This document shows positions 1-64,000 of a stretch of 64,000 nucleotides of DNA, piece after piece; position 1 is the stretch's first letter, and each line of letters starts with the position of its first letter. This DNA comes from Planotetraspora sp. A-T 1434 (GTDB lineage: Bacteria; Actinomycetota; Actinomycetes; Streptosporangiales; Streptosporangiaceae): positions 372,001 through 436,000 of the forward strand of contig NZ_JAOEGB010000001.1 of the NCBI RefSeq assembly GCF_025420585.1. Reading direction: 5' to 3'. Below the pieces are notes generated by a model. The model was not told where the DNA came from and made no database searches. It saw only the letters and a program-made list of their open reading frames with translations. A program made the position numbers and the translations under genes.

Positions 1-1124
1 GACGTGCAGTTGCCGGATCCGCCGGAGGTGACGCCCTGGGCCTGGCTGCCGGAGATGAAGGAGCCGCCGGAGTCGCCGGGTTCGGCGCAGACGTTGGTCC
101 TGGTCACCTCGTAGACGGTGCCTTCGGCGTAGGTGACGCTGGTGTTGCGCTGCTGGACGGTCCCGCAGTGCCAGCCGGTGGTGGAGCCGGACCGGCAGAT
201 CGAGGCGCCCTCGACGGCCACCGTCGAACCGCTGACGGTGACGTTGCCGCCGCTGCCGTTGTTGACCCACGGTTGCGGGGTCCAACTGCTGTTGAGCGCG
301 ACCCACGAATAGTCGTTCGTCGGGAACGACGACGCCTGGAACGTCCCCTGGGCGACCCTGTTGAAGCCGGCGGTGCTGTCGCCCGCGTTGCCGCAGTGGC
401 CGGCGCTGACGAAACCGCCCTGGCCGCCACGGGTCACGGAGAAGCCGATCGAGCAGCGAGCGGAGCTGTTGATGTAGTAGGCGTCGCCGCCGCGCGCGTC
501 ATAGAGGACTCTCGGCTGCTCGGCGGACTGCTCCACCCGAACCGCCGACTTGTCCACCCCGCTCGCGGCGATGAACGCCTCGGCCTCGGCGGGTTGGGAG
601 GTGAGCACGACGACGCTGTTGGTCCGCACGTCGATGTACCAGATCGGCGTGGATTTCGGCGCCGCGCTCGCGGCGGCCCTGTCGAGCGCCTCCTTCGCGG
701 CGGTGAGCGACGCGAGTGTCCGGCCGACGACCTGGGGCCGGGCGCCCGAGGCGCTGATGGCGGACGCCTCAGAAGCGTCGGTGGTGGCGATCACGAGGGT
801 CGAGGAGGTGTCTCCGGTGACCCACGAGCCGGCGAACGCGTCGCGCAGTCGCTTGCGGAGCTTCGACTCGACGGCGGCCGCGCGCGACTCGTTCAGCAGG
901 CGGGCCTGAGCCTGGTCCGCGCTGAGGCCCAGGTCTCGCTGCATGGCGTCGAGCATGCCGGGCGGCGGCTTGATCGCGGTGACAGACGAACCGGTGACGG
1001 ACGAACCGGTGGTGGCCGCGTCGGTGGTTCCGGTGTCGGCTTCCGCCGTGGTGGGGGCGGCCATCAGGGTGATGACACCGATCGCCAGAGCGCATGCGGT
1101 GGTGACCGTGCGTCTGCGGAGCAT
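1..1124 (-). CDS. Secreted S1-family serine protease (streptogrisin/alpha-lytic type), truncated by window edge
   Basis: The minus strand encodes 374 codons before the window ends, so the C-terminus is missing. A signal peptide (about residues 1-30, ending AEA-D) is followed by a propeptide (about 50-200) typical of alpha-lytic/streptogrisin proteases, which acts as an intramolecular foldase. The chymotrypsin-fold catalytic domain then shows the full triad: His243 in SAGHCGN, Asp271 in TNDYSW and Ser352 in GDSGGS. Cys pairs C224/C244 and C310/C320 fit the conserved disulfides. The ATG at 1124 is preceded by AAGGAG at a normal spacing. The protein is expected to be exported and to mature by self-cleavage. 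A C-terminal carbohydrate-binding domain, common in this family, cannot be excluded because the end is cut off. Confidence 0.93.
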   Translation of the reverse strand, partial: MLRRRTVTTACALAIGVITLMAAPTTAEADTGTTDAATTGSSVTGSSVTAIKPPPGMLDAMQRDLGLSADQAQARLLNESRAAAVESKLRKRLRDAFAGSWVTGDTSSTLVIATTDASEASAISASGARPQVVGRTLASLTAAKEALDRAAASAAPKSTPIWYIDVRTNSVVVLTSQPAEAEAFIAASGVDKSAVRVEQSAEQPRVLYDARGGDAYYINSSARCSIGFSVTRGGQGGFVSAGHCGNAGDSTAGFNRVAQGTFQASSFPTNDYSWVALNSSWTPQPWVNNGSGGNVTVSGSTVAVEGASICRSGSTTGWHCGTVQQRNTSVTYAEGTVYEVTRTNVCAEPGDSGGSFISGSQAQGVTSGGSGNCT

Positions 1125-1209
1125 GGGGCTCTCCTTGTGTCGGGGGGTGCCGACACCGTAACCACGCTCACCCCGAGCGGGGATCTATCAGATGACCCCT
1201 ACCGCCGGG

Positions 1210-2175
1210 TTATGGAAGCGTGCCGAAGCGCGGGTTGGCGACGAGCCAGTCGGAGTAGCGGCGGCTTCGCCGTACGGCGTCGGCGTGGGCCGCGCGCGCG
1301 TAGTTGACCACTGAGGGCGCGGCGCGGGCGGCGATCGAGTCGGTGTGCCAGCCCAGCAGGTGCCGCCAGCGCAGCGGAGCCCCGGCGAGCGGCATCATCA
1401 CCAGCCCGGCGGTCAGCTGGAAGGTGGCCTGGCAGAGCGCGACGGCCTTGCGCACCCCGACCAGGTGCAGGCAGGTGGTCACGTCGGTCTCGTAGATGGG
1501 CATGGGCACGAAGCCCGCACGCGCGCAGGCCCCGGCGAAGCAGTCGGCGAAACAGCCGTCCCCGGGGGCGACCGCCCAGCACTCGCCCGCGAGGCGGGAC
1601 AGCTCCAGCTCGCTCTCGCCCGCGAGGGGATGGTCCTCCGCGAGCAGGACGAAGACGGGGTCGGAGCCCACGGTGCTCCAGCTCATCGCGTCGGCCTTGG
1701 GCGGTGGGCTGTCGCCGCAGGTGCCGATCAGGGCGAAGTCGAGGCGGCCGGAGGTCACCATCGAGGTCAGCTCGCGGGCCGACCAGGACGTGCGGGTCGT
1801 CACGGGGGTGACCGGATGGGCGGCGGTCAGGCGCTCGACGAGGCCGCCGAGGATCGGCCCGTGCGTGGCCCCGAGGCGGTAGCCGGGGATGTCCTCGGGA
1901 TCCGAGTTGTTGGCGAACCGCACGGCGTCCTCCTGGAGCTCCCGTACGGCGGGCAGCAGCACACGGGCCCGCGACAGCACCATCTCGCCGAGGGGAGTGG
2001 GCCGGGCGCCGTTGCGGTCGCGCTCGAACAGGGGGCCTCCGAGCGCGCGCTCGATGCGTTTGAGCTGCGCGGTCAGGGAGGGCTGGGCCAGCCCGAGCCG
2101 GGTTGCCGCCTTGGTGACGCTCCCGGCCTCGGCGACCGCGCGCACGATCTTGAGGTGACGGAGCTCCAAATCCAT
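1210..2175 (-). CDS. LysR-family transcriptional regulator
   Basis: A 321-residue protein of normal LysR length. An N-terminal winged helix (about residues 2-60, with AEAGSVTKAATRLGLAQPS and the LysR signature LFERDRNG) is followed by a periplasmic-binding-like effector domain (about 90-290). It is transcribed away from the nitronate-monooxygenase-like gene at 2584, with a 408-bp divergent intergenic region that contains a repeat cluster and a KstR-like site. LysR proteins usually regulate a divergent neighbour, so that gene is a plausible target, but the KstR-type box suggests it also has another regulator. The effector is unknown. The last bases lie only 85 bp from the start of the protease gene. 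Confidence 0.9.
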   Translation of the reverse strand: MDLELRHLKIVRAVAEAGSVTKAATRLGLAQPSLTAQLKRIERALGGPLFERDRNGARPTPLGEMVLSRARVLLPAVRELQEDAVRFANNSDPEDIPGYRLGATHGPILGGLVERLTAAHPVTPVTTRTSWSARELTSMVTSGRLDFALIGTCGDSPPPKADAMSWSTVGSDPVFVLLAEDHPLAGESELELSRLAGECWAVAPGDGCFADCFAGACARAGFVPMPIYETDVTTCLHLVGVRKAVALCQATFQLTAGLVMMPLAGAPLRWRHLLGWHTDSIAARAAPSVVNYARAAHADAVRRSRRYSDWLVANPRFGTLP

Positions 2176-2336
2176 ACCGGGAAGGTACGGCCGCTGTGTT
2201 ATGGCTGCAATCCCGGCGTGTCACGAAATTTGACTCTCTTTCGTGGAGCTAGGTCATATCCCTGTCGCATAGTTATGAAGAACGACCACTTCATGGCTAA
2301 AACCCGTTATAACGTCCCCGTCCCCCCTCACTCCTG

Positions 2337-2480
2337 CCGTGATCATGCACAGATTCCCGCGAGTGGGCGATTGCCTGCGGATATAGCGATCGTGATCATG
2401 CATTCCCGGGAGAATGTATGATCGCGAACAGTGAACGCGCAGGTCAACCTGCCCGCTGGGAATCTATGCATGATCACGGC
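2337..2480. repeat. Intergenic 53-bp repeat cluster 1 (three good units plus one degenerate)
   Basis: GTGATCATGCA begins at 2339 and again at 2392 on the plus strand, 53 bp apart. On the minus strand the same core begins at 2477, with a degenerate copy (GCGATCATACA) beginning at 2425, 52 bp away. Downstream of each core come TTCCC(G) and then a TTG(A)CCTGCG block, as in the clusters near 10.4, 13.4 and 22.6 kb. The two pairs face each other, giving a large inverted arrangement. The cluster sits in the divergent region between the LysR gene and the nitronate-monooxygenase-like gene. Confidence 0.85.
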
Positions 2481-2529
2481 GTGTTTGGGGTGGCCTGGGG
2501 ACGTTGCCGGCTGGTACGGCCGACGAAAC

Positions 2530-2576
2530 GTTCTAGTTAGAACTCGTTGCAGTTTGCGTGAGCCCGACCGTACTGT
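2530..2576 (+). promoter_or_regulatory. Promoter with overlapping KstR-like operator
   Basis: TAGAACTCGTTGCA at 2538-2551 matches the mycobacterial KstR consensus TnnAACnnGTTnnA at every fixed position. It overlaps a perfect inverted repeat GTTCTA-GT-TAGAAC (2530-2543). A promoter-like pair, TTGCAG (2547-2552) and TACTGT (2571-2576) with an 18-bp spacer, overlaps the right edge of the box. The ATG of the next gene follows seven bases after the -10, which fits a leaderless transcript. Binding by a KstR homologue is inferred; no kstR gene is in the window. Confidence 0.6.
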
Positions 2577-2583
2577 CGAGGGC

Positions 2584-3696
2584 ATGCGGACACGTGTCAC
2601 CGACATGTTCGGGATCGAGTTTCCGATTTTCGCGTTCAGTCACTGCCGGGACGTCGTCGCCGCGGTCAGCCGCGCCGGCGGCATGGGAGTGCTGGGCGCC
2701 CTCTACTTCACCCAAGAAGAGCTGGAGACGGAGCTCCGGTGGATCGACGACCACGTGGACGGCCGGCCGTACGGCGTGGACGTGGTCATGCCCGCCTCCT
2801 ACGCCGGAGCCGACCTGGGCGTCGACAGCCCGGCAGAGCTGGTGGCGAAGCTGCAGGGGATGATCCCCGACGGGCACCGCGCGTTCGTCGAGGGCCTGCT
2901 GGCCAGGCACGACGTGCCGCCGCTGACCGGCGCCGACCCGGGGAAGGTGCTGCTCGGGTGGACGGACGCGACCGCGAGGCCGCAGGTCGAGGTGGCGCTG
3001 AAGCATCCAATCGCGCTGCTGGCCAACGCCCTTGGCCCGCCTCCCGCCGATGTCGTCGAGCTCGCGCACGAGAAGGGCGTGAAGGTCGCCGCCCTCGCCT
3101 CCACCCCCCGGCACGCCGTGAAACAGGTCGAGGTGGGGGTGGACGTCGTCGTCGCCCAGGGCACCGAGGCCGGAGGACATACCGGTGAGATCTCCACGAT
3201 GGTGCTGATCCCGCAGGTGGTCGACGCCGTGGACGTGCCGGTCCTGGCGGCGGGCGGGATCGGCTCCGGCCGGCAGATGGCCGCCGGGATGGCGCTCGGG
3301 GCCGAGGGCGTGTGGACCGGCTCCATCTGGCTCACCGTCGAGGAAGCCGACACCCCGGAGCTCGCCAAGCGGCGGATCCTGGAGGCCACGTCGGCCGACA
3401 CGGTTCGCTCGCGAAGCTGGACGGGCAAGCCCGCCCGCCTGCTCAAGAACGCCTGGACCGACGCCTGGGAGTCCGCCGAGTCGCCGGGCACGCTGCCGAT
3501 GCCGCTCCAGTTCATGCTCGTGTCGGAGGCGCTGCGCCGGATCGGCAAGTCCGACGCGGCGGAGCTCGCCACCTTCCCGGCCGGTCAGATCATCGGCACG
3601 ACCAACCGCGTCAAGCCCGCCAGGCAGGTCGTATTCGAGATGGTCGAGGAATACGTCAACGCCATGGACCGCCTCAACCGGATCACCGAGGTCTAG
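2584..3696 (+). CDS. Nitronate monooxygenase (NMO)-family flavoprotein, sterol-catabolism type
   Basis: A 370-residue FMN-binding TIM-barrel protein of the 2-nitropropane dioxygenase/NMO family, related to enoyl reductase FabK and IMP dehydrogenase. The start MRTRVTDMFGIEFPIFAFSH and the glycine-rich phosphate loop QGTEAGGHTG (about residues 192-201) followed by PVLAAGGIGSG (about 218-228) are diagnostic. The N-terminal region resembles the NMO-like protein encoded in the mycobacterial cholesterol regulon (Rv3553), from memory. The KstR-like box just upstream and the EchA19/Ltp/FadD19-like genes downstream support a role in steroid catabolism rather than nitroalkane detoxification. ATG 2584 was chosen because it begins the conserved domain and lies seven bases from a -10 box. 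The longer upstream reading frame has no support. Confidence 0.82.
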   Translation: MRTRVTDMFGIEFPIFAFSHCRDVVAAVSRAGGMGVLGALYFTQEELETELRWIDDHVDGRPYGVDVVMPASYAGADLGVDSPAELVAKLQGMIPDGHRAFVEGLLARHDVPPLTGADPGKVLLGWTDATARPQVEVALKHPIALLANALGPPPADVVELAHEKGVKVAALASTPRHAVKQVEVGVDVVVAQGTEAGGHTGEISTMVLIPQVVDAVDVPVLAAGGIGSGRQMAAGMALGAEGVWTGSIWLTVEEADTPELAKRRILEATSADTVRSRSWTGKPARLLKNAWTDAWESAESPGTLPMPLQFMLVSEALRRIGKSDAAELATFPAGQIIGTTNRVKPARQVVFEMVEEYVNAMDRLNRITEV

Positions 3697-4051
3697 CCGA
3701 CCGCGCCCATGCACAGATGCCTGGCCCGACGTCACCGATGTGAAGACCGTGGCGGCGTTCGATTTCTCCACCGGCGACGCGCCACGTCATGGGCAACAGC
3801 TCCCAGGCCCCCACGGACGTTCAGGTTTGTACGGTATAAACCCCCCGGTGACCTCCTCCAGGGACGGTCGCTCATGTGCGGCGGCGTTGCGCTGAAGGCC
3901 GTTTTTCGTGGTGATGACGGCCGTGGTGATGACGGCCGTGGTGATGACGGCCGGGGTGATGACGGCCGCGTGATGGCGCTCGGGCGGCCGCACCCCGCGC
4001 CCGTGTGGTCTGCCGTCCTGCGATTTACTGTCGGAGACGCCTTCACGAATC
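3697..4051. other. Gene-free stretch with a 15-bp tandem repeat
   Basis: No coding region with homology is visible. The segment contains four tandem copies of the 15-mer GTGGTGATGACGGCC (3908-3967; the last copy begins GGGG). It otherwise provides the upstream region of the DUF89 gene. An AT-richer patch with TATAAA (3835-3840) could be a -10 element, but no convincing -35 is present. Confidence 0.6.
3908..3967 (+). repeat. 15-bp tandem repeat, four copies
   Basis: Units at 3908, 3923, 3938 and 3953 read GTGGTGATGACGGCC with one change in the last. The array lies 85-145 bp upstream of the DUF89 start codon. Only 119 bp downstream a different 15-bp array occurs inside that gene. Confidence 0.9.
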
Positions 4052-4066
4052 GGGAGGATGCCCCCG

Positions 4067-5368
4067 GTGAGCCAGCTACCCGGCAACACGGTGCCCGACG
4101 ACACGGTGCCCGATGACACGGTGCCCGATGACACGGGGGCGTGCGACGTGGTGGGCGGCGACGCGGTCCAGGGTGATGGGACGGCGGACGGCGCGCCTGC
4201 GGAAGGTGCGCCGGTGGACGCTTCGCCCATTCTCGGCAACGTTCCGGGCTCGTACGCCCTGGGAGTGTTCAGGGAGCGGCATCCGGCCCTGATTCAGCGG
4301 GTCAGGGAGGCCCTGCCGTACACGCCGGATCGGCACGGGGCGCTCGACCGGCTGCTTGGTGAGGTCGTCCGCGACGTGATGGAGCCGCTCGACCCGTCGG
4401 CGCACGACCACGCGGCGTGGGCCGAGTGGGGGCGCGACAAGATCGGCCGGCGGTGGGTGGACGTGCCTTTCCTGTGGGCCGAGAGCTACTTCTACCGGAA
4501 GCTCCTCGCTGCCACCGGCTACTTCGAGGACGGTCCCTGGCGGGGGGTCGATCCGTTCGGGCCCTTCAAACAGGCCGAGTCGGAGAGCGCCGCCGCAGAC
4601 GCCGAGCTGGCCGCCCTCGACGAAGTGGCCGCCCTGCCTCCCGGTGAGCGGGCGGCGGGGCTCCTGCTCGGCTCTCTTTGGGGCAACCGCGCCGATTTGT
4701 CGTTCGCCATCACGCTGACCGGCGAGCACGAGCGCGTCGCCCGGCTGGTGGTGGACGACAGCGCGCTGCTGTGGTCACTGCTCCGCGACCGCGCCCCCGG
4801 AAAGGTCGTCCTGGTCGCGGACAACGCCGGGCGAGAGCTGCTCGCCGACCTCGCCTTCGCCGATCACCTCCTCGCCGAAGGGCTCGCCGGCGAGGTCGTG
4901 CTGCACGTCAAGGTCTATCCGTACTTCGTGTCCGACGCCACGCCGGCCGACGTGGTGGCGTGCCTGCGGCGGCTGGCCGCGGCGCCGGGGGAGGCCGGGA
5001 AGGCAGGCGGGCGGCTCTGGCAGGCGATGGCGTCGGGGCGTCTCTCCCTGCGCGCCCACCCGTTCTCCTGCGCCCCGCTGCCCTACCGGGACATGCCGGA
5101 CGACCTGCGGGCGGACTTCGCCTCGGCGTCCGTCACTCTCATGAAGGGCGACCTGAACTACCGCAGGCTCATCGGTGACGCCGTCTGGGCGGAGGGGACG
5201 TCCTTCGCAGAGGTCACCCGCTATTTCCCCGGGGCGGTCGTCGCGCTGCGGACGCTGAAGTCCGATGCGCTCGCCGGTGTCCCGGAGCCCACGCGAATTG
5301 CGCTCGACGCCTCGGGCAATCCGTGGCGCACGACCGGCACCCACGCCCTGATCCAGGCCAGACCCTGA
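4067..5368 (+). CDS. DUF89/ARMT1-like damage-control phosphatase family protein
   Basis: The frame encodes a DUF89 (ARMT1-type) protein of 433 residues. Recognisable blocks are FLWAESYFYRKLL and the metal-binding core LWGNRADLS, then LVADNAGRELLADLAFADHLL, HVKVYPYFVSDAT, LMKGDLNYRRLIGD and FPGAVVALRTLKSD. DUF89 proteins are Mn/Co-dependent phosphatases that hydrolyse damaged or excess sugar phosphates; the Asp and Asn in VADNAG and the Asp in KGDLNYR are metal ligands in the family. GTG at 4067 is preferred over ATG 4058 because GGGAGG (4052-4057) is 9 bases from the GTG but adjacent to the ATG. The N-terminal 50 residues are low complexity, including three TVPDD repeats, and are probably not part of the enzyme fold. 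Confidence 0.85.
   Translation: MSQLPGNTVPDDTVPDDTVPDDTGACDVVGGDAVQGDGTADGAPAEGAPVDASPILGNVPGSYALGVFRERHPALIQRVREALPYTPDRHGALDRLLGEVVRDVMEPLDPSAHDHAAWAEWGRDKIGRRWVDVPFLWAESYFYRKLLAATGYFEDGPWRGVDPFGPFKQAESESAAADAELAALDEVAALPPGERAAGLLLGSLWGNRADLSFAITLTGEHERVARLVVDDSALLWSLLRDRAPGKVVLVADNAGRELLADLAFADHLLAEGLAGEVVLHVKVYPYFVSDATPADVVACLRRLAAAPGEAGKAGGRLWQAMASGRLSLRAHPFSCAPLPYRDMPDDLRADFASASVTLMKGDLNYRRLIGDAVWAEGTSFAEVTRYFPGAVVALRTLKSDALAGVPEPTRIALDASGNPWRTTGTHALIQARP
4086..4130 (+). repeat. In-frame 15-bp tandem repeat in the DUF89 gene
   Basis: Three copies of ACACGGTGCCCGAYG keep the frame and encode repeated TVPDD pentapeptides ahead of the enzyme domain. Confidence 0.85.
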
Positions 5369-5459
5369 CGCTCCCATCGCCACCCCATGGCGCTGATCGT
5401 GTCACCCGGCCTGCCAGAGATAGGACAACGGAATGGCGGTGAGGCGGTCCCCAAAGGGC

Positions 5460-5739
5460 AGAGGGACGTCTGTTTGCTCAGCTCGTTGACCACGAAAGTC
5501 TCGGTCAGCGGACGTCGCCTGCGATCCTCCGGCCGTAGGAGGCCGTCGGGGTCGGCGCCGAGGAAGTGACAGGCGAGTCCGGTATCCGACAGGAAGATTC
5601 TGGGACGCCGCTTGGCGCGGGTCGCATGGCTTGTCGACCATGCCGGCAGTTCGTGAATCAGCACGGTCATCCGCAGGAAGCCGATGTAGTCATCGACGGT
5701 GCCGCGCGCCAGCCCGGAATCGGCGTGGCGTGAGGCCAC
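5460..5739 (-). pseudogene. Remnant of DUF4143-domain ATP-binding protein
   Basis: About 90 residues on the minus strand match the middle of the DUF4143 domain found at the C-terminus of AAA-type ATP-binding proteins: LARGTVDDYIGFLRM, LIHELPAWSTSHATRAKRR, IFLSDTGLACHFLGADPDGL and ETFVVNELSKQ. The N-terminal Walker ATPase half is absent upstream, where the echA gene begins, and the homology stops near 5460 although the frame runs on to 5221. The piece is therefore a decayed fragment. It occupies most of the space between the DUF89 and echA genes. Confidence 0.7.
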
Positions 5740-5745
5740 AGGCGG

Positions 5746-6561
5746 CTATTCGCCCCGGTAGGTCGGCGGGCGCTTCTCGCGGAAGGCGCGGGCGCCCTCC
5801 TTGGCGTCCTCGGAGCCGATGACCGGCCAGCCGATGTTGTCGGAGACCTTCAGGGCCTCCGCCTCGCCGAGCCCGAGCGTCTCCCGGTATGTCCGGAGAA
5901 TGGCCTGTACGGCAAGCGGCCCGCACGCGGCCACCTGGTCGGCCAGTTCGCGGGCCACGGCGAGGGCCCGGCCGTCGGGCACGATCTTGTTGACGAGGCC
6001 CATGGTGAGGGCCTCCTGGGCGGTGATCGCTCTGCCGGTCAGCAGGAGGTCCATGGCGAAGGCGTAGGGGATCTGGCGCGGGAGCCGTACGGCGGCGCCG
6101 CCCATGGGGAAGAGCGCCCGCCTGGCCTCGAAGAGCCCGAGGGTCGCGCTCTCGGCCACCACGCGCAGGTCGGTGCCGACGAGCAGTTCGGTGCCGCCCG
6201 CCACCGCGTAGCCCTCGACGGCCGAGATGATCGGCTTGGCAGGCAGGGAGTCGGGGTCGCGCAGCAGGCCCTTCCAGTGGACGTCCCCGATCTCGGCGGC
6301 CCGCTGCCGGACCCGCTCGTCCTCCGAGGGCGTGCCCATCGCCTTAAGGTCCGCGCCGGCGCAGAACGTGCCGGCCGCCCCGGTGAGGATGCCCACCCGG
6401 ACTCCCGGCTCGTCCGAGATGTACTGCCACGCCTCGGCCAGGCCGACCAGCATGTCCGTGGACAGCGCGTTCTTCGCCTCCGGGCGGTCCATCGTCACGA
6501 TCACGACGTGGCCGTCCCGCTCGATGCGGCAGTGCGGCGTGCTGATCGGCAGGAGCTCCAT
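5746..6561 (-). CDS. echA19: Enoyl-CoA hydratase, EchA19-like
   Basis: A 271-residue crotonase-fold enzyme. It carries the oxyanion-hole blocks TFCAGADLKAM and AVEGYAVAGGTELLVGTDLRV, then FPMGGAAVRLPRQIPY, DLLLTGR and the C-terminal EDAKEGARAFREKRPP. The order and wording of these blocks closely resemble mycobacterial EchA19, which hydrates steroid side-chain enoyl-CoA esters (family knowledge). The catalytic crotonase glutamate lies in the EARRALFP segment. ATG 6561 has GGAGG four bases upstream; the upstream in-frame ATG at 6597 lacks a ribosome site. It is divergent from the acyl-CoA ligase at 6783 and probably co-regulated with it. Confidence 0.87.
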   Translation of the reverse strand: MELLPISTPHCRIERDGHVVIVTMDRPEAKNALSTDMLVGLAEAWQYISDEPGVRVGILTGAAGTFCAGADLKAMGTPSEDERVRQRAAEIGDVHWKGLLRDPDSLPAKPIISAVEGYAVAGGTELLVGTDLRVVAESATLGLFEARRALFPMGGAAVRLPRQIPYAFAMDLLLTGRAITAQEALTMGLVNKIVPDGRALAVARELADQVAACGPLAVQAILRTYRETLGLGEAEALKVSDNIGWPVIGSEDAKEGARAFREKRPPTYRGE

Positions 6562-6664
6562 GAAACCTCCAAAGTGACGAGAGGCCAGACTATCCACAGG
6601 CGAGGTCGTTTGATCAAGCGCTTGCTCGGCTGGTGTCGGCCGGGTTAGTCTGCCGCTTGCGAAC

Positions 6665-6678
6665 TAGAACAGATTCTT
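6665..6678 (+). promoter_or_regulatory. Weak KstR-like half-palindrome between echA and the acyl-CoA ligase
   Basis: TAGAACAGATTCTT fits TnnAACnnGTTnnA at six of eight fixed positions. It sits within GAACTAGAAC...TTGTTC in the 221-bp divergent promoter region. It is weaker than the site at 2538 and is offered only because both flanking genes belong to the sterol-type cluster. Confidence 0.3.
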
Positions 6679-6782
6679 GTTCGTAACCTCCCGTAGCGCC
6701 AGGGCTTGTCGGAGCAACGAGAACGTGCTTCACTGCGGCGATCCGGGGGTACGTCAGGGCGCAACCGGACAAGGGAGTTCCG

Positions 6783-8387
6783 ATGGGCTCACTCGGCTTC
6801 TGGAGGATCGCCCAGGCCGATCCCGAGTGGATCGCCGCGGTGGATCCCGACGGCACAGAACACACCGCCGGAGATCTGCTCGCCCGCGCCAACCGGCTCG
6901 TTCACGGGCTGCGAGACCTCGGTCTCGAGCCGGGCGACGGCATCTGCGGCCTCGTCCCGAACGGCGTCGACGGCCTCACACTGTACCTCGCCGCCATGCA
7001 GGCGGGGTGGTACTACACGCCGATCAACTGGCACCTGACCGGACCCGAGATCGGCTACATCGTGGCCGACAGCGAGGCGAAGGCGTTCTTCGTCCACGAG
7101 CGCTACGGCGAGGAAGGCGTCCGGGGAGCCGAGGAGTCCGGCATCCCCCGCGACCGGTGCTTCTCGTTCGGCGCGGTCACCTGGGCGGACGGCACGCCCT
7201 GGGGCCCGGTCACCGACCTGACCGAGGGCCACCCGGACACCCTTCCGGCGGACCGTACGGCCGGCGCGACCATGCACTACACCTCCGGAACGACCGGGAA
7301 GCCGAAGGGCGTCAAACGGCCGCTCAGCGGCCTCGACCCGGACGACGGCGCCGAGCTCATGACGTTCCTGCTGGGACTGTTCGGCATGACGCCCGGGCGG
7401 CCCAACGCCCACCTCGTCACCTCACCGAACTATCACACGGCGGTCACCCAGTTCGGGGGTACGGCTCTGCACATGGGGCACACGCTGGTCTACATGGACA
7501 AGTGGGACGCCGAGGAGACGCTGCGCCTGTGCGAGCGCTACCGGGTGACCAACTCCCACATGGTCCCCACGCACTTCAAGCGCCTGCTCTCCCTGCCGGA
7601 CGAGATCCAGCGCGGATACGACCTGTCATCGCTGAAGTGGATGATCCACGCCGCCGCGCCCTGTCCGGTCCCGGTCAAGCAGCAGATGCTGGAGTGGTGG
7701 GGCGACGTCGTGTACGAGTACTACGCGGCGACCGAGGGCGGCGGCACGATCGCCACACCGGAGGACTGGAAGAAGCACCCCGGCACGGTCGGCAAGGCCT
7801 GGCCGATCAGCGAGTTGCTGATCGTGGACGACGACCTCAACGAGGTCCCGAGGGGGACTCCCGGCACGATTTACATGAAGATGATGGGTGTCCGCTTCGA
7901 GTACAAGGGCGACCCCGCGAAGACCGAGGCCAACCGCCTGGCGGTGGGGGTGGGTGCCCGAAGGGGGGTCGGTGAAAACACTGACTACTTCACGGTCGGC
8001 GACATCGGCTACCTCGACGACGACGGCTTCCTGTTCCTCTGCGACCGCAAGGCCGACCTGATCATCTCGGGTGGGGCCAACATCTATCCCGCCGAGATCG
8101 AGAACGAGCTGCTCATCCATCCCAAGATCGCCGACGTGGCCGTCTTCGGCATCCCGGACGACGAGTGGGGCGAGCAGATCAAGGCCGTCGTCGAGCCCGC
8201 GCCCGGCGTGGCCCCCGGCCCCGAGCTGGCCGAGGAGATCCTCGCCTCGCTCAACGGCCGCCTGTCGAAGATGAAGTGGCCGAAGTCGATCGACTTCATC
8301 GAGGAGATGCCGCGCGAACCGAACGGCAAGCTCCTCAAGCGCAAGCTCCGCGACCCCTACTGGGAAGGCAGGGACCGTGCCATCTGA
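6783..8387 (+). CDS. Acyl-CoA ligase (AMP-forming), FadD4-like
   Basis: A 534-residue class I adenylate-forming enzyme that activates a carboxylic acid as acyl-AMP and then the CoA thioester. The P-loop-like motif YTSGTTGKPKG is at residues 166-176. Motif YEYYAATEGGG is near 315-325, and the hinge block YLDDDGFLFLCDRKADLIISGG is near 410. The catalytic lysine lies in the C-terminal PNGKLLKRKL. Start ATG 6783 has AAGGGAG at good spacing. The gene overlaps the next one by 11 bases and begins the run ligase, DUF35, Ltp4, Ltp3, FadD19. Substrate is inferred from context to be a sterol side-chain acid or fatty acid. Confidence 0.88.
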   Translation: MGSLGFWRIAQADPEWIAAVDPDGTEHTAGDLLARANRLVHGLRDLGLEPGDGICGLVPNGVDGLTLYLAAMQAGWYYTPINWHLTGPEIGYIVADSEAKAFFVHERYGEEGVRGAEESGIPRDRCFSFGAVTWADGTPWGPVTDLTEGHPDTLPADRTAGATMHYTSGTTGKPKGVKRPLSGLDPDDGAELMTFLLGLFGMTPGRPNAHLVTSPNYHTAVTQFGGTALHMGHTLVYMDKWDAEETLRLCERYRVTNSHMVPTHFKRLLSLPDEIQRGYDLSSLKWMIHAAAPCPVPVKQQMLEWWGDVVYEYYAATEGGGTIATPEDWKKHPGTVGKAWPISELLIVDDDLNEVPRGTPGTIYMKMMGVRFEYKGDPAKTEANRLAVGVGARRGVGENTDYFTVGDIGYLDDDGFLFLCDRKADLIISGGANIYPAEIENELLIHPKIADVAVFGIPDDEWGEQIKAVVEPAPGVAPGPELAEEILASLNGRLSKMKWPKSIDFIEEMPREPNGKLLKRKLRDPYWEGRDRAI

Positions 8388-9372
8388 GGAACCGCCGTCT
8401 TCTGACGAACCCCCATCGGGGGGACTGTCGGCCACGCACGTCCTGGAGTTCCCCGGCGGATACACGCGCACGACCGGCCCGGTCATCGGGCGCTTCCTCA
8501 CCGAGCTGCGCGACCGGCGCATCGTCGGAGTCCGTACGGCAGGCGGCGACGTCCTGGTCCCGCCGCTCGAATACGACCCGGCCACGGGCGAGAGCGTGAC
8601 CGGCGAATACGTCGAAGTGGGCCCGGCGGGGACCGTACAGGCCTGGGCCTGGGTCGGCACGCCGCGCAAGGGCCATCCGCTCGACCGGCCGTTCGCCTGG
8701 GCCACCATCAAGCTCGACGGGGCCGACACCGCCCTGGTCCACGTGGTGGACGCCGGGAACCCGAAGGCCATGCGGCCCGGCCTCCGCGTCCGCCCGCGCT
8801 GGAAGGCCGACCCCGTCGGGCACATCACCGACATCGAGTGCTTCCTGCCGGAGGTCACCCGCATGGTCTCGCCGGTGCGCGCCGAATATCGAGTCACGCC
8901 CGGCCGCGCCCTCACCCGTTTCCTGGAGGGCGTCCGCGACGGCGTGCTCATCGGAGGCCGGTGCGCCGCCTGCGACAAGGTCTACGTCCCCTACCGGCTC
9001 TCGTGCCCCTCCTGCGGCTCGGTGATCGAGGAGGAGGTTCAGGTCGCCGACACGGGCACGATCACCACCTTCGCGATCAACAACCTGCCCGACCCCCGGG
9101 CTCCCCAGGTGCCGTTCGTCTCGGCGTACGTCCTGCTGGACAGGTCGGACACCCCGATGATCGCGCTGGTCGGCGACGTCCCCGCGCACGAGGTGCGGCA
9201 GGGCATGCGGGTCAGGGCCGTCTGGGTGCCGCCGGAGGAACGGACCATGGCCATGACCAACATCAAATGGTTCGCCCCGACCGGTGAGCCCGATGTCGAC
9301 CTGTCCGAACACGTGAGCTCAGGGTTCGAAGGCTCGGACCTGGACGGTTCCCAGCCGGAAGGCGAGGCGTGA
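8377..9372 (+). CDS. Double DUF35 (Zn-ribbon/OB-fold) acyl-CoA-binding protein
   Basis: A 331-residue protein with two DUF35-type halves. The N-terminal half (about 30-150) lacks the zinc cysteines. The second half (about 180-300) has the rubredoxin-like ribbon CAACDKVYVPYRLSCPSC followed by an OB-fold (TGTITTFAINNLP, VLLDRSDTPMIALVGDV). DUF35 proteins are obligate partners of thiolase-fold retro-aldolases such as Ltp2 and of ChsH-type hydratases. Here the protein sits directly before the Ltp4-like gene (TGATG overlap) and corresponds in position to mycobacterial Rv3521. It starts at GTG 8377 inside the end of the ligase gene, which implies translational coupling. Confidence 0.85.
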   Translation: MPSEEPPSSDEPPSGGLSATHVLEFPGGYTRTTGPVIGRFLTELRDRRIVGVRTAGGDVLVPPLEYDPATGESVTGEYVEVGPAGTVQAWAWVGTPRKGHPLDRPFAWATIKLDGADTALVHVVDAGNPKAMRPGLRVRPRWKADPVGHITDIECFLPEVTRMVSPVRAEYRVTPGRALTRFLEGVRDGVLIGGRCAACDKVYVPYRLSCPSCGSVIEEEVQVADTGTITTFAINNLPDPRAPQVPFVSAYVLLDRSDTPMIALVGDVPAHEVRQGMRVRAVWVPPEERTMAMTNIKWFAPTGEPDVDLSEHVSSGFEGSDLDGSQPEGEA

Positions 9373-10412
9373 TGCGGGAGGTCATGCGGGAGGTGGCGGT
9401 CGTCGCGTTCGCGCAGACGGTGCACACCGGCCACGACACCGGGCTGATCGAGCCCGAGCTGCTGCTCCCGGTGATCAACGAGGTCAGGGAGCAGTCGGGG
9501 CTCAGGAGGTTCGGCTTCACGTGCTCGGGTTCGTGTGACTACCTCGCCGGGGCGCCGTTCTCGTTCGTCTCCGCGCTCGATGTGCTGGGCGCCTGGCCGC
9601 CCATCAGCGAGAGCCACGTCGAGATGGACGCGGCGTTCGCGCTGTACGAGGCGTGGGTCCGGCTCCAGCACGGCGACGTCGACTCCGCCCTCGTCTACGG
9701 CTTCGGCAAGTCGTCTCAGGGCGACCTCCGCGAGCTCATGACCTTGCAGCTCGACCCGTACTATCTGGCGCCGCTCGGGCTGGACCAGGTGTCGTTCGCG
9801 GCCCTCCAGGCGACCGCGTGCGGCGCCGACCGGGCCGCGCTCGACGAGATCGTACGGCGGAGCCGTGCCGACGGCCGGAACAACCCCTACGCCCTCGACC
9901 TGCCGGACCCGTCCGGCGACGGTTTCGAGGTCGAACCGCTCAAGCCGTACGACGTGGCGCCGATCACGGACGGCGCGGCGGCGGTGGTGCTGGCGGCCGG
10001 GGATCTGGCCAGGGAGCTGGTGGAACGCCCCGCCTGGATCACCGGCATCGCCCACCGCATCGAGCCCCACTATCTGGGCATACGGGATCTCGCCCGGTCG
10101 GCCTCGGCCGCCGACGCCGCACGGGCGGCGGGGGTGGGCAAGGGCCCGGTGGAGGTGGCCGAGTTGCACGCCCAGTTCAGCCACGAGGAGCTGATCCTCC
10201 GTGAGGCGCTCGGGCTGGCGGAGGACACGGTGGTCAATCCCTCCGGTGGGCCGCTCGCGGCCAACCCGGTCATGGCGACGGGGCTGATCCGCGTGGGCGA
10301 GGCCGCCCGACGGGTTCTCGACGGGAGCGCCGGCCGTGCCGTCGCCCACGCGACCTCCGGCCCCTGCCTCCAGCACAACCTCGTCGCCGTGCTGGAGGGA
10401 TCCACCCCATGA
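9372..10412 (+). CDS. ltp4: Thiolase-fold lyase, Ltp4-like
   Basis: A 346-residue thiolase-superfamily protein of the lipid-transfer-protein (SCP-x thiolase/aldolase) subgroup. FTCSGSCDYLAG, VSALDVLGAWPPISESHVEMD and ALVYGFGKSSQGDLRE closely follow mycobacterial Ltp4 (Rv3522). The C-terminal half has AELHAQFSHEELILREALG and NPSGGPLAANPVMATGLIR. Such enzymes work with a DUF35 partner; in Rhodococcus, Ltp3 and Ltp4 shorten C24-branched sterol side chains by retro-aldol cleavage. ATG 9372 overlaps the upstream stop (TGATG); GTG 9369 is an alternative. Three copies of the 53-bp repeat follow immediately. Confidence 0.85.
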   Translation: MREVMREVAVVAFAQTVHTGHDTGLIEPELLLPVINEVREQSGLRRFGFTCSGSCDYLAGAPFSFVSALDVLGAWPPISESHVEMDAAFALYEAWVRLQHGDVDSALVYGFGKSSQGDLRELMTLQLDPYYLAPLGLDQVSFAALQATACGADRAALDEIVRRSRADGRNNPYALDLPDPSGDGFEVEPLKPYDVAPITDGAAAVVLAAGDLARELVERPAWITGIAHRIEPHYLGIRDLARSASAADAARAAGVGKGPVEVAELHAQFSHEELILREALGLAEDTVVNPSGGPLAANPVMATGLIRVGEAARRVLDGSAGRAVAHATSGPCLQHNLVAVLEGSTP

Positions 10413-10420
10413 CCCCTCGC

Positions 10421-10540
10421 CGTGATCATGCAAAGGTTCCCGGATGGCCGGCCTCACCTGCGCAAACGCCAGGCCGTGATCATGCACAGAGTCCCGGCCG
10501 CCCTGCCGTACCTGCGAAAACGTCTTTCGTGATCATGCAA
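10421..10540 (+). repeat. Intergenic 53-bp repeat cluster 2 (three cores)
   Basis: GTGATCATGCA begins at 10422, 10476 and 10529 (spacings 54 and 53 bp). The first two units are complete, with TCCCGG about 5 bases after the core and ACCTGCG near position 35. The third is only the core and ends 15 bases before the GTG start of the next gene, so the array fills the gap between the ltp4- and ltp3-like genes. It begins 10 bases after the ltp4 stop codon. Confidence 0.88.
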
Positions 10541-10553
10541 TCGAGGTGCCGCT

Positions 10554-11702
10554 GTGGGTAACCGCTGTGCCGTCATCGGCGTCGGTCAGACGCACTACCA
10601 GACCAAGCGCCGTGACGTCTCCATCGCCGGCCTGGTCCGGGAGGCCGCCCTCCGGGCGCTCGAGGACGCGGGCCTGACGTTCAGGGACATCGACGCGGTC
10701 GTCATCGGAAAGGCCCCCGACCTGTTCGAGGGCGTGATGATGCCCGAGGCGTACCTCGCGGACGCCCTGGGCGCGGCCGGGAAGCCGATGATGCGCGTCC
10801 ACACCGCCGGCTCGGTCGGCGGCTCGACGGCGCTGGTCGGAGCGTCGCTCATCCAGGGCGGCGTGCACGACCGGGTGCTCGTGGTGGCCTTCGAGAAGCA
10901 GTCGGAGTCGAACGCGACCTGGGCCCTCTCGACGCATCTGCCGTTCAACGCCTCGCTGGTCGTCGGCGCGGGCGGCTACTTCGCGCCGCACATCCGCGAG
11001 TACATGCGCCGTTCCGGCGCGCCCGACCACATCGGCACGCTGGTCGCGGTCAAGGACCGGCAGAACGCGCTGAAGAACCCCTACGCCCACCTGAAGATCC
11101 CGGGGATCAACCGGCAGATGGTCGAGTCGACGCCGATGCTGTGGGAGCCGATCCGCTACCTGGAGACCTGCCCGTCGTCGGACGGCGCCTGCGCGATGGT
11201 GCTCGCCGCCGAGGACAAGGTGACCGGGACTCCCGCCTGGGTGCACGGCGCCGCCATGCGTTCCGAGCCGATCTTCCGCGCGGGCCGCGACACTGTGAAC
11301 CCGCAGGGCGGCAAGGACTGCGCCGCGGACGTCTACCGCCAGGCCGGGATCGGCGACCCGCGCCGGGACATCGACGTCGCCGAGGTGTACGTGCCCTTCT
11401 CCTGGTACGAGCCGATGTGGCTGGAGAACCTGGGCTTCGCCCCCGAGGGCGAAGGCTGGAAGCTCACCGAGGCGGGATGCACCGCGCTCGACGGCGACAT
11501 CCCCTGGAACGCCTCCGGCGGAGTGCTGTCCTCCAACCCGATCGGGGCCTCCGGGCTGATCCGTTTCGCGGAGGCCGCGTTGCAGGTCAGAGGCATGGCG
11601 GGGGAGCACCAGGTCGACGGCGCCCGGAGGGCTCTCGGGCACGCCTACGGGGGAGGAGCCCAGTTCTTCGCCATGTGGATCGTCGGAACCGACAAACCCT
11701 GA
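10554..11702 (+). CDS. ltp3: Thiolase-fold lyase, Ltp3-like
   Basis: A 382-residue thiolase-superfamily protein beginning GNRCAVIGVGQTHYQTKRRDVS. It has the nucleophile-region block MRVHTAGSVGGSTALVGASLIQGG, AFEKQSESNATW, DGACAMVLAAED and the C-terminal NASGGVLSSNPIGASGLIRFAEAALQ and GHAYGGGAQFFAMWI. These match mycobacterial Ltp3 (Rv3523) in length and order. Together with Ltp4 and the DUF35 protein it is expected to form the side-chain retro-aldolase/thiolase step. The annotated start is GTG 10554 directly after a repeat core, so translation initiates in sequence partly contributed by the repeat. The gene ends in a short 15-bp direct repeat (AACCGACAARCCCT, 11687-11730). Confidence 0.85.
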   Translation: MGNRCAVIGVGQTHYQTKRRDVSIAGLVREAALRALEDAGLTFRDIDAVVIGKAPDLFEGVMMPEAYLADALGAAGKPMMRVHTAGSVGGSTALVGASLIQGGVHDRVLVVAFEKQSESNATWALSTHLPFNASLVVGAGGYFAPHIREYMRRSGAPDHIGTLVAVKDRQNALKNPYAHLKIPGINRQMVESTPMLWEPIRYLETCPSSDGACAMVLAAEDKVTGTPAWVHGAAMRSEPIFRAGRDTVNPQGGKDCAADVYRQAGIGDPRRDIDVAEVYVPFSWYEPMWLENLGFAPEGEGWKLTEAGCTALDGDIPWNASGGVLSSNPIGASGLIRFAEAALQVRGMAGEHQVDGARRALGHAYGGGAQFFAMWIVGTDKP

Positions 11703-11730
11703 ACCGACAAGCCCTAACCGACAAGCCCTG
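11687..11730 (+). repeat. Short 14-15-bp direct repeat at the end of the ltp3-like gene
   Basis: Three near-identical copies of AACCGACAARCCCT run across the ltp3 stop codon (11700-11702) into the short gap before the next ligase gene. Confidence 0.8.
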
Positions 11731-11751
11731 ACAAGAAGGGTCGTCCCCGGT

Positions 11752-13341
11752 ATGGAGTTCAACCACGCTGATCTGTACGAAGGGCTCGCGGACGCGATCG
11801 GGGACCGCGTGGCCGTCATCTGCGGCGATGACCGCCTGACCTACGCCGAGCTGGACGCGCTGGCCAACCGGCTGGCGCACCACCTCGCCGCCCAGGGCGT
11901 ACGACCGGGCCAGCACGTCGGTATCCAGCTCTACAACGGCGTCGAATATGTCACCGCGCTCCTCGCGGCTCTGAAGATCCGGGCGGTTCCGGTCAACGTC
12001 AACTACCGCTACGTCGAGGCGGAGTTGCTTTACCTCTACCGGGACTCCGACATCGTCGCCCTGCTGTTCGACGTCGAGTTCGACTCGCGGGTCGCGGCCG
12101 CCGCCCCGCAGGCCCCCGCCCTGCGCCACCTCATCGCCGTCGGCGGTGACACCGCGGTCCCGGGCGCCGTGCCGTACGGCGAGGCACTGGCGGCGCAGCC
12201 CTCGACCAGGGGATTCCCCAGGCGTTCCGGCGACGACGTGTACATCATCTACACGGGCGGGACCACCGGCATGCCCAAGGGCGTCATGTGGCGGGTCGAG
12301 GACCTCTTCATGGCGTTCGGCGGCGGCAACCCGTACGGCGACCCCCTGCCGACGCCGGAGGCCGTCATCGAGCAGGCCGGGAACGCCAATCCGATGATCA
12401 TGATGGCGGCGGCTCCGCTGATGCACGGCGCGGCGCAGATGGCCACGTTCATCGCGTGGTGGATGGGGGCGGCCATCGCCTACGTCCGCAAGTTCGACGC
12501 CGCCGCGGTCCTCCACGCGATCGAGCGCGAGAAGGTCGTCAGCGTCAACATCACCGGCGACGCCATGGCCCGCCCGCTGGCCGAGGAGCTCGCCACCCGG
12601 TCGTACGACCTGTCGTCGCTGTTCGCCCTCAGCTCGACCGGGGCGATCCTCACCGGCTCGGTGCGGGACCGGCTGCAGGAGTTGCTGCCGAACACGATGA
12701 TCCTGGACAACTTCGGCTCCACCGAGTCCGGGTACACCGCCTCGGGCGTCTCCGGTTCGTCCCCCGAGTCGGGACTCAAATATCAGCCCAACGCCAACTC
12801 GGCCATCGCCGTCCTGGACGAGACGCTCAAGCCGGTGAAGCCGGGCTCGGGCGACATGGGCACGGTCGCCAAGACCGGCCGGATCGCCTTCGGCTACTAC
12901 AACGACCCGGACAAGACCGGGCGCACCTTCGTCACGGACGTGGACGGCACCCGCTGGCTGCTCACCGGCGATCTCGCCATGGTGGAGGAGGACGGCACGA
13001 TCCGCGTCTTCGGCCGTGGCTCGCAGTGCATCAACACCGGAGGGGAGAAGGTCTTCCCCGAGGAGGTCGAGGCGGTGCTCAAGGGCCATCCGTCGGTGTT
13101 CGACGCGGTGGTCACCGGCATTCCCGACGACCGCTGGGGCTTCCGCGTCGCGGCCGTGGTGCAGCCGTACGAGGGGACCTCGCCGACGCCGGCCGAGCTC
13201 GACGCCCACTGCCGGGAGAGGCTGTCGGGGTACAAGGTGCCGCGTACCTATGCGTTCGTGGAGGAACTGGTCCGCTCCCCGGCCGGTAAGGCGGATTACC
13301 GCTGGGCCAGGGAGACCGCCGAAGCCGCCTCTTTGGCGTGA
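11752..13341 (+). CDS. fadD19: Acyl-CoA ligase, FadD19-like (sterol side chain)
   Basis: A 529-residue adenylate-forming ligase with YTGGTTGMPKGVMWR at residues 167-181. The GGTTGMPKG variant and following VMWR are characteristic of the FadD19/FadD17 group. Other blocks are MPAAAPLMHGA-like MMAAAPLMHGAAQM, DNFGSTESGY and FGRGSQCINTGGEKVFPEEVE, with catalytic Lys in SPAGKADYRWA. FadD19 makes the CoA thioester that starts C24-branched sterol side-chain degradation in Rhodococcus and mycobacteria (family knowledge). The gene follows ltp3 by 49 bp on the same strand. Its stop codon TGA (13339-13341) lies inside the first repeat core of cluster 3. Confidence 0.86.
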   Translation: MEFNHADLYEGLADAIGDRVAVICGDDRLTYAELDALANRLAHHLAAQGVRPGQHVGIQLYNGVEYVTALLAALKIRAVPVNVNYRYVEAELLYLYRDSDIVALLFDVEFDSRVAAAAPQAPALRHLIAVGGDTAVPGAVPYGEALAAQPSTRGFPRRSGDDVYIIYTGGTTGMPKGVMWRVEDLFMAFGGGNPYGDPLPTPEAVIEQAGNANPMIMMAAAPLMHGAAQMATFIAWWMGAAIAYVRKFDAAAVLHAIEREKVVSVNITGDAMARPLAEELATRSYDLSSLFALSSTGAILTGSVRDRLQELLPNTMILDNFGSTESGYTASGVSGSSPESGLKYQPNANSAIAVLDETLKPVKPGSGDMGTVAKTGRIAFGYYNDPDKTGRTFVTDVDGTRWLLTGDLAMVEEDGTIRVFGRGSQCINTGGEKVFPEEVEAVLKGHPSVFDAVVTGIPDDRWGFRVAAVVQPYEGTSPTPAELDAHCRERLSGYKVPRTYAFVEELVRSPAGKADYRWARETAEAASLA

Positions 13342-13530
13342 TCATGCACAAGTTCCTGGTGGCGCACGCTGCCAGGAACAACGTGAATCGTGATCATGCA
13401 CGAATTCCGCGCGAGGTCCACTGACCTGGCCCGCAGTCATCCGTGATCATGCATTGCCTGGCTGTTTGCTTGATCACGTACGGCGAAACCAGAGGTCAAT
13501 CGCAGATCGAGGAACCCGTGCATGATCACG
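13337..13530. repeat. Intergenic 53-bp repeat cluster 3, inverted halves between convergent genes
   Basis: Plus-strand cores begin at 13338, 13390 and 13443 (52 and 53 bp apart). Minus-strand cores begin at 13529 and, with one change (GTGATCAAGCA), at 13477, 52 bp apart. The plus core at 13443 and the minus core at 13477 form a hairpin with CGTGATCA/TGATCACG arms. The array fills the whole gap between the fadD19-like and HAD genes, and each gene ends at a TGA within TGATCA. It may also act as a bidirectional terminator. Confidence 0.87.
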
Positions 13531-14254
13531 CGCGATTCGCGCGCAGCAGGTCGAGAGGGAGTTCGTCGAGTGACCGGATGACGATGACGCCGTCCAGCGG
13601 TGTGGTTCCCGTGACGGCGCGGTCGAGCCAGTAGGCGCGGAGGCCGGCCGCCCGGGCACCCAGGGCGTCGATGTCGTACTTGTCGCCGACGTACGCGACC
13701 TCGTGCGGCACCAGCCCGAGGAGGTCGCAGCCGGCGAGGAAGATGGCGGGGTCCGGCTTCGCCACTCCGTGCTCGACGGAGCAGACGATGGCCTCGCCGA
13801 AGTGGTCGAGCAGGCCCACCATGCGAAGTTTCCGCTGCTGGTGGGTGAGGGACGAGTTGGAGACGACGCCGAGCCGGAAGGCCGGGGCGAGCTTCCTGAG
13901 AACGGGGTCGGCGTCGGGAAAGGCGGCCCATGCGGCCTCCCGGAACTCCACATACCTCTCGAACCAGACGGTGGCCTCCTCGTCGGACAGACCCGCGACC
14001 GGAAGACGCCCGATGTGGGCCAGGAACCGCCTGGTCCGGATGACCTGCTGTTCCTCGAACGTCAACTCCCCGGCGAGGCACCGGGCGTACTCCTCCTCCA
14101 TGATCTGCCGCCAGACCACCACCGCGTCAGCGTGCGATGGAAACGACTCCAGCAGCCCCTCGGCTGTCAGATGGCCGATGAGGCCGACCTCTTCGGAAGT
14201 CGAGTAGTCGAAGATCGTGTCGTCGACGTCGAACAGCACTCCCCGGATGCTCAC
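13526..14254 (-). CDS. HAD-superfamily hydrolase
   Basis: A haloacid-dehalogenase-like hydrolase of about 242 residues. Motif I is FDVDDTIFD near the N-terminus (nucleophile first Asp). A helical cap follows at about 20-100. Motif II is VVSNSS, motif III the Lys in GVAKPDP, and motif IV YVGDKYDIDALGARAAG. This is the phosphoglycolate phosphatase/YjjG-like subgroup; the substrate cannot be told. GTG 14254 immediately precedes the conserved strand; a longer GTG start at 14287 adds 11 residues with no better ribosome site. The stop codon lies in a repeat core of cluster 3. Confidence 0.85.
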   Translation of the reverse strand: MSIRGVLFDVDDTIFDYSTSEEVGLIGHLTAEGLLESFPSHADAVVVWRQIMEEEYARCLAGELTFEEQQVIRTRRFLAHIGRLPVAGLSDEEATVWFERYVEFREAAWAAFPDADPVLRKLAPAFRLGVVSNSSLTHQQRKLRMVGLLDHFGEAIVCSVEHGVAKPDPAIFLAGCDLLGLVPHEVAYVGDKYDIDALGARAAGLRAYWLDRAVTGTTPLDGVIVIRSLDELPLDLLRANRA

Positions 14255-14389
14255 CTGTTCACTCTGCCAGTTCGGACGAGAGCCCACTGCGACGGGACAC
14301 CCGTAGCCGTCCAGGGTTCAACGCAAGCCGCAGAGGGTTGCGGGGCGTCAGTCCACCGGAGGGATCACTCCGTGCTCGGCGGGCTACAG

Positions 14390-15022
14390 CTACTTGGCTC
14401 CCTCGCCCGCGAGGGCGGCGACGGCGCCGAGGCCGATATAGACCGCGCCGCTGCCGACGTCGAGCCGCCGCCTGGCCCGGGCTGAGGACCGCAGGCGACC
14501 GGCGATGGCCGAGGACAGCACGGCGTAGGTGCCGTCGCTCGCCATGCCGAGCACCACCCAGATGGCGCCGAGCAACACGATCTGCGGTGCCACCGGCCCG
14601 CGGGACGGGTCGGCGAACTGGGGGAGGAAGGCGAGGAAGAAGATCGCCGTCTTCGGGTTGAGCACGTTGACGACGAAGCCCTCTCCGAACAGCCGGGACC
14701 GCGACGCGTGCCTGACCTCGGCCGCTTCTCCGTCAGCTCGGTGCAGGAACTTTCGTATGCCGAGGTAGACGAGGTAGGCCGCGCCCAGATACTTCACGAC
14801 GGCGAACGCCGTGGCCGACGCGGCCAGCAGGGCGCTGATCCCGAGCGCGGCGGCGGCGATGTGCACCAGCGACCCGGCGTGGACGCCGAGCACCGACACC
14901 AGCCCCGCCGTACGGCCCTGCGTGACGCTGCGGGTGACGATGTAGACCACGGCGGGTCCGGGCACCACGAGCAGCGCGAGCGTGGCGGCGGCGAAGAGGG
15001 CGAGTGTCGTCACAGGGGGCAT
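14390..15022 (-). CDS. LysE/RhtB-family amino acid exporter
   Basis: A 210-residue inner-membrane protein with about six transmembrane segments. It begins MPPVTTLALFAAATLALLVV and has the family signature VPGPAVVYIVTRSVTQGR and GFVVNVLNPKTAIFFLAFLPQF. LysE/RhtB proteins export amino acids or homoserine lactone-like compounds. ATG 15022 starts the first membrane helix; the upstream in-frame ATG at 15058 adds a polar extension unlike the family. It appears monocistronic. Confidence 0.9.
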   Translation of the reverse strand: MPPVTTLALFAAATLALLVVPGPAVVYIVTRSVTQGRTAGLVSVLGVHAGSLVHIAAAALGISALLAASATAFAVVKYLGAAYLVYLGIRKFLHRADGEAAEVRHASRSRLFGEGFVVNVLNPKTAIFFLAFLPQFADPSRGPVAPQIVLLGAIWVVLGMASDGTYAVLSSAIAGRLRSSARARRRLDVGSGAVYIGLGAVAALAGEGAK

Positions 15023-15112
15023 GCCGCGATGGTACGAAACCCCGCCCAGCTTGAGCACATGCTTTTCCTACGGGCGGACACTCAGGCGCACCCGGGACGG
15101 CTGCGGGCGGGC

Positions 15113-15874
15113 TCAGGGGGTGTGACCGAGGTCGTGGCGGGTGGCCTCCTCGACCTCGTGAAGGCTCTGCCGGGTGAGCTCCAGCTCGGAGGTGAGCTCG
15201 TCGAGAGCTCCCGTGCCGCCGTCGGCCGCGGTCGACGTGGCCGTCATCGCCGACACCTCCACCACCCGGGCGACCAGGCCCTCCAGGCTGATCGCCCCGG
15301 ACTCCAGGCGGGCGAGCACGCGGTCGCGGGTCGCCGACAGCCGGTCGTACACCTCCTGCTGCGCCTCCAGCGAGGCGATCGACCGGTCGAGCTCGCCCGC
15401 CACCTCCGGCCGGGCCGATTCCCGGGTGCGGGCCAGCCGTGCCCGCTCCTGCTGGAGGAACCGGGGGTCGAAGCGCGCGAGCGCCGAGCCCGTCACCGAG
15501 GCCTGCCCGGCCAGCCGCCGCAGAGTCGCCACCGTGTCGTCCACCTGCGGGCGCATGGCCGCGATCCGGTCGAGCAGGAGCTGCCCGCGCATCGAGGCGG
15601 TCAGATCACCGAAGCTCCCCGCCGCACGCTCGGCCCGCCGCAGCCACGCCTCCTCGGGGCTGCCCTTGGCGACAGGCAGCTCCGCCGGCTCGTCCGTACA
15701 CCTTTCGCCCCCGGTGGACTGCCACGCGGAGGCGAACGACTTGGCCAGCCAGACCGTCACGCCGACGAAGGCCGCGCCCACCGGGTGCACGTTGACAGCC
15801 CAGGCGGCGCCTCCGGCGGTGGCGCCCATGAGCAGCCCCCAGGGGTCGCGCAGTTCCTCACTGAAGCGGGACAC
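15113..15874 (-). CDS. Hypothetical membrane-anchored coiled-coil protein
   Basis: A 253-residue protein that I do not recognise. Residues about 12-48 form one or two hydrophobic segments (GLLMGATAGGAAWAV, HPVGAAFVGVTVWL). The rest is charged and helical, with heptad-like Leu/Ala spacing from about 80 to 250 suggesting a long coiled coil, and no cysteine-rich or catalytic motif. It lies 55 bp downstream of the solute-binding/VWA gene on the same strand and is probably co-transcribed, which suggests a structural partner of that envelope protein. The short gap is filled by a 14-bp tandem repeat. Confidence 0.6.
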   Translation of the reverse strand: MSRFSEELRDPWGLLMGATAGGAAWAVNVHPVGAAFVGVTVWLAKSFASAWQSTGGERCTDEPAELPVAKGSPEEAWLRRAERAAGSFGDLTASMRGQLLLDRIAAMRPQVDDTVATLRRLAGQASVTGSALARFDPRFLQQERARLARTRESARPEVAGELDRSIASLEAQQEVYDRLSATRDRVLARLESGAISLEGLVARVVEVSAMTATSTAADGGTGALDELTSELELTRQSLHEVEEATRHDLGHTP

Positions 15875-15892
15875 GGGGGCTCCTGGCGCAAA

Positions 15893-15934
15893 AGTAGACC
15901 ATCAGAAGTAGACCATCAGAAGTAGACCATCAGA
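15893..15934 (-). repeat. 14-bp tandem repeat, three perfect copies
   Basis: AGTAGACCATCAGA repeats at 15893, 15907 and 15921. Read on the minus strand each copy contains TCTGA; the stop codon of the VWA gene (15930-15932) is the first of three such TGA triplets. Confidence 0.9.
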
Positions 15935-17771
15935 AGTTGGAGATCACGGCCGTGAACACCTGGTCGATGCTTCCCGGCTTGCGGGAATCGTAGGCCGCGG
16001 CGTTGGTGGTCTGCGAGATCTTCTTCAGGACGTCGAGGTCGGCGTCGGCGCCGTAGGCGATGGTGAAGATCCTGACGGTGTCCTGCCCGGCCTCCTTGCG
16101 CAGCTCGGGGAGCAGGTTGTCGAGCGAGATCGAGTTGTTGTCCTCGTTCTTGCCGTCGGTCAGGAACACCACGGCGTTGATGGCGTCGCCGCTCTGGTGC
16201 GCGAGGACATGCTGGTAGGACGCCAGGGCCGTGTCGTAGAGGCCGGTTCCCCCGCTGGGGATGAGGCCGTTGATCCGGTCCTTCAACGCCTTCTGGTTCT
16301 TCCGTTCCATCGGGACCAGCTCGCGGTAGTCCTTGCCGCCGTCCTGCTTGAGGGAGAACATCCACAGGCCGACCCGGTCGTTCGGGCCGAACTGCGGCAG
16401 CGCGTTGATCGCGGCCTGCTTGGCCAGGTCGAGCTTGCTCTTGCCGGTGCCGGGGACGTCGGCGCCCATCGAGCCCGAGACGTCCATGACCATGAGCACG
16501 TTGGCCGGCTTGCGCAGCTCCGACCAGCTCGTGAGGATCTTGTCGAGCACCTGCGGCGTGGGCACGCTCAGCGTGGTGGCGGGCTCCTTCGGGTTGAGAC
16601 CGGGGGCGGAGCTGATCGGCTCGCGCACGGTGCCGTCGTACGACCGGAACCCGTACTTCGCGAACTCCTTCTGCTGGTCCGGCGACTGGAGATACTTGAG
16701 GAAGTCCGCCGCGGCGGCCCTCTTGGGGGCGTCGGCCCAGGACAGGACGGCGTACGGATGGTCCGAGAAGAGCGTGCCCTCCTTCGGATAGATCGCCACG
16801 AGCGGGACCTTCGGCTTCGCGTGCTCGCCGAGAGTCGTGGGATCGCCCGTCGGGTTGCCCTGGTTGTAGTCCCACGCCGACTTCTCCTCCACCGTGACGG
16901 CCGAGATGTACGACATCGCGGTGCCGGCGTCGTCGGCCTGCTGGAGGTTGGACAGGAAGGTCAGCGTGGTGTCGCCGTAGTGGACGATGGACCGCTCGAC
17001 GTCGCGCGCGAATTGCCGCGTCTTCGGCACGGTCAGGTCCTTCTCGGACAGGTCGCCGGACAGGCCGGTGGCTGCGAAGTAGGCCCCGATGGTCGCGTTC
17101 AGCCCGGAGGTGGACAGGTTGGGGTTCGTCTTTCCGAGGCGGAACTTCCCCCACTCCGGGTGGCCGTACCGTCCCCAGCCCTTCGGGTCGTTGGCCAGGT
17201 CGAGGACGTCCGACCAGCCGACCTTCTTCTTCGGCCAGCCGATCGCCTCGGCCATGGGCTTCGGCATCGCGATGACCAGTGGCGACTTGGCGATGGTGGG
17301 GTTGTCACGGGGGACCAGGGTCGCCCGGTCGGCGCCCTGGGCCCGCTGCTGCAGCAGGGTCACCCAGCTCGTGCTGGCGGGCGTCCAGACGTCGGGACGG
17401 GGCCCGTCCTGCCGCGCGTCCCAGCCGCGGGCGAGGGCCTGCATGGTGCCGCCGGAGTTCTTGTTCTCGACGATCACGTCCACGCAGTGGCCGTCGACTT
17501 CGCGGCCGTTGTAGCCGTTGGCCATCTTCCGGAGGAGCTCCGCCTTCTCGCTCGACGCCGCGATCCTCAGCGTGATGCCGCCGTCGCCGCAGGCCCGCTT
17601 CTGCTCGGTCCCGCCCGCGTCACCGCCTCCGCCGTTCCCACCGCCCCCGCCGAAGAGCGTTTTCAGGCCGACGATCAGCGCGCCCGCGAGGATGATCGCG
17701 ATGATGAACGGGGCAAAGCTACGGCGGCGCTTCTGCGGCTGCGGCTGGTACACACGTCCTCCACTTGCCAC
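15930..17771 (-). CDS. Membrane-anchored extracellular solute-binding plus VWA-domain protein
   Basis: A 613-residue two-domain protein. A basic N-terminus (QKRRRS) and one transmembrane helix (about 20-40, APFIIAIILAGALIVGLK) are followed by a Gly-rich linker. A periplasmic-binding-protein II domain of the molybdate/iron type (about 65-395) contains LRIAASSEKAELL and DVWTPASTSWVTLL. The C-terminal von Willebrand A domain (about 420-610) has a complete MIDAS: DVSGSMG, the conserved Thr in SGGTGLYD and the Asp in FLTDGKNED. VWA domains bind metal-dependent protein ligands. The function of this actinobacterial fusion is not established; it may tether a ligand or assemble an envelope complex. 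A coiled-coil protein gene follows. Confidence 0.83.
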   Translation of the reverse strand: MASGGRVYQPQPQKRRRSFAPFIIAIILAGALIVGLKTLFGGGGGNGGGGDAGGTEQKRACGDGGITLRIAASSEKAELLRKMANGYNGREVDGHCVDVIVENKNSGGTMQALARGWDARQDGPRPDVWTPASTSWVTLLQQRAQGADRATLVPRDNPTIAKSPLVIAMPKPMAEAIGWPKKKVGWSDVLDLANDPKGWGRYGHPEWGKFRLGKTNPNLSTSGLNATIGAYFAATGLSGDLSEKDLTVPKTRQFARDVERSIVHYGDTTLTFLSNLQQADDAGTAMSYISAVTVEEKSAWDYNQGNPTGDPTTLGEHAKPKVPLVAIYPKEGTLFSDHPYAVLSWADAPKRAAAADFLKYLQSPDQQKEFAKYGFRSYDGTVREPISSAPGLNPKEPATTLSVPTPQVLDKILTSWSELRKPANVLMVMDVSGSMGADVPGTGKSKLDLAKQAAINALPQFGPNDRVGLWMFSLKQDGGKDYRELVPMERKNQKALKDRINGLIPSGGTGLYDTALASYQHVLAHQSGDAINAVVFLTDGKNEDNNSISLDNLLPELRKEAGQDTVRIFTIAYGADADLDVLKKISQTTNAAAYDSRKPGSIDQVFTAVISNF

Positions 17772-17922
17772 GGGGGGATGCCGGCACTTATCCCGACGAA
17801 TGGCGAACCACGTTAGTTGCAGATGATCTCGTCGGGCTAACGGTGACCCGCCATCCCGGAGACGGCCAGTAGATCAGCGGGTGGATCAGCGTCGATCGGG
17901 GGTGCGCGAGGTCCGTTCGCGG

Positions 17923-18555
17923 TCAGCGTGGATCGGCGGTGCCGGAGATCCGTCCGTGGATCAGCTCGGTGAGCGTCGCGTGCACCTCGTCCAGGGGGCG
18001 GTCGGGGTGAAGCGCCCGCCGTTCGATCGCCACCGTGAGCACCATGCCGAAGATCGCGGTCGCGGCGGTGCCCGTGTCGAGCCCCTTCCGCAGCTCGCCC
18101 GCCGCCACCGCCTCGTCGAGCACCCGCTCATACACGCCGAGCGCGCCCTCACGCAGCCGGACGATCGCCTCCTGCCACGCCGTACGCCACATCTCCGCGA
18201 GAAGCACGCGGGCGAACGGCCCGGACTCGTCGAAGAACCGGAGCTGCGCCAGCACCACCGCGTCCAACGTCGCCACCCGCGAGGAGCGCCCTCCCGCCGG
18301 TACGGCTTGGGCCGCCTCGGCCAGCGCGTCCGTGAGCCGCTGGATCCCGTGATCGAGCAGGCCGGCGAAGAGGGCCTCCTTGCTGCCGAAGTTGTAGAAC
18401 ACGGTGCCCTTGGCCACCCCGGCGCGCTCGGCGATGGCGTCGACGGTCGTGGCGGTGAACCCCTGCTCCGCGATCAGATCCACCGCCGCCAGGTAGAGCC
18501 TCTGCCGGGTCTCGCCGCGCCGCCCGCCGGGCTCCGCCTTCGTCATACCGGTCAC
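17923..18555 (-). CDS. TetR/AcrR-family repressor of the YhgE/ABC operon
   Basis: A 210-residue TetR protein. Its N-terminal HTH (about 12-60) reads RQRLYLAAVDLIAEQGF then ATTVDAIAERAGVAKGTVFYNFGSKEAL, followed by an all-helical ligand domain. GTG 18555 is preferred because GGAGG lies eight bases upstream; ATG 18546 is an alternative. It is the last gene of a run ABC ATPase, YhgE protein, TetR, with 56 bp separating it from the YhgE stop. A TetR-type inverted repeat upstream of the ATPase gene (21953-21966) is its likely operator, giving autoregulation of the operon. The ligand is probably the exported compound but is unknown. Confidence 0.88.
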   Translation of the reverse strand: MTGMTKAEPGGRRGETRQRLYLAAVDLIAEQGFTATTVDAIAERAGVAKGTVFYNFGSKEALFAGLLDHGIQRLTDALAEAAQAVPAGGRSSRVATLDAVVLAQLRFFDESGPFARVLLAEMWRTAWQEAIVRLREGALGVYERVLDEAVAAGELRKGLDTGTAATAIFGMVLTVAIERRALHPDRPLDEVHATLTELIHGRISGTADPR

Positions 18556-18611
18556 AACGCTCACCTCCGTCGTGGCGCTCCCCACAGTCTTGGCGCTCAC
18601 AGTTTTGGCGC

Positions 18612-20951
18612 TCACAGTGCCAGCTCCGGCTTGAGTCGGCGCATCGACCAGGTGCGGCCCTTGTGCACGGCGAACACGGTGAGCGCGAGGCCGAGCGCGA
18701 CGAACGCGGAGAGCACGCCGCAAGCCTGCCACACCACGGTCAGATCACCGCCGCTGATCAGCCGGCGCATCGCCGAGACGACCCAGCTCATCGGCAGCCA
18801 GGGCGAGATGGCCTGGAAGAAGCGGGGGGACGTCTCGATCGGGTAGGTGCCGGCGGACGACGTGAGCTGCAGCATCAGCAGGGCCAGCACCACGACCCGG
18901 CCGGGCGGGCCGAGGAGGGCGTTCACCGCCTGGACGATCGCCAGGAAGGCGGCCGCCGTCAGCACCAGGAACGCCGCCACGCCCAGCCAGTGCTCCGCCG
19001 AGAGCCCCAGGCCGAACCGCAGCACCGCGAGCAGCACCGCCACCTGCAGAGCGCCCATGGTGAGCGCGGGCAGCCATCCGGCGAGAGCCGTACGCCACGC
19101 GGGGGCCGACCCGGCGACCAGCCGCGGGTTCATCGGCCGGAGCAGCATGTAGGTGACCATCGCGCCCACCCACAGCGCCAGCGGCACGAAGAACGGCGCG
19201 AAGCCGGTGCCGTAGTTGGGCACCGCGTTGTCCACCTCGGTGTCGAGCCGGACCGGTTCGCTCATCATGTCCGTACGGCTGTCGCGCTCCGCCTTGCCGT
19301 AGTCGGGGATCTGGGCGGCGCCGTCGCCGAGCTTGTCAGCCAGCTCGCCCGAACCGTCGGCCAGCTTGACCAGGCCCGAGTCGAGCTTTCCGGCCCCCGT
19401 GTAGAGCTTGGCAATACCCGTGTTGAGCTGGCCCGCCCCCGAGGCCAGGCTGCCCAGGCCGGCGTTGAGCCTTCCGGCCCCGTTGTCGAGCCTGCGGAGC
19501 CCGTTGGAGAGCGTCCCGGCGCCGTCGCTCAGCCGCCTCAGCCCGCCGGACAGCGAGCTCGCCCCGTTGAGAGCCTTGCCCGTGCCGTCCCGCAGCTCGG
19601 CCGCCCCGTCGGACAGCCGCTTGAGGCCGTGGTCGAGCTGGTTGAACTTGTCGCGGGCCTGGTCGAGCTTGGCCCCGAGAGCCGGCGCGGCGGCGGCCAG
19701 CTCCCGCGCGTCGTCCGCGACCGCCCGGGCCTGCCTGGCCAGGTCGTCGATCCTGCCGGACTGCGACCCGATCCTGTTCTCCAGCCGGGCCGCCGCTTCC
19801 GCGAGGTTCCCCGCCGAGCCGGAGGCCCGCTCGACGAGTGCCCTCAGCTCGGGGTCCGCGTCCGGGTGCGAGTTCAGCCAGCGCTCCACGGCGCGCAGGT
19901 CCTGCCGGGTCTCGCCGGCGCTGCCCTGGACCTCGCGGGGCAGGTCGCCGAGCGCGCCGGCGAAGGCGTCGGCGCCCTCGGCCAGAGCCAGCGCCGCCGA
20001 CCTTATCCGCTCGCCGTTCTGGGTAAGGACGGGCACGTACTTGCCGGCCGCCTGGTTGATCGTTGGGGAGAGGGCGTGCACCTGCTCGTAGGCCTGCCTG
20101 TTGCCTTCGGCGAGCTTGCCCGCGCCCCTGTCGAGAGCCGCCAGACCCCTGCGGAGGTCGGCGGCGCCACTGGCCGCCTTCGACAGGCCCGAGGTGAGGG
20201 CCGTCGAACCCCGGTAGGCGCTGTCGAGGCCGTTGGCCAGGGTCTCCGAGCCGTTGTACAGCGTGCCGGCCCCGGCCGACAGCTTGCTCGTGGCGCCCTT
20301 GGCGGTGCCCAGGCCGTCCTGCAGCGACGAGGCGCCCTCGCTGGCGCTTCGCGTGCCGTCGTGGATCCGGTCCGCCCCCTCGGCGGCCTTCACCGTCTGG
20401 TCGTGCAGATCGCCGAAGGACAGGAAGATCTGGTTCAGGTAGTCGTGGACGGCACTGCGGTCGGCTGCCTCCTTGACCTCCTTGAACACGGCGTCCGAGA
20501 TCGTCCGCATGATGTAGCTCCGCCCGGTGTCCACCCGGACGCCGAGCTCCGCCGGGGTCGGGCTCGCCTCGCCGGACGGCGAGGCCAGGTTGGCGCTGAA
20601 GTCGCGCGGGATGGTGAGCGAGAGGTAGTACTTCCCGTCCTCGACCCCCTTGCCGGCCTCCGCCGCGTCCACGGTGTGCCAGTCGAAGACGTCCCGCTCC
20701 TTGAGTTTGGCGGCGAGATCCCGGCCCGCGTCGACGGTCTTGCCGTCCACGGTGGCGGGCTGGTCCTCGACGACGAGCGCGACGGGGACGTTGTCCAAGT
20801 GGCCCTGCGGGTCCCAGAGGGACCACAGGTAGAGGCCGGCGTAGAGGAGCGGAAGCATGATCACGCCGACGAGGGCGGCCCTGGTGAGCCGCGACCGCAT
20901 GAAACGCCGAAGCTCCAGCCGTCCGAGATGCAGGGGCAAGGGCCTGCTCAC
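18612..20951 (-). CDS. YhgE/Pip-domain ABC-2-type membrane protein
   Basis: A 779-residue protein with the YhgE/Pip layout: one transmembrane helix near the N-terminus (about 24-46) and a long extracytoplasmic region with regularly spaced G-A-xx-L-xx-G units (about 190-560, for example LSAGAGTLYNGSETLANG). A C-terminal block of five to six helices (about 595-775) follows, beginning APFFVPLALWVGAMVTYMLL. The N-terminal LPLLYAGLYLWSLWDPQG is a family hallmark. Such proteins act as permease parts of ABC-2-like exporters and as phage or toxin receptors. It overlaps the ATPase gene by four bases (GTGA), so the two are coupled. Confidence 0.88.
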   Translation of the reverse strand: MSRPLPLHLGRLELRRFMRSRLTRAALVGVIMLPLLYAGLYLWSLWDPQGHLDNVPVALVVEDQPATVDGKTVDAGRDLAAKLKERDVFDWHTVDAAEAGKGVEDGKYYLSLTIPRDFSANLASPSGEASPTPAELGVRVDTGRSYIMRTISDAVFKEVKEAADRSAVHDYLNQIFLSFGDLHDQTVKAAEGADRIHDGTRSASEGASSLQDGLGTAKGATSKLSAGAGTLYNGSETLANGLDSAYRGSTALTSGLSKAASGAADLRRGLAALDRGAGKLAEGNRQAYEQVHALSPTINQAAGKYVPVLTQNGERIRSAALALAEGADAFAGALGDLPREVQGSAGETRQDLRAVERWLNSHPDADPELRALVERASGSAGNLAEAAARLENRIGSQSGRIDDLARQARAVADDARELAAAAPALGAKLDQARDKFNQLDHGLKRLSDGAAELRDGTGKALNGASSLSGGLRRLSDGAGTLSNGLRRLDNGAGRLNAGLGSLASGAGQLNTGIAKLYTGAGKLDSGLVKLADGSGELADKLGDGAAQIPDYGKAERDSRTDMMSEPVRLDTEVDNAVPNYGTGFAPFFVPLALWVGAMVTYMLLRPMNPRLVAGSAPAWRTALAGWLPALTMGALQVAVLLAVLRFGLGLSAEHWLGVAAFLVLTAAAFLAIVQAVNALLGPPGRVVVLALLMLQLTSSAGTYPIETSPRFFQAISPWLPMSWVVSAMRRLISGGDLTVVWQACGVLSAFVALGLALTVFAVHKGRTWSMRRLKPELAL

Positions 20952-21925
20952 CGCTCCTCCTCATTCATGTTCCGCATGTCCGCCGCACTCGCGGCGCCGG
21001 TCACGCTCGCCATGCCGGTCCTGCTCGCCGCACCGGCCGGGGTTGTCGGGTTCGCCGTCCCGGCCGTGGTTGTACGGCTCGCCGCACCGGCTGTGCGAGC
21101 TGTGGTCGTCGTGTCCGCTGTGTCCGCTGTGTTGGCCGGGCATGCGATGCTGCTCGTGCCGATGGCGCTCGTCGCACCGGTTGTCGTCGCCGTGGTCATC
21201 GCAGTGGTCATCGCAGTGGTCGTCGCCGTGGTCGTCGCCGTCAGGGAGATGGCCGTGGTGGCGAGGCCGCTCGCCTCGCGGGCGTCCGTGCAGGTCGCGA
21301 TCACCGTGAGGCCGTCGTCCGCCAGGTCGCGCAGGGTCTGCCACAGCTCGTGGAGCCTGCCGTCGCCGAGGCCCGTGTCGGCGTCGTCCACCACGATCAG
21401 GCCCGGCTCGTCGAGGAGTGCGAGGGCGATCCCGAGCCGCACCTCCTGGTCCCGTGTGAGCTGCCTGGTCAGTGTCCGGTCGCTCTCGGGGAGCGCCGCC
21501 AGGTCGAGGCCCGCGTGGTGGAGCGCCGCGTGGACGATGTCCGCGTGCCGCCTCCGCCAGGGCAGGCCGCGCGGGCGCAGTCGCTCGTGGAGGTGCTCCC
21601 GCACGGAGAGAGCGTCGTCGAAGGGATTGACCTCGCTCACCAGGCCGAGGGCGGCGATTCGCTGGATCTTGCGGAGCTTGGTCCGGCCGCCTACCGTCAG
21701 CGTGCCCGCGCTGGGTTTCATGCGGCCGGCGAGCGTGAGCAACAGGCTCGTCCGCCCGGTGCCGGCCTCACCCTCGATCACGGTGAGCGTGCCGGCCGGA
21801 GCCGTGAACGACACGTCCCGGTACACCCAGCCGTGCTCTCCCTTGAGGGACAGCCCGTCGGCTTCGACCTCGATTCCGGTGAAGACCGGGGTCGCCGGGG
21901 TGTTCGTGGCGTTCTGGACGTTCAT
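20948..21925 (-). CDS. ABC-type ATP-binding protein with degenerate Walker A and Thr/Ala-rich tail
   Basis: A 325-residue protein whose first 240 residues have an ABC ATPase layout: GTLTVIEGEAGTGRTSLLLTLAGR, a signature-like segment RQLTRDQEVRLGIALALL and Walker B LIVVDDADTGL. The Walker A lysine is replaced by arginine (GEAGTGRTS), the LSGGQ signature is absent (LTRDQ) and Walker B carries Asp-Asp in place of the usual Asp-Glu. Nucleotide hydrolysis may therefore be weak. Residues from about 240 onward are a low-complexity Thr/Ala/Asp tail of repeated codons. ATG 21925 was chosen; a GTG at 21976 lies upstream of the operator. It heads the operon with the YhgE and TetR genes. Confidence 0.8.
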   Translation of the reverse strand: MNVQNATNTPATPVFTGIEVEADGLSLKGEHGWVYRDVSFTAPAGTLTVIEGEAGTGRTSLLLTLAGRMKPSAGTLTVGGRTKLRKIQRIAALGLVSEVNPFDDALSVREHLHERLRPRGLPWRRRHADIVHAALHHAGLDLAALPESDRTLTRQLTRDQEVRLGIALALLDEPGLIVVDDADTGLGDGRLHELWQTLRDLADDGLTVIATCTDAREASGLATTAISLTATTTATTTAMTTAMTTATTTGATSAIGTSSIACPANTADTADTTTTARTAGAASRTTTAGTANPTTPAGAASRTGMASVTGAASAADMRNMNEEER

Positions 21926-21952
21926 CGCCTCTGTTCCCGTCGTCGCTTTTGA

Positions 21953-21966
21953 ACTGACCAGTCGGT
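21953..21966. promoter_or_regulatory. TetR-type operator upstream of the ABC/YhgE/TetR operon
   Basis: ACTGACCAGTCGGT is an imperfect palindrome (ACtGACc/agTCgGT, five of seven positions paired) located 27 bases upstream of the ATPase start. Its form resembles known TetR/AcrR operators, and the operon encodes a TetR protein. Confidence 0.55.
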
Positions 21967-22077
21967 ACAAAACCACGCTACCGCTCTTCCCCGCAGTCAG
22001 GCGGCGCGACAGGTGTGATTTGGGCTACTTCGGGAGGCCGGCGGACCGAGCCGCACATGGATGGCCCCCGAGCGAGG

Positions 22078-22131
22078 GCGGGTCCTCGGGCGTGGCGGGG
22101 TCCTCGGGCGTGAGCGGGTCCTCGGGCGTGG
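22078..22131 (+). repeat. 18-bp tandem repeat, three copies
   Basis: Units at 22078, 22096 and 22114 share GGGTCCTCGGGCGTG with minor changes at the ends. The array is intergenic. Confidence 0.85.
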
Positions 22132-22235
22132 GGCGGCCGCAGAGTGCGGGCCTCTTATACGGTCATTCTGGCCAGGGAAATCGCTTCCCCCCGCCCGATA
22201 TCGCTCAGATGACCGTACAAGGACGCGGGAGGGCA

Positions 22236-22291
22236 GGGGCGCGATGTCCCCGGGGGCGGTTTCCGCCGATGCGCTCAAGGACCAGCCCGGT
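22236..22291 (-). pseudogene. Short fragment nearly identical to part of the N-acetyltransferase gene
   Basis: About 51 of 56 positions match 43143-43197, which encodes the C-terminal TGLVLERIGG region of the arylamine N-acetyltransferase. Read on the minus strand this piece also gives PTGLVLERIGG, but an inserted base then shifts the frame. Nothing else of the enzyme is recognisable around it. Confidence 0.5.
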
Positions 22292-22485
22292 TGGCCGCGG
22301 GCGGAAGCCGGCGGTGGGGCGCGGGGAGTGAAGGCCAGACCAATCCGCGTCCGTCATGCGCACCGCTGGGGCCACCCGCATGCTCGGGCCCACCCGTTTG
22401 CGCACGGCCCCGAGGACCCGCCCACGCCTTGAGGGCTCGCCCACGCCCGACCGGTGGCGAGACCGTCATGTTCGGCGTGTACAGC

Positions 22486-22519
22486 GGAAGGCCCGGCGAT
22501 CCAGGACCGCGGGCCTTCC
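22486..22519. terminator. Strong hairpin, orphan terminator candidate
   Basis: GGAAGGCCCG (22486-22495) and CGGGCCTTCC (22510-22519) form a perfect 10-bp stem with a 14-base loop. There is no T-run, as is usual in GC-rich actinomycetes. No intact gene ends next to it. Confidence 0.5.
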
Positions 22520-22608
22520 CGTCTATGCGCATGATCTTGCAGGCGATCTCTGTGCGTGCCGGCCTGCTGCTTCCGCCAGGCCGGGCCGTATGTCGCGAAT
22601 GGGAACCC

Positions 22609-22727
22609 GTGCATGATCACGCCGGGGTGGGGTGCAGGTCATGGCGCATTCCCGGGAACGTGTGCATGATCACGCCGGGGTGGGGCGCAGGTCATGGCGC
22701 ATTCCCGGGAACGTGTGCATGATCACG
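22609..22727 (-). repeat. Intergenic 53-bp repeat cluster 4 (three units, exactly 53 bp apart)
   Basis: Minus-strand cores GTGATCATGCA begin at 22726, 22673 and 22620. The first two full units are nearly identical over all 53 bases, with GTTCCCGGG after the core and ATGACCTGCR in the middle. The third diverges after TTCCC. The stop codon of the M20 peptidase gene (22723-22725) is the TGA of the first core, so the array begins inside the gene's end. Confidence 0.92.
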
Positions 22728-24069
22728 CCGAGGGCTGGCCGTACTCGGCGAGGAAGAGGGCCTCGGCGGTGATGACGCGGCGCAACTCGTCGAGCACCAC
22801 TCGCTCGTTCGGCGCGTGGATCGCGGCGTCGTTGTCCTCCGCCCCGTAGAGGAGGATCTCCGCCTCGGGGAACCGCCTGGCCAGCGTCGCGACCAGCGGA
22901 ATCGAGCCGCCCTGGCCGACCTCGCGCGGCGCGCGGCCGAAGGCCCGCTCCATTGCCCTGCCGATCGCGGCCGTGGCCGGGCCGCCCGCCTCGGCGCGGA
23001 AGCCCGTGCCGGTGGTGAAGTCGTCGAACGACACGTGGACGCCCCAGGGGGCGACCTGCTTCAGGAAGCCGGTGACGTCGTCGAGCGCGGTCTTGGTGTC
23101 TCCCGACGGAGGGATCCGGATCGTGACGCGGGCCCGGGCCACGGCCTGGACCGCGTTGATCGCGCCCGACACGCTGGGCACGTCGAGCCCGGTGACCGTG
23201 ATGGCGTAGGACGCCCACAGGCGGTCGGCGAGCGATCCCGAGCCGACGAGCGACACCCCGTCGAGCACGCCCGCCGTCGCGCGGAACTCCTCCTCAGATG
23301 GTCCTTCGCCGGAGAAGGTCCCGCGGTTCAGTCCGGGGACACGGAGGTCGCCGTTGTCATCGTGCAATGCGGTCAGCATGCGCATCAGTGCGGCGAGCGC
23401 GTCCGGCGCCGCGCCCCCGAAGGAACCGCTGTGCAGCGACTCTCCGAGCGACCTGACCTCGATGGTGAACGCCGCCATGCCGCGCAGCGAGGTCGTCAGC
23501 GCCGGGTCACCGACACGCGGGTTGCCGCTGTCGGCCACGACGATGGCGTCCGCGCGCACCAGCTCCGGGTTGGCCTCGACGAAGGCCTCCAGACGCTCGC
23601 CCGCGTACTCCTCCTGGCCCTCGATGATGACCTTGACGCCCACGGGGAAACGGCCCTGGAAGGCGCGGAGCGCCGCCACGTGCGTGATCAGGCCGCTCTT
23701 GTCGTCGGCCGCGCCCCTGCCGTACAGCGCGCCGTCGATCTGGGTGGGCTCGAACGGCGCGGTCCTCCACAGCGCGAGGTCGCCGGCGGGCTGGACGTCG
23801 TAGTGCGCGTAGAGCAACACGGTCGGGGCGCCGGGCGGCGCGGGGGCCTCGCCGTACACGGCGGGGAAGCTGCCCTCGACCGGGACGCGCTCGACGTGCG
23901 GGAGGCCCGCCGCGCGGAGCAGTTCCTCCGTCAGCGCCGCGGCCTCGTGGACCGGAACCTCCGGGTGGCCGGGAAAGGCGACGGACGGGATCGCCACGAG
24001 CCGCTTGAGGTCCTCGACCGCCTGGGGCATTCCCGCCTCGACGGCCTTCTCGATCTCCTCAGGTGTCAC
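22723..24069 (-). CDS. M20-family metallopeptidase/dipeptidase
   Basis: A 448-residue zinc peptidase of the M20A/dipeptidase type. Metal and catalytic residues are visible: H89 and D91 in LLYAHYDVQPAG, D122/D123 in GRGAADDKSG, E153/E154 in EGQEEYAG, Asp in VVADSGN and a C-terminal His in NDAAIHAPNE. A dimerisation domain is inserted at about 190-320. It probably hydrolyses dipeptides or N-acylated amino acids in the cytoplasm. Start GTG 24069 has GGGAG upstream. The gene is divergent from the class III aminotransferase. Its stop codon lies within repeat cluster 4. Confidence 0.92.
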   Translation of the reverse strand: MTPEEIEKAVEAGMPQAVEDLKRLVAIPSVAFPGHPEVPVHEAAALTEELLRAAGLPHVERVPVEGSFPAVYGEAPAPPGAPTVLLYAHYDVQPAGDLALWRTAPFEPTQIDGALYGRGAADDKSGLITHVAALRAFQGRFPVGVKVIIEGQEEYAGERLEAFVEANPELVRADAIVVADSGNPRVGDPALTTSLRGMAAFTIEVRSLGESLHSGSFGGAAPDALAALMRMLTALHDDNGDLRVPGLNRGTFSGEGPSEEEFRATAGVLDGVSLVGSGSLADRLWASYAITVTGLDVPSVSGAINAVQAVARARVTIRIPPSGDTKTALDDVTGFLKQVAPWGVHVSFDDFTTGTGFRAEAGGPATAAIGRAMERAFGRAPREVGQGGSIPLVATLARRFPEAEILLYGAEDNDAAIHAPNERVVLDELRRVITAEALFLAEYGQPSA

Positions 24070-24112
24070 GGCGTTTTCTCCCGATATGTGTAGTCACAAT
24101 GTGCTGGGTTGT

Positions 24113-24132
24113 TGGTGCAGCCCATTGCACCA
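24113..24132. promoter_or_regulatory. Inverted repeat in the peptidase/aminotransferase divergent region
   Basis: TGGTGCA (24113-24119) and TGCACCA (24126-24132) are perfect inverted arms separated by six bases, 44 bases upstream of the peptidase start. It may be an operator; no regulator gene is adjacent. Confidence 0.4.
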
Positions 24133-24299
24133 CACCGGGGACGGGCCCCTCGGCGGGTGCCTTGCCGCTGGTCCTCACCCAGGAAGAATGGCCAAAATCT
24201 ACCTGACGGATTTCGTCGTAGTTACAAGGCGATATCGCGGATTCCGAACTTCTTGCAGAGTGACGCCACGTAATCACTTGGCAAACTGCGTAAACGGCG

Positions 24300-24312
24300 T
24301 GCACACTGTGCA
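24300..24312. promoter_or_regulatory. 13-bp palindrome upstream of the aminotransferase
   Basis: TGCACACTGTGCA is a perfect palindrome about a central C, ending 28 bases before the aminotransferase ATG. Its position suits an operator or 5' leader element; it shares the TGCAC motif with the inverted repeat at 24113. Confidence 0.4.
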
Positions 24313-24340
24313 GAGCACCGATCACCGAGGGAAGGTCGCG

Positions 24341-25723
24341 ATGGCGCACCCGGACGTTCTCAAAGCCGCACACGACAATCTGTGGATGCACTTCACCCGG
24401 CACGGGTCCTACGACGGGGCGGAAGTGCCGATGATCGTGCGAGGTGAGGGCGCCTACGTCTACGACATCCACGGGAAGCGCTATCTCGACGGCCTGGCCG
24501 GGCTCTTCGTCGTCCAGGTGGGCCACGGCCGCGCCGAGCTCGCCGAGGCCGCCGCCAAGCAGGCCCAGGAGCTGGCCTTCTTTCCGCTCTGGTCCTACGC
24601 GCACCCGAAGGCGGCCGAGCTCGCCGCCAGGCTCGCCCAGCTCACCCCCGGCGACCTCAACCGCGTCTTCTTCACGACCGGCGGCGGCGAGGCGGTCGAG
24701 TCGGCCTGGAAGCTCGCCAAGCAGTACTTCAAGATCCAGGGCAAGCCGCTGAAGACCAAGGTCATCAGCCGGTCGATCGCCTACCACGGCACGCCGCAGG
24801 GAGCCCTGTCCATCACGGGCATCCCGGGCCTCAAGCAGGTGTTCGAGCCGCTGGTCCCCGGTGCGATCAAGGTGCCGAACACGAACCTCTACCGGGCGGA
24901 CGAGATCTCCGGCTTCCCCGGGTTCGAGAAGGACCCGGAGGCGTTCGGCCGCTGGGCCGCCGACCAGGTCGGCAAGGCCATCGAGATGGAGGGCCCGGAC
25001 ACCGTGGCCGCCGTCTTCGTCGAGCCGGTGCAGAACTCCGGCGGCTGTTTCCCGCCGCCGCCCGGATACTTCCGGCGGCTGCGCGAGATCTGCGACGCGC
25101 ACGACGTCCTGCTCGTCTCCGACGAGGTCATCTGCGCCTTCGGCCGGCTCGGCACGATGTTCGGCGGTCAGAAGTTCGACTACGTGCCCGACATCATCAC
25201 CTGCGCCAAGGGTCTGACCAGCGGTTACGCCCCGATCGGCGCCATGATCGCCTCTGAGCGGCTCTTCGAGCCGTTCAAGCAGGGCACCGAGATGTTCGCC
25301 CACGGCTACACGTTCGGCGGTCACCCCGTGGCCTCCGCCGTGGCCCTGGCGAATCTCGACATTTTCGAGCGTGAGGACCTCCTCGGTCATGTCACGGCCA
25401 ACGAGCCGGTGTTCCGCGGCACGCTCGAGAAGCTGCTTGATCTACCGATCGTCGGCGACGTCCGCGGCTCGGGCTACTTCTACGGAATCGAGCTCGTGAA
25501 GGACAAGTCGACCAAGCAGACCTTCAACGAGGAGGAGTCCGAGCGGCTGCTGCGCGGCTTCCTCTCCAAGGCCCTCTACGACGCGGGCCTCTACTGCCGG
25601 GCGGACGACCGCGGCGACCCCGTGGTCCAGCTCGCCCCGCCCCTCATCTGCGGCCCCAAGGAGTTCGACGAGATCGAGTCGATCCTCCGCTCCGTGCTCA
25701 CCGAGGCCTGGGCGCGTCTCTAA
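24341..25723 (+). CDS. Class III (PLP) aspartate aminotransferase-family aminotransferase
   Basis: A 460-residue fold-type I aminotransferase of the omega-amino acid:pyruvate class. Visible are the cofactor-binding FTTGGGEAVESAWKLAKQYF, the Asp of LLVSDEVICAFGRLG and the Schiff-base Lys290 in TCAKGLTSGYAPIGAMI. Typical donors are beta-alanine, GABA, putrescine or related omega-amines with pyruvate as acceptor. ATG 24341 has GAGGGAAGG eight bases upstream; the frame upstream of it is non-homologous. Alanine dehydrogenase follows 73 bp downstream and could recycle the alanine formed back to pyruvate, so the two probably act together in nitrogen scavenging. Confidence 0.9.
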   Translation: MAHPDVLKAAHDNLWMHFTRHGSYDGAEVPMIVRGEGAYVYDIHGKRYLDGLAGLFVVQVGHGRAELAEAAAKQAQELAFFPLWSYAHPKAAELAARLAQLTPGDLNRVFFTTGGGEAVESAWKLAKQYFKIQGKPLKTKVISRSIAYHGTPQGALSITGIPGLKQVFEPLVPGAIKVPNTNLYRADEISGFPGFEKDPEAFGRWAADQVGKAIEMEGPDTVAAVFVEPVQNSGGCFPPPPGYFRRLREICDAHDVLLVSDEVICAFGRLGTMFGGQKFDYVPDIITCAKGLTSGYAPIGAMIASERLFEPFKQGTEMFAHGYTFGGHPVASAVALANLDIFEREDLLGHVTANEPVFRGTLEKLLDLPIVGDVRGSGYFYGIELVKDKSTKQTFNEEESERLLRGFLSKALYDAGLYCRADDRGDPVVQLAPPLICGPKEFDEIESILRSVLTEAWARL

Positions 25724-25796
25724 CCATCTATCTCGTACGGCCGGCGCCCCCGGCGGCGCCGGACCGTGCCGAGCAGTGCTTGAAAGGACCTTTCCC

Positions 25797-26912
25797 ATGA
25801 AGATCGGCGTGCCTGCCGAGGTCAAGAACCACGAATACCGCGTCGCCGCCACACCGGCGGGCGTGCACGAGCTCGTCCGCCACGGCCACGAGGTCCACGT
25901 TCAGCGGGACGCGGGCCTCGGCTCGCACATCACCGACGAGGAGTACCTGGCCGCCGGCGCCAAGATCCTCGACACGGCGGACGCGGTCTGGGCCGAGTCC
26001 GAGATGATCCTGAAGGTCAAGGAGCCCATCGCGGAGGAGTACCACCGGCTCCGCGAGGACCACCTGCTGTTCACCTACCTGCACCTGGCCGCCTCCCGCC
26101 CCTGCACCGACGCGCTGCTGTCGGCCAGGACGACCGCCATCGCGTACGAGACCGTGCAGGTCGGCAACACGCTGCCGCTGCTCGCCCCGATGTCGGAGGT
26201 CGCGGGCCGTCTCGCCCCGCAGGTCGGCGCATACAACCTCATGCGCTTCAACGGCGGCCGCGGCGTGCTGCCCGGCGGCGTCCCGGGCGTCGCCCCCGCC
26301 AAGATCGTCGTCATCGGCGGCGGCGTGTCCGGCCTCAACGCGGCGCAGATCGCCGTCGGCATGGGCGCGGACGTCACGATCCTCGATGTCAACATCGACC
26401 GCCTGCGCTTCATCGACGCCATCTACCAGGGCCGCCTGAAGACGCTCGTGTCGACCTCGTACGCCATCGAGCAGGCCGTCCTGGAGGCCGACCTGGTCGT
26501 CGGCGCCGTCCTCATCCCCGGCGCCAAGGCCCCGACCCTCGTCTCCAACGAGCTGGTCTCGCGCATGAAGCCCGGCTCGGTCCTCGTCGACATCGCGATC
26601 GACCAGGGCGGCTGCTTCGAGGACTCCCGTCCGACCACGCACGCCGAGCCGACCTTCAAGGTGCACAACTCGATCTTCTACTGCGTGGCCAACATGCCGG
26701 GTTCGGTGGCCAACACCTCCACCTATGCCCTGACCAACGCCACCCTGCCCTACGCGGTCAAGCTGGCCGACCAGGGCTGGCAGGCCGCCCTCCGCGGCGA
26801 CGCCGCGCTCCAGCTCGGGCTCAACACCCACGCGGGCGAGCTGACCAACGAGCCGGTCGCGGTGGCGCACGGCCTTCCGTTCACCCCGGTCGCCGAGGTC
26901 CTCGCCGCCTGA
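25797..26912 (+). CDS. ald: Alanine dehydrogenase
   Basis: A 371-residue protein of the usual alanine dehydrogenase length, starting MKIGVPAEVKNHEYRVAATP. Catalytic residues correspond to K75 (ILKVKEP) and H96 (TYLHLAAS). The Rossmann motif IVVIGGGVSGLNAAQIAVGMGADV and the signature VDIAIDQGGCFEDSRPTTH are complete. The enzyme catalyses reversible NAD-dependent deamination of L-alanine to pyruvate and ammonium. Start ATG 25797 follows AAAGGA. It is followed by a strong hairpin terminator and forms a likely two-gene unit with the aminotransferase. Confidence 0.96.
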   Translation: MKIGVPAEVKNHEYRVAATPAGVHELVRHGHEVHVQRDAGLGSHITDEEYLAAGAKILDTADAVWAESEMILKVKEPIAEEYHRLREDHLLFTYLHLAASRPCTDALLSARTTAIAYETVQVGNTLPLLAPMSEVAGRLAPQVGAYNLMRFNGGRGVLPGGVPGVAPAKIVVIGGGVSGLNAAQIAVGMGADVTILDVNIDRLRFIDAIYQGRLKTLVSTSYAIEQAVLEADLVVGAVLIPGAKAPTLVSNELVSRMKPGSVLVDIAIDQGGCFEDSRPTTHAEPTFKVHNSIFYCVANMPGSVANTSTYALTNATLPYAVKLADQGWQAALRGDAALQLGLNTHAGELTNEPVAVAHGLPFTPVAEVLAA

Positions 26913-26936
26913 GGCCCCGCCGGAGGCGGCCCGCGT

Positions 26937-26972
26937 CCGAGGCGCCCCCGTGTTTCGGCGCGGGCGCCTCGG
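26937..26972. terminator. Bidirectional hairpin terminator between ald and the SEL1 gene
   Basis: CCGAGGCGCCC (26937-26947) and GGGCGCCTCGG (26962-26972) form a perfect 11-bp stem with a 14-base loop between two convergent stop codons (26912 and 26981). Confidence 0.75.
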
Positions 26973-26980
26973 CCCGTGTC

Positions 26981-28453
26981 TCAGCGCAGGCCGAGGCGAC
27001 GGCGCAGGTCGCGGGTCGTCACCAGGACGTGCTCAACCTCGGCCCGAGTGGGCCACGGGGCCGTGCCCGGCCTGAGCAGGGTCGCCCGGACCGAGCTGAG
27101 ATGCTGCACGGCGGCCGTGTGCAGACCGCTCGTCTCGGTCAGCCAGGCGATCGGGTCGCCCGGCTCCGGCATGCCGCGGGTGAGCAGGTCCCAGGTGCCG
27201 AGGATCTCCATCAGGTCCGCCGGGTCGGCCACCGCGTCGCCTCGGCGGCGGCCGGTCGCCACGGCGAGTTCGGCCCGCGCGGCCAGGTCCGGCTCCGCCG
27301 GGTGATCCCAGCGGGGAGGCGGCCAGCCGGGGTCGGCCCAGGAGGAGTCGGCCCAGGAGGAGTGGGCCCCGGAGGAGTGTGCGCCATCGAGCAGCCACTG
27401 CTCCGCCTCAGCGTCCCTCCCGGTGACCGACAGCAGCGTGTGCAGCTCGGCCTGGGCCCGCTGGTGCCCCTTCTCGGCCGCCTGCCGCAACCAGTGCTGC
27501 CCGCCCCTGAGGTCGTTGTGCTCGGCGATCAGGAGAAGGCCGAAGTTGTAGGCAGACTCCGGATCTCCACCGGCGGCCGCCCGGCCGAACCAGATCCCGG
27601 CCGCCGGGCGGTCGTCGAGCTCGACGCACACGAAGCCGGCCATCCGCTGGCCGTCCACGCGGCCCGCGTGCGCGGCCCGCTCGAACCAGGACCGTGCCGT
27701 ACGGAGATCTCTCCTGGCGAGGGCCAGGCCGCCGAGTTGGAAGGCGGCGCGGGGATGGTCGTGCCGCGCGGCGAGCTGGTAGGCCGCCTCCGCGCCCTCA
27801 GGATCGAGGGTCGCGTGAAGGAGCAGACCCAGGTAGTACCCCGCTTCGGCGTGCCCGGCCCGCGCCGCGTACTCCCACCAGTGGCGGGCCTCGCCCTCGT
27901 CTCCGGCCGCGTAGCCCAGGAAGCCCAGGTCATGCGCGCTGTCCCGGTCGCCGTCGAGAGCGGCCGCGCGGTGCCAGTCGCGCGCGCTCAGGATGTCTCC
28001 CAGGTCCTCGCAGAGCAGGGCCAGGCGGCGGGCCGCGAGGCGTGAGCCGTCCGAGGCGGCCCGCTCGAACCAGCGGCGAGCGGCCTGCACGTCGCCCCTG
28101 CGCTCCAGAAGGAGCGTGGCCAGGTTGACCGCGGCCTCCGCGTCGCCGGTCCCGGCCGCCAGCTCGTACCAGCTCGTGGCCTCCTCCAGCGTGCCGTGCC
28201 TCTGGTGCCAGAGCCCCAGGTTGAAGGCGCTGTCGACGTTGCCGGCCTGCGCGGCCCGCTCCCACCACTGGCGGGCGGCCGCCCGCTCGCCCCGCTCGGC
28301 GCACAGCCGGCCGAGGAGGTGGGCGGCCTCGGGGTCGCCCTCCTGGGCCGCGGCGAGCAGCCTGCTCTCGAAAGGGTCCTCGGGTTCCGGGCCGCGCGGG
28401 ACCGGAACGTCAGGCCAGGCGACCGTCGTCTCCGTGGCTCCCAGGAAAGTCAT
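26981..28453 (-). CDS. SEL1/TPR-repeat protein
   Basis: A 490-residue protein. Residues about 28-355 are roughly nine 36-residue SEL1-like repeats of the form A-xx-G-xx-xA-xxxLGxLxxxRGDxxxARxWxERAA. They form an alpha-solenoid used for protein-protein contacts. A Ser/Trp/Ala low-complexity stretch (about 360-375, repeated SSWAD-type units) follows. The C-terminal 100 residues (MEILGTWDLLTRGMPEPG onward) form a separate domain that I do not recognise. No signal peptide is present, so it is probably cytoplasmic. Related long TPR proteins are common in actinomycetes, mostly without known function. Confidence 0.8.
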   Translation of the reverse strand: MTFLGATETTVAWPDVPVPRGPEPEDPFESRLLAAAQEGDPEAAHLLGRLCAERGERAAARQWWERAAQAGNVDSAFNLGLWHQRHGTLEEATSWYELAAGTGDAEAAVNLATLLLERRGDVQAARRWFERAASDGSRLAARRLALLCEDLGDILSARDWHRAAALDGDRDSAHDLGFLGYAAGDEGEARHWWEYAARAGHAEAGYYLGLLLHATLDPEGAEAAYQLAARHDHPRAAFQLGGLALARRDLRTARSWFERAAHAGRVDGQRMAGFVCVELDDRPAAGIWFGRAAAGGDPESAYNFGLLLIAEHNDLRGGQHWLRQAAEKGHQRAQAELHTLLSVTGRDAEAEQWLLDGAHSSGAHSSWADSSWADPGWPPPRWDHPAEPDLAARAELAVATGRRRGDAVADPADLMEILGTWDLLTRGMPEPGDPIAWLTETSGLHTAAVQHLSSVRATLLRPGTAPWPTRAEVEHVLVTTRDLRRRLGLR

Positions 28454-28510
28454 GCCAGCCAGATTGGCACGTCACGGTGATGCTACGGAGCGTAATTCCT
28501 AAGACCCTTG

Positions 28511-29647
28511 TCATCCGAACCGGATGAAGCCGACGTACATCCCCATCCCGCACGCGTAGCTGAGCTGTCCCGCCCTATGTGGCGGCAGCCGTACCGTCTC
28601 CTCGCCAGTGTCGGGGAGCGCGACGTCGCGGTCGTCAATGGCCACGGTCCGCGTGCAGCCTCGGGCGCCGTCTGTACGGAACACGATTTCGGTCGTCCGG
28701 TCCGCCGCGGCGGTGACGATGCCGGGCCGGAAGCCGTAGTCGGTCGCCCAGATGGTGATCCGCTGAACGCCGTCGTCCCCCTGCCTCGCACGCGTGCCGT
28801 CCGTGCTCTGCCTCACCCGCATGCCCTGGCGCGCCGCTTGCGGGTCGTTCGCGGTGCCGGTCGACGACCCGGAGGCCGTGGCCGGCGACCCGCTGAAGGG
28901 GGACTGGCCGGGGAGCCACCCGCCCAGCCGGAGGCCCGACCCGATCGTGAGGACACCCGCCACGACGGCCGCGACTCCGGCGATCACCGCCAGCCTGGTC
29001 GAGGCGAGCCCGCGCAGCAACAGCCCCAGCGCCGCGAACGCGGGAGCCGTACCGATGGCGAATCCCCCGAGAACGGCCGCGCCCCCGATCACGCTTCCGG
29101 TGGAAACCGCCACGATCTCCAGGCTGATCGTCACGCCGCACGGCACCAGGATGGTGGCGGCACCCAGGGCCAGGCCCCGCGCGACGCCGGGAGCCCGCGT
29201 TCTGATGACCGTTTCGGCGGAGTGGGCCGAGCAACTTGCCCCGCTGTGTGACCCGCCCCTCCTGAGCAGTCGCACAGCCAGGACGACCACGGCGATTCCC
29301 GCCGCGACAAGGAGCGCCGCCCTCGCCCTCGGGCTCACCTGTACGGCGGAGCCGAGCATGCCGAGCAACGCCCCGGCGGCGATGTGGGAGAACAGCCTCC
29401 CCGTCAAAAAGGCCCCCACCGTGGCCAGGTCGCCGCGTCCTCCCGCGTCCGGCTCGCCGTGTTGGCAACAGCTCCCGCCACCCGGCTTCCCTGGACCCGA
29501 CGGGTCGGAGCGGCATCGGTGAGACCGCCCGCTGGCGGGGCGCCGGACGAGGCCGACGAGTAAGCCGCCCTGGACCGCCGTACATGACGCTGTGCCGGCG
29601 GCCAGGCCGGCCGTGAAGCCACCGGCGAAAAGAGCGGCGGCGTTCAC
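28511..29647 (-). CDS. TauE/SafE (UreH-like) membrane protein fused to a cupredoxin-like domain
   Basis: A 378-residue protein with six to seven transmembrane segments in the first 255 residues. The segment FTAGLAAGTASCTAVQGGLLVGL and the later LGAATILVPCGVTISLEI are typical of the sulfite exporter TauE/SafE or UreH-like (DsbD-type) family, with a membrane Cys in each. A His/Cys-bearing loop (GGGSCCQHGEPDAGG) lies between helices 1 and 2. The C-terminal 90 residues resemble EfeO-type cupredoxin domains, ending SYACGMGMYVGFI, with a partner Cys in ARGCTRTV. Metal, probably copper, handling is suggested. It starts two bases after the stop of the small Cys-rich gene, so the two form an operon. 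Confidence 0.78.
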   Translation of the reverse strand: MNAAALFAGGFTAGLAAGTASCTAVQGGLLVGLVRRPASGRSHRCRSDPSGPGKPGGGSCCQHGEPDAGGRGDLATVGAFLTGRLFSHIAAGALLGMLGSAVQVSPRARAALLVAAGIAVVVLAVRLLRRGGSHSGASCSAHSAETVIRTRAPGVARGLALGAATILVPCGVTISLEIVAVSTGSVIGGAAVLGGFAIGTAPAFAALGLLLRGLASTRLAVIAGVAAVVAGVLTIGSGLRLGGWLPGQSPFSGSPATASGSSTGTANDPQAARQGMRVRQSTDGTRARQGDDGVQRITIWATDYGFRPGIVTAAADRTTEIVFRTDGARGCTRTVAIDDRDVALPDTGEETVRLPPHRAGQLSYACGMGMYVGFIRFG

Positions 29648-29649
29648 GG

Positions 29650-29850
29650 TCAGCGGACGAGGGCCAGGTCGTCCAGAGCGCCGGTCTTCGCGGCCTCCAC
29701 GATCGAGCCGAACTGGTCCAGGCTCATCTCGACCTTCTGCCCGAAGTCGTCGGTGATGACGACCTGGCGCTCAACCGGAGCCGTCAGATTCACGAAAAGC
29801 TCGGGACACCCGCAGTTGCAACTGCCACAGAAACGCGCGATCGACTTCAC
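29650..29850 (-). CDS. Small Cys-rich putative metal-binding protein
   Basis: A 66-residue protein beginning MKSIARFCGSCNCGCPELFV. Four cysteines in the order C-x2-C-x-C-x-C near the N-terminus could chelate a metal ion or iron-sulfur cluster. The remainder (VVITDDFGQKVEMSLDQF then EAAKTGAL) looks like a small alpha/beta extension. I do not recognise an established family or function. The gene is two bases upstream of the TauE/SafE-cupredoxin gene on the same strand, so translational coupling and a shared metal-related role are likely. Another possibility is a precursor peptide, but no maturase is adjacent. Confidence 0.72.
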   Translation of the reverse strand: MKSIARFCGSCNCGCPELFVNLTAPVERQVVITDDFGQKVEMSLDQFGSIVEAAKTGALDDLALVR

Positions 29851-29942
29851 GCCGTCCTCCTCGCCTCGGGACTTTCCCCCCGCAACTTAACGTGGCGCCC
29901 CGAAAGCGACCAGTCACACTTCGGTCACCCGAGCCGCTCGTT

Positions 29943-30389
29943 ATGGAGCCGGACAAAGACAAACGCCGAAAGAGTGAGATCGTCTCTACTCTTGCCATGC
30001 TGCGCGGAGTGACATTCGCCGTCGGCCATGTCACCGGCTACCGGCATACCGCGGACCGCGAGCGCGCCCGGCAGACGGTCATGGCGGCGCTACTTCCCTG
30101 GCTGGCGAAGGCCGGGGTCGAGAGCATCCTTATCGAGTTGCGGGACACCAAGTCGCTGCAGGTGGCGGACACGAGAACCGTCGCGGCGTTGCGTACGGCG
30201 GATCTCCTTCCTTCGGAGACGTCGGTCCGTCAGGGACGTCCATCGGAAGAGCCGCTCCTGTGGATCGCAGACGCGTGCGCGGCCGCATGGCGCCGTGCGA
30301 TGGCTGAGGGCAAGGGCAACTGGGCGCAGTGGTATGAACCTCACACGGCCTTGCTGGAAGTTCCATTTCCGGACCGTCGGGGCCGCTGA
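29943..30389 (+). CDS. Hypothetical protein, possibly the C-terminal part of a DUF3800-like protein
   Basis: About 148 residues from ATG 29943 (an upstream GTG at 29892 adds 17). The sequence has ARQTVMAALLPWLAKAGVESILIELRDTKSLQVADTR and EEPLLWIADACAAAWRRA. The spacing E-R-D...D-x-R...EPLLWIADA recalls the second half of RNase H-like DUF3800 proteins of actinomycetes. The N-terminal Y-x-DE(S) active-site strand of that family is not present, so this may be a truncated copy or a short relative. It is divergent from the Cys-rich gene. Function is unknown. Confidence 0.5.
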   Translation: MEPDKDKRRKSEIVSTLAMLRGVTFAVGHVTGYRHTADRERARQTVMAALLPWLAKAGVESILIELRDTKSLQVADTRTVAALRTADLLPSETSVRQGRPSEEPLLWIADACAAAWRRAMAEGKGNWAQWYEPHTALLEVPFPDRRGR

Positions 30390-30443
30390 AAAGCGCCGAG
30401 CCGGGGTCCCGGCTGTGCGGGGGTTCCCGGCTCCACGACTTCC

Positions 30444-30460
30444 GGCTCCCTATGGGAGCC
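30444..30460. terminator. Small hairpin between convergent genes
   Basis: GGCTCCC-TAT-GGGAGCC forms a 7-bp stem with a 3-base loop between the convergent hypothetical gene and the LuxR-type regulator gene. A terminator role is inferred. Confidence 0.45.
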
Positions 30461-30533
30461 AGCTTCGATATCAAGGTTACGGATCGCGTGGGAGATGTCA
30501 ACCCACAGTGAGCAAGAGGGCTGGGCGCATCGG

Positions 30534-31196
30534 CTACAGCCAGCCGGGTTTGACGAGGCCGGACTCGTAGGCGATGACGACGAGCTGGGCGCGGTCACGG
30601 GCGTGGAGCTTCGTCATCGTCCGGCTGACGTGGGTCTTGGCCGTCGCGGGTGACATGAAGAGCGTGGCGGCGACCTCGTCGTTGGTCATGCCGGTGCCGA
30701 CGAGGGCGAGCACCTCGCGCTCCCGCTCGGTGAGCTGGCCGAGGTTCCGCGCGATGCCTGGCTCCTTGGCCCGCGAGGCGTACTCCGCGATGAGCCTGCG
30801 GGTGACGCTGGGCGACAGCAGGGCGTCGCCGCAGGCCACGACCCGGACGGCCTGGATCAGCTCGGCCGGCTCGGTGTCCTTGACGAGAAAGCCGCTGGCC
30901 CCGCCGCGAAGGGCCTCGAAGACGTACTCGTCCAGCTCGAACGTGGTCAGCATGATGATCCTCGTGCTGTCCAGCGCGGGATCCTCTCCGATGTGACGGG
31001 TGGCGGTCAGGCCGTCCATGCCCGGCATGCGGATGTCCATCAGCACCACGTCCGGGTGCAGCTCTCTGGTCAGTTGAATGGCCTGCGCGCCGTCGGACGC
31101 CTCGCCGACCACGGTCATGCCGTCCTGGGCGTCGAGCAGGGCCCGGAACCCGGCCCGCACGAGAGCCTGGTCGTCGGCCAGCACAACGTTGATCAC
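30534..31196 (-). CDS. NarL/LuxR-type response regulator
   Basis: A 220-residue response regulator. The receiver domain has DD at residues 8-9, phospho-acceptor Asp54 in VVLMDIRMPGMDG, Thr in MLTTFELDEYV and Lys in FLVKDTEP. The C-terminal LuxR HTH (about 150-215) is LTEREREVLALVGTGMTNDEV with AKTHVSR. It starts at GTG 31196, overlapping the kinase stop by four bases (GTGA), so kinase and regulator are translationally coupled. Target genes are unknown; the divergent gamma-glutamyltransferase gene beyond the kinase is one possibility. Confidence 0.95.
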   Translation of the reverse strand: MINVVLADDQALVRAGFRALLDAQDGMTVVGEASDGAQAIQLTRELHPDVVLMDIRMPGMDGLTATRHIGEDPALDSTRIIMLTTFELDEYVFEALRGGASGFLVKDTEPAELIQAVRVVACGDALLSPSVTRRLIAEYASRAKEPGIARNLGQLTEREREVLALVGTGMTNDEVAATLFMSPATAKTHVSRTMTKLHARDRAQLVVIAYESGLVKPGWL

Positions 31197-32422
31197 GTGG
31201 GCTCCTCGGGTTCGGTACGGCTCTCGCTCTGGAGCTCTGGTTCTTCGGCCCGTTGAGGATCGGCACCGCCAGGATCGGAGGCGGGGTCCAAGGCCGGGAG
31301 GGGGAGGGTGGCTGCCACACGGAAGCCGCCGCCCGGACGTGGGGCTGCGGAAAGCGATCCACCGAGGGCCGCCGCCCGCTCGCGCATGCCCGGTATGCCG
31401 TTGCCGCCGCCCAGGCCGTGTACGGCGGGCGCGGCCCCAGCCCCGTCGTCTTCCACGACGATGCCCATCTCGGCCGGACCGTACGAGATCCGCACGATGA
31501 CGCTCGAACCCGGGGCGTGCCGCGACACGTTCGTCAGCGACTCCTGCACGATCCGGTAGCCCGCCCGGTCGGTCCCGGCCGGGAGCGGCCTCACCTGGCC
31601 GCTGATCTCCAGCCGCACGGGCAGGCCGCTCCGCTCGACCAGCTCGTCGAGCCGGTCCATCCCGGCGGTGGGGGAGCGCGGGGCGCCCTCTCTCAGCAGG
31701 CTGAGCACGCTCCGCATCTCGGCCAGCACGTCCTTGGACGCGCCCTTGATGGTGGTGAGAGCGGTGCGGGCCTGTTCCGGGTGCGTGTCGAGCAGGTGCA
31801 GCGCGGTCGACGCCTGGACGTGGATCAGCGAGATGTTGTGGGCGAGCACGTCGTGCAGCTCCTGTGCCATGGTCAGCCGTTCCTCGCTGGCCTGCCGCCT
31901 GGCCTCCTCGTCCTCCACCCGTTTCCGCTCCGCGAGGCGCTCGCGCCTGGCCCGGTAGAACTCGGCGATGGTCAGCGTGAGCAGCAGGAACGCCGCGACC
32001 GCGGTGTGGTGGAACCAGCCCTGAGGGTTGGGGATGAGCCACGTCGAATACGCGATCATGAACAGGAAGAACGCGGCCGTCGCCCACCACGCCGCGCGGC
32101 GGCGCCCGGACACGACGGCGGAGAAGATCATTATCGCGGGGCCGGCGAAAACGGGCCCGTAGGAGAAGTCGAGCAGGAGATAGGCGCAGGTCGCAGCCAG
32201 GGTGGCCACCAAGCCGGCCATTGGGTAACGCCGTCGCAGGGCGATGGCGGCGGGTCCGACCAGCAGCAGCGCGTATCCCCGCCAGTCGAGCGGCACCCGG
32301 CCCAGGTCGGCGTTCCTGGTCTCAACGTACTGGGCGCCCATCGTCCCGAAGACCTGGAACAGCCCGATGGCGACGGGCATAACGGGATTTATCCAATGGA
32401 ACCACTCAGAACGGGAACGCAC
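31193..32422 (-). CDS. NarX/DesK-type sensor histidine kinase
   Basis: A 409-residue kinase. Five or so membrane helices occupy residues 15-155 with little extracellular sequence. A coiled-coil linker follows, then a HisKA_3 dimerisation domain with His190 in MAQELHDVLAHNISLIHV. The HATPase domain has ESLTNVSRHAP (N box) and GNGIPGMRERAAALGG (G box). A Pro/Glu-rich tail ends the protein. The lack of a sensor loop suggests detection of a membrane or envelope signal. The GTG at 32422 has no well-placed ribosome site; an internal start such as ATG 32380 is possible. Confidence 0.9.
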   Translation of the reverse strand: MRSRSEWFHWINPVMPVAIGLFQVFGTMGAQYVETRNADLGRVPLDWRGYALLLVGPAAIALRRRYPMAGLVATLAATCAYLLLDFSYGPVFAGPAIMIFSAVVSGRRRAAWWATAAFFLFMIAYSTWLIPNPQGWFHHTAVAAFLLLTLTIAEFYRARRERLAERKRVEDEEARRQASEERLTMAQELHDVLAHNISLIHVQASTALHLLDTHPEQARTALTTIKGASKDVLAEMRSVLSLLREGAPRSPTAGMDRLDELVERSGLPVRLEISGQVRPLPAGTDRAGYRIVQESLTNVSRHAPGSSVIVRISYGPAEMGIVVEDDGAGAAPAVHGLGGGNGIPGMRERAAALGGSLSAAPRPGGGFRVAATLPLPALDPASDPGGADPQRAEEPELQSESRTEPEEPT

Positions 32423-32587
32423 TCCCGCACGCTAGGTCATCGTGGCTGATCAGCGCATCCCCCCGGAGCGGCACCGGCTCGTACGCCGGGCGGAGTAGCC
32501 GAGGGGGCATCGTCCACATGCGGACATTTCCGAAGCGATCCTGACTCTCGTGAGTCATGCTGGAGTGATCTCCCAGAGGAGGTTCAC

Positions 32588-34456
32588 ATGAGGGGCGTCG
32601 TCGTCGCGTCGCTGGGACTGGTCACGCTCACGAGCCTGGTCGCCCCGCCCGCCCAGGCCGCACAGGAGCACTTCCGGCCTGACGATTCCGCGCGGGAGCC
32701 GTACGTCAAGAAACCGGTCGCCGAGGGGTACGGCGGGGCCGTGGCGACCGTGGACCTGGACGCGAGCAGGGCCGCGCTGAAGGTGCTGAAGCAGGGCGGC
32801 AACGCCATGGACGCCGCCGTGGCCGGGGCAGCCACCCTCGGCGTGACCGAGCCGTACTCGGCGGGTCTCGCGGGCGGCGGGTTCCTCGTCTACTACGACG
32901 CCAGGACCCGGCGGGTGTCCACGATCGACGGCCGCGAGACCGCGCCCAAGGCGATGACCTCGACGGTCTTCGAGGGCATCCCGTTCGGGGACGCCGTGAC
33001 CAGCGGCCTGTCCGCCGGGGTGCCGGGAAGCGTCGCGCAGTGGGACCTGGCGCTGCGCCGGTTCGGCACGATCTCGCTCAGGCAGGCCCTGCGCCCGGCG
33101 ATCGACACCGCGCGGGACGGCTTCGTCGTGGACCAGACATTCCACGACCAGACAGAGCAGAACGCGGCACGGTTCAAGGACTTCACCTCGACGTCGGCTC
33201 TCTACCTGCCCGGAGGGCAGCCGCCGCCCGTCGGGTCGGTCTTCCGCAACCCCGACCTGGCCAGGACGTACGGCGAGCTGGGCAGGCGCGGCCCCGCGTG
33301 GCTGTACGGCGGGGCGCTGGGCAGGGAGATCGTCGCCACGGTCAAGAAGCCGCCCATCACTCCCGGCTCCACGCGGGTGGTGAGGCCGGGGCTGATGGAG
33401 CTCTCCGACCTCACGGCCTACCGCGCCCTCGAACGGCAGCCGACGAAGATCACCTACAGGGGCCTCGACGTGTACGGCATGGCCCCTCCCTCGTCGGGCG
33501 GCTCGACAGTGGGGGAGGCGCTCAACATCCTGGAGGCGCTGCCGCGCGTTGGCCTGCACGAATACCTGGAGGCGTCGCGGCTGTCCTTCGCCGACCGGAA
33601 CGCGTTCGTCGGCGACCCCGCCTACGTGAACGTGCCGCTGGAGGGGCTCCTGTCCGACGGGTTCGCCAAGGAGCGGGCGTGCCTCATCGCTCCGGTCGCG
33701 ATGCCCCATCCCGCCGCGCCGGGCTCGCCCGACGGCGCCTACGGGCCCTGCGCCCCGCCTTCCCCTTCGCCCTCTTCGGATGCGGTGGACAAGGGCGTGG
33801 ACAAGGGCGTGGACAAGGGTGTCGACAAGGGCGCGGAGAAGCCGGAGGGGCCGGAGACGACCCATCTCGTGGTGTCGGACCGCTGGGGCGACGTCGCGGC
33901 GTACAACATCACCATCGAGCAGACCGGCGGCAACGGCATCGTGGTGCCCGGCCGCGGATTCCTGCTCAACAACGAGATGACCGACTTCACCTTCGGACCC
34001 GCGCCCGGCGACCCGAACCTCCCGGCCCCCGGGAAGCGCCCCCGCTCCTCGATGGCGCCGACCATCGTGCTGAAGGACGGCAGGCCGCTGCTGGCGGTCG
34101 GCTCGCCCGGCGGCGCGACGATCATCACAACCGTGCTACAGGTCCTGCTCAACCGGGTCGAATTCGGCATGTCGCTGCCGGAGGCCATCGCCGCTCCTCG
34201 CGCGTCCCAGCGCAACACGGCCGCGACCCAGGCCGAGCCGGCGTTCATCGACCGGTACGGCGCGCGGCTCACGGCGCTGGGGCACACTCTCACGCCGGCC
34301 CCGGGGCCTCCCGCCGGAGAGATCGGGGCGGCTACCGGCCTGGAGTTCCTCGGCCACGGGAAGGTTCAGGCCGTCGCGGAGCCCACGCGGCGCGGCGGCG
34401 GCAGCGCTCTGGTCGTCATCCCCGCCCCGAGCCCGACCGCCGCGGCGACGGGCTGA
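32588..34456 (+). CDS. ggt: Gamma-glutamyltransferase (secreted)
   Basis: A 622-residue N-terminal-nucleophile hydrolase. A signal peptide (MRGVVVASLGLVTLTSLVAPPAQA) directs export. The large subunit has GGNAMDAAVAGAATLGVTEP and GLAGGGFLVYYD. Autocleavage should occur before Thr424 in ETTHLVVSDRWGDVAAYN, which becomes the catalytic nucleophile. The small subunit has LLNNEMTDF, RPRSSMAPTIV and SPGGATIITTVLQ. The enzyme cleaves glutathione and other gamma-glutamyl compounds outside the cell. Just upstream of the cleavage site lies a Pro/Ser stretch and four VDKG tetrapeptide repeats from 12-bp tandem DNA, an unusual linker. ATG 32588 has GGAGG at ideal spacing. Confidence 0.94.
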   Translation: MRGVVVASLGLVTLTSLVAPPAQAAQEHFRPDDSAREPYVKKPVAEGYGGAVATVDLDASRAALKVLKQGGNAMDAAVAGAATLGVTEPYSAGLAGGGFLVYYDARTRRVSTIDGRETAPKAMTSTVFEGIPFGDAVTSGLSAGVPGSVAQWDLALRRFGTISLRQALRPAIDTARDGFVVDQTFHDQTEQNAARFKDFTSTSALYLPGGQPPPVGSVFRNPDLARTYGELGRRGPAWLYGGALGREIVATVKKPPITPGSTRVVRPGLMELSDLTAYRALERQPTKITYRGLDVYGMAPPSSGGSTVGEALNILEALPRVGLHEYLEASRLSFADRNAFVGDPAYVNVPLEGLLSDGFAKERACLIAPVAMPHPAAPGSPDGAYGPCAPPSPSPSSDAVDKGVDKGVDKGVDKGAEKPEGPETTHLVVSDRWGDVAAYNITIEQTGGNGIVVPGRGFLLNNEMTDFTFGPAPGDPNLPAPGKRPRSSMAPTIVLKDGRPLLAVGSPGGATIITTVLQVLLNRVEFGMSLPEAIAAPRASQRNTAATQAEPAFIDRYGARLTALGHTLTPAPGPPAGEIGAATGLEFLGHGKVQAVAEPTRRGGGSALVVIPAPSPTAAATG

Positions 34457-34740
34457 CGAGCTCGCAGGCCTTGGGCTTCACCTTCCGGCTCCGCGCCCAG
34501 CATTCGAAGGTGCAGCCCGGCCAGATGGCGCGGTTGGTGCCGTCCTCGTCGAGGTACCATCTCGTGCAGCCGCCCTTGGTCCAGACGAGCCGGTCCAGCC
34601 GCCGCTGGAGGCGCTCGTTGTAGGTCCGCTGGACCTCGGGGCGTACGTCCATCGCCGGGCCTTGGTCCTGGAGAGCAGCCTCAGGCAGTCCAGGACGTAC
34701 GGCACCTGGGCCTCGATCATGAACACGACCGACGTGTGCG
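34416..34740 (-). pseudogene. C-terminal remnant of a flavin-containing (Baeyer-Villiger-type) monooxygenase
   Basis: Two minus-strand frames together give the end of a class B flavin monooxygenase. The first frame reads SVVFMIEAQVPYVLDCLRLL (about 34738-34665); the second reads VRPEVQRTYNERLQRRLDRLVWTKGG then CTRWYLDEDGTNRAIWPGCTF. A frameshift near 34660 separates them, and the FAD- and NADPH-binding domains (about 380 residues) are missing. The tail overlaps the 3' end of ggt. The segment is a decayed gene. Confidence 0.75.
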
Positions 34741-34893
34741 GTCAGGTCCGTCCAATCTAATGAGCGGGCCAGGCCAGGTCCAGATGGCCCGTATGCCGGA
34801 TGCTCAAGCTCGGGCATTCCGGCACGGGGTATCTCGGGTGTGGGCACGATGAAGCCGCCGACGGGCGCGGTCGTCGGCGGCAGGTCGGGGACG

Positions 34894-35067
34894 TCAGCTG
34901 ACCAGGAGGTATGCCACCACGGCGAGCGCCACGACGATCACCGCGCCCACGGCGAGCCACAGCGGCAGGCGGGACGGCTGCTCCTTTGAAGCCGCCGCGT
35001 CCTGGTTCTGAGCGAAGGCCCGGAACGCCTGCGTGTTCCCGGCCGGGTCGATCTGAGGGTCCGACAT
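34894..35067 (-). CDS. Small tail-anchored membrane protein
   Basis: A 57-residue protein. The polar N-terminal half starts MSDPQIDPAGNTQAFRAFAQ, and a single C-terminal transmembrane helix (about 35-56, LPLWLAVGAVIVVALAVVAY) ends the chain. The composition (D-P-A-G-N-T-Q-A-F-R-A-F) resembles small proteins found next to SURF1 genes in related actinomycetes, from memory. It is divergent from the SURF1 gene. No ribosome site is clear. Function is unknown. Confidence 0.6.
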   Translation of the reverse strand: MSDPQIDPAGNTQAFRAFAQNQDAAASKEQPSRLPLWLAVGAVIVVALAVVAYLLVS

Positions 35068-35336
35068 GGCGCAAACTCTAGCGATACGAGGGGTGGCCGT
35101 GGAGACGATTTGTCGGATTTTGCACTGGCATCACCTGAAGCGGAAAACCTCTTTGTCGATACGGCGTCGTCCCCTCTCTTCCGGCGCGTGACCCCTGGGA
35201 ATACGTTGCCCGAACCGTGTTCGAGCCGGGGGTCCGGCGAAGGTCCCATCGGCCCGCCGGTCGGCGGGCGTTGCGATCATGTCCTGGCGCGGTTCCGCGT
35301 TCGAGACCGCCGCCCTCGGCGGATAGCGTGGTGTCC

Positions 35337-36122
35337 ATGCTCCGCACCCTGCTTTCCCCCCGGCTGGTGGCCCTTCACCTGCTGGTTGTCGGGGTGCTCA
35401 TCTCCTTCACGCTCCTCGGCCGGTGGCAGCTCGGCGTCTTCGAGGCGTCCGGCAAGCCCAAGCTCGCCGCCGATCCGCCGCCCGTCGCCGTCTCTCAACT
35501 GACCGACGTGGGCCGGCACATCGGCACCGACGTCTTCGGCAGGCGCGTGACGGCCCAGGGGGCCTACGACGCCCCTGCTCAGCTCCTCGTGGCCGACCGG
35601 GAGCCGGATGTCAGCGGGCCCGGCGGACGGGCCGCCAGCGGCCGTGGCTTCTGGCTCCTCACGCCCCTGCGGCTGACGGACGGCACGGTCGTCGCGGTGG
35701 TCCGCGGCTGGGTCGCCTCGGCGGCGGATCCGGCGGCAGCCGTACCTGCCGGGACCGTGACCGTGACCGGGCGGCTGCGGCCGTCCGAGCAGACGGACGC
35801 CGTGGTCCGCGGCGGGCCGCTCCCGCAGGGGCAGGTGGCCACCGTGTCCACGGCCGAGCTGATCAACGTGTGGACGGATGTGAAGCTCCGGGACGGGTTC
35901 GTCGTGGCGACCGCGCAGGACCCGCCGTCCACGGCGAAGCCGGTGGCCGTCCCGCCTCCGACCGAGGGCGGCGGCTTCACGTGGCGCAACCTGGCCTACG
36001 CCGCCCAGTGGTGGATCTTCGCGGCCTTCGCGGTCTTCATGTGGTTCCACTTCGTCCGCGACGCCGTACGCGGCGAACGGTCCCGTGCCGAGGAGCCCGC
36101 GGAGCCGGCGGTCCGGACCTGA
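35337..36122 (+). CDS. SURF1-family cytochrome oxidase biogenesis protein
   Basis: A 261-residue protein with the SURF1 plan: an N-terminal transmembrane helix (about 10-29) ending in LGRWQLGVFEASGK, an extracytoplasmic domain with FGRRVTAQGAYD and GFWLLTPLRLTDGTVVAVVRGWV, and a C-terminal helix (about 220-242, NLAYAAQWWIFAAFAVFMWFHF). SURF1 helps insert haem a into cytochrome c oxidase. No ribosome site precedes ATG 35337, but TAGCGT lies 7 bases before it, so a leaderless transcript is possible; GTG 35331 is an alternative start. Confidence 0.9.
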   Translation: MLRTLLSPRLVALHLLVVGVLISFTLLGRWQLGVFEASGKPKLAADPPPVAVSQLTDVGRHIGTDVFGRRVTAQGAYDAPAQLLVADREPDVSGPGGRAASGRGFWLLTPLRLTDGTVVAVVRGWVASAADPAAAVPAGTVTVTGRLRPSEQTDAVVRGGPLPQGQVATVSTAELINVWTDVKLRDGFVVATAQDPPSTAKPVAVPPPTEGGGFTWRNLAYAAQWWIFAAFAVFMWFHFVRDAVRGERSRAEEPAEPAVRT

Positions 36123-36195
36123 CCATCGCCGCACCGCCGGACGGACCGTCGAGCGCTCCGGCTATCGTGAGATAACCGTTTCCCAGCAGAGGGTA

Positions 36196-36516
36196 ATGAT
36201 CGACGTGGAATCCGCGCTCAAGTTCTACCGCGTCATGGCGTACATCGTCGGCGTGATGCTGCTCGTGCTCTGTGCCGGCATGGTCGTGAAGTATGGGTTC
36301 GGGAGTGACACGATGGTCGCCGTGGTGGGGCCGATCCACGGCTTCCTGTACATGGTCTATCTGGTGGCCGCGCTGAACCTGGGCCTCAAGGTCCGCTGGC
36401 CCATGCGCTTCCTGCTGCTCGTGCTGCTCGCGGGCGCCATCCCGGTCCTGTCGTTCGTCCTGGAGCGCAAGGTGACCGACCGGGTCCGGGGCGAGCAGGC
36501 GGTCGCCGCCGCGTGA
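36196..36516 (+). CDS. DUF3817 membrane protein
   Basis: A 106-residue integral membrane protein with three predicted helices. It begins ALKFYRVMAYIVGVMLLVL and contains PIHGFLYMVYLVAALNLGLKVRW, the hallmark of DUF3817 (YdzA-like). A charged C-terminus (LERKVTDRVRGEQ) is cytoplasmic. It lies 73 bp downstream of the SURF1 gene on the same strand and may be co-transcribed. Its function is unknown. ATG 36196 is preceded by AGAGGG. Confidence 0.85.
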   Translation: MIDVESALKFYRVMAYIVGVMLLVLCAGMVVKYGFGSDTMVAVVGPIHGFLYMVYLVAALNLGLKVRWPMRFLLLVLLAGAIPVLSFVLERKVTDRVRGEQAVAAA

Positions 36517-36646
36517 CACCCGGGGGCATGTGACACCTGGCATGTGAGACCCGCGCCCGCGCGACACCCGCGGGTATGTGACGCTTGTGCCCGCGTAAGC
36601 CCTGCGGCCATGCGACGCCCGTGTGGCGCCCGCGGGCGCGGCGGGC

Positions 36647-36841
36647 TCAGCGGCCGATCTGGCGGCGGCGGATCCGGCGTAGCCGCGCGCGCTGCGACTC
36701 GTCGAGCATGAAATAGCCCACTACCGGCGCCCCGAGCACGCCAAGCACGATCAGCCAGGTCAGGATCGTCGGCAGCGGCAGGATGATGGCGATCACGGCC
36801 ACAATTCCTGCGATCACGTAGTACTTGCCGAGTGGCGACAT
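36647..36841 (-). CDS. Small two-helix membrane protein
   Basis: A 64-residue protein from ATG 36841: MSPLGKYYVIAGIVAVIAII, then LTWLIVLGVLGAPVVGYFML and a strongly basic C-terminus (RARLRRIRRRQIGR). Two hydrophobic helices joined by a short turn are predicted, with the basic tail inside. It is similar in form to many uncharacterised actinobacterial membrane miniproteins. The reading frame continues upstream to 36955, but that extension is not membrane-like and is unlikely to be translated. Function is unknown. Confidence 0.6.
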   Translation of the reverse strand: MSPLGKYYVIAGIVAVIAIILPLPTILTWLIVLGVLGAPVVGYFMLDESQRARLRRIRRRQIGR

Positions 36842-36960
36842 CGTCGGGCCTTTCGTGTCGGAGCTCCGAGCGGTCCCCGGCCGGCGGGGCGCGTCGCCAG
36901 CACAACGTCTGACCGTGTGGCGGAGTTCCGGCCCCGCCACACGGTTCGCCGCCACGCCGC

Positions 36961-37962
36961 TCAGGCCCCGGTGGAAGGGGCGGTGGAGGGGGAGGTGGAT
37001 GTGGCAAGTGCGGCGAGGGTCGCGGCTCCGGCGGGGTCGCGGTCGGTGCTGATCGGGACGAGCGCCACCTCGTCCACTCCGGCCTCGGCGTAGTCGGCCA
37101 GCCTCGCGCGGACGTCGTCCAGGTTTCCCAGCAACGCCACCGACTCCAGAAGCTTGTCCGGGATGGCGGCCAGCAAATCCTTCGGATGGGGCCGCGTCCT
37201 GGCGAACTCGACCACGTCACCGAAGCCGGCCTCGATGAACATCTCGCCGTAGCCGGGCGCGGCCAGGTAGCCCACCACGCCACGCCTGATCCTGTTGACG
37301 GCCTCCTCGTCCGGATCCACCGCCGCCGAGACCCACGCCGCCACCCTGGTGGCGGTGCCGTTCGCGGCGGCAGCCGTACGGAGGTCCGAGATGAGGCGGG
37401 CGGCGGAGGCGGGGGTGATGAGGTTGAGCACCATCCGGTCGGCCAGCGCGGCGGTCCGCACGGCGGCCGGGCCGAACGCGGCGACGGTGAGCTCGGAGCG
37501 CGGAGCGGGCAGCCGCAGCCGGTAGCCACGGCTGGCGAGGAACTTGCCGGAGAAGTCCGACTTCTGGCCATCGAGCAGCGGGCGCAGGGCCTGGACGGCC
37601 TCCCGCAGGACGGTGGCCGACCTCGCCTCCATCCGCCCGTGCCACTGCTCGACCACCAGGGGGCTGGACGTTCCCACGGCGATGGCGACCGGACGGCCGA
37701 CGAGATCCGCGACCGACGCGGCGCCCATCGCGATCATCATGGGGTCGCGCACGCCCACGGCGAGAGGGCCGATCGTGAGGCCGATCCGCTCGGTCCGCAG
37801 GCCGACCGCCGTGGCGAGCGCGAAGGAGTCGTAGGTCGCCATCTCGCCGACCCACAGCTCCGGGTAACCCAGCTCGTCGGCCGCGCGGGCGGTCGCGAGA
37901 GCCTCGCCGGCGGGCCGGTCCTGCCACAGGCCCAGAGAGACGCTGAGTCGCATGTGCCTCAT
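36961..37962 (-). CDS. LLM-class, probably F420-dependent oxidoreductase
   Basis: A 333-residue luciferase-like TIM barrel. It starts LSVSLGLWQDRPAGEALATARAADELGYPELWVGEMATYDSF and has IGLTIGPLAVGVRDPMMIAMGA, GRPVAIAVGTSSPLVV and ELTVAAFGPAAVRTAA, typical of F420-dependent members. Such enzymes transfer hydride between F420H2 and organic substrates; the substrate is unknown. ATG 37962 overlaps the stop of the carotenoid-oxygenase-type gene (ATGA), which argues for coupling; ATG 37950 is an alternative start. The two genes form a divergent unit opposite the double HxlR regulator. Confidence 0.85.
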   Translation of the reverse strand: MRHMRLSVSLGLWQDRPAGEALATARAADELGYPELWVGEMATYDSFALATAVGLRTERIGLTIGPLAVGVRDPMMIAMGAASVADLVGRPVAIAVGTSSPLVVEQWHGRMEARSATVLREAVQALRPLLDGQKSDFSGKFLASRGYRLRLPAPRSELTVAAFGPAAVRTAALADRMVLNLITPASAARLISDLRTAAAANGTATRVAAWVSAAVDPDEEAVNRIRRGVVGYLAAPGYGEMFIEAGFGDVVEFARTRPHPKDLLAAIPDKLLESVALLGNLDDVRARLADYAEAGVDEVALVPISTDRDPAGAATLAALATSTSPSTAPSTGA

Positions 37963-39416
37963 TCCCCGTCCTTGCGCCCGCTGCCGAGCTGGTCGGCGCG
38001 TACCCACGTGGCGTGGAAACCGAGTGGGACGCGCTGGGGGAGCAGGACGCGGGCGATCGGACCGGCCGTGAGGTCCGACGCGTCGAGGATCTGGACCTCC
38101 GAGGCGCCCTCGCGCTCGTCGGTCACGAACGTGATGAGGTAGCCGTCGTCCTCGCCGGTCGAGCCGTCGCGCGGCGCGAAGGGGGCCTCGCTGCCGTAGC
38201 GATGCTCGCCGTAGTAGTACTCCTCCTTGGCACCGGTCACGTTGTCATACTTGATCAGGCCGTCGAACAGGTTCGTCGGGGCGTCCTTCACGATGGACAC
38301 GTTGTAGGCGTATCTCGTGGCATATCCGGTCTGGCGGGCGTCGATCGACGGGAACTCCGTGTTGTGGTCGTCGTCGACGTAGCCCTCGCTGGTCGTGCCG
38401 GTCCGCAGGTTGAACCGGTACCGGTACATCCGGGCGTCGAGCTTGAGATAGGACAGCATGCGGGACAGCGGGCTGCCCGCTCCTTGAGGCGCGGGACGGC
38501 TCACCCGGCACACGTCGAGGATGATCTCGTCGCCCGACTCCCACGAGTTGACGACGTGGTAGATGTAGCAGGGCTTGGCGTCGAACCAGCGGATCTCGTG
38601 CGCCGCGCCGCGCCGGGGGATCACGCCGAACCGCGACGGGAGCTCCCGGTTGAAGGTCAGCTTGTAACGGCCCTGCCGGGCGGCGTCCATGTCCTGGTAG
38701 AGCGGCAGGTCCATGAGGATGGCGTGGTTCTCGGTGATCGCCATGTCGTGCGGCAGCCGGGCGCCCGGGATGTCGATCTCCACGCAGTGCTCGACCGCGC
38801 CGCCCGCCCCGACGACGCCGTAGCGCAGGTACGGCTCGCGCGGCCCGTAGTCGAACCAGAACAGCTCGCCGGTGCGCTCATCGACCTTGGGGTGGGCCAT
38901 GAAGTCGCCGGTCAGCGTGTCGAGGAAGGTCTCCGCGCCGAGCGTCTCCAGGCTGAGCGGGTCCAGGCCGTACGGCGAGCCGCACAGGTACCAGGTCGCG
39001 AGGACCTTGCCCCGGTGGAAGATGACGTCGGTGTTGGCCGAGTCCTTCAGGTTGAGGCCGCGGGTGTTGCCGAACGGGTTGCCCTTGGGGCTCTCCATGA
39101 CGCCCGTCCACAGGGACCGGCCCTGCGCCGACTCCGCCTCGAACGCCTTCGTCCTGACGTAGCGGTTGCGGTAGCGGGCCTGGCCGTTCTCGAAGTGCAT
39201 GGCGTGGACCATGCCGTCGCCGTCGAACCAGTGATACCGCCCCCGCATGGGGAACCGGGCGTTGGGTCCGTTGCGCAGATAGACGCCGTTGAGGTCCCGG
39301 GGGATCTCGCCGATCACCTTGAGGTCGGCGGCCGTGATCTCGTCCTGAACCGGAGCGTATACGCCGAGCAGGTACGGGTTGGCCTCGCCTGATTCGTCCA
39401 TGAGTACCACCGTCAT
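37959..39416 (-). CDS. Carotenoid-cleavage/RPE65-type oxygenase
   Basis: A 485-residue seven-bladed beta-propeller non-haem iron oxygenase. The four iron-ligand histidines are visible: H175 (DFMAHPKVD), H223 (RLPHDMAIT), H287 (YIYHVVNSWE) and H468 (LGFHATWV). The N-terminal GVYLRNGPNARFPMRGRYHWFDGDGMVHAM block is also diagnostic. Members cleave C=C bonds of carotenoids, apocarotenoids, stilbenes or phenylpropenes. No carotenoid biosynthetic genes are nearby, so an aromatic or stilbene-like substrate is equally possible. ATG 39416 is used; ATG 39401, six bases after GGTGG, is a good alternative. Confidence 0.9.
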   Translation of the reverse strand: MTVVLMDESGEANPYLLGVYAPVQDEITAADLKVIGEIPRDLNGVYLRNGPNARFPMRGRYHWFDGDGMVHAMHFENGQARYRNRYVRTKAFEAESAQGRSLWTGVMESPKGNPFGNTRGLNLKDSANTDVIFHRGKVLATWYLCGSPYGLDPLSLETLGAETFLDTLTGDFMAHPKVDERTGELFWFDYGPREPYLRYGVVGAGGAVEHCVEIDIPGARLPHDMAITENHAILMDLPLYQDMDAARQGRYKLTFNRELPSRFGVIPRRGAAHEIRWFDAKPCYIYHVVNSWESGDEIILDVCRVSRPAPQGAGSPLSRMLSYLKLDARMYRYRFNLRTGTTSEGYVDDDHNTEFPSIDARQTGYATRYAYNVSIVKDAPTNLFDGLIKYDNVTGAKEEYYYGEHRYGSEAPFAPRDGSTGEDDGYLITFVTDEREGASEVQILDASDLTAGPIARVLLPQRVPLGFHATWVRADQLGSGRKDGE

Positions 39417-39538
39417 GGGGTGGACGCTACGATAAAAGAAGTCAGCCCGTCAATCGGCGGGCCGGACACCTGACGCTGGTACCTTCGCCAGTGCACGGGA
39501 AAGGACCGCCCTCGTGCGAAAAGGGAGAGTGGACCGTC

Positions 39539-40438
39539 GTGGACAGGGACCCGGAAAGTGGCCTGAGCGCCATCGGGCAGGCCCTGGCCATCCTGGGCGA
39601 CCGGTGGGTGCTGCTGATCCTGCAGCGGGCGTTCCTGCTCCGGATCCGCACCTACGCGGGCTGGCGCAACGCGCTGCCCATCTCCGAGTCGGTCCTGGCC
39701 GCCCGGCTGAAAGAGCTGGTCGGCCACGACATCTTCACGCTGGTCGCCTACCGCGACGGCCGGACGCGGTACGAGTACCGGCTCACGCCCCGAGGGCTCG
39801 ACCTGTGGTCGCTGCTCGTGGCGATCTACTCGTGGGAACGCGACTGGACCGGGCGGCAGGAGGCGCCGTTCCTCCATGACCTGTGCGGCCAGGAGGCCCG
39901 GCCGTACCTGGCGTGCGGCGACTGCCGTAAGCCGATGAGCGCCCGCGACACCGAGACGATCCGGGGGCCGCTCGCCACGTTCTCCCGCGTGGGCCTGCCC
40001 CGCCAGCATCGCCGGACCGTCCGGGGCGACACCGGCGTGGACGCCTACGCGTACTGCCCCGACTCGATGGAGATCCTCGGCGACCGCTGGAGCACCACCG
40101 TGCTGGCCGCGGCCTTCCTCGGAACGCGGCGGTTCGTCGACTTCCAGGCCGAGCTGGGCATCGCGCCCTCGGTGCTCACCGACCGGCTGCGGCGGTTCGT
40201 CGAGCTCGACGTCTTCCGCCTCGTCGCAGGGGACTACCGGCTCACCGAGAAGGGCCTGGCGTTCTTCGAGGTCTTCGCGTTTCTCGTGGACTGGGCGCAG
40301 AGAGAGCTCGCGGCGCCGCCGGGCTCGGGCCTGACCATCACCCACCGCCCCTGCGGCGCCGCGCTCGCTCCCGTGCTTCTGTGTACGGCATGCACCCAGC
40401 CTCTTGAGCGGCGCGAGGTCCACTTCGAGCTGGGCTGA
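39539..40438 (+). CDS. Tandem double-HxlR transcriptional regulator
   Basis: A 299-residue protein made of two HxlR winged-helix domains. Domain 1 (about 8-105) reads ALAILGDRWVLLILQRAFL then ISESVLAARLKELVGHDIF. Domain 2 (about 175-270) reads SMEILGDRWSTTVLAAAFLG then GIAPSVLTDRLRRFVELDVF. Each domain is followed by a short CxxC element (CGDC, CTAC), which may bind metal. HxlR proteins normally dimerise; a covalent tandem could bind DNA as a single chain. It is divergent from the oxygenase/LLM pair and probably controls it through the 122-bp intergenic region. GTG 39539 has GGGAGAG upstream. Confidence 0.88.
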   Translation: MDRDPESGLSAIGQALAILGDRWVLLILQRAFLLRIRTYAGWRNALPISESVLAARLKELVGHDIFTLVAYRDGRTRYEYRLTPRGLDLWSLLVAIYSWERDWTGRQEAPFLHDLCGQEARPYLACGDCRKPMSARDTETIRGPLATFSRVGLPRQHRRTVRGDTGVDAYAYCPDSMEILGDRWSTTVLAAAFLGTRRFVDFQAELGIAPSVLTDRLRRFVELDVFRLVAGDYRLTEKGLAFFEVFAFLVDWAQRELAAPPGSGLTITHRPCGAALAPVLLCTACTQPLERREVHFELG

Positions 40439-40448
40439 ACCCGTCCGG

Positions 40449-41042
40449 CTATCCTTCCCCGGATTCCTTCTTGCCCATCGCCTTGCGGATCACGTCACGC
40501 GCGCGGTCCATGATGGCGATCGGCGGGCCGAGGAGCAGGTTCTTGGCCGCCGACTCGGTCCCGGGGTGCGGGTGGGTGGGCGCCATGGCCTCGGCGGCCT
40601 TGACCCCTACTGCCATCGCGCGCCGCTCACCCTCGGTCGTCGCGGCCTTCAACTCGGAGAACTCGTAGCGCTCCTCCGCCGCGGCGTGCGCGAAGACCGC
40701 TGCCCGGAGCCGCTCCAGCTCCTGGGAGAACTCCGGCGTCGTCACGTCCATGTCGTCGAGGCGGGCGAGCATCTCCTTCGCCTCTTCCTCCTCGTGCAGG
40801 CGGTTGTCGACGATCGTGTCGCCGCCGACGAGCTTCCGCCGTGCGTAAGGATGGACGATCTCCTCCTCCGCTGTCTCGTGAACGGCCAGCAGGCGGACGA
40901 GACGGCTGAACGCCTCCCGGCGCTGGTCCCCCTGGCCCCTGTCGACCTCGTCGAACAGCTCCCTGATTTGGACGTGCTGCCGTATCAGAAGCTCGATAAC
41001 GTCGTGCTCCTTGGTCACTCCAGGTGTGGTCTCACGATCCAT
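40449..41042 (-). CDS. Hemerythrin-domain protein
   Basis: A 197-residue four-helix-bundle protein. Candidate di-iron ligands are H23 (IRQHVQIRELF), H55 and E59/E60 (VHETAEEEIVHPY), H64 and a later His in FAHAAAEERYEF. Bacterial hemerythrin-like proteins sense or store oxygen, nitric oxide or iron. The C-terminal 50 residues are Lys/Ala-rich. ATG 41042 has AAGGAGG five bases upstream, better than the upstream in-frame ATG 41063. It ends ten bases from the HxlR stop (convergent) and is divergent from the acyl-CoA ligase. Confidence 0.87.
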   Translation of the reverse strand: MDRETTPGVTKEHDVIELLIRQHVQIRELFDEVDRGQGDQRREAFSRLVRLLAVHETAEEEIVHPYARRKLVGGDTIVDNRLHEEEEAKEMLARLDDMDVTTPEFSQELERLRAAVFAHAAAEERYEFSELKAATTEGERRAMAVGVKAAEAMAPTHPHPGTESAAKNLLLGPPIAIMDRARDVIRKAMGKKESGEG

Positions 41043-41096
41043 CTGGGCCTCCTTCCACGTCATATTCGGGCTACCCCCAACCGGGGCCCGAAACCA

Positions 41097-41125
41097 TTGA
41101 CCACGGGCTTCGGCTTTCGTAGTGT
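41097..41125 (+). promoter_or_regulatory. Sigma70-type promoter for the acyl-CoA ligase gene
   Basis: TTGACC (41097-41102) and TAGTGT (41120-41125) are separated by 17 bp, a near-consensus actinobacterial housekeeping promoter, 29 bases before the ATG at 41155. It lies in the divergent region with the hemerythrin gene. Confidence 0.65.
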
Positions 41126-41154
41126 CTCGGACACCGAGCCCCCCGGAGTCCGCG

Positions 41155-42816
41155 ATGAGACTGCACCGCAAAGAGCACGTCGAGCGCTACACCTCCGAAG
41201 GATGGTGGACCGACGACACGATCGACAGGCTCCTGAGAGCGCGGGTGGCAGAACGGCCCGGCGCGCTCGCCGTGGCGGACCCGCCCAACAAGGCCGAGCT
41301 GACCGGTGGCCGGTCCAAGCGGCTGACCTGGGCGGAGCTCGACCGTGAGGTCGACCGCGTGGCCGCCGTGCTGCTGGACCGGGGCGTCGGCAGGGACGAC
41401 GTCGTCGCGGTCCAGCTCCCCAACAGCGTGGAGCTGGCGGTCACGTTCCTCGCCGCCGTCCGGATCGGGGCCATCGTCACGCCGTTCCCCGTGCAGTATC
41501 GCCAGTACGAGCTGACCCAGCTCGGCGGGCTCGCCCAGGTCCAGGCGTTCGTCACCTGCCCGGAGCTCATGGGCCGTCCCAGCGCCGAGGCGGTGAGACA
41601 GCTCCAGATCCCGTCCATGCGGGCCGTGCTCGTCTGGGACGAGGATGATCTGGAGACGGCCACGGGGGACCCGGCGGTCCTCGACGCGCACCTGAAGTCG
41701 CTCGACACCCACCCCAACGACTGCGTGACGATCTGCTGGACCTCCGGCACCGAGGCGACCCCCAAGGGCGTGCCGCGCTGCCACTACGACTGGCTCGCGG
41801 TCGCCTGGACCTGCGCCGAGGCGCCCGCCCTCACCGCTGACGACGTCGTGCTCAACCCGTTCCCCATGGTCAACATGGCCGGGATCGGTGGGGTCTTCCT
41901 GCCATGGCTGCGCACCGGCTTCGCGCTGATCCAGCACCACCCGTTCGATCTGCACGTCTACCTCGGGCAGATCACGGCGGAGCGCGTGACGTATACGCTG
42001 GCGCCGCCCGCGCTGCTCACCATGCTGCTGCACCGCCCGGAGGCCCTCGCCCGGTTCGACATCTCGTCGCTGACCCGCATCGGCTCCGGGTCGGCGCCCC
42101 TGCCGCCCGCCATGGTGCGCGGCTGGCAGGAGCGGTACGGCATCGCGATCATCAACTTCTTCGGGTCCAACGAGGGCATCGCGCTGTTGTCCGAGCCGTC
42201 GACCATGCCCGATCCCGACGACCGGGCCCGCTACTTCCCGCGCCCCGACGCCCCCGGCACGACCTGGCCCGGCGCACTCGGCGGCACCCGGATCAAGCTG
42301 GTCGATCCGGCGTCGGGGGAGGAGATCACCTCCGAGGGCATGCCCGGTGAGCTGCGGCTGAGCGGCCCCACCGTCTTCGCGGGATACCTCGCGGGGACGG
42401 CGGCGGCCGATCCGTTCGACGGCGCCGGATACCTGGTCACGGGCGACCTCTTCGAGCTGGCCGGCGACCGTTACCTCCGCTATGTGGACAGGACGAAGGA
42501 CCTGATCATCCGAGGCGGGATGAACATCGCCGCCGCCGAGCTGGAGGGCCTCATCTCGGGTCATCCGGCGGTCACCGAGGTCGCGATCGTGGGTTATCCC
42601 GACGAGGTCCTGGGCGAGAGGGTCTGCGCCTTCGTCGTGCCCGTGCCCGGCCAATCCGTCGACATGGAGGGCATCTCCACGTACCTGAGGGAGACGGGGA
42701 TCGCCTCCTACAAGCTGCCGGAGCGGGTGGAGACCATCGAGGCGCTGCCCCGCAACGCGGTCGGCAAGATCCTCAAGCGGGAGCTCAGAGAATCCCTGAT
42801 CGCCCCCGGCGACTGA
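41155..42816 (+). CDS. Acyl/aryl-CoA ligase (AMP-forming, DhbE-like subgroup)
   Basis: A 553-residue adenylate-forming enzyme. Motifs are ICWTSGTEATPKGVPRCH (adenylation loop), INFFGSNEGIALLSE, GYLVTGDLFELAGDRYLRYVDRTKDLIIRGGMNI and the C-terminal catalytic Lys in RNAVGKILKREL. The N-terminal block EGWWTDDTIDRLLRARVAERPGALAVAD is typical of the 2,3-dihydroxybenzoate-AMP/cyclohexanecarboxylate-CoA ligase subgroup, so an aryl or cyclic acid substrate is plausible. ATG 41155 has GGAG at good spacing and a promoter 29 bases upstream. No carrier-protein or siderophore genes are adjacent, which favours a CoA ligase over an NRPS loading enzyme. Confidence 0.85.
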   Translation: MRLHRKEHVERYTSEGWWTDDTIDRLLRARVAERPGALAVADPPNKAELTGGRSKRLTWAELDREVDRVAAVLLDRGVGRDDVVAVQLPNSVELAVTFLAAVRIGAIVTPFPVQYRQYELTQLGGLAQVQAFVTCPELMGRPSAEAVRQLQIPSMRAVLVWDEDDLETATGDPAVLDAHLKSLDTHPNDCVTICWTSGTEATPKGVPRCHYDWLAVAWTCAEAPALTADDVVLNPFPMVNMAGIGGVFLPWLRTGFALIQHHPFDLHVYLGQITAERVTYTLAPPALLTMLLHRPEALARFDISSLTRIGSGSAPLPPAMVRGWQERYGIAIINFFGSNEGIALLSEPSTMPDPDDRARYFPRPDAPGTTWPGALGGTRIKLVDPASGEEITSEGMPGELRLSGPTVFAGYLAGTAAADPFDGAGYLVTGDLFELAGDRYLRYVDRTKDLIIRGGMNIAAAELEGLISGHPAVTEVAIVGYPDEVLGERVCAFVVPVPGQSVDMEGISTYLRETGIASYKLPERVETIEALPRNAVGKILKRELRESLIAPGD

Positions 42817-42866
42817 GCCGGCGTCGTTCCGTCAGGGTCTCAGGAGCTCCGAGGAACGGCTCACAG

Positions 42867-42882
42867 CCGGAGAACGCTCCGG
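42867..42882. terminator. Hairpin between convergent ligase and N-acetyltransferase genes
   Basis: CCGGAG-AACG-CTCCGG forms a 6-bp stem with a tetraloop directly next to the N-acetyltransferase stop codon (42883-42885) and 50 bp after the ligase stop. Confidence 0.5.
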
Positions 42883-43908
42883 TCAGCGCTGGGCGGTTTC
42901 CCACTGGTCGTGGGCCGTCCGCAGCCGGGTCCAGAGCTTGTCCTTCTCGGCGGGGGAGACGTCGTCCAGCACGATGCCGTAGACGTCCGCCAGCGCGGCG
43001 AAGTAGTCCTCCCTCCGGTCGAGCGTGATCGAGCGCTGTGTGGCCGGGCGCTGTGTGGCCGGGCGCTGTGTGGCCGGGCGCTGTGTGGCCGGGCGCTGTG
43101 TGGCCGGGCGCTGTGTGCTTGATTCCTGTGTGGGCGAGGGCTGGGGCGCGGGGTCCCCGGGGGCGGCTCCGCCGATGCGCTCAAGAACCAGCCCGGTCAG
43201 CATGTCCACTCCAGCGGCGTCGCGGCGTTGCACGGCCGGGACCCGGACGAAGCCCGACTCGGGAGATGTCGAGAGATATTCGTGCTTGGCGTCGAAGGCC
43301 GCCATCTCCACCGGCTCCAGGCCGAAGTCCATGCCCACGAAGCTCCCTCGCGGGTCGTGCTCGAACCGCCAGCCGCCCGGCTCGCTCTCCGAGCGGCGCA
43401 GGCCGTACCGGAACGGGCCCTGCTCGTAGACCCCCTCGACCAGCGGCAGGGGCTCGTGGACGCCGTCGCCGAGCCCCGTGTCCACCAGCCAGCCGCCGCC
43501 GGGGTTGCCGGCCGAAGGCAGGCCGGAGACCGTGAGAGCCAAGTGATTTCCGGTGGCTCCGGCGGGGACGCCCGGCTCGTTCTGCACTCCGCCGAAATGC
43601 CGCGTGACCTGGTAACCCAGCATGCCGAGCAGCAGCGCGAACGCCCCGTTGAGATGGAAGCAGTAGCCACCGCGCCCGGCGAGGATCCGCCGCCATGACT
43701 CGACCGGGTCCACCGTGGTGGGGCGGCCCAGCCAGATTTCCAGGTTCTCGTACGGCACGCGCTCGACGTGCGCCGCCTGGAGGCGGAACAGCTCCTCGAC
43801 ACTCGGCGGTCCGACGTCACTCAGCCCGAGGCGCCGGAGATAGCCCGTCACGTCGACCGATGCGGTCACCTCGCCGGTCACCCCCACCCATCTCTTAGCC
43901 GGCGGCAT
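42883..43908 (-). CDS. Arylamine N-acetyltransferase with TQRPA-repeat insert
   Basis: A 341-residue NAT. The catalytic triad is complete: C83 in RGGYCFHLNGAF, H122 in GNHLALT and D143 in LVDTGLGDG. The family start blocks YLRRLG and HVERVPYENLEIWLGRPT are present. NATs acetylate arylamines and hydrazines from acetyl-CoA and are usually about 280 residues. The extra length is a Pro/Thr/Gln linker (about 255-300) with five TQRPA pentapeptides from 15-bp tandem DNA, inserted before a C-terminal region (DRREDYFAALADVYGIVLDD). The N-terminus is uncertain; a shorter GTG start after residue 10 is possible. Part of the gene is nearly duplicated at 22236. Confidence 0.9.
   Translation of the reverse strand: MPPAKRWVGVTGEVTASVDVTGYLRRLGLSDVGPPSVEELFRLQAAHVERVPYENLEIWLGRPTTVDPVESWRRILAGRGGYCFHLNGAFALLLGMLGYQVTRHFGGVQNEPGVPAGATGNHLALTVSGLPSAGNPGGGWLVDTGLGDGVHEPLPLVEGVYEQGPFRYGLRRSESEPGGWRFEHDPRGSFVGMDFGLEPVEMAAFDAKHEYLSTSPESGFVRVPAVQRRDAAGVDMLTGLVLERIGGAAPGDPAPQPSPTQESSTQRPATQRPATQRPATQRPATQRPATQRSITLDRREDYFAALADVYGIVLDDVSPAEKDKLWTRLRTAHDQWETAQR
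43033..43118 (-). repeat. 15-bp in-frame tandem repeat in the N-acetyltransferase gene
   Basis: Five perfect copies of GCGCTGTGTGGCCGG (from 43033 to 43107) plus a partial sixth encode repeated TQRPA on the minus strand. Confidence 0.93.
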
Positions 43909-44058
43909 GTCACCCGTAAGTTCACCCCGTCGTACACGCGGTGGGCCACGTCTTCACGCACACCGCCACGTTAACCCGCTAACGAGGTTCTCGCCGATGC
44001 ACGGGATCTTCACATATCGGGAAGGTCCGTCTGCACAGGGTCGCCCTACGCTTCCGCT

Positions 44059-44748
44059 ATGGCTACACCCCAGCAGCGGCGTGTCCTCGTGGTCGAGGAC
44101 GACCAGACGATCGCGAGAGCCGTGAAGATGCGGCTGATAGCGGAGGGCTTCGAGGTGCGGGTCGCGAGCGATGGAGAGGGGGCGCTCGCGGCCTACGCCA
44201 AGGCCGAGCCCGATGTCGTGGTCCTCGACCGGCTGCTGCCCGGGCTGGACGGGCTGGAGGTCTGCCGCCGGATGCAGGCCGCCCGTCCGGTCCCGGTGCT
44301 CATGCTGACCGCGCTGGGCGAGGAGACGGACGTGCTCGTGGGCCTGGGTGTGGGGGCCGACGACTACATCACCAAGCCGTTCAGCATGCGCGAGCTGGTG
44401 GCGCGGATCCACGCCCTGCTGCGGCGCGTCGAGCGGGCCAGCGTGCTCGCCCATGAGGACGCCGTGATCCGGGTGGGCGACGTCGAGATCAACACCGCCG
44501 AGCGGCGGGTGTTCGTGCGGGGTGCCGAGGCGCAGCTCACGCGGACCGAGTTCGACCTGCTGCGACGGCTCGCGGAACGACCCGGCCAGGTCTTCGAGCG
44601 CGAACGCCTGCTGTCCGACATCTGGGGCTTCTCCGAGGCCGCCGCGACGCGGACCGTGGACAGCCACGTCCGCGCGCTGCGCCGCAAGCTGGGGCCCGAG
44701 GTCGTCCGTACCGTCCACGGCGTCGGATACGCCCTGGTCCGCCCGTGA
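44059..44748 (+). CDS. OmpR/PhoB-type response regulator
   Basis: A 229-residue regulator. The receiver has DD at VVEDDQT, phospho-Asp in VVVLDRLLPGLDG, Thr in LMLTALG and Lys in YITKPFSM. The OmpR winged helix spans about 130-228, with LTRTEFDLLRRLAERPGQVFERERLL and TVDSHVRALRRKLG. No ribosome site precedes ATG 44059, but TACGCT is six bases upstream, which fits a leaderless transcript. The gene is followed after 30 bp by the fused kinase, its presumed partner. Confidence 0.95.
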   Translation: MATPQQRRVLVVEDDQTIARAVKMRLIAEGFEVRVASDGEGALAAYAKAEPDVVVLDRLLPGLDGLEVCRRMQAARPVPVLMLTALGEETDVLVGLGVGADDYITKPFSMRELVARIHALLRRVERASVLAHEDAVIRVGDVEINTAERRVFVRGAEAQLTRTEFDLLRRLAERPGQVFERERLLSDIWGFSEAAATRTVDSHVRALRRKLGPEVVRTVHGVGYALVRP

Positions 44749-44778
44749 TGGGCTTGCTATCCGGAATGGAGGCGGGCG

Positions 44779-47700
44779 ATGCGGCCGCTTGACTTCCTCG
44801 GCCGGATCAAGGTGAAGCTCGGCATCGTGATCGTGCTGGCCGTGGTGACGGCCTTCGTCGTCAACGAGGTCGGCATCAACGCCGGCCTTTCCCGGGACAT
44901 CCGCATCGCCATCGCGGTCCTGCTCGCGCTCATCATGGTGCAGCTGCTGGCCCGGGGGATGACCAAGCCGCTGCGTGAGATGGCCGCCGCCGCGCAGACC
45001 ATCGCCAAGGGCCGGTACGGCCTGCGGGTGTCGGCCACGTCGAGAGACGAGGTAGGGGAGCTCGCCAGGGCGTTCAACGCGATGGCCGCCGATCTGGGCG
45101 AGGTGGACCGGCAGCGCCGGGAGCTGGTGGCCAACGTCAGCCACGAGCTTCGGACCCCCATAACCGGCCTCCAGGCCGTCCTGGAGAACGTCGTGGACGG
45201 CGTGTCCCCGCCCGACCTCGACACGCTCGGCACGGCGCTCGCCCAGACCCAGCGGCTCGGCCGGTTGGTCGCCCAGTTGCTCGACCTGTCCCGCCTCGAC
45301 TCCGGCGCCCGGCTGATCGAGCCGGAGGTGCTGGACCTCGCGTCACTGTGCCGCCAGGCCGCGTCCGAGGCCGGACTCGCGCGGGAGGACGTCACGGTCG
45401 TGAGCGAGGTCCCGCCCGGGACCGAACTCAACGCCGACCCCGCCCTGCTCGCCCAGGTGCTGGCCAACCTGCTCGACAACGCCGTACGGCACAGCCCTCC
45501 GGGAGGTCCGGTGTGGCTCGAGGCTCGCTCGGCGGGGGCGGACCTGGAGCTCAGTGTCACCGACTGCGGTCCCGGCATCCCGCCCGGAGAACGCGCCCGG
45601 ATCTTCGAGCGCTTCTCCCGCCTGGACGCGGGCCGTGCCGCCGACGCGGGCGGGGCCGGGCTCGGCCTCGCCATCACGCAGGAGATCGTCGAGCTCCACG
45701 GCGGGTCGATCCGCGTGGCCGATTCCGACGCGGAGCCGGCCCGGAAGGCCACGGGTTCCGGCTCCGAAGCCGGTTGCGGCCCTTACGCCGTGGGCTGCCG
45801 GATGGTCGTCCACCTGCCCGGAAGGGCCGTGCACGGCGACACGACGCCCGACCGCGTCAGCCCCTCGAAGCCCGAGGCCACGGAGATCCCACCGGACACG
45901 AGCAAGGCGACAGGCACTCCCCCAGCCGGAAGCAAACCGCTTGGGACTTCCCCAGCCGGAAGCGAGCCGCTTGGGAGTGTCCCAGTCGGACGCGAGTGGC
46001 CGGCCGTTCAGCTTCCGGCGGGGCAAGCCGCGAGCGGTAGGGCTGGGGCCGGTGGGGCTGCGAGCGATGAGAATGCCGGGGGTGAGGCTGCGAGCGGCGA
46101 CGGTCCGGCGGATGGATCCGGACGCGGTCTGACTCATGGAATTCCCGCGCACGGAGCCGGACGGGTGCGGGGCATGGCACATCGGTCCCCTGCCGTATCG
46201 GGGGCGCCGCCCGGACGCCCTCAGGGCATCGCAGCTCCGGTCGGTCCGGCCGACGACGTCTGGGTCCCGGGCGCTCCACCTGGTGACGCCCCGGCTTGGC
46301 CTGTTCCGGGCGCAGGCGTCCCTGTTCGTGGCGGTGCACGTGGAGGGGGACCATTCACACCACCACCGGAATCGGCGTCGGCGTCGGCCCTCGGCCGGGC
46401 CGGTGCCTCCGGCCAGGCGTTCCCTCCGGCCGTGGGCCGAGGGTCGGCGGCGTCGACGGCCAGGGCGGCGTTGGGGGCGGGCCTCGGCATGTTCGCCGGG
46501 TTCGGGGCCGGGGTCTTCGTCGCGTTCTTCTTCGGACTCTTCCTCGGGGGCGTGTCCGGAGTCATCGCGATGCTCGTGCTCACATGCGGCGGAGCGGTCG
46601 CGGGGGCGGCCATCGGATCCTCGTCGGGGGCCCGCCGTACGGCAGGGCAAGGGGCCTTCGGTCACCCGCCCATCGCGGCCTGGCCTGGTGGGCCCGGCGG
46701 CGAACCGGAGCCCGACCGGCTCCTGGACACGACGCCCCGAACGGCCCGATGGGCCACTGGATCGACGGCCGAGCCGATCACTCAATGTGCGGCTGACTCA
46801 ACCGGGCGACCGACCACGGACTCGACGATCGAAGGGCGGGCTGAGGACGTGGCTGACGCCGACAGACCCGAACACGAGGCACTCCCGGCCGCTGCCGGCG
46901 ACACGGGGGGCGTCGCCCGATCGGGGTCCTCGACCGTGCCGGAAGGCGAGCGGCGGCTCGCACAGCCTGCGGAGCGGGGGCCCGGTCAAGCTCTTGGGCC
47001 TGCGCAAGCTCTTGGGCCTGGTCAAGCGCCACGGCCGGGGCCGGGGCCTGGGCAGGCTGTGGGGCAGCGTCCCGCACAGAGCTCGGAGGTCGGTCCTCCG
47101 GCGTGGGCGCACAATCCGCCGCCGCCGATTTATGTGCCGCCGCCTCTGTTTCCCCGGCCCGACCTGCCCGAGGCGCCCAGGTGGCTCCTCCCGGCGGCCG
47201 CAGCCGTGGGGCTGGTGGCCGCCATCGCCCTGCCGTACGCCTCGACAGGGCTGGGGCTGGTCCTCGCGGCGGTCGCCATGGGGGTGGCCACGCTCCCGGC
47301 GGTGCTGGGCCCGGGGGGCCGCGGCCTCACGCCCTGGACTGTGGTCTTCGGCGTCCTCGCGTACGCCCTGGTGGCGGTGGCTCTCATCCGCGACGCGGAC
47401 TGGCTGGTCGCGCCGGTGCTGCTGGCGGCCTTCGGCATCGCCGCGCTCGCGCTGTCGGGGGGCGGGGCGGGCTGGCCCGGCGTCATCAGGGGCGGTCTGT
47501 CGGTCGTCCTCGGGCTGTTCCCACTGCCGTGGTTCCTCTCGGACCCCATGAAGCGGCTGGTCAAGCGCAGGAGGATGATGCCCGCCCTGGTGAGCGTGGG
47601 CATCACGGTCGTGCTGCTCGGCGTCTTCGGGCTGCTGTTCACCTCGGCGGACGCGGTGTTCTCGGCGTTCGCCAGCCGATTGCTGCGGACGCCGGAATGG

Positions 47701-48627
47701 GCGGCCAGCCTGCCGTTCCGGGTCTTTCTCTTCGGGCTCTTCGCCCTGCTGGTGGCGGCGGCCGTCCTGGTGGCCCTGCGTCCGGTGGCCGAGCCCGAGG
47801 GGCCCGATCTGCGGATCTCCGTCAGCCGCACCGTCTGGGTGATCCCTCTCGTGGGCCTCAACCTGCTGTTCGCGTCGTTCGTGGCTGTACAGATCACCGT
47901 GCTGTTCGGCGGCAGCCGCCGGGTCCTGTCGACGGCCGGGCTGACCTACGCCGAGTACGCCAGGTCCGGCTTCTTCGAGCTGGTCACGGTCAGCGTCTTC
48001 GTGCTCGGGATCGTGGCGGCGGCGGCGATCCTGCTCCGGCTGAACGGCCGGCGCGACCGGTGGCTACTCGCGGTGCTGCTCGGACTGCTGTGCGGGTTCA
48101 CCCTGGTCATCCTGGCCTCGGCACTGCACCGTCTGGGCCTGTACACCGACGCGTACGGACTGTCCCGGCTGCGCGCCTCGGTCGGGGCGACGATCTGGTG
48201 GCTCGCCGCCGTGTTCGTGCTGGTCCTGGTGGCGGGTGCGGTACGTCTCACGCACCGGGAGACGGCGTGGTTCTTCCGGTCGCTGGTGCTGCTCACGGGG
48301 GTGGGGCTGCTGGTGTTCGCCGCGTGGGATCCGGATGTGCAGGTCGCCGAGACGCAGCTCGCCGTGCGCGGGATCGAGCGCCTGGACCACAACTATCTCG
48401 GCGACCTGGGGGCAGAAGCCGTACCGACCCTGGACCGCCTGCCAGAGCCCGCCCGCAGCTGCGTGCTGCGTGACGTGGTCGCGGTGAACCACCTCAACGA
48501 GCCGGACGCCTGGAACGGTTGGAACCTCGCCCGGGAGCAGGCCCGTGAGGTGCTCGCCAAGCGGCCCCTCCTCAGCACAGCCGAATGCCCCGGCTCCACC
48601 TCCCGGATCCCCGGGCCGAATGGCTGA
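44779..48627 (+). CDS. HAMP sensor histidine kinase fused to a DUF4173/DUF4153-type membrane domain
   Basis: One uninterrupted ORF of 1282 residues. Residues 1-355 are a complete short kinase: two membrane helices (14-33, 43-58), HAMP (about 60-112), HisKA with H122 in NVSHELRTPITGL, N box LANLLDNAVRHSP and G boxes DCGPGIPPGER and GAGLGLAI. Residues about 356-790 are a low-complexity linker with repeats (PLGTSPAGSE-like) and a two-helix segment at about 566-614. Residues about 795-1190 are a DUF4173-type polytopic domain with around ten helices (PLPWFLSDPMKRLVKRRR, FRVFLFGLFALLVAAAVLVAL, TYAEYARSGFFELV), followed by a soluble end with NHLNEPDAWNGWNLAREQAR. In relatives the kinase and the DUF4173 protein are usually separate. 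ATG 44779 has GGAGG upstream. Confidence 0.83.
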   Translation: MRPLDFLGRIKVKLGIVIVLAVVTAFVVNEVGINAGLSRDIRIAIAVLLALIMVQLLARGMTKPLREMAAAAQTIAKGRYGLRVSATSRDEVGELARAFNAMAADLGEVDRQRRELVANVSHELRTPITGLQAVLENVVDGVSPPDLDTLGTALAQTQRLGRLVAQLLDLSRLDSGARLIEPEVLDLASLCRQAASEAGLAREDVTVVSEVPPGTELNADPALLAQVLANLLDNAVRHSPPGGPVWLEARSAGADLELSVTDCGPGIPPGERARIFERFSRLDAGRAADAGGAGLGLAITQEIVELHGGSIRVADSDAEPARKATGSGSEAGCGPYAVGCRMVVHLPGRAVHGDTTPDRVSPSKPEATEIPPDTSKATGTPPAGSKPLGTSPAGSEPLGSVPVGREWPAVQLPAGQAASGRAGAGGAASDENAGGEAASGDGPADGSGRGLTHGIPAHGAGRVRGMAHRSPAVSGAPPGRPQGIAAPVGPADDVWVPGAPPGDAPAWPVPGAGVPVRGGARGGGPFTPPPESASASALGRAGASGQAFPPAVGRGSAASTARAALGAGLGMFAGFGAGVFVAFFFGLFLGGVSGVIAMLVLTCGGAVAGAAIGSSSGARRTAGQGAFGHPPIAAWPGGPGGEPEPDRLLDTTPRTARWATGSTAEPITQCAADSTGRPTTDSTIEGRAEDVADADRPEHEALPAAAGDTGGVARSGSSTVPEGERRLAQPAERGPGQALGPAQALGPGQAPRPGPGPGQAVGQRPAQSSEVGPPAWAHNPPPPIYVPPPLFPRPDLPEAPRWLLPAAAAVGLVAAIALPYASTGLGLVLAAVAMGVATLPAVLGPGGRGLTPWTVVFGVLAYALVAVALIRDADWLVAPVLLAAFGIAALALSGGGAGWPGVIRGGLSVVLGLFPLPWFLSDPMKRLVKRRRMMPALVSVGITVVLLGVFGLLFTSADAVFSAFASRLLRTPEWAASLPFRVFLFGLFALLVAAAVLVALRPVAEPEGPDLRISVSRTVWVIPLVGLNLLFASFVAVQITVLFGGSRRVLSTAGLTYAEYARSGFFELVTVSVFVLGIVAAAAILLRLNGRRDRWLLAVLLGLLCGFTLVILASALHRLGLYTDAYGLSRLRASVGATIWWLAAVFVLVLVAGAVRLTHRETAWFFRSLVLLTGVGLLVFAAWDPDVQVAETQLAVRGIERLDHNYLGDLGAEAVPTLDRLPEPARSCVLRDVVAVNHLNEPDAWNGWNLAREQAREVLAKRPLLSTAECPGSTSRIPGPNG

Positions 48628-48687
48628 GGCACGGCTCGGGAACCCGCCTGTCGCGTCGGAGGGGCGCGTGTTGGTTGAATCGGACAG

Positions 48688-50232
48688 GTGACCTTCGATG
48701 TGCTGATCAGTGGCGGCTGGGTTGTCGACGGGACGGGAGCGCCCGCCTTCCGGGCGGACGTCGGCGTCGCGGGCGGGCGGGTGCGGGCCGTGGGCCGGTT
48801 TGCCTCGGCGGACGCCGCCGTTGTCGTCGACGCCACGGGCAGGCACGTCCTGCCGGGCCTGGTCGACTGTCACGCGCACGGCGACGCGGTCGTCTTCGAC
48901 AAGGAGATACAGCTCGCGGCGCTGCGGCAGGGGGTGACCACGTTCATCCTCGGCCAGGACGGGCTGTCCTTCGCGCCGGCGACCTCCCGGGCCGCCTTCG
49001 ACTACGCGAGCCGCTGTTTCGCGGCCATCAACGGCTCACATCCTGCGATTGACGGCCCGGTCGGCGTGGCCGAGCTGCTGGCGGCCTACGACCGGACGAC
49101 CGCGTTGAACACGGCCTACCTGCTGCCCCACGGCACGATCCGGTTCGACGTCATGGGCGCGGCGGAGCGCGCCGCCGACGCTGGTGAGCTGCGTGCCATG
49201 CGGCAGCGCGTCGAGCGGGGACTGTCGGAGGGAGCCGTGGGCCTGTCGTCCGGCCTGGAGTACGCTCCGGGGCGGTACGCGGACGCAGCCGAGCTGGCTC
49301 ATCTCTGCGAGCCGCTCGGCGCCCTGCCGTACGTGACTCACATGCGCGGCTACGGGGCCTCGGCGCCGACGGGGATGGCCGAGGTCGTGGAGATCGCCCG
49401 GCGCTCGCGCGCCGCTGTGCACGTGTCGCACTATCACGGGCCGGCGGGGACACTGCTGCCGCTGCTCGACGGCGCCCGGCGGCAGGATGTGGACCTCAGC
49501 TTCGACACCTATCCCTACCTGCGGAGCAGCACCATCCTCGCGATGGTGACGCTGCCGGCGTGGGTCCCGGTAGCCGACACGGAGCGCGCCCTGTCCATGT
49601 TGGAGTCGGAGCGGGCGCGGCTGGCGGGCGAATGGGCCTCGTGGGGTGAGCTGTGGCCCAGGATCACCCTGTCGCACGCGCCGGGGCTGGAGTGGGCGGA
49701 GGGGATGACCCTCCCGGCCGCCGCGGCCAAGGAGCGGATGGAGCCGGCCGAGTTCTGCCGGATGCTGCTGATCGAGACCCGGCTGGAGGCGGGCTGCGTC
49801 ATGGCCCGCCCTGACGAGGGGCCGGCGGGGGAGGAGTCCGTTCGCGCGATCCTCCGGGACCCCGGCCACACCGGCGGCTCGGACGGCATCTACGTTGGCG
49901 GCCACCCCCACCCCCGGGGGTTCGGCGCCTTCGCCCGCTTCCTCGGACGGCATGTCCGCGAGCTGGGCGACCTCACCTGGGAGCAGGCCGCCGTCCATCT
50001 GGCGTCGCACCCCTCCCGCCGTTTCAGGCTGCCCGGCCGCGGTCTCGTACGGCAGGGCCAGGCGGCCGACTTGATCGTCGTGGACCCGCTGACGGTGTCC
50101 GACACGGCGACCTACGACAATCCGCGGTCGGTCGCCGTGGGGATCGACGACGTGCTGGTCTCCGGCGTGCCCGTCCTCCGCGACGGCAGGCTGACCGGAG
50201 CCACCGCCGGCCGAGCTCTGCGTCCCGTGTGA
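48688..50232 (+). CDS. N-acyl-D-amino-acid deacylase (D-aminoacylase)-like amidohydrolase
   Basis: A 514-residue amidohydrolase. The small beta domain starts MTFDVLISGGWVVDGTGAP. Metal site residues include H62 and H64 in PGLVDCHAHGD, the Cys-equivalent region GQDGLSF, GLEYAPGRYADAAEL, HMRGYG and His residues in VHVSHYHG. The catalytic Asp lies in TGGSDGIYVGGHPHPRGFGAFARFLG, the signature of D-aminoacylases. The enzyme would release D-amino acids from N-acyl derivatives or act on related lactams. GTG 48688 is the likely start; no strong ribosome site is present. It is convergent with the Sdp/DCC operon. Confidence 0.87.
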   Translation: MTFDVLISGGWVVDGTGAPAFRADVGVAGGRVRAVGRFASADAAVVVDATGRHVLPGLVDCHAHGDAVVFDKEIQLAALRQGVTTFILGQDGLSFAPATSRAAFDYASRCFAAINGSHPAIDGPVGVAELLAAYDRTTALNTAYLLPHGTIRFDVMGAAERAADAGELRAMRQRVERGLSEGAVGLSSGLEYAPGRYADAAELAHLCEPLGALPYVTHMRGYGASAPTGMAEVVEIARRSRAAVHVSHYHGPAGTLLPLLDGARRQDVDLSFDTYPYLRSSTILAMVTLPAWVPVADTERALSMLESERARLAGEWASWGELWPRITLSHAPGLEWAEGMTLPAAAAKERMEPAEFCRMLLIETRLEAGCVMARPDEGPAGEESVRAILRDPGHTGGSDGIYVGGHPHPRGFGAFARFLGRHVRELGDLTWEQAAVHLASHPSRRFRLPGRGLVRQGQAADLIVVDPLTVSDTATYDNPRSVAVGIDDVLVSGVPVLRDGRLTGATAGRALRPV

Positions 50233-50252
50233 CCCGTCCGGGGTTGAAGGGT

Positions 50253-50630
50253 TCAGAGGTCGCGGTGGATGGAGCACATCGGTGTGCCGCCGGGCAGGCG
50301 TTGGCGCCACCGGGCCACCACGGCGTAGACCGGCGCGGCGATCCAGGACACGGGGGGAGTGGACAGGCCGCGTCCGAGCAGGCGCCACCGGCCTGAAGGC
50401 TGCCACCTGAGCAGCGCGGCGAACGCCTCCGCGCCCCCCACCGGGGGCCGGCCGGGCTCGACCCACCACGCCGCCCGAGTCACCTGCTCCCGCGTGAGCC
50501 CGTGCGCGCCGAGGTCGATGGCCTGCCACGCCCGGCTCTCCGGCCACTCCGGGACGGTACGGCGAAGCAGGCGGAGCGACCGCATGCAGAAGCCGCAGTC
50601 ACCGTCGTAGACGAGAACGGGAGCCGACAT
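50253..50630 (-). CDS. DCC-family (DUF393) thiol-disulfide oxidoreductase, last gene of the sdp operon
   Basis: A 125-residue thioredoxin-like protein of the DCC family. The name-giving motif is intact: YDGDCGFCMRSLRLL with the C-x2-C pair at residues 12 and 15. A second Cys pair is absent. ATG 50630 has GGAAGGAA eight bases upstream; longer upstream frames are non-homologous. It lies 96 bp downstream of the SdpB-like gene on the same strand, and DCC proteins are often encoded beside HTTM/gamma-carboxylase-like membrane proteins. A redox role in maturation of the Sdp product or its machinery is an inference. Confidence 0.85.
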   Translation of the reverse strand: MSAPVLVYDGDCGFCMRSLRLLRRTVPEWPESRAWQAIDLGAHGLTREQVTRAAWWVEPGRPPVGGAEAFAALLRWQPSGRWRLLGRGLSTPPVSWIAAPVYAVVARWRQRLPGGTPMCSIHRDL

Positions 50631-50726
50631 CGGGGGTTCCTTCCCGCGACGGCTCATGCCGGTCCCACGCGGGGTTCCGTGAATCGGTATGAGCCGCCGC
50701 CGTCCTGTATGTCTCATGGAGGTCTG

Positions 50727-51686
50727 TCATCGGGGCGACGCGGCGAGGCGGGCACGGCGGGCGGGGGCCGTCGCTCTCGCGCTCTGCCGGACTACGGCGC
50801 CCAGCCAGGCCGGCATCCGGATCGGCGTGTCGACCGGGCGCAGGTGCAGCACCAGGCAGCCGAGCATGGCGAACATGAAGCTTCCCAGGCCCATGAGCAC
50901 CCCGATCGAGATGTGGAAGGCGATGCCGGCGGCCAGCAGGTACGGCCGGACCGGCCGGCGGGCGATCATTCCGAGCGCGAGGGAGAACTCGATGGCGAGC
51001 GGCCCCCACGTCATGGCCGTGACGCCGACCGGGTTCATCAGGATGGGGGTGAGCCATGGCTTGGCCCAGGTCGGCATGCCGAAGAACGGGTCGGTGAGCC
51101 AGTACCACAGGCCCGTGCCGTCGGCCCACTCGGCGTGGCTGAGCTTGGCCACGGAGGCCTGGAGGTAGAGCCCGGCCACCTGCAGGCGGATCACGAAGAA
51201 CGTCGTCCAGGCGATGAGCGACCGGACGGGCCGGTCCGCGACGTCGACGGGCGCCCCCCAGTGCCACCCGCGCCCGTCCAGCAGCGCGACCGGAAGCAGC
51301 AGCAGGGTGATGACGGAGCTGATCTGGTCTCCGCCGTCGGGGATGACGGCCGACGCCATGAGGCTGACCGTGACCCACCAGTGCGGCAGCGCCGTGAAGC
51401 GCGGGCGCCATCCGCTGGCCACGACCAGCAGCACACCGATCGACACGAAACGAGCGATCTCCAGCCGGCCGTCCGGGACGACGCAGTAGAGGCTGAACCT
51501 GGCGACGCCCTGGCAGTTGGGGTAGGTGCTCACGCCCTGGGCGGGCCGGAAGAGTGACGACGTGTGGCTGAAGATGAGCGTGCCCAGCGTGCCGAGCGCC
51601 ACGAGGGTGCGCGCCAGGCCGTACACGTTGGTCCAGGGGGAGACCCGCGCGATTCGCGCGGCAGCCTGGCCGGCTTTCGTCAGCAT
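50727..51686 (-). CDS. sdpB: SdpB-family HTTM membrane protein (antimicrobial peptide maturation)
   Basis: A 319-residue polytopic membrane protein of the HTTM (vitamin K-dependent gamma-carboxylase-like) superfamily. Blocks include WTNVYGLARTLVALGTLGTLIFSHTSSLF, ISSVITLLLLPVALLDGRGWHW, RLQVAGLYLQASVAKLSHAEWADGTGLWYWL and FHISIGVLMGLGSFMFAML. In Bacillus subtilis SdpB, with SdpA, is needed to convert pro-SdpC into the SDP cannibalism toxin. Its ATG at 51686 overlaps the SdpA-like stop by seven bases, so the pair is translationally coupled as in the Bacillus operon. Length matches Bacillus SdpB closely. Confidence 0.83.
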   Translation of the reverse strand: MLTKAGQAAARIARVSPWTNVYGLARTLVALGTLGTLIFSHTSSLFRPAQGVSTYPNCQGVARFSLYCVVPDGRLEIARFVSIGVLLVVASGWRPRFTALPHWWVTVSLMASAVIPDGGDQISSVITLLLLPVALLDGRGWHWGAPVDVADRPVRSLIAWTTFFVIRLQVAGLYLQASVAKLSHAEWADGTGLWYWLTDPFFGMPTWAKPWLTPILMNPVGVTAMTWGPLAIEFSLALGMIARRPVRPYLLAAGIAFHISIGVLMGLGSFMFAMLGCLVLHLRPVDTPIRMPAWLGAVVRQSARATAPARRARLAASPR

Positions 51687-52309
51687 GTGACCTCGATTCT
51701 GGCGACTTTCGCGGGCATGACGGTCGTGCTGCCGGCCCAGGCCCACGGCAGGGGCTCACGCTGGACCAGGCCGATCGATCCGCAGTGGATGGGGTCGGGG
51801 GAGGAGTTGTGCAGGGTCAGGACGCTGGGAACGCGATCGAAGCAGGCCGAGACGTCCGCGCCTCGGCACGGCGTCCATTTGTCGCGGGGGACGGCGGTCT
51901 GGAGGATGCCCAGCTCGACGCCCTGCGCGCGGGACCGCCGGTTGAATCCGAGCACGTTGCGCAGCTCGGAGTGCGGGGTCAGCTTGGCGTCGAGCCAGAC
52001 CTTCCTTCCCGACGGCTCCACCGACAGCCGCCACACGCCGATCTGCGGATCGCGCGGCGACTTGGTGAAGAATGCCCAGCCCTGCGGGGCGATGGCCGTG
52101 ACGCTCAATCGGAGCTGCTCCTGTCCGGGAAGCCGCAGGGCGTTGCTCGGCAACTGGGTGTCCACCACATAGAAGATCAGTGAGCCCCAGAAGGCGACCA
52201 TGGCGACGAGCGTCCAGCCGAGGCGCCTGGTCACAGTCCTCGCGGCCGGGTTCTCACCATCGGTTTCAACGGCCACAGCGGTCTCGGCGGTTGCCGTGGT
52301 TTGAGTCAT
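51680..52309 (-). CDS. sdpA: SdpA-family antimicrobial peptide system protein
   Basis: A 209-residue protein. A polar N-terminus precedes one transmembrane helix (about 31-50, LGWTLVAMVAFWGSLIFYVV) and an extracytoplasmic-like domain beginning SNALRLPGQEQLRLSVTAIAPQGWAFFTKSPRDP. The AIAPQGWAFFTKSPR block is characteristic of the SdpA family, which works with SdpB to mature SdpC. It has five Cys, including TPCRGADVSACFDR, compatible with disulfides. Start ATG 52309 has GGAG six bases upstream, and that leader sequence is repeated (CCACGGAGAA) a few bases earlier. The gene lies between the SdpC- and SdpB-like genes. Confidence 0.85.
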   Translation of the reverse strand: MTQTTATAETAVAVETDGENPAARTVTRRLGWTLVAMVAFWGSLIFYVVDTQLPSNALRLPGQEQLRLSVTAIAPQGWAFFTKSPRDPQIGVWRLSVEPSGRKVWLDAKLTPHSELRNVLGFNRRSRAQGVELGILQTAVPRDKWTPCRGADVSACFDRVPSVLTLHNSSPDPIHCGSIGLVQREPLPWAWAGSTTVMPAKVARIEVTC

Positions 52310-52354
52310 TCAATTCTCCGTGGAATCGGGTTCTCCGTGGATTCGCGGCGCCCC

Positions 52355-52396
52355 GCTCGGGCCCGGCGACGGCGCGGGCCGGCTCCGGGACCGAGC
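52355..52396 (-). terminator. GC-rich stem structure between sdpC and sdpA
   Basis: Outer arms GCTCGG (52355-52360) and CCGAGC (52391-52396) enclose an inner hairpin GGCCCG/CGGGCC (52360-52365, 52375-52380). The structure lies in the 122-bp gap after the sdpC stop codon. It could attenuate transcription into sdpA-sdpB, giving more toxin than processing proteins; this is an inference. Confidence 0.4.
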
Positions 52397-52431
52397 GGAG
52401 GCTGAGGGGATGCTGAGGGAGGCCGGGGTGA

Positions 52432-53073
52432 CTAGGCGGCGAGCCGCTCGGCGATGAGGTCCACGAAGCGCTCACGGTCGAGCCTGGCCATGTCGCCGTT
52501 CACGATCGAATCGGTGAAGTTCGCCACCTTGTAGACGTTGCTCTCCCGCCAGGCGTTGTAGATCTTGTAGACGTTGACCACCTCGTAGGCGTTGCCCAGG
52601 TAGATGGCGATGACGAAGACGCCCCACCCGAACGCCTGCTCGGTGGGCGGAGGCCCCGGCCGGAGTCCGAAGCCGTCCTCCAGCACCCGGCGGGTGATCT
52701 CCTGCGCGTCCGCGAAGGCCTGGTCGATCCGGACCCGGTCCCCGCTGGTCATTTCGGTGCCGAAGGTGGTGAGGAACTCCCGGTCCTTGGCGTTGATCGA
52801 GGCGATGACGTCGTCGGCGAACCGAGCCTGCTCCTCGGTCACCTCGGCGACCGGGCGGCGGAACTCGGGGAACAGGTCGGCCACGGGGCCGATTCCGAGG
52901 ATCAGCCCTCGATAGATGGTCTCGCCGTCGTAGATCGACACCGCGCTCGCGGCCTCGGCCACGGCCGCCGAACGGCCTGGCCCGACAAGAGTGGCGGCCT
53001 GGACCGGAACGGCTCCGGCCGTGAGCGCCGCCGCCGCGACGAGAGCGGTCGCCAGCAATTTGGATGTCCGCAT
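52432..53073 (-). CDS. sdpC: SdpC-family antimicrobial peptide precursor (cysteine-free)
   Basis: A 213-residue exported precursor. A signal peptide (residues 1-27, MRTSKLLATALVAAAALTAG then AVPVQAA) is followed by YDGETIYRGLILGIGPVADLF (48-68), the SdpC hallmark that parallels the Bacillus YFRGLLFGQG segment. A helical region (75-140) leads to a hydrophobic segment GWGVFVIAIYLGNAYEVVNV (149-168) at the position of the mature SDP toxin, and a charged tail ends the chain. Unlike Bacillus SdpC there is no cysteine anywhere, so the SDP disulfide cannot form. Start ATG 53073 follows AAGGGAAAG. It heads the operon sdpC-sdpA-sdpB-DCC. Confidence 0.85.
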   Translation of the reverse strand: MRTSKLLATALVAAAALTAGAVPVQAATLVGPGRSAAVAEAASAVSIYDGETIYRGLILGIGPVADLFPEFRRPVAEVTEEQARFADDVIASINAKDREFLTTFGTEMTSGDRVRIDQAFADAQEITRRVLEDGFGLRPGPPPTEQAFGWGVFVIAIYLGNAYEVVNVYKIYNAWRESNVYKVANFTDSIVNGDMARLDRERFVDLIAERLAA

Positions 53074-53110
53074 TTACTTTCCCTTCATTGGACATGGGAA
53101 CGACAAGTGA

Positions 53111-53192
53111 GATCCGAAACGGATCCGTGAGCTGGAGGTCGGTGGCCGGGCAGGCTTTCCGGCCCCGATCGCTGAATTGCGCCGATCGGGGC
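53111..53192 (-). promoter_or_regulatory. Inverted repeats in the sdpC leader/promoter region
   Basis: Two perfect inverted repeats lie upstream of sdpC. GATCCG-AAA-CGGATC (53111-53125) is 38 bases before the start codon. GCCCCGATCG (53162-53171) and CGATCGGGGC (53183-53192), with an 11-base spacer, are about 90-120 bases before it. They may be operators or 5' leader hairpins; no SdpR-like regulator is in the window. Confidence 0.5.
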
Positions 53193-53360
53193 GATCCTGT
53201 TCCGGCTGCCTCTCTCCATTGGCTGCTGTGCTGCCGGGAGAAACGATGGCAAGGGCCACTGATCAGGGACTTGGGGCCGGATTGGCGGCCACTTGGGCGC
53301 GACTGGGAGATCACCGTCGTTGCTGGTCGCGCATTCGACGCCTTCGCACCAGCCGTCCGG

Positions 53361-53396
53361 GAATTCATATTCGGTGGCGCTTATATGAATGAATTC
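53361..53396. promoter_or_regulatory. AT-rich inverted repeat upstream of the sdp operon
   Basis: ATTCATAT (53363-53370) and ATATGAAT (53383-53390) are perfect 8-bp arms around a 12-base spacer, with a GAATTC on each outer side. AT-rich sequence is rare in this window, so this may be a promoter, a nucleoid-protein site or a recombination remnant. The rest of 53193-53629 holds no gene I can support, only short degenerate GTGACGGCT repeats near 53520-53610. Confidence 0.4.
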
Positions 53397-53629
53397 GGCT
53401 GGGTGTTATAGGGCCACGCAAAGGGTCGGCGGTCAATCGTGAGCGGCACCGGGGGGCTCCGGCGGCTAACGGGTCCAGTACGATCCAGCGAGGCGGTCTA
53501 TACCGGGGCGGGAGCTTCGCGGGTGACGGCTCAACCGAGTGACGGCTCCGGGCTATCGCCACACCCGGCTGAAATCGGAGACGGCTTCACCCGGTGACGG
53601 CTTCACCGGGGAGATGAGGGGGCGTGGAC

Positions 53630-54856
53630 ATGGCGGATCGCCTTCGGATTCCCGAGGTCCTGGTCGACTGGCGCACTCGCGGATTCCTGGAGACCGGCGG
53701 ACCGGTCCCCCGGGCCGACTTCGCGGCCGCCCGCCATTCCCTCTTCGACGGCTCGTTCACCTGGCCGATCATGGTGGCGAAGCGGGCCGAGTTGGAGCAC
53801 AACGTCGCCACGCTCGCGCGCTTCACCCGCGACCACGGGCTCGCCTTCGCGCCGCACGGCAAGACGACGATGTCCCCTGAGCTCTTCCAGGCGCAGCTCG
53901 ACGCCGGAGCGTGGGGCATCAGCGCCGCGACCGCCGGGCAGGCGCTGGTCTACCGCGAGCTCGGCGTCCCGCGCGTGCTGCTCGCCAACGAGATTCTGGA
54001 CGCCGGAGCGCTCCGCCGGCTGGCGGGCGAGCTGGACGGCTTCGAGTTCCTCTGCTTCGTCGACTCCGTGGAAGGCGTCCGGGCCCTGGACGAGGCGGCG
54101 AGCGGGACACCGTTCCGCGTGCTGGTCGAGCTGGGGCACGCCGGCGGCCGGACCGGCTGCCGCGGCCTCGCCGAGGTCCTGAAGGTGGCCGACGCCGTAA
54201 GAGCCTCCTCCGGCGTGCGGCTCGCCGGGGTGGCCTGCTATGAGGGCACCCAGCCCGGCGCGGACGAGGTCCGGGCGTTTCTGCGCGAGTTCCGGGAGGT
54301 GGCCCACGCGGTCGCACCGCTGGTCGACGGCCGGATGGTGCTCTCCGCGGGCGGGAGCGCCTGGTTCGACCTGGTGGCCGAGGAACTGGCCAGCCTGGCG
54401 CGGCCACCGGCCGAGGCCGGCCTGGACGCTCTCGTGATCCTGCGGAGCGGCGCCTACATCGCCCACGACGACGGCTTCTACCGGGAGCGCACGCCTTACA
54501 CCCGCCTGGAGGGCGAGCTTCGGCCGGCGCTGGAGGTCTGGGCGCAGGTGCTCTCGGTCCCGGAGCCCGGCCTCATCCTCGTGGGCATGGGCAAACGTGA
54601 CGTTCCGTACGACCTGGACATGCCGTTCCCGCGTGCGGTACGGCGCGGCCCTGAGGGGGCGGCCGTGCCACTCGACGGGGTGACGGTGGTGAAGGTCCAG
54701 GATCAGCACGCGTACCTCACGGGATACGGGCTACGGCCGGGCGACCTGGTGTCGTTCGGCATCTCGCATCCCTGCACGGCCTTCGACAAATGGCGGGTCA
54801 TGCCGGTGGTCGACGACGACTATGTCGTGATTGATGTAATCAGCACTTATTTCTAA
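53630..54856 (+). CDS. D-serine dehydratase-like/D-threonine aldolase-family PLP enzyme
   Basis: A 408-residue fold-type III (alanine racemase N-terminal barrel) enzyme. The PLP lysine is K78 in FAPHGKTTMSPELF. The metal-binding C-terminal motif SHPCTAFDKW has the His and Cys of the eukaryotic-type D-serine dehydratase/D-threonine aldolase family. The enzyme likely deaminates D-Ser or cleaves a D-beta-hydroxy amino acid. ATG 53630 has GAGGGGG at good spacing; GTG 53624 is too close to it. RidA follows 36 bases downstream, a sensible partner because D-serine dehydration releases reactive enamine. Confidence 0.87.
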   Translation: MADRLRIPEVLVDWRTRGFLETGGPVPRADFAAARHSLFDGSFTWPIMVAKRAELEHNVATLARFTRDHGLAFAPHGKTTMSPELFQAQLDAGAWGISAATAGQALVYRELGVPRVLLANEILDAGALRRLAGELDGFEFLCFVDSVEGVRALDEAASGTPFRVLVELGHAGGRTGCRGLAEVLKVADAVRASSGVRLAGVACYEGTQPGADEVRAFLREFREVAHAVAPLVDGRMVLSAGGSAWFDLVAEELASLARPPAEAGLDALVILRSGAYIAHDDGFYRERTPYTRLEGELRPALEVWAQVLSVPEPGLILVGMGKRDVPYDLDMPFPRAVRRGPEGAAVPLDGVTVVKVQDQHAYLTGYGLRPGDLVSFGISHPCTAFDKWRVMPVVDDDYVVIDVISTYF

Positions 54857-54892
54857 TCAGTTAATTCAAGGCACCTCATTTCTGGAGTGAAC

Positions 54893-55279
54893 ATGGGCGG
54901 CAAGCAGGAGATCCGGACCACCTCGGGCGCGCAGCCGGTCGCGGCGTACTCGCAGGGGCTGGTCGTGGGCGACTTCGTCTACACCTCGGGCATGGGCCCG
55001 CTGGACCCGGTGACCGGCGAGGTCGTCGGCGACGACGTGGCGGCCCAGACGCACGAGACCCTGCGCAACCTCGGGGCCGTCCTGGAGGCCCAGGGCCTGA
55101 CCTTCGACGACGTGGTGAAGGCGACCGTCCACCTGCAGAACCTGAAGGAGGACTTCGCGGCCTACAACGAGGTCTACAAGTCCTACTTCACCGAGCCGTA
55201 CCCGGTCCGGACCACCGTCGGCTCGGACCTGATGAACATCCTCGTCGAGATCGACTTCGTGGCCTACAAGGGTCACTGA
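54893..55279 (+). CDS. ridA: RidA-family enamine/imine deaminase
   Basis: A 128-residue Rid-superfamily protein, normal length. Conserved blocks are GDFVYTSGMGPLDPVTGEVVG, ATVHLQNLKEDFAAYNEVYKSYF and the catalytic Arg106 in EPYPVRTTVG. A C-terminal VEIDFVAYK replaces the usual VEIEAIA. RidA hydrolyses 2-aminoacrylate and related imines formed by PLP dehydratases. ATG 54893 has GGAG six bases upstream. The next gene starts two bases after its stop, so it is within an operon. Confidence 0.94.
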   Translation: MGGKQEIRTTSGAQPVAAYSQGLVVGDFVYTSGMGPLDPVTGEVVGDDVAAQTHETLRNLGAVLEAQGLTFDDVVKATVHLQNLKEDFAAYNEVYKSYFTEPYPVRTTVGSDLMNILVEIDFVAYKGH

Positions 55280-55281
55280 CG

Positions 55282-56490
55282 ATGGACAGCGCCCTTTACG
55301 CCTTCGTCGAGGACTTCCGCGGCGAGGGCGTGGACAAAGTCCTGGACCGCGTCTCGGCGTACGGCGTGCGGGGCGTGACCATCGCCGCCACCTCCCACCA
55401 GGCGCGGGACGTGACGCCGCACGGCTCGTCCCGGCTCACGTTCCGGCGTGACGGGGTGCACTTCATCCCGCCGGAGGACGTCTTCGCCGGGGTGCGGCTG
55501 GCGCCGCCGGTGCAGCAGGGAGCCGAGGAGGAGCCGGTCGCCGAGATCCGCCGGGCGTGCGCCGGCCGGGGCCTGAAGCTCCACGCCCGGACGGTGTTCC
55601 TGCACAACACCACCGTCGGCCTGGCCAACCTCGACGTCACCGTGCAGAACTGCTTCGGCGACAGGGGATCCCCGGGCGACCTGTGCCCGTCCCACCCCGA
55701 CGTCAGGGCGTACGCGGTGGCGCTGGCGCGCGCCGTCGCACGGCAGGGCGCGGACAGCGTGGTGGCCGAGTCGCTGCACTTCGGCGCGTTCTCGCACGGC
55801 TACCACCACGAGCGCTGCTTCGTGGCCCTCGGCCCGATGGACGCCTTCCTGTTCGGCCTGTGCTTCTGCGGTCCCTGCATGCGCCGGGCGGCGGACCTCG
55901 GGGTGAACGCCGATGTCGCGAGGGAGGAGTGCGCCCGGATCGTCTCGGGCGTCCTGGATGGCGACCCGCCGGCCCAGGGCGAGGTGACCCGGGCGGCTCT
56001 CACGGCCTACGCCGGGCCCGAGGTGGTGGCCTACGCGCGGGCCCGCTCGGAGAGCGTCACGTCGCTGGTGGGCGAGGTGTCGTCCGCGGTGACGGCCGAG
56101 GGGTCCATGCTGACGTTCATGGACGCCACCGGGGCGTGGAAGGGCTACGTGGACGGCCTGCCGCCCGCCGGGCTCGCCGCGCACGACGCCTGGCAGATCG
56201 GCGTGGACCTGGTCGCCCTCGGCGACCTCGTGCCGTCGTTCGCGGTGCCGGCCTACGCCCGGGACGCGGCCCGGGTCGCCGACGACGTGGCGGCCTACCA
56301 GCGGTCGATCGGCAAGGACAGGGAACTGCGCGCGGTCCTGCGGCCGGGCCTGCCGGACACCGACTCCGACGACCGGCTGGCCGCCAAGGTCCGCGCCGCC
56401 AGGGCGGCCGGAGCCCAGGCCGTCGACTTCTACGCCTACGGCCTGGCCCCGTTCGACGTGCTCAGCCGGATCCCCGCCGCCCTGGGGTAG
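55282..56490 (+). CDS. Putative TIM-barrel glycoside-hydrolase-like protein
   Basis: A 402-residue protein that I cannot assign to a characterised family. The N-terminus (YAFVEDFRGEGVDKVLDRV then YGVRGVTIAATSHQARDV), the middle LCPSHPDVRAYAVALARAVARQG and the motif FGLCFCGPCMRRAADLGVN recall uncharacterised GH-like TIM barrels with a Cys pair that fits FCFC-x-x-C. Probable substrate-binding acidic residues lie in ESLHFGAF and LTFMDATGAW. It starts two bases after the RidA stop and is presumably translated with it. The role in the D-amino-acid/RidA cassette is unknown. Confidence 0.65.
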   Translation: MDSALYAFVEDFRGEGVDKVLDRVSAYGVRGVTIAATSHQARDVTPHGSSRLTFRRDGVHFIPPEDVFAGVRLAPPVQQGAEEEPVAEIRRACAGRGLKLHARTVFLHNTTVGLANLDVTVQNCFGDRGSPGDLCPSHPDVRAYAVALARAVARQGADSVVAESLHFGAFSHGYHHERCFVALGPMDAFLFGLCFCGPCMRRAADLGVNADVAREECARIVSGVLDGDPPAQGEVTRAALTAYAGPEVVAYARARSESVTSLVGEVSSAVTAEGSMLTFMDATGAWKGYVDGLPPAGLAAHDAWQIGVDLVALGDLVPSFAVPAYARDAARVADDVAAYQRSIGKDRELRAVLRPGLPDTDSDDRLAAKVRAARAAGAQAVDFYAYGLAPFDVLSRIPAALG

Positions 56491-56497
56491 GGAACGC

Positions 56498-58071
<1,574 letters not shown>

Positions 58072-58088
58072 CCGACGCGGGACCAATG

Positions 58089-58129
58089 GGAGACGATGGC
58101 GGGAACACCCCTTCTCCGCCATCGTCTCC
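58089..58129. terminator. Perfect 14-bp stem hairpin terminator
   Basis: GGAGACGATGGCGG (58089-58102) and CCGCCATCGTCTCC (58116-58129) pair perfectly around a 13-base loop, 17 bases after the CBM6 remnant stop codon. It is probably the original terminator of that glycosidase gene. Confidence 0.75.
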
Positions 58130-58235
58130 GGTCACCCCGGACCCACGGACGCGGCCTGCGCGGGGATGTTTCTGGACCTTTCGTCCCCGCGCAGGTCGCC
58201 TCATCGCGAGCTCGACCCCCGCTGCCTCGCCCCGG

Positions 58236-58262
58236 CTCAGGTACGGCAGTGCCGTACCTGAG
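58236..58262. terminator. 27-bp perfect palindrome near the end of the DUF5666-like gene
   Basis: CTCAGGTACGGCA, a central G, then TGCCGTACCTGAG form a perfect 13-bp-arm palindrome, 13 bases beyond the stop codon of the minus-strand gene at 58276. It is either that gene's terminator or a protein-binding site. Confidence 0.55.
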
Positions 58263-58275
58263 TGGGATAGGGCAC

Positions 58276-59073
58276 CTACCCGGTGGGCGGGATGGTCTCC
58301 GGAGAGACCGTCTCGCCCGGCACGGGCGATGCCGGTGGCACCCCGGTCGTCTCCGGGCTCGGCGGCACCACGACCGTCGGCGCGGTGGCCTCCGGGCTCG
58401 GCGGGATCACGGTCGCCGTGGCCGTGGGCGACGACGTCTCCGGAGCGTGAGCGGCCCACGGAGGCCACGGAGGCCGGCTCAGGTCCGTGATGACGACCGC
58501 CGCGGCCGAGCTGCCCTGGCCGGTGCTGATCACCCAGACGGTGTCACCGGACTTCACGCCTGTCAGCCCTTCACGCCCGGCGCTGACCCGGGTGTTGTCG
58601 CCGATGGTGTACGTGCGCGCGAAGCCGTCCTCGCTCTTGACCGAGATCGAGGTCTGCTCGATCGAGGTGACCAGTCCGGTCTGCGTGGTGACGGTCTGGT
58701 AGCCGCCGGCCGTCCGGACCACCAGCTGGCCGTGGAGCGCGCCGAACGGCCCCTGAAGCGGCTGCGTGCTGGTCGGGCTCGGCGAGGGCGGCCCCGGAGG
58801 CACGACCGGTGGGCTCGCGGTTTCGGCCGGCGGGCTCACCGTCGCCGTGGCGGGCGGGCTCGGGACCGCGGGAGCCGTTACCGTCTCCGTAGGAACCGGA
58901 GTGGGCTGGCCCTGTCCGCTGACCTGACCGGCCGAGGTGCCCGCGACGGCCACCCCGGCACCCGTGGCTACCACCACCGCTGTGGCGACTCCGAGAAGAA
59001 GCCGGCGTGGGGCCCGCCGTCGTGGCGGCTCCCCGCCCGGGAACTCGGGTGGACTGAATTCGGGATCAGGCAT
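58276..59073 (-). CDS. Membrane-anchored Pro-rich protein with DUF5666-like domain
   Basis: A 265-residue protein. After a polar, basic N-terminus a single transmembrane helix (about 26-48, RLLLGVATAVVVATGAGVAV) exposes a long Pro/Thr/Ser-rich linker. A small beta-rich domain follows (about 110-200): LHGQLVVRTAGGYQTVTTQTGLVTSI, SVKSEDGFARTYTIGDNTRVSAG and KSGDTVWVISTG. This resembles DUF5666-type OB-like domains of secreted actinobacterial proteins. A second Pro-rich tail ends the chain. ATG 59073 has GGAGGGAG at suitable distance. Function is unknown, probably in the envelope. Confidence 0.7.
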   Translation of the reverse strand: MPDPEFSPPEFPGGEPPRRRAPRRLLLGVATAVVVATGAGVAVAGTSAGQVSGQGQPTPVPTETVTAPAVPSPPATATVSPPAETASPPVVPPGPPSPSPTSTQPLQGPFGALHGQLVVRTAGGYQTVTTQTGLVTSIEQTSISVKSEDGFARTYTIGDNTRVSAGREGLTGVKSGDTVWVISTGQGSSAAAVVITDLSRPPWPPWAAHAPETSSPTATATVIPPSPEATAPTVVVPPSPETTGVPPASPVPGETVSPETIPPTG

Positions 59074-59576
59074 CGGAATGCTCCCTCCAGTGGTCGCTGA
59101 TGCATGGCTCAAACGCCACGGACTTATGCGTTTCGTACGCATTTGGAGGTGTTCTGAAGTCGCGGTCGCGAACGGGCGCGATCTCGTTGGCCTGGTGTCC
59201 GGAACCAGGAGGGTCCGCCACCGGCGAGGCCGCCTTCCGGGGCATTCCCGGTCGGCCCGGCCTAGTGAAGTGTCCGTGGTCCGCAGTCAGCCGCCGCGAT
59301 GAGCTGGTCGGCGTGCTCTCGGATCCCTTCGCGGCCCTACCCCTTCGAGCACCACGCTCACCGCCCTGTCGGTAAAGTCCTCATCCAGGGCCGATTGCCG
59401 GAACACGACCCCCGCAACCAGACGGCGCCGGCCGCAGATCGACGACATCATCGGATCGGCCGCCGCGGCGATTTCTCGCCGATTTCGTCGCGAGCGCCGC
59501 GCGAGCCGTACACGACTGTGACGGCCCGTTTCCCGCTCAACCCGCGCGGCGGACGTGGACCAATGAGCCTCTCCGG
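59074..59576. other. Gene-free stretch upstream of the DUF5666-like gene
   Basis: No homologous coding sequence was found on either strand. A small inverted repeat, ATGCGT-TTCGT-ACGCAT (59126-59142), 53 bases upstream of the DUF5666-like start could be an operator or promoter element. Nothing else is apparent. Confidence 0.5.
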
Positions 59577-59957
59577 TCACGGCGCCGGTGTCGCGCCCTT
59601 GGCCAGGTCGCGGACGACTTCGATCAGCTCGGCCGGGTCGAAGGGCTTGGTGAGGTACGCGTCGACCCCGATGCCGAGGCCGCGCCGCCTGTCGTCCTCC
59701 TGGGCCCGAGCCGTGATCAGCACGACCTTGATGTGGCTGGTGCTCTGGTCCGTCCTCAACCTGGTGGCCGTCTCCCAGCCGTCCAGGCGCGGCATCATCA
59801 CGTCCAGAGTGATCACGTCCGGATCCACGTCATGAACGCGATCAAGGCAGTCCTGCCCGTCGAACGCGGTCTCCACCTCGAACCCTTCCAAGGTCAGGTT
59901 GACCGCGATGAGTTGCCGGATGACCTCGTCGTCATCCACGACCAGCACTCGTCCCAT
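59577..59957 (-). CDS. Single-domain response regulator (CheY-like receiver)
   Basis: A 126-residue stand-alone receiver domain. The acidic pair is in VLVVDDDEVIRQLI, phospho-Asp in VITLDVMMPRLDGWE, Thr in VVLITARAQ and Lys in YLTKPFDPAELIE. There is no output domain, so it probably relays phosphate or binds a partner protein. No kinase gene is adjacent. ATG 59957 begins the conserved strand; a GTG nine bases upstream (59966) is an alternative, and the frame open to 60092 is not homologous. It lies 142 bp from the divergent tRNA-Arg gene. Confidence 0.9.
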   Translation of the reverse strand: MGRVLVVDDDEVIRQLIAVNLTLEGFEVETAFDGQDCLDRVHDVDPDVITLDVMMPRLDGWETATRLRTDQSTSHIKVVLITARAQEDDRRRGLGIGVDAYLTKPFDPAELIEVVRDLAKGATPAP

Positions 59958-60099
59958 AAGCTCGCTCACGGCCGCCAAGCTAGCCCCTGAACTGGGGTTC
60001 ACGGTGGGGTTTTGGACATCTGTATTTGGATCGGCCCCCCAGGCGCCATATCGTGGTGACAAGCGCCCTCCAAGTGCTGGTAGCCTTGTCACTCGTTGA

Positions 60100-60171
60100 G
60101 CCCCCTTAGCTCAGGGGATAGAGCACCGGCCTCCGGAGCCGGGAGCGCAAGTTCGAATCTTGCAGGGGGCA
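60100..60171 (+). tRNA. tRNA-Arg (anticodon CCG)
   Basis: A complete cloverleaf: acceptor GCCCCCT pairs with AGGGGGC, the anticodon stem CCGGC/GCCGG encloses loop CTCCGGA with anticodon CCG (reads CGG, Arg), and the T arm contains GTTCGAATC. The CCA end is not encoded. Integrase remnants lie immediately downstream, as is typical of tRNA-Arg attachment sites. Confidence 0.95.
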
Positions 60172-60316
60172 CAAGATCCTGATCAGCATGATCTAGGCGC
60201 TGATCAGGGCCAACGACACAGAAACGGGCGGGTCTCCAGTCTCACGGAGCCCGCCCGTTCTCATTGACGCTCACTGGTCATGGACCAGTTGTGGGCCACG
60301 CGCGGGCCGGTGTGGA

Positions 60317-60515
60317 TCACGTTTTGAGGGCCGCTTCTATGCGCCGGGTGATCTGCTCGTCTCGTCCGTCGATGCACTTCGCGTAACGCTTGAGTAGGAC
60401 TTCCACACTGTTGCCCGCACACCCGGCTACAACGGTCGGGTCAACACAACGCCCGCGTTGAGCCGCGTCGATAGCGCCGCGTGGCGGAGGTCGTACGGCC
60501 TGCCCGCGAGCGGCG
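60317..60515 (-). pseudogene. Tyrosine recombinase (integrase) C-terminal remnant
   Basis: Minus-strand frames give RPYDLRHAALSTRLNAGV, containing the R-x2-H (here DLRHAA) catalytic block, then after a frameshift AGNSVEVLLKRYAKCIDGRDEQITRRIEAAL ending at 60317. This is the typical end of phage/ICE integrases that use tRNA sites; the catalytic Tyr would be in KRYAKC. The N-terminal two-thirds are gone. Its position just after the tRNA-Arg gene marks an old integration site. Confidence 0.8.
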
Positions 60516-60522
60516 AGGCAAC

Positions 60523-60690
60523 CTGTTGCGGGGAGAGGGCGAAGCGGCGGTCCTGGACTGCCTGATCAACCTGGACGCCGGGCCGAAACCCGAGGTGGTC
60601 ACGACGGACCAGGCCAGCGACAGCGCTACCGCTTCGCGCCCCGCTTCGCCGACGGGGCGACCAGCGGTCCTGTCGCTGATCGAGGCGATG
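60523..60690 (+). pseudogene. Tn3-family transposase remnant
   Basis: The plus strand reads LLRGEGEAAVLDCLINLDAGPKPEVVTTDQAS and then, in another frame, YRFAPRFADG. This matches the DDE-region of Tn3-family transposases (family form TDTASYSD...GYRFAPRIADL). The piece is short and frameshifted, so it is a relic. It abuts the integrase remnant on one side and the TetR gene on the other. Confidence 0.65.
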
Positions 60691-60710
60691 CCGGGGCAAC
60701 GTGAGCCTGG

Positions 60711-61403
60711 TCACGCCGGCGGCCGGGCGAGTTTGGCGGCCACGGCGTCGAGGACCCAGTCCAGGCCGGTCGCGAAGGACGTCTCGGCGTCCACCTCCGT
60801 GCCGTCGTGCACGGCCTTGGCCAGCGCGGGGAAGCGGCCCGTGGCCAGCATCCTGCTCACATGCGGGCCGTAGGCGCGCTGCCAGTCGCGCTTGGACAGG
60901 CCCGTGGCGCGCTCGGCCCGCAGGTTCGCGATCTCGCGCCTGATGGCGCCAGTGATGTAGGCGCTGACGGTCTCCACGGCGCGCATGACGGTGTCGAGGT
61001 CGGCGAGGCCGTCGAGGGTGGCCAGCGTGTCCTCAGTCACGGCGAGGGCGTTTGGGCCCAGGGTAGGACGGCCGCCGAGCAGGTCGGCCAGCCATTCGTG
61101 ACGGAGGGTGGCCTGCCTGGTGCGGTGGGCGCGGATGCGCAACACCTCCCGCCAGTCGCCGGGCTGCTCCTCGGGGAGGATCTCGGCGTGGACCTCGTCC
61201 ACCATGAGGTCGAACAGCTCCTCCTTGGTGGAGATGTATCCGTACAGCCGCATCGGGCCTGCGTCCAGCCGGGCGGCGACCTTGCGCAACGACACCGCCT
61301 CCAGCCCGCCCTCGTCGGCCAGCGCGATGGCGGCGGCAACGATTCGCTCCCGATCGAGCGGCACGGGGCGAGTCGGCGGCTCCGGCCGGTCCCACACAGT
61401 CAT
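60711..61403 (-). CDS. TetR-family regulator (TetR_C type) of the FAD monooxygenase
   Basis: A 230-residue regulator with the TetR subfamily layout. The HTH is LDRERIVAAAIALADEGGLEAVSLRKVAARL, then GPMRLYGYISTKEELFDLMVDEVHAEI, and the C-terminal ligand domain is of the TetR_C tetracycline-repressor type (HEWLADLLGGRPTLGPNALAVTEDTLATL). It is divergent from the FAD monooxygenase, an arrangement seen with TetX-like and other drug-inactivating enzymes. ATG 61403 has no ribosome site, but TACGAT lies six bases upstream, consistent with a leaderless mRNA. It should repress both genes through the shared operators. Confidence 0.9.
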   Translation of the reverse strand: MTVWDRPEPPTRPVPLDRERIVAAAIALADEGGLEAVSLRKVAARLDAGPMRLYGYISTKEELFDLMVDEVHAEILPEEQPGDWREVLRIRAHRTRQATLRHEWLADLLGGRPTLGPNALAVTEDTLATLDGLADLDTVMRAVETVSAYITGAIRREIANLRAERATGLSKRDWQRAYGPHVSRMLATGRFPALAKAVHDGTEVDAETSFATGLDWVLDAVAAKLARPPA

Positions 61404-61473
61404 GGATACATCGTACTGTTGCGATACATCGTCTCAGCAAAATACAGTGTATCTACATGAGACATCGTATCGC
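61404..61473. promoter_or_regulatory. Overlapping leaderless divergent promoters and TetR operators
   Basis: Plus-strand promoter: TTGCGA (61419-61424), 18-bp spacer, TACAGT (61443-61448), then ATG 61457. GATACATCGT occurs twice (61405 and 61423). ATACAGTGTAT (61442-61452) is palindromic. GCGATACATCGTCTC (61421-61435) and GAGACATCGTATCGC (61459-61473) form an imperfect inverted repeat around the -10. Binding by the TetR protein would block both starts. Confidence 0.65.
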
Positions 61474-62659
61474 CGTGATTGGAGGCGGCCCCGCGGGCCT
61501 CACCTTCGCCCGCGTCCTGCACCGCCACGGTCACCCCGTCACTATCCTCGAGCGCGATCCCGCCCCCGACGCCCGTCCCCCGGGCGGCACGCTCGACCTG
61601 CACGAAAGGATGGGCCAGCTCGCGCTGGGCAAGGCGGGGCTGCTGGCGGAGTTCCAGGCGCTGTCCCGTCCCGAGGGGCAGGCCATGCGCATCCTGGACG
61701 CGGACGGGACCGTCCTGCGCGACTGGCAACCCCGTCCGGGTGACCGGGCCAATCCAGAGATCGACCGGGGGCAACTCCGTGACCTCCTGCTCGGCCCCCT
61801 CGATGTTCAGTGGGGGCGGGGCGTGACGGAGGTAGTGCCGGGGACCCGGGACGGCGTGCTGGTCCGTTTCGCGGACGGGCGACAGGAGACGTTCGACCTC
61901 GTGATCGGCGCGGACGGCGCCTGGTCCCGGGTCCGCCCGGCAATCTCGTCCGCGACGCCGCACTACACCGGCGTCACCTTGGTCGAGACCTCCCTGGACG
62001 ACGTCGACACCCGCCACCCCGACCTCGCCCGGCTGATCGGCGACGGTTCCATGGCTGTGTACGGCGTGAACCGCGCCCTCGTCGCCCAGCGCAACAGCGG
62101 CGGCCACGTCAAGGTGTACGCCCAGTTCCGCGCGCCGCTGGACTGGCACACCAACCTGGACCGGCATATGGGCCTGAACCGGCGCGCAGGCCTGGACGCG
62201 GGCCTGGACGCGGGCCTGGACGCGGGCCTGGACGCGGGCCTGGACCTGGCCGACGTCGAGGCCGTGCGATCAAGCCTGCTGGCTCTGTTCGACGGCTGGG
62301 CCGCTCCCGTCCTCGACCTCCTCCGCCACGGCACCGCTTTCGTCCACCGCCCCCTCTACGTCCTGCCTGTGTCCCACACCTGGGCCCACGTCCCCGGGGT
62401 GACGCTACTGGGCGACGCCGCCCACCTGATGCCCCCGTTGGGGGTAGGCGCGAACCTCGCGATGCTGGAAGGCGCCGAACTCGCCGAGTCCGTCGCCGCC
62501 GGCCCCGGCGATCTGGACGAGGCCGTCCGCGCCTTCGAGGAACAGATGTGGGCACGGGCCGGCAAGTGGGCGAAGATCACGATGGCCGGTCTGGAACGCC
62601 TCGTGAGCCCGGACCCCACCGAAGCCCTCGCCCTCTTCGACGAAGTTCAGCCATCCTGA
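61457..62659 (+). CDS. FAD-dependent monooxygenase, TetX-like
   Basis: A 400-residue class A flavoprotein monooxygenase. The FAD Rossmann motif IAVIGGGPAGLTFARVLHRHG is at residues 5-25, the DG motif in LVIGADGAWSRVRPA and the GD motif in VTLLGDAAHLMPPLGVGANLAMLEGAELA. The last block is close to that of TetX-type tetracycline hydroxylases. With its divergent TetR_C repressor it forms a likely drug- or polyketide-modifying pair, but the true substrate is unknown. Residues about 240-260 are a GLDA repeat from 12-bp tandem DNA, inserted in the substrate domain. The start is probably leaderless. Confidence 0.87.
   Translation: MRHRIAVIGGGPAGLTFARVLHRHGHPVTILERDPAPDARPPGGTLDLHERMGQLALGKAGLLAEFQALSRPEGQAMRILDADGTVLRDWQPRPGDRANPEIDRGQLRDLLLGPLDVQWGRGVTEVVPGTRDGVLVRFADGRQETFDLVIGADGAWSRVRPAISSATPHYTGVTLVETSLDDVDTRHPDLARLIGDGSMAVYGVNRALVAQRNSGGHVKVYAQFRAPLDWHTNLDRHMGLNRRAGLDAGLDAGLDAGLDAGLDLADVEAVRSSLLALFDGWAAPVLDLLRHGTAFVHRPLYVLPVSHTWAHVPGVTLLGDAAHLMPPLGVGANLAMLEGAELAESVAAGPGDLDEAVRAFEEQMWARAGKWAKITMAGLERLVSPDPTEALALFDEVQPS
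62183..62245 (+). repeat. 12-bp in-frame tandem repeat in the FAD monooxygenase gene
   Basis: GGCCTGGACGCG repeats four times with partial copies at both ends, encoding GLDAGLDAGLDAGLDAGLD. Confidence 0.9.
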
Positions 62660-62681
62660 CTGCCAAGCGCGAGAGCACCCC

Positions 62682-62789
62682 GGGGTCTCCATCGAAGCCG
62701 TACGCCGCCGCCTCGGCCACGCCTCCACTGAGACGACGCAGTTGTACGCCCTGCTGATTTTCGTTCATCGATGCCTTGATCGCCGGTAA
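62682..62789 (+). pseudogene. Second tyrosine recombinase C-terminal remnant
   Basis: The plus strand encodes GVSIEAVRRRLGHASTETTQLYALL, then FVHRCLDRR before TAA at 62787. LGHAS-x-TTQ-x-YA is the classic tyrosine-recombinase end with its His and catalytic Tyr. Only about 35 residues remain. With the remnant at 60317 it brackets the TetR/FAD-monooxygenase pair. The following 62790-63078 has no gene I can support. Confidence 0.75.
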
Positions 62790-63078
62790 GTCGTCCTCGC
62801 CAGGCCGTAAGGCAGGCGAGCCTGGACGCGATCGCTCCCACCTCGCTGCTCGGCGTCCCCTGAGCCAGACTGGTCCGCCTCCTGGACGAGCCGCAGCCGA
62901 CGACAGAAACGCGCCGTCGCCAGGCCGAGGAAGCGCTGGATCGATCATCTGTATGCGGTTGCTCCTGGTATTTATCCGCATTCCGGCTGCGTGAGGATTT
63001 CTACGCAGATCTTCCCGGGAATCGCTTCTAGCGTGTCCGTCGAATCGTTGTCCTCTAGCAATCGAGAAGGAAGTTTCG

Positions 63079-63666
63079 ATGGTTCGAAGAAGCTCAGGCC
63101 TGTTTCAGGCGCTGGCCGCGGTCACGATAGCCGGGACGTGCTTGTTCACCCCCGGCACGGCCCAGGCGGCCCAATCGCACATACTCCCAGTCGATATGCA
63201 GACGCAGGAGCAGAGTAAGTGGTGCTGGTCGGCGGCCGGCAGCATGATCGCCGCATATCACGGCGTGAAGATCTCTCAGAACGATTTCTGCAACCTGGCG
63301 AAGGACAAGATCAGCCTGTTCACCTGCCCGAACGAGGCGGGAAGCGCGAAGCTGGTGGCCCACGCTCTGGACAAACTCTCGTTCTATTCGCCGGGCGACG
63401 ACATTCACGACTCGCTCACGTATCAGGGAGTTCAGACGCAGATCAATGCCAAGCGGCCCTTCTACGTCGGGATCAGCTGGGCCTCCGGGGGCGGGCACGC
63501 TCTCGTGGCCTACGGATACGACACCCGTTATCTCGGTGGCCTGGTCTACTACATCAATCCCAAGGCCTCCGGGGCGCGGCGGTACGTACGGTCCTACACC
63601 GGTCTGGTGAGCAACAGCTCCTTCACCTGGACCCGGACACTGAACAACATCATGAGGTCGATATGA
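63079..63666 (+). CDS. Secreted papain-like (C39/AvrRpt2-type) cysteine protease
   Basis: A 195-residue exported protein. A signal peptide ends in GTAQAAQS (about residue 31). Catalytic residues of a small papain-like fold are visible: Cys49 in QSKWCWSAAGSMIAAYHG, His140 in GGGHALVAYGYD and Asn160 in VYYINP. The domain resembles the papain-like family that includes AvrRpt2 and peptidase C39-like proteins of actinomycetes. Two further Cys (C71, C83) may form a disulfide. ATG 63079 has AAGGAAG upstream. The next secreted protein gene overlaps by four bases and may encode a partner or propeptide-like chaperone. Confidence 0.85.
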   Translation: MVRRSSGLFQALAAVTIAGTCLFTPGTAQAAQSHILPVDMQTQEQSKWCWSAAGSMIAAYHGVKISQNDFCNLAKDKISLFTCPNEAGSAKLVAHALDKLSFYSPGDDIHDSLTYQGVQTQINAKRPFYVGISWASGGGHALVAYGYDTRYLGGLVYYINPKASGARRYVRSYTGLVSNSSFTWTRTLNNIMRSI

Positions 63667-64000
63667 GACGGGCAGCCACCCGGGCGGCGGTGGCCGCCGC
63701 GTTCGGAACATTCGTGATTCTCGGCGGAGCGGCGTCGGCCTCGGCAGACGGTTCGCCACTGCTGTCGGGGCAGCCCACCGCCGCCGACCTGCAGAACGCT
63801 CACTCCGTCGCCGCGTCGGCGACGACGCGGGATCAGCTCGCGAACGTGCAGTTCACGAGCACGGAGCCCGGCACCGGCGACTCCTCACCGGCCGTCTCGG
63901 TCAGCGAGAAGACCATCCCGGTCTTCGAGCTCACCGCGGACTTCGTCCGAGGGACGACCGGCGCTCCCGCAGGGGACCTCGCCTACGTGGCGGTGCCGGC
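63663..64000 (+). CDS. Secreted hypothetical protein, truncated by window edge
   Basis: ATG 63663 overlaps the protease stop codon (ATGA), so it is translationally coupled. The visible 112 residues start MRRAATRAAVAAAFGTFVIL then GGAASASADG, a signal peptide. A polar region follows with Thr/Ser-rich sequence and EKTIPVFELTADFVRGTT. I do not recognise the family. Given the coupling it may assist, inhibit or be a substrate of the protease. The C-terminus lies outside the window. Confidence 0.7.
   Translation, partial: MRRAATRAAVAAAFGTFVILGGAASASADGSPLLSGQPTAADLQNAHSVAASATTRDQLANVQFTSTEPGTGDSSPAVSVSEKTIPVFELTADFVRGTTGAPAGDLAYVAVP

Follow-up and report, generated by a model that had tools for sequence, protein, structure and literature searches.

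Both the development of actinomycetes and their production of antibiotics depend on copper. Among the described proteins that handle Cu(I), CupA of Streptococcus pneumoniae is one of the nearest to the locus considered here. According to the accessible part of its published description (PMC5646241), CupA is a membrane-anchored chaperone that supplies CopA from inside the cell; it binds two Cu(I), held by C74/C111 and by C74/M113/M115, and reduces Cu(II) via its two cysteines. The nearest printed idea that we found concerns the DsbD family: in Nitrososphaera viennensis, DsbD-family proteins are up under copper limitation, and the authors, in the portion of their report that is available, suggest that these proteins bind Cu(I) (PMC7785015).

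The locus in question lies in a stretch of 64,000 nucleotides (the window) from Planotetraspora sp. A-T 1434, whose genome assembly is 7.78 Mb in 136 contigs and 98% complete. An earlier, sequence-only reading of the window had pointed to two adjacent open reading frames with a gap of two bases, for a small Cys-rich protein and a membrane protein, and had proposed that they serve as a relay for a metal, probably copper. Both frames were found as described, on the minus strand and two bases apart (Table 1). We propose, at about even confidence, that they form a Cu(I)-handling cassette, in which a cytosolic carrier docks on a membrane conduit that has a CupA-like receiver outside. The identity of the metal, the placement of the proteins, the transfer of copper between them and its outward direction are what we infer from the evidence set out below. 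Each gene is present once in the genome: a search gave a single match for the small protein, and a DsbD_2 search returned the window's membrane protein and one sub-threshold second place.

Table 1. Features of the cassette and its upstream region, with positions in the window
Feature	Position	Strand	Remarks
Small Cys-rich protein gene	29650..29850	-	66 aa, GTG start
Membrane protein gene	28511..29647	-	378 aa, GTG start; DsbD_2 + CupA-like cupredoxin
C8-x2-C11-x-C13-x-C15 codons, small gene	29806..29829	-	cluster kept in 104/106 unique family rows
Shine-Dalgarno-like GAGGAGGA ahead of small gene	29855..29862	-	read from sequence
Cys22 codon, membrane gene	29582..29584	-	first predicted transmembrane helix region, invariant
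Cys170 codon, motif PCG, membrane gene	29138..29140	-	fourth predicted transmembrane helix region, invariant
Cupredoxin domain, residues 292-378	28511..28774	-	putative Cu(I) ligands C331, C366, M368, M370
Promoter-like element TGTGACTGGTCG-15-GTTAAGTT	29884..29918	-	family consensus TGTNACTGGYCG-15-GTTACGTT

Genes for a histidine kinase (HisKA_3) and a LuxR-type response regulator are found upstream of the cassette (30534-32422, minus strand), and in 32 of the 42 loci from Streptosporangiaceae their clusters lie close to the small gene; these proteins could be regulators of the cassette, or they could be syntenic and nothing more. A divergent ORF of 165 aa with no Pfam match (29892-30389, plus strand) has the intergenic region with the promoter-like element in common with the cassette. 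After the cassette comes a gene for a Sel1-repeat protein (26981-28453, minus strand), whose cluster recurs in 34 of the 42 family loci.

The C-x2-C-x-C-x-C motif ascribed to the small protein reads C8-GS-C11-N-C13-G-C15. A scan of contigs from bacterial and archaeal species confirmed 297 relatives, from which 80 loci were kept, every one titled as Actinobacteria; the positions of the small genes in these loci were taken from tblastn matches, as the gene caller missed 18 of the 80. Conservation of the cysteines had been chosen beforehand as a test of the proposal, and CxxC-x(1-3)-CxC is intact in 104 of the 106 unique protein rows gathered from all loci. The two exceptions are Microbispora bryophytorum (L028/L108), which has lost C8 and C11, and Nonomuraea sp. 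MG754425 (L109), which has lost C11, in both cases beside an intact membrane gene. Conservation spans the whole length of the protein (TDDFGQ, MS, Q, A, G). AlphaFold2, given 41 sequences, predicts a b-b-b-b-alpha fold with a pLDDT of 90, in which the strands cover residues 2-6, 17-20, 30-33 and 39-42, the helix covers residues 44-56 and the Cys cluster sits in the first loop.

No Pfam match was obtained for the small protein up to an E-value of 1, HMA (PF00403) and DUF2946 included, and no metallothionein or other known family of small metal-binding proteins came over the cut-off in Pfam or NCBIfam. Over 41 members of the family all NCBIfam matches were far below cut-off, the weak similarities being to iron-sulfur subunits (15.8 of 204 bits), and a family profile found nothing among PDB sequences up to an E-value of 10. 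Thus the small proteins are a conserved actinobacterial family without a Pfam or NCBIfam model. PHROGs likewise gave no match. A phage origin was considered and dropped, as a search of a phage collection found nothing. A Foldseek search with the predicted model returned nothing below an E-value of 0.001; the best aligner matches of the fold were PC4 and Pur-alpha (Z 5.0-5.4), a similarity that may reflect a common arrangement only. The strand-helix half of the protein also aligns in register with DUF397 (PF04149) proteins of the same genome (L178-L182), for which hhalign gave a colinear score of 16.3-16.4, column shuffles (sets of 30 and 60) reaching 13.0 at the highest, at a probability of 2-4% with shallow profiles; no further DUF397 members that would deepen the profile were found among the loci at hand. 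Since neither a signal peptide nor a transmembrane helix is evident in its sequence, the small protein is presumably cytosolic. A candidate relative, by its description, may be STSU_32197 of S. tsukubaensis, a hypothetical protein of a copper operon under the control of SigG1 in the part of the report available (PMC7730460).

The membrane domain had been taken for TauE, an assignment that gives way to DsbD_2 (PF13386), which Pfam places at residues 76-232 with 62.1 bits over a curated cut-off of 24.9 and which scores 85-87 bits in relatives of the protein; 'sulfite exporter TauE/SafE' is the RefSeq product name of relatives only. The cysteines reported for two of the helices are indeed there, as Cys22 and Cys170 fall within predicted helices, and the ACGMGMY ending is present at the C-terminus. 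An alignment of 43 rows, made up of the window protein with its duplicate L001 and 41 further sequences, has C22, C170, C331, C366, M368 and M370 identical in every row, and all six are also kept in five of five relatives outside the family. Two helices therefore each contain a single invariant cysteine (C22, C170), as do the thiol electron conduits of DsbD/CcdA type. The CCQH loop that had also been singled out is present at residues 60-63, but it is not conserved, the same residues being found in 2 of the 43 rows, namely the window protein and L001, and its candidacy as a metal site was dropped.

The mean number of Lys and Arg residues is 3.3, 7.7 and 3.2 in loops 1, 3 and 5, compared with 1.7 in loop 2 and 0 in loop 4. 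By the positive-inside rule, the positive charges in the odd-numbered loops suggest that both termini, and with them the cupredoxin, would be extracytoplasmic. Loop 3, which would then be cytosolic, contains one or more cysteines in 42 of the 43 rows, and the five outside relatives that neighbour an HMA protein have Leu or Val at position 139; the Cys-rich carrier might dock at this residue. The AF2 model of the membrane protein has an overall pLDDT of 68.5, with 80-94 in the cupredoxin blocks.

The assignment of the C-terminal domain as cupredoxin-like is clear by profile and fold, at a Pfam score just short of the curated cut-off (Cupredoxin_1, PF13473: 25 bits against 27); four outside relatives score 38-52 bits. 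In Foldseek the best match is CupA-Cu(I) (4f2e; E 9.1e-8, target TM 0.83, 27% identity), followed by the CopA metal-binding domain (4f2f), and a profile built from ten cupredoxin segments finds CupA at an E-value of 2.4e-10 and the CopA metal-binding domain at 1.5e-10. In the alignment, CxxC...ACGMNM of CupA lies opposite C331 and C366-G-M368-G-M370, so that C331, C366, M368 and M370 are the counterparts of CupA C74, C111, M113 and M115; by this alignment all four CupA Cu(I) ligands are kept in the membrane protein. Six repeat matches of about 6 bits each to Pizza6, which are designed propellers, were discarded.

How far the two genes belong together depends on where one looks. The 80 small-family loci comprise 42 from Streptosporangiaceae (L068-L109) and 38 counted as others (L110-L147), among the latter L112 (genome G093), which is of the window's family. 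In 35 of the 42 the membrane gene lies on the same strand at a distance of -4 to 64 bases, mostly 2, and this identical order of two genes argues that the pairing exceeds chance. One of the 35, L085 (the same locus as L021), has an internally deleted membrane gene; the seven loci without the gene are five from Planotetraspora together with L089 and L107. Among the other 38 loci, none has the membrane gene downstream of the small gene within the 2-8 kb scanned (less than 1 kb in one). Within 297 genomes of the order, the small protein is found in 55 (G066 by a weak partial match) and the membrane protein in 134, with both in 44, the small protein only in 11, the membrane protein only in 90 and neither in 152 (Fisher p 8.6e-9, a value that ignores the kinship of the genomes); where positions were read, for 42 of the 44 genomes with both, the genes are adjacent in 37 and apart in 5. 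Within 296 genomes of the class, the small protein is found in 45, the membrane protein in at least 22 and both in at least 11, these last two being lower bounds from a single query sequence, and 34 of the 45 genomes with the small protein give no match for the membrane protein. The small protein mostly lacks the membrane gene elsewhere (34 of 45 genomes, 0 of 38 loci), which had been set beforehand as the refuting observation, and thus the two are not an obligate pair. Obligate pairing is refuted, and the cassette belongs to one actinomycete family, the Streptosporangiaceae.

Within that family the history of the cassette can be followed through a promoter-like element, with a consensus derived from the sequences upstream of small genes (Table 1). 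It lies 31-36 bases upstream of most cassette-type small genes and is present in 42 of 42 cassette-type loci with 0-3 mismatches of 20, at a spacing of 15 in 41 and 16 in one. The 64 kb of the window, taken as 510 stretches of 250 bases, hold one site with at most 4 mismatches, at 29918-29884, and at the same threshold the element was not found in L110-L147. It is retained, at up to 4 mismatches, by 20 of 22 loci that have the membrane gene and no intact small gene. Between the element and the membrane gene of L047, L048 and L062 one can still make out a truncated beginning of the small gene, and in G287 a remnant of 25 residues adjoins the membrane gene. The best tree of 42 membrane proteins and four outside relatives implies about 10 losses or gains of the small gene, of which at least 4 fall on supported branches; the tree alone gives no direction, and that of loss is read from the remnants. 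From the element and remnants at membrane-only loci it looks as though the cassette was ancestral in Streptosporangiaceae and the small gene was lost again and again, and Planotetraspora looks like a case of the opposite loss, that of the membrane gene. As the small gene was repeatedly lost or gained while the membrane gene persisted, it is not essential to the latter. A simple pattern scan of 155 upstream regions found no CsoR-type pseudopalindrome, and one G-tract, in L144.

The copper link also shows in the neighbourhoods of relatives. Of the 38 loci L110-L147, 19 have PCuAC, CopA, CopZ, PepSY_TM or DUF1775 genes no more than 8 kb from the small gene, and 17 no more than 4 kb from it, and for the clusters used the corresponding count within 8 kb of the cassette is none in the 42 Streptosporangiaceae loci; these counts come from a home-made gene caller, with cluster names checked by one Pfam-tested representative each. 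The copper genes around the small protein vary in order and strand. Nine Streptomyces genomes that were searched have 1-3 PCuAC matches each, which makes chance proximity unlikely, with the proviso that the loci are related to one another. Streptomyces sp. NBC_01201 encodes the small protein (WP_327436520.1, annotated as 'hypothetical protein') on its plasmid NZ_CP108566, between a Met/His-rich protein and a CopZ-like HMA protein; its neighbours there are PepSY, DUF5134, a sigma factor, a hypothetical protein, CopA and PCuAC. In L030 and L064 it adjoins genes for CsoR and CopA, to which L030 adds a CopZ-like gene.

Several further features of these neighbourhoods were observed. Met/His-rich membrane proteins without a Pfam match (cl121; L144:1133-1837, L123:11311-12129 and relatives) are encoded no further than 8 kb from the small gene in 19 of the 38 loci, often accompanied by an ECF sigma factor (15 of 38), and are possibly a component of Streptomyces copper islands that is not yet described. 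In L170 and relatives (f19) a DUF5134 membrane protein (80.5 bits) follows the small gene directly. FecCD-type ABC transporter genes on the strand of the small gene finish just ahead of it in L066, L067, L144 and L145. An asparagine-synthase-like gene follows in the last two of these loci, joined in L145 by a P450 gene, as in a natural-product cluster. A ZnuA-like cluster occurs in 6 of the 38 loci.

The membrane protein has a metal neighbourhood of its own outside the family. At all five outside loci that were read (L186, L187, L190-L192; further ones exist), a gene for an HMA protein adjoins that for the membrane relative. In L186 and L187, from another family of the class, it comes after the membrane gene, from which a P-type ATPase gene with HMA diverges in L186; in L190-L192, which are linear plasmids of Streptomyces (NZ_CP109047, NZ_CP074103 and NC_023286), it follows at +2 or -4 bases, in regions that hold a P-type ATPase and metal-responsive regulators and, in two of them, CopC and CopY genes. 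No relative of the small protein was found within 8 kb in the three plasmid stretches. The same metal regions also hold two CcdA genes and glutaredoxin- or peroxiredoxin-type genes beside the TauE-cupredoxin/HMA pair. In the part of PMC9195940 available, curing of plasmid pI, which carries L191, hardly altered the copper tolerance of Streptomyces mirabilis, and pI slightly increased that of S. lividans (Table 2 there). With CupA-type ligands kept, copper genes around the small protein and CopZ-like HMA proteins beside the membrane relatives, the earlier choice of copper as the probable metal has gained ground; judged from these comparisons, the copper link is well supported, and stronger than first supposed.

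In the proposed cassette, the small cytosolic protein would bind Cu(I) via CxxCxCxC and serve, much like CopZ, to carry or buffer it. The membrane protein would accept Cu(I) at its cytosolic face, and the ion would move by thiol exchange through the helix cysteines C22 and C170 and be passed to the extracytoplasmic CupA-like cupredoxin (C331, C366, M368, M370), from which it would go to surface cuproproteins or leave the cell. The strongest argument for a relation of carrier and conduit is that HMA and CxxCxCxC partners exchange around one conduit family, an argument from gene context. A broader version is tentative and, in our judgement, rather doubtful: an ATP-independent Cu(I) conduit, fed interchangeably by CxxCxCxC carriers or HMA chaperones, that leads over the DsbD_2 helix cysteines to the CupA-like domain outside. 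Several observations count against this picture. They are the lack of a copper gene within 8 kb at all 42 Streptosporangiaceae loci, the failure to find a CsoR-type box in the upstream regions, the slight effect of pI curing on S. mirabilis, as far as the available text goes (PMC9195940), the repeated loss of the small gene, the small proteins with lost cysteines beside an intact membrane gene, the missing membrane gene in the five Planotetraspora loci, L089 and L107 and its internal deletion in L021/L085, and the position of CupA, which in pneumococcus sits inside, opposite to the placement suggested here, in the partial account (PMC5646241).

It is conceivable, and to be taken seriously although we consider it unlikely, that the small protein is a stand-alone cytosolic buffer or store for Cu(I) that has its promoter in common with the membrane protein and hands no metal to it. 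Its occurrence without the membrane gene in 34 of 45 class genomes, the many gene orders in which it is found around copper genes and the frequent persistence of the membrane gene after decay of the small gene would all be expected of a buffer; the two-base spacing in most of the 35 loci under one common promoter-like element is not easily reconciled with it, nor is the placement of a different type of small metal carrier, HMA, directly beside membrane relatives elsewhere. We regard it as somewhat less probable still that the membrane protein carries electrons and not copper, in the manner of DsbD/CcdA, with C22/C170 sending reducing power to the outside and keeping the cupredoxin cysteines reduced, so that the cupredoxin would reduce Cu(II) or load cuproproteins. 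The DsbD_2 match, together with the invariant cysteines of the two helices, is in line with electron transfer, as are the reduction of Cu(II) by the two cysteines of CupA in the accessible text (PMC5646241) and the CcdA and glutaredoxin- or peroxiredoxin-type genes at the three plasmid loci. However, there is no thioredoxin-like partner adjacent in the window, and the adjoining small proteins (HMA, CxxCxCxC) are by type metal carriers, not thioredoxins.

A role of the small protein as a regulator that responds to metal, be it as a DNA binder of PC4-like fold or as an upstream frame controlling the membrane gene in the way of CruR, appears very improbable. In its favour are the predicted b-b-b-b-alpha arrangement, with PC4 and Pur-alpha single-strand DNA binders as best matches, the position of the gene as first in the operon, and the precedent of CruR, in the excerpt consulted (PMC9426467); the Z scores, though, are within the tool's range for common arrangements, Foldseek has nothing below 0.001, and conservation of the whole protein and stand-alone occurrence in most genomes are unlike an upstream frame. 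We give hardly any credence to a metal other than copper (zinc, iron or an Fe-S cluster) together with a small protein that serves several metals. The FecCD-type ABC genes just upstream in four loci, the ZnuA-like cluster in six of 38 and the weak NCBIfam similarity to iron-sulfur subunits could be cited for it, but those NCBIfam matches are far below cut-off, copper genes are the commonest class found and the ligand set of the cupredoxin is that of CupA.

If the Cu(I)-handling cassette is as proposed, actinomycetes would have a copper route beside CopZ/CopA that is now annotated as 'hypothetical protein' and 'sulfite exporter TauE/SafE'. A conserved family without a model would gain a function, a misleading product name would be corrected, and there would be a simple system in which to ask whether DsbD-type membrane proteins carry metal besides electrons. 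In a partial, open-licence survey of the literature, no account was found of the small family, or of a TauE/DsbD_2-CupA fusion in such a role.

The cassette resembles several known systems in part. As in CruR (DUF2946), the copper-responsive upstream frame of Bordetella, a small protein with a Cys motif stands at the head of a copper-linked operon; unlike CruR, it has no sequence match to that family and no signal peptide, is conserved over its whole length and has free-standing copies. With the CopZ-type HMA chaperones it has in common its small size, solubility, adjacent cysteines and nearby copper genes, whereas it lacks an HMA match and differs in predicted fold and motif; the HMA gene, moreover, is downstream of the membrane gene and the Cys-rich gene upstream. 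The TauE/SafE-HMA pairs in metal-resistance regions of Streptomyces linear plasmids have the same membrane architecture, all six Cys/Met residues and a small carrier encoded directly after it. They differ in that this carrier is an HMA protein, that the loop 3 Cys typical of the window family is absent, and that relatives of the small protein were not found within 8 kb. The 62.1-bit domain match and the single invariant Cys that each of two helices carries recall DsbD_2, CcdA and DsbD, from which the window protein is set apart by its fusion to a CupA-like cupredoxin and by its place beside a gene of small metal-carrier type. To CupA of S. pneumoniae and the cupredoxin metal-binding domain of its CopA (PDB 4f2e, 2mry, 4f2f) the likeness lies in the cupredoxin fold and the ligands Cys and Cys-x-Met-x-Met. 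CupA itself, in the available part of its description, is held by one membrane leader and supplies a P-type ATPase (PMC5646241), whereas the cupredoxin of the window ends a six-helix DsbD_2 protein and would lie outside the cytosol.
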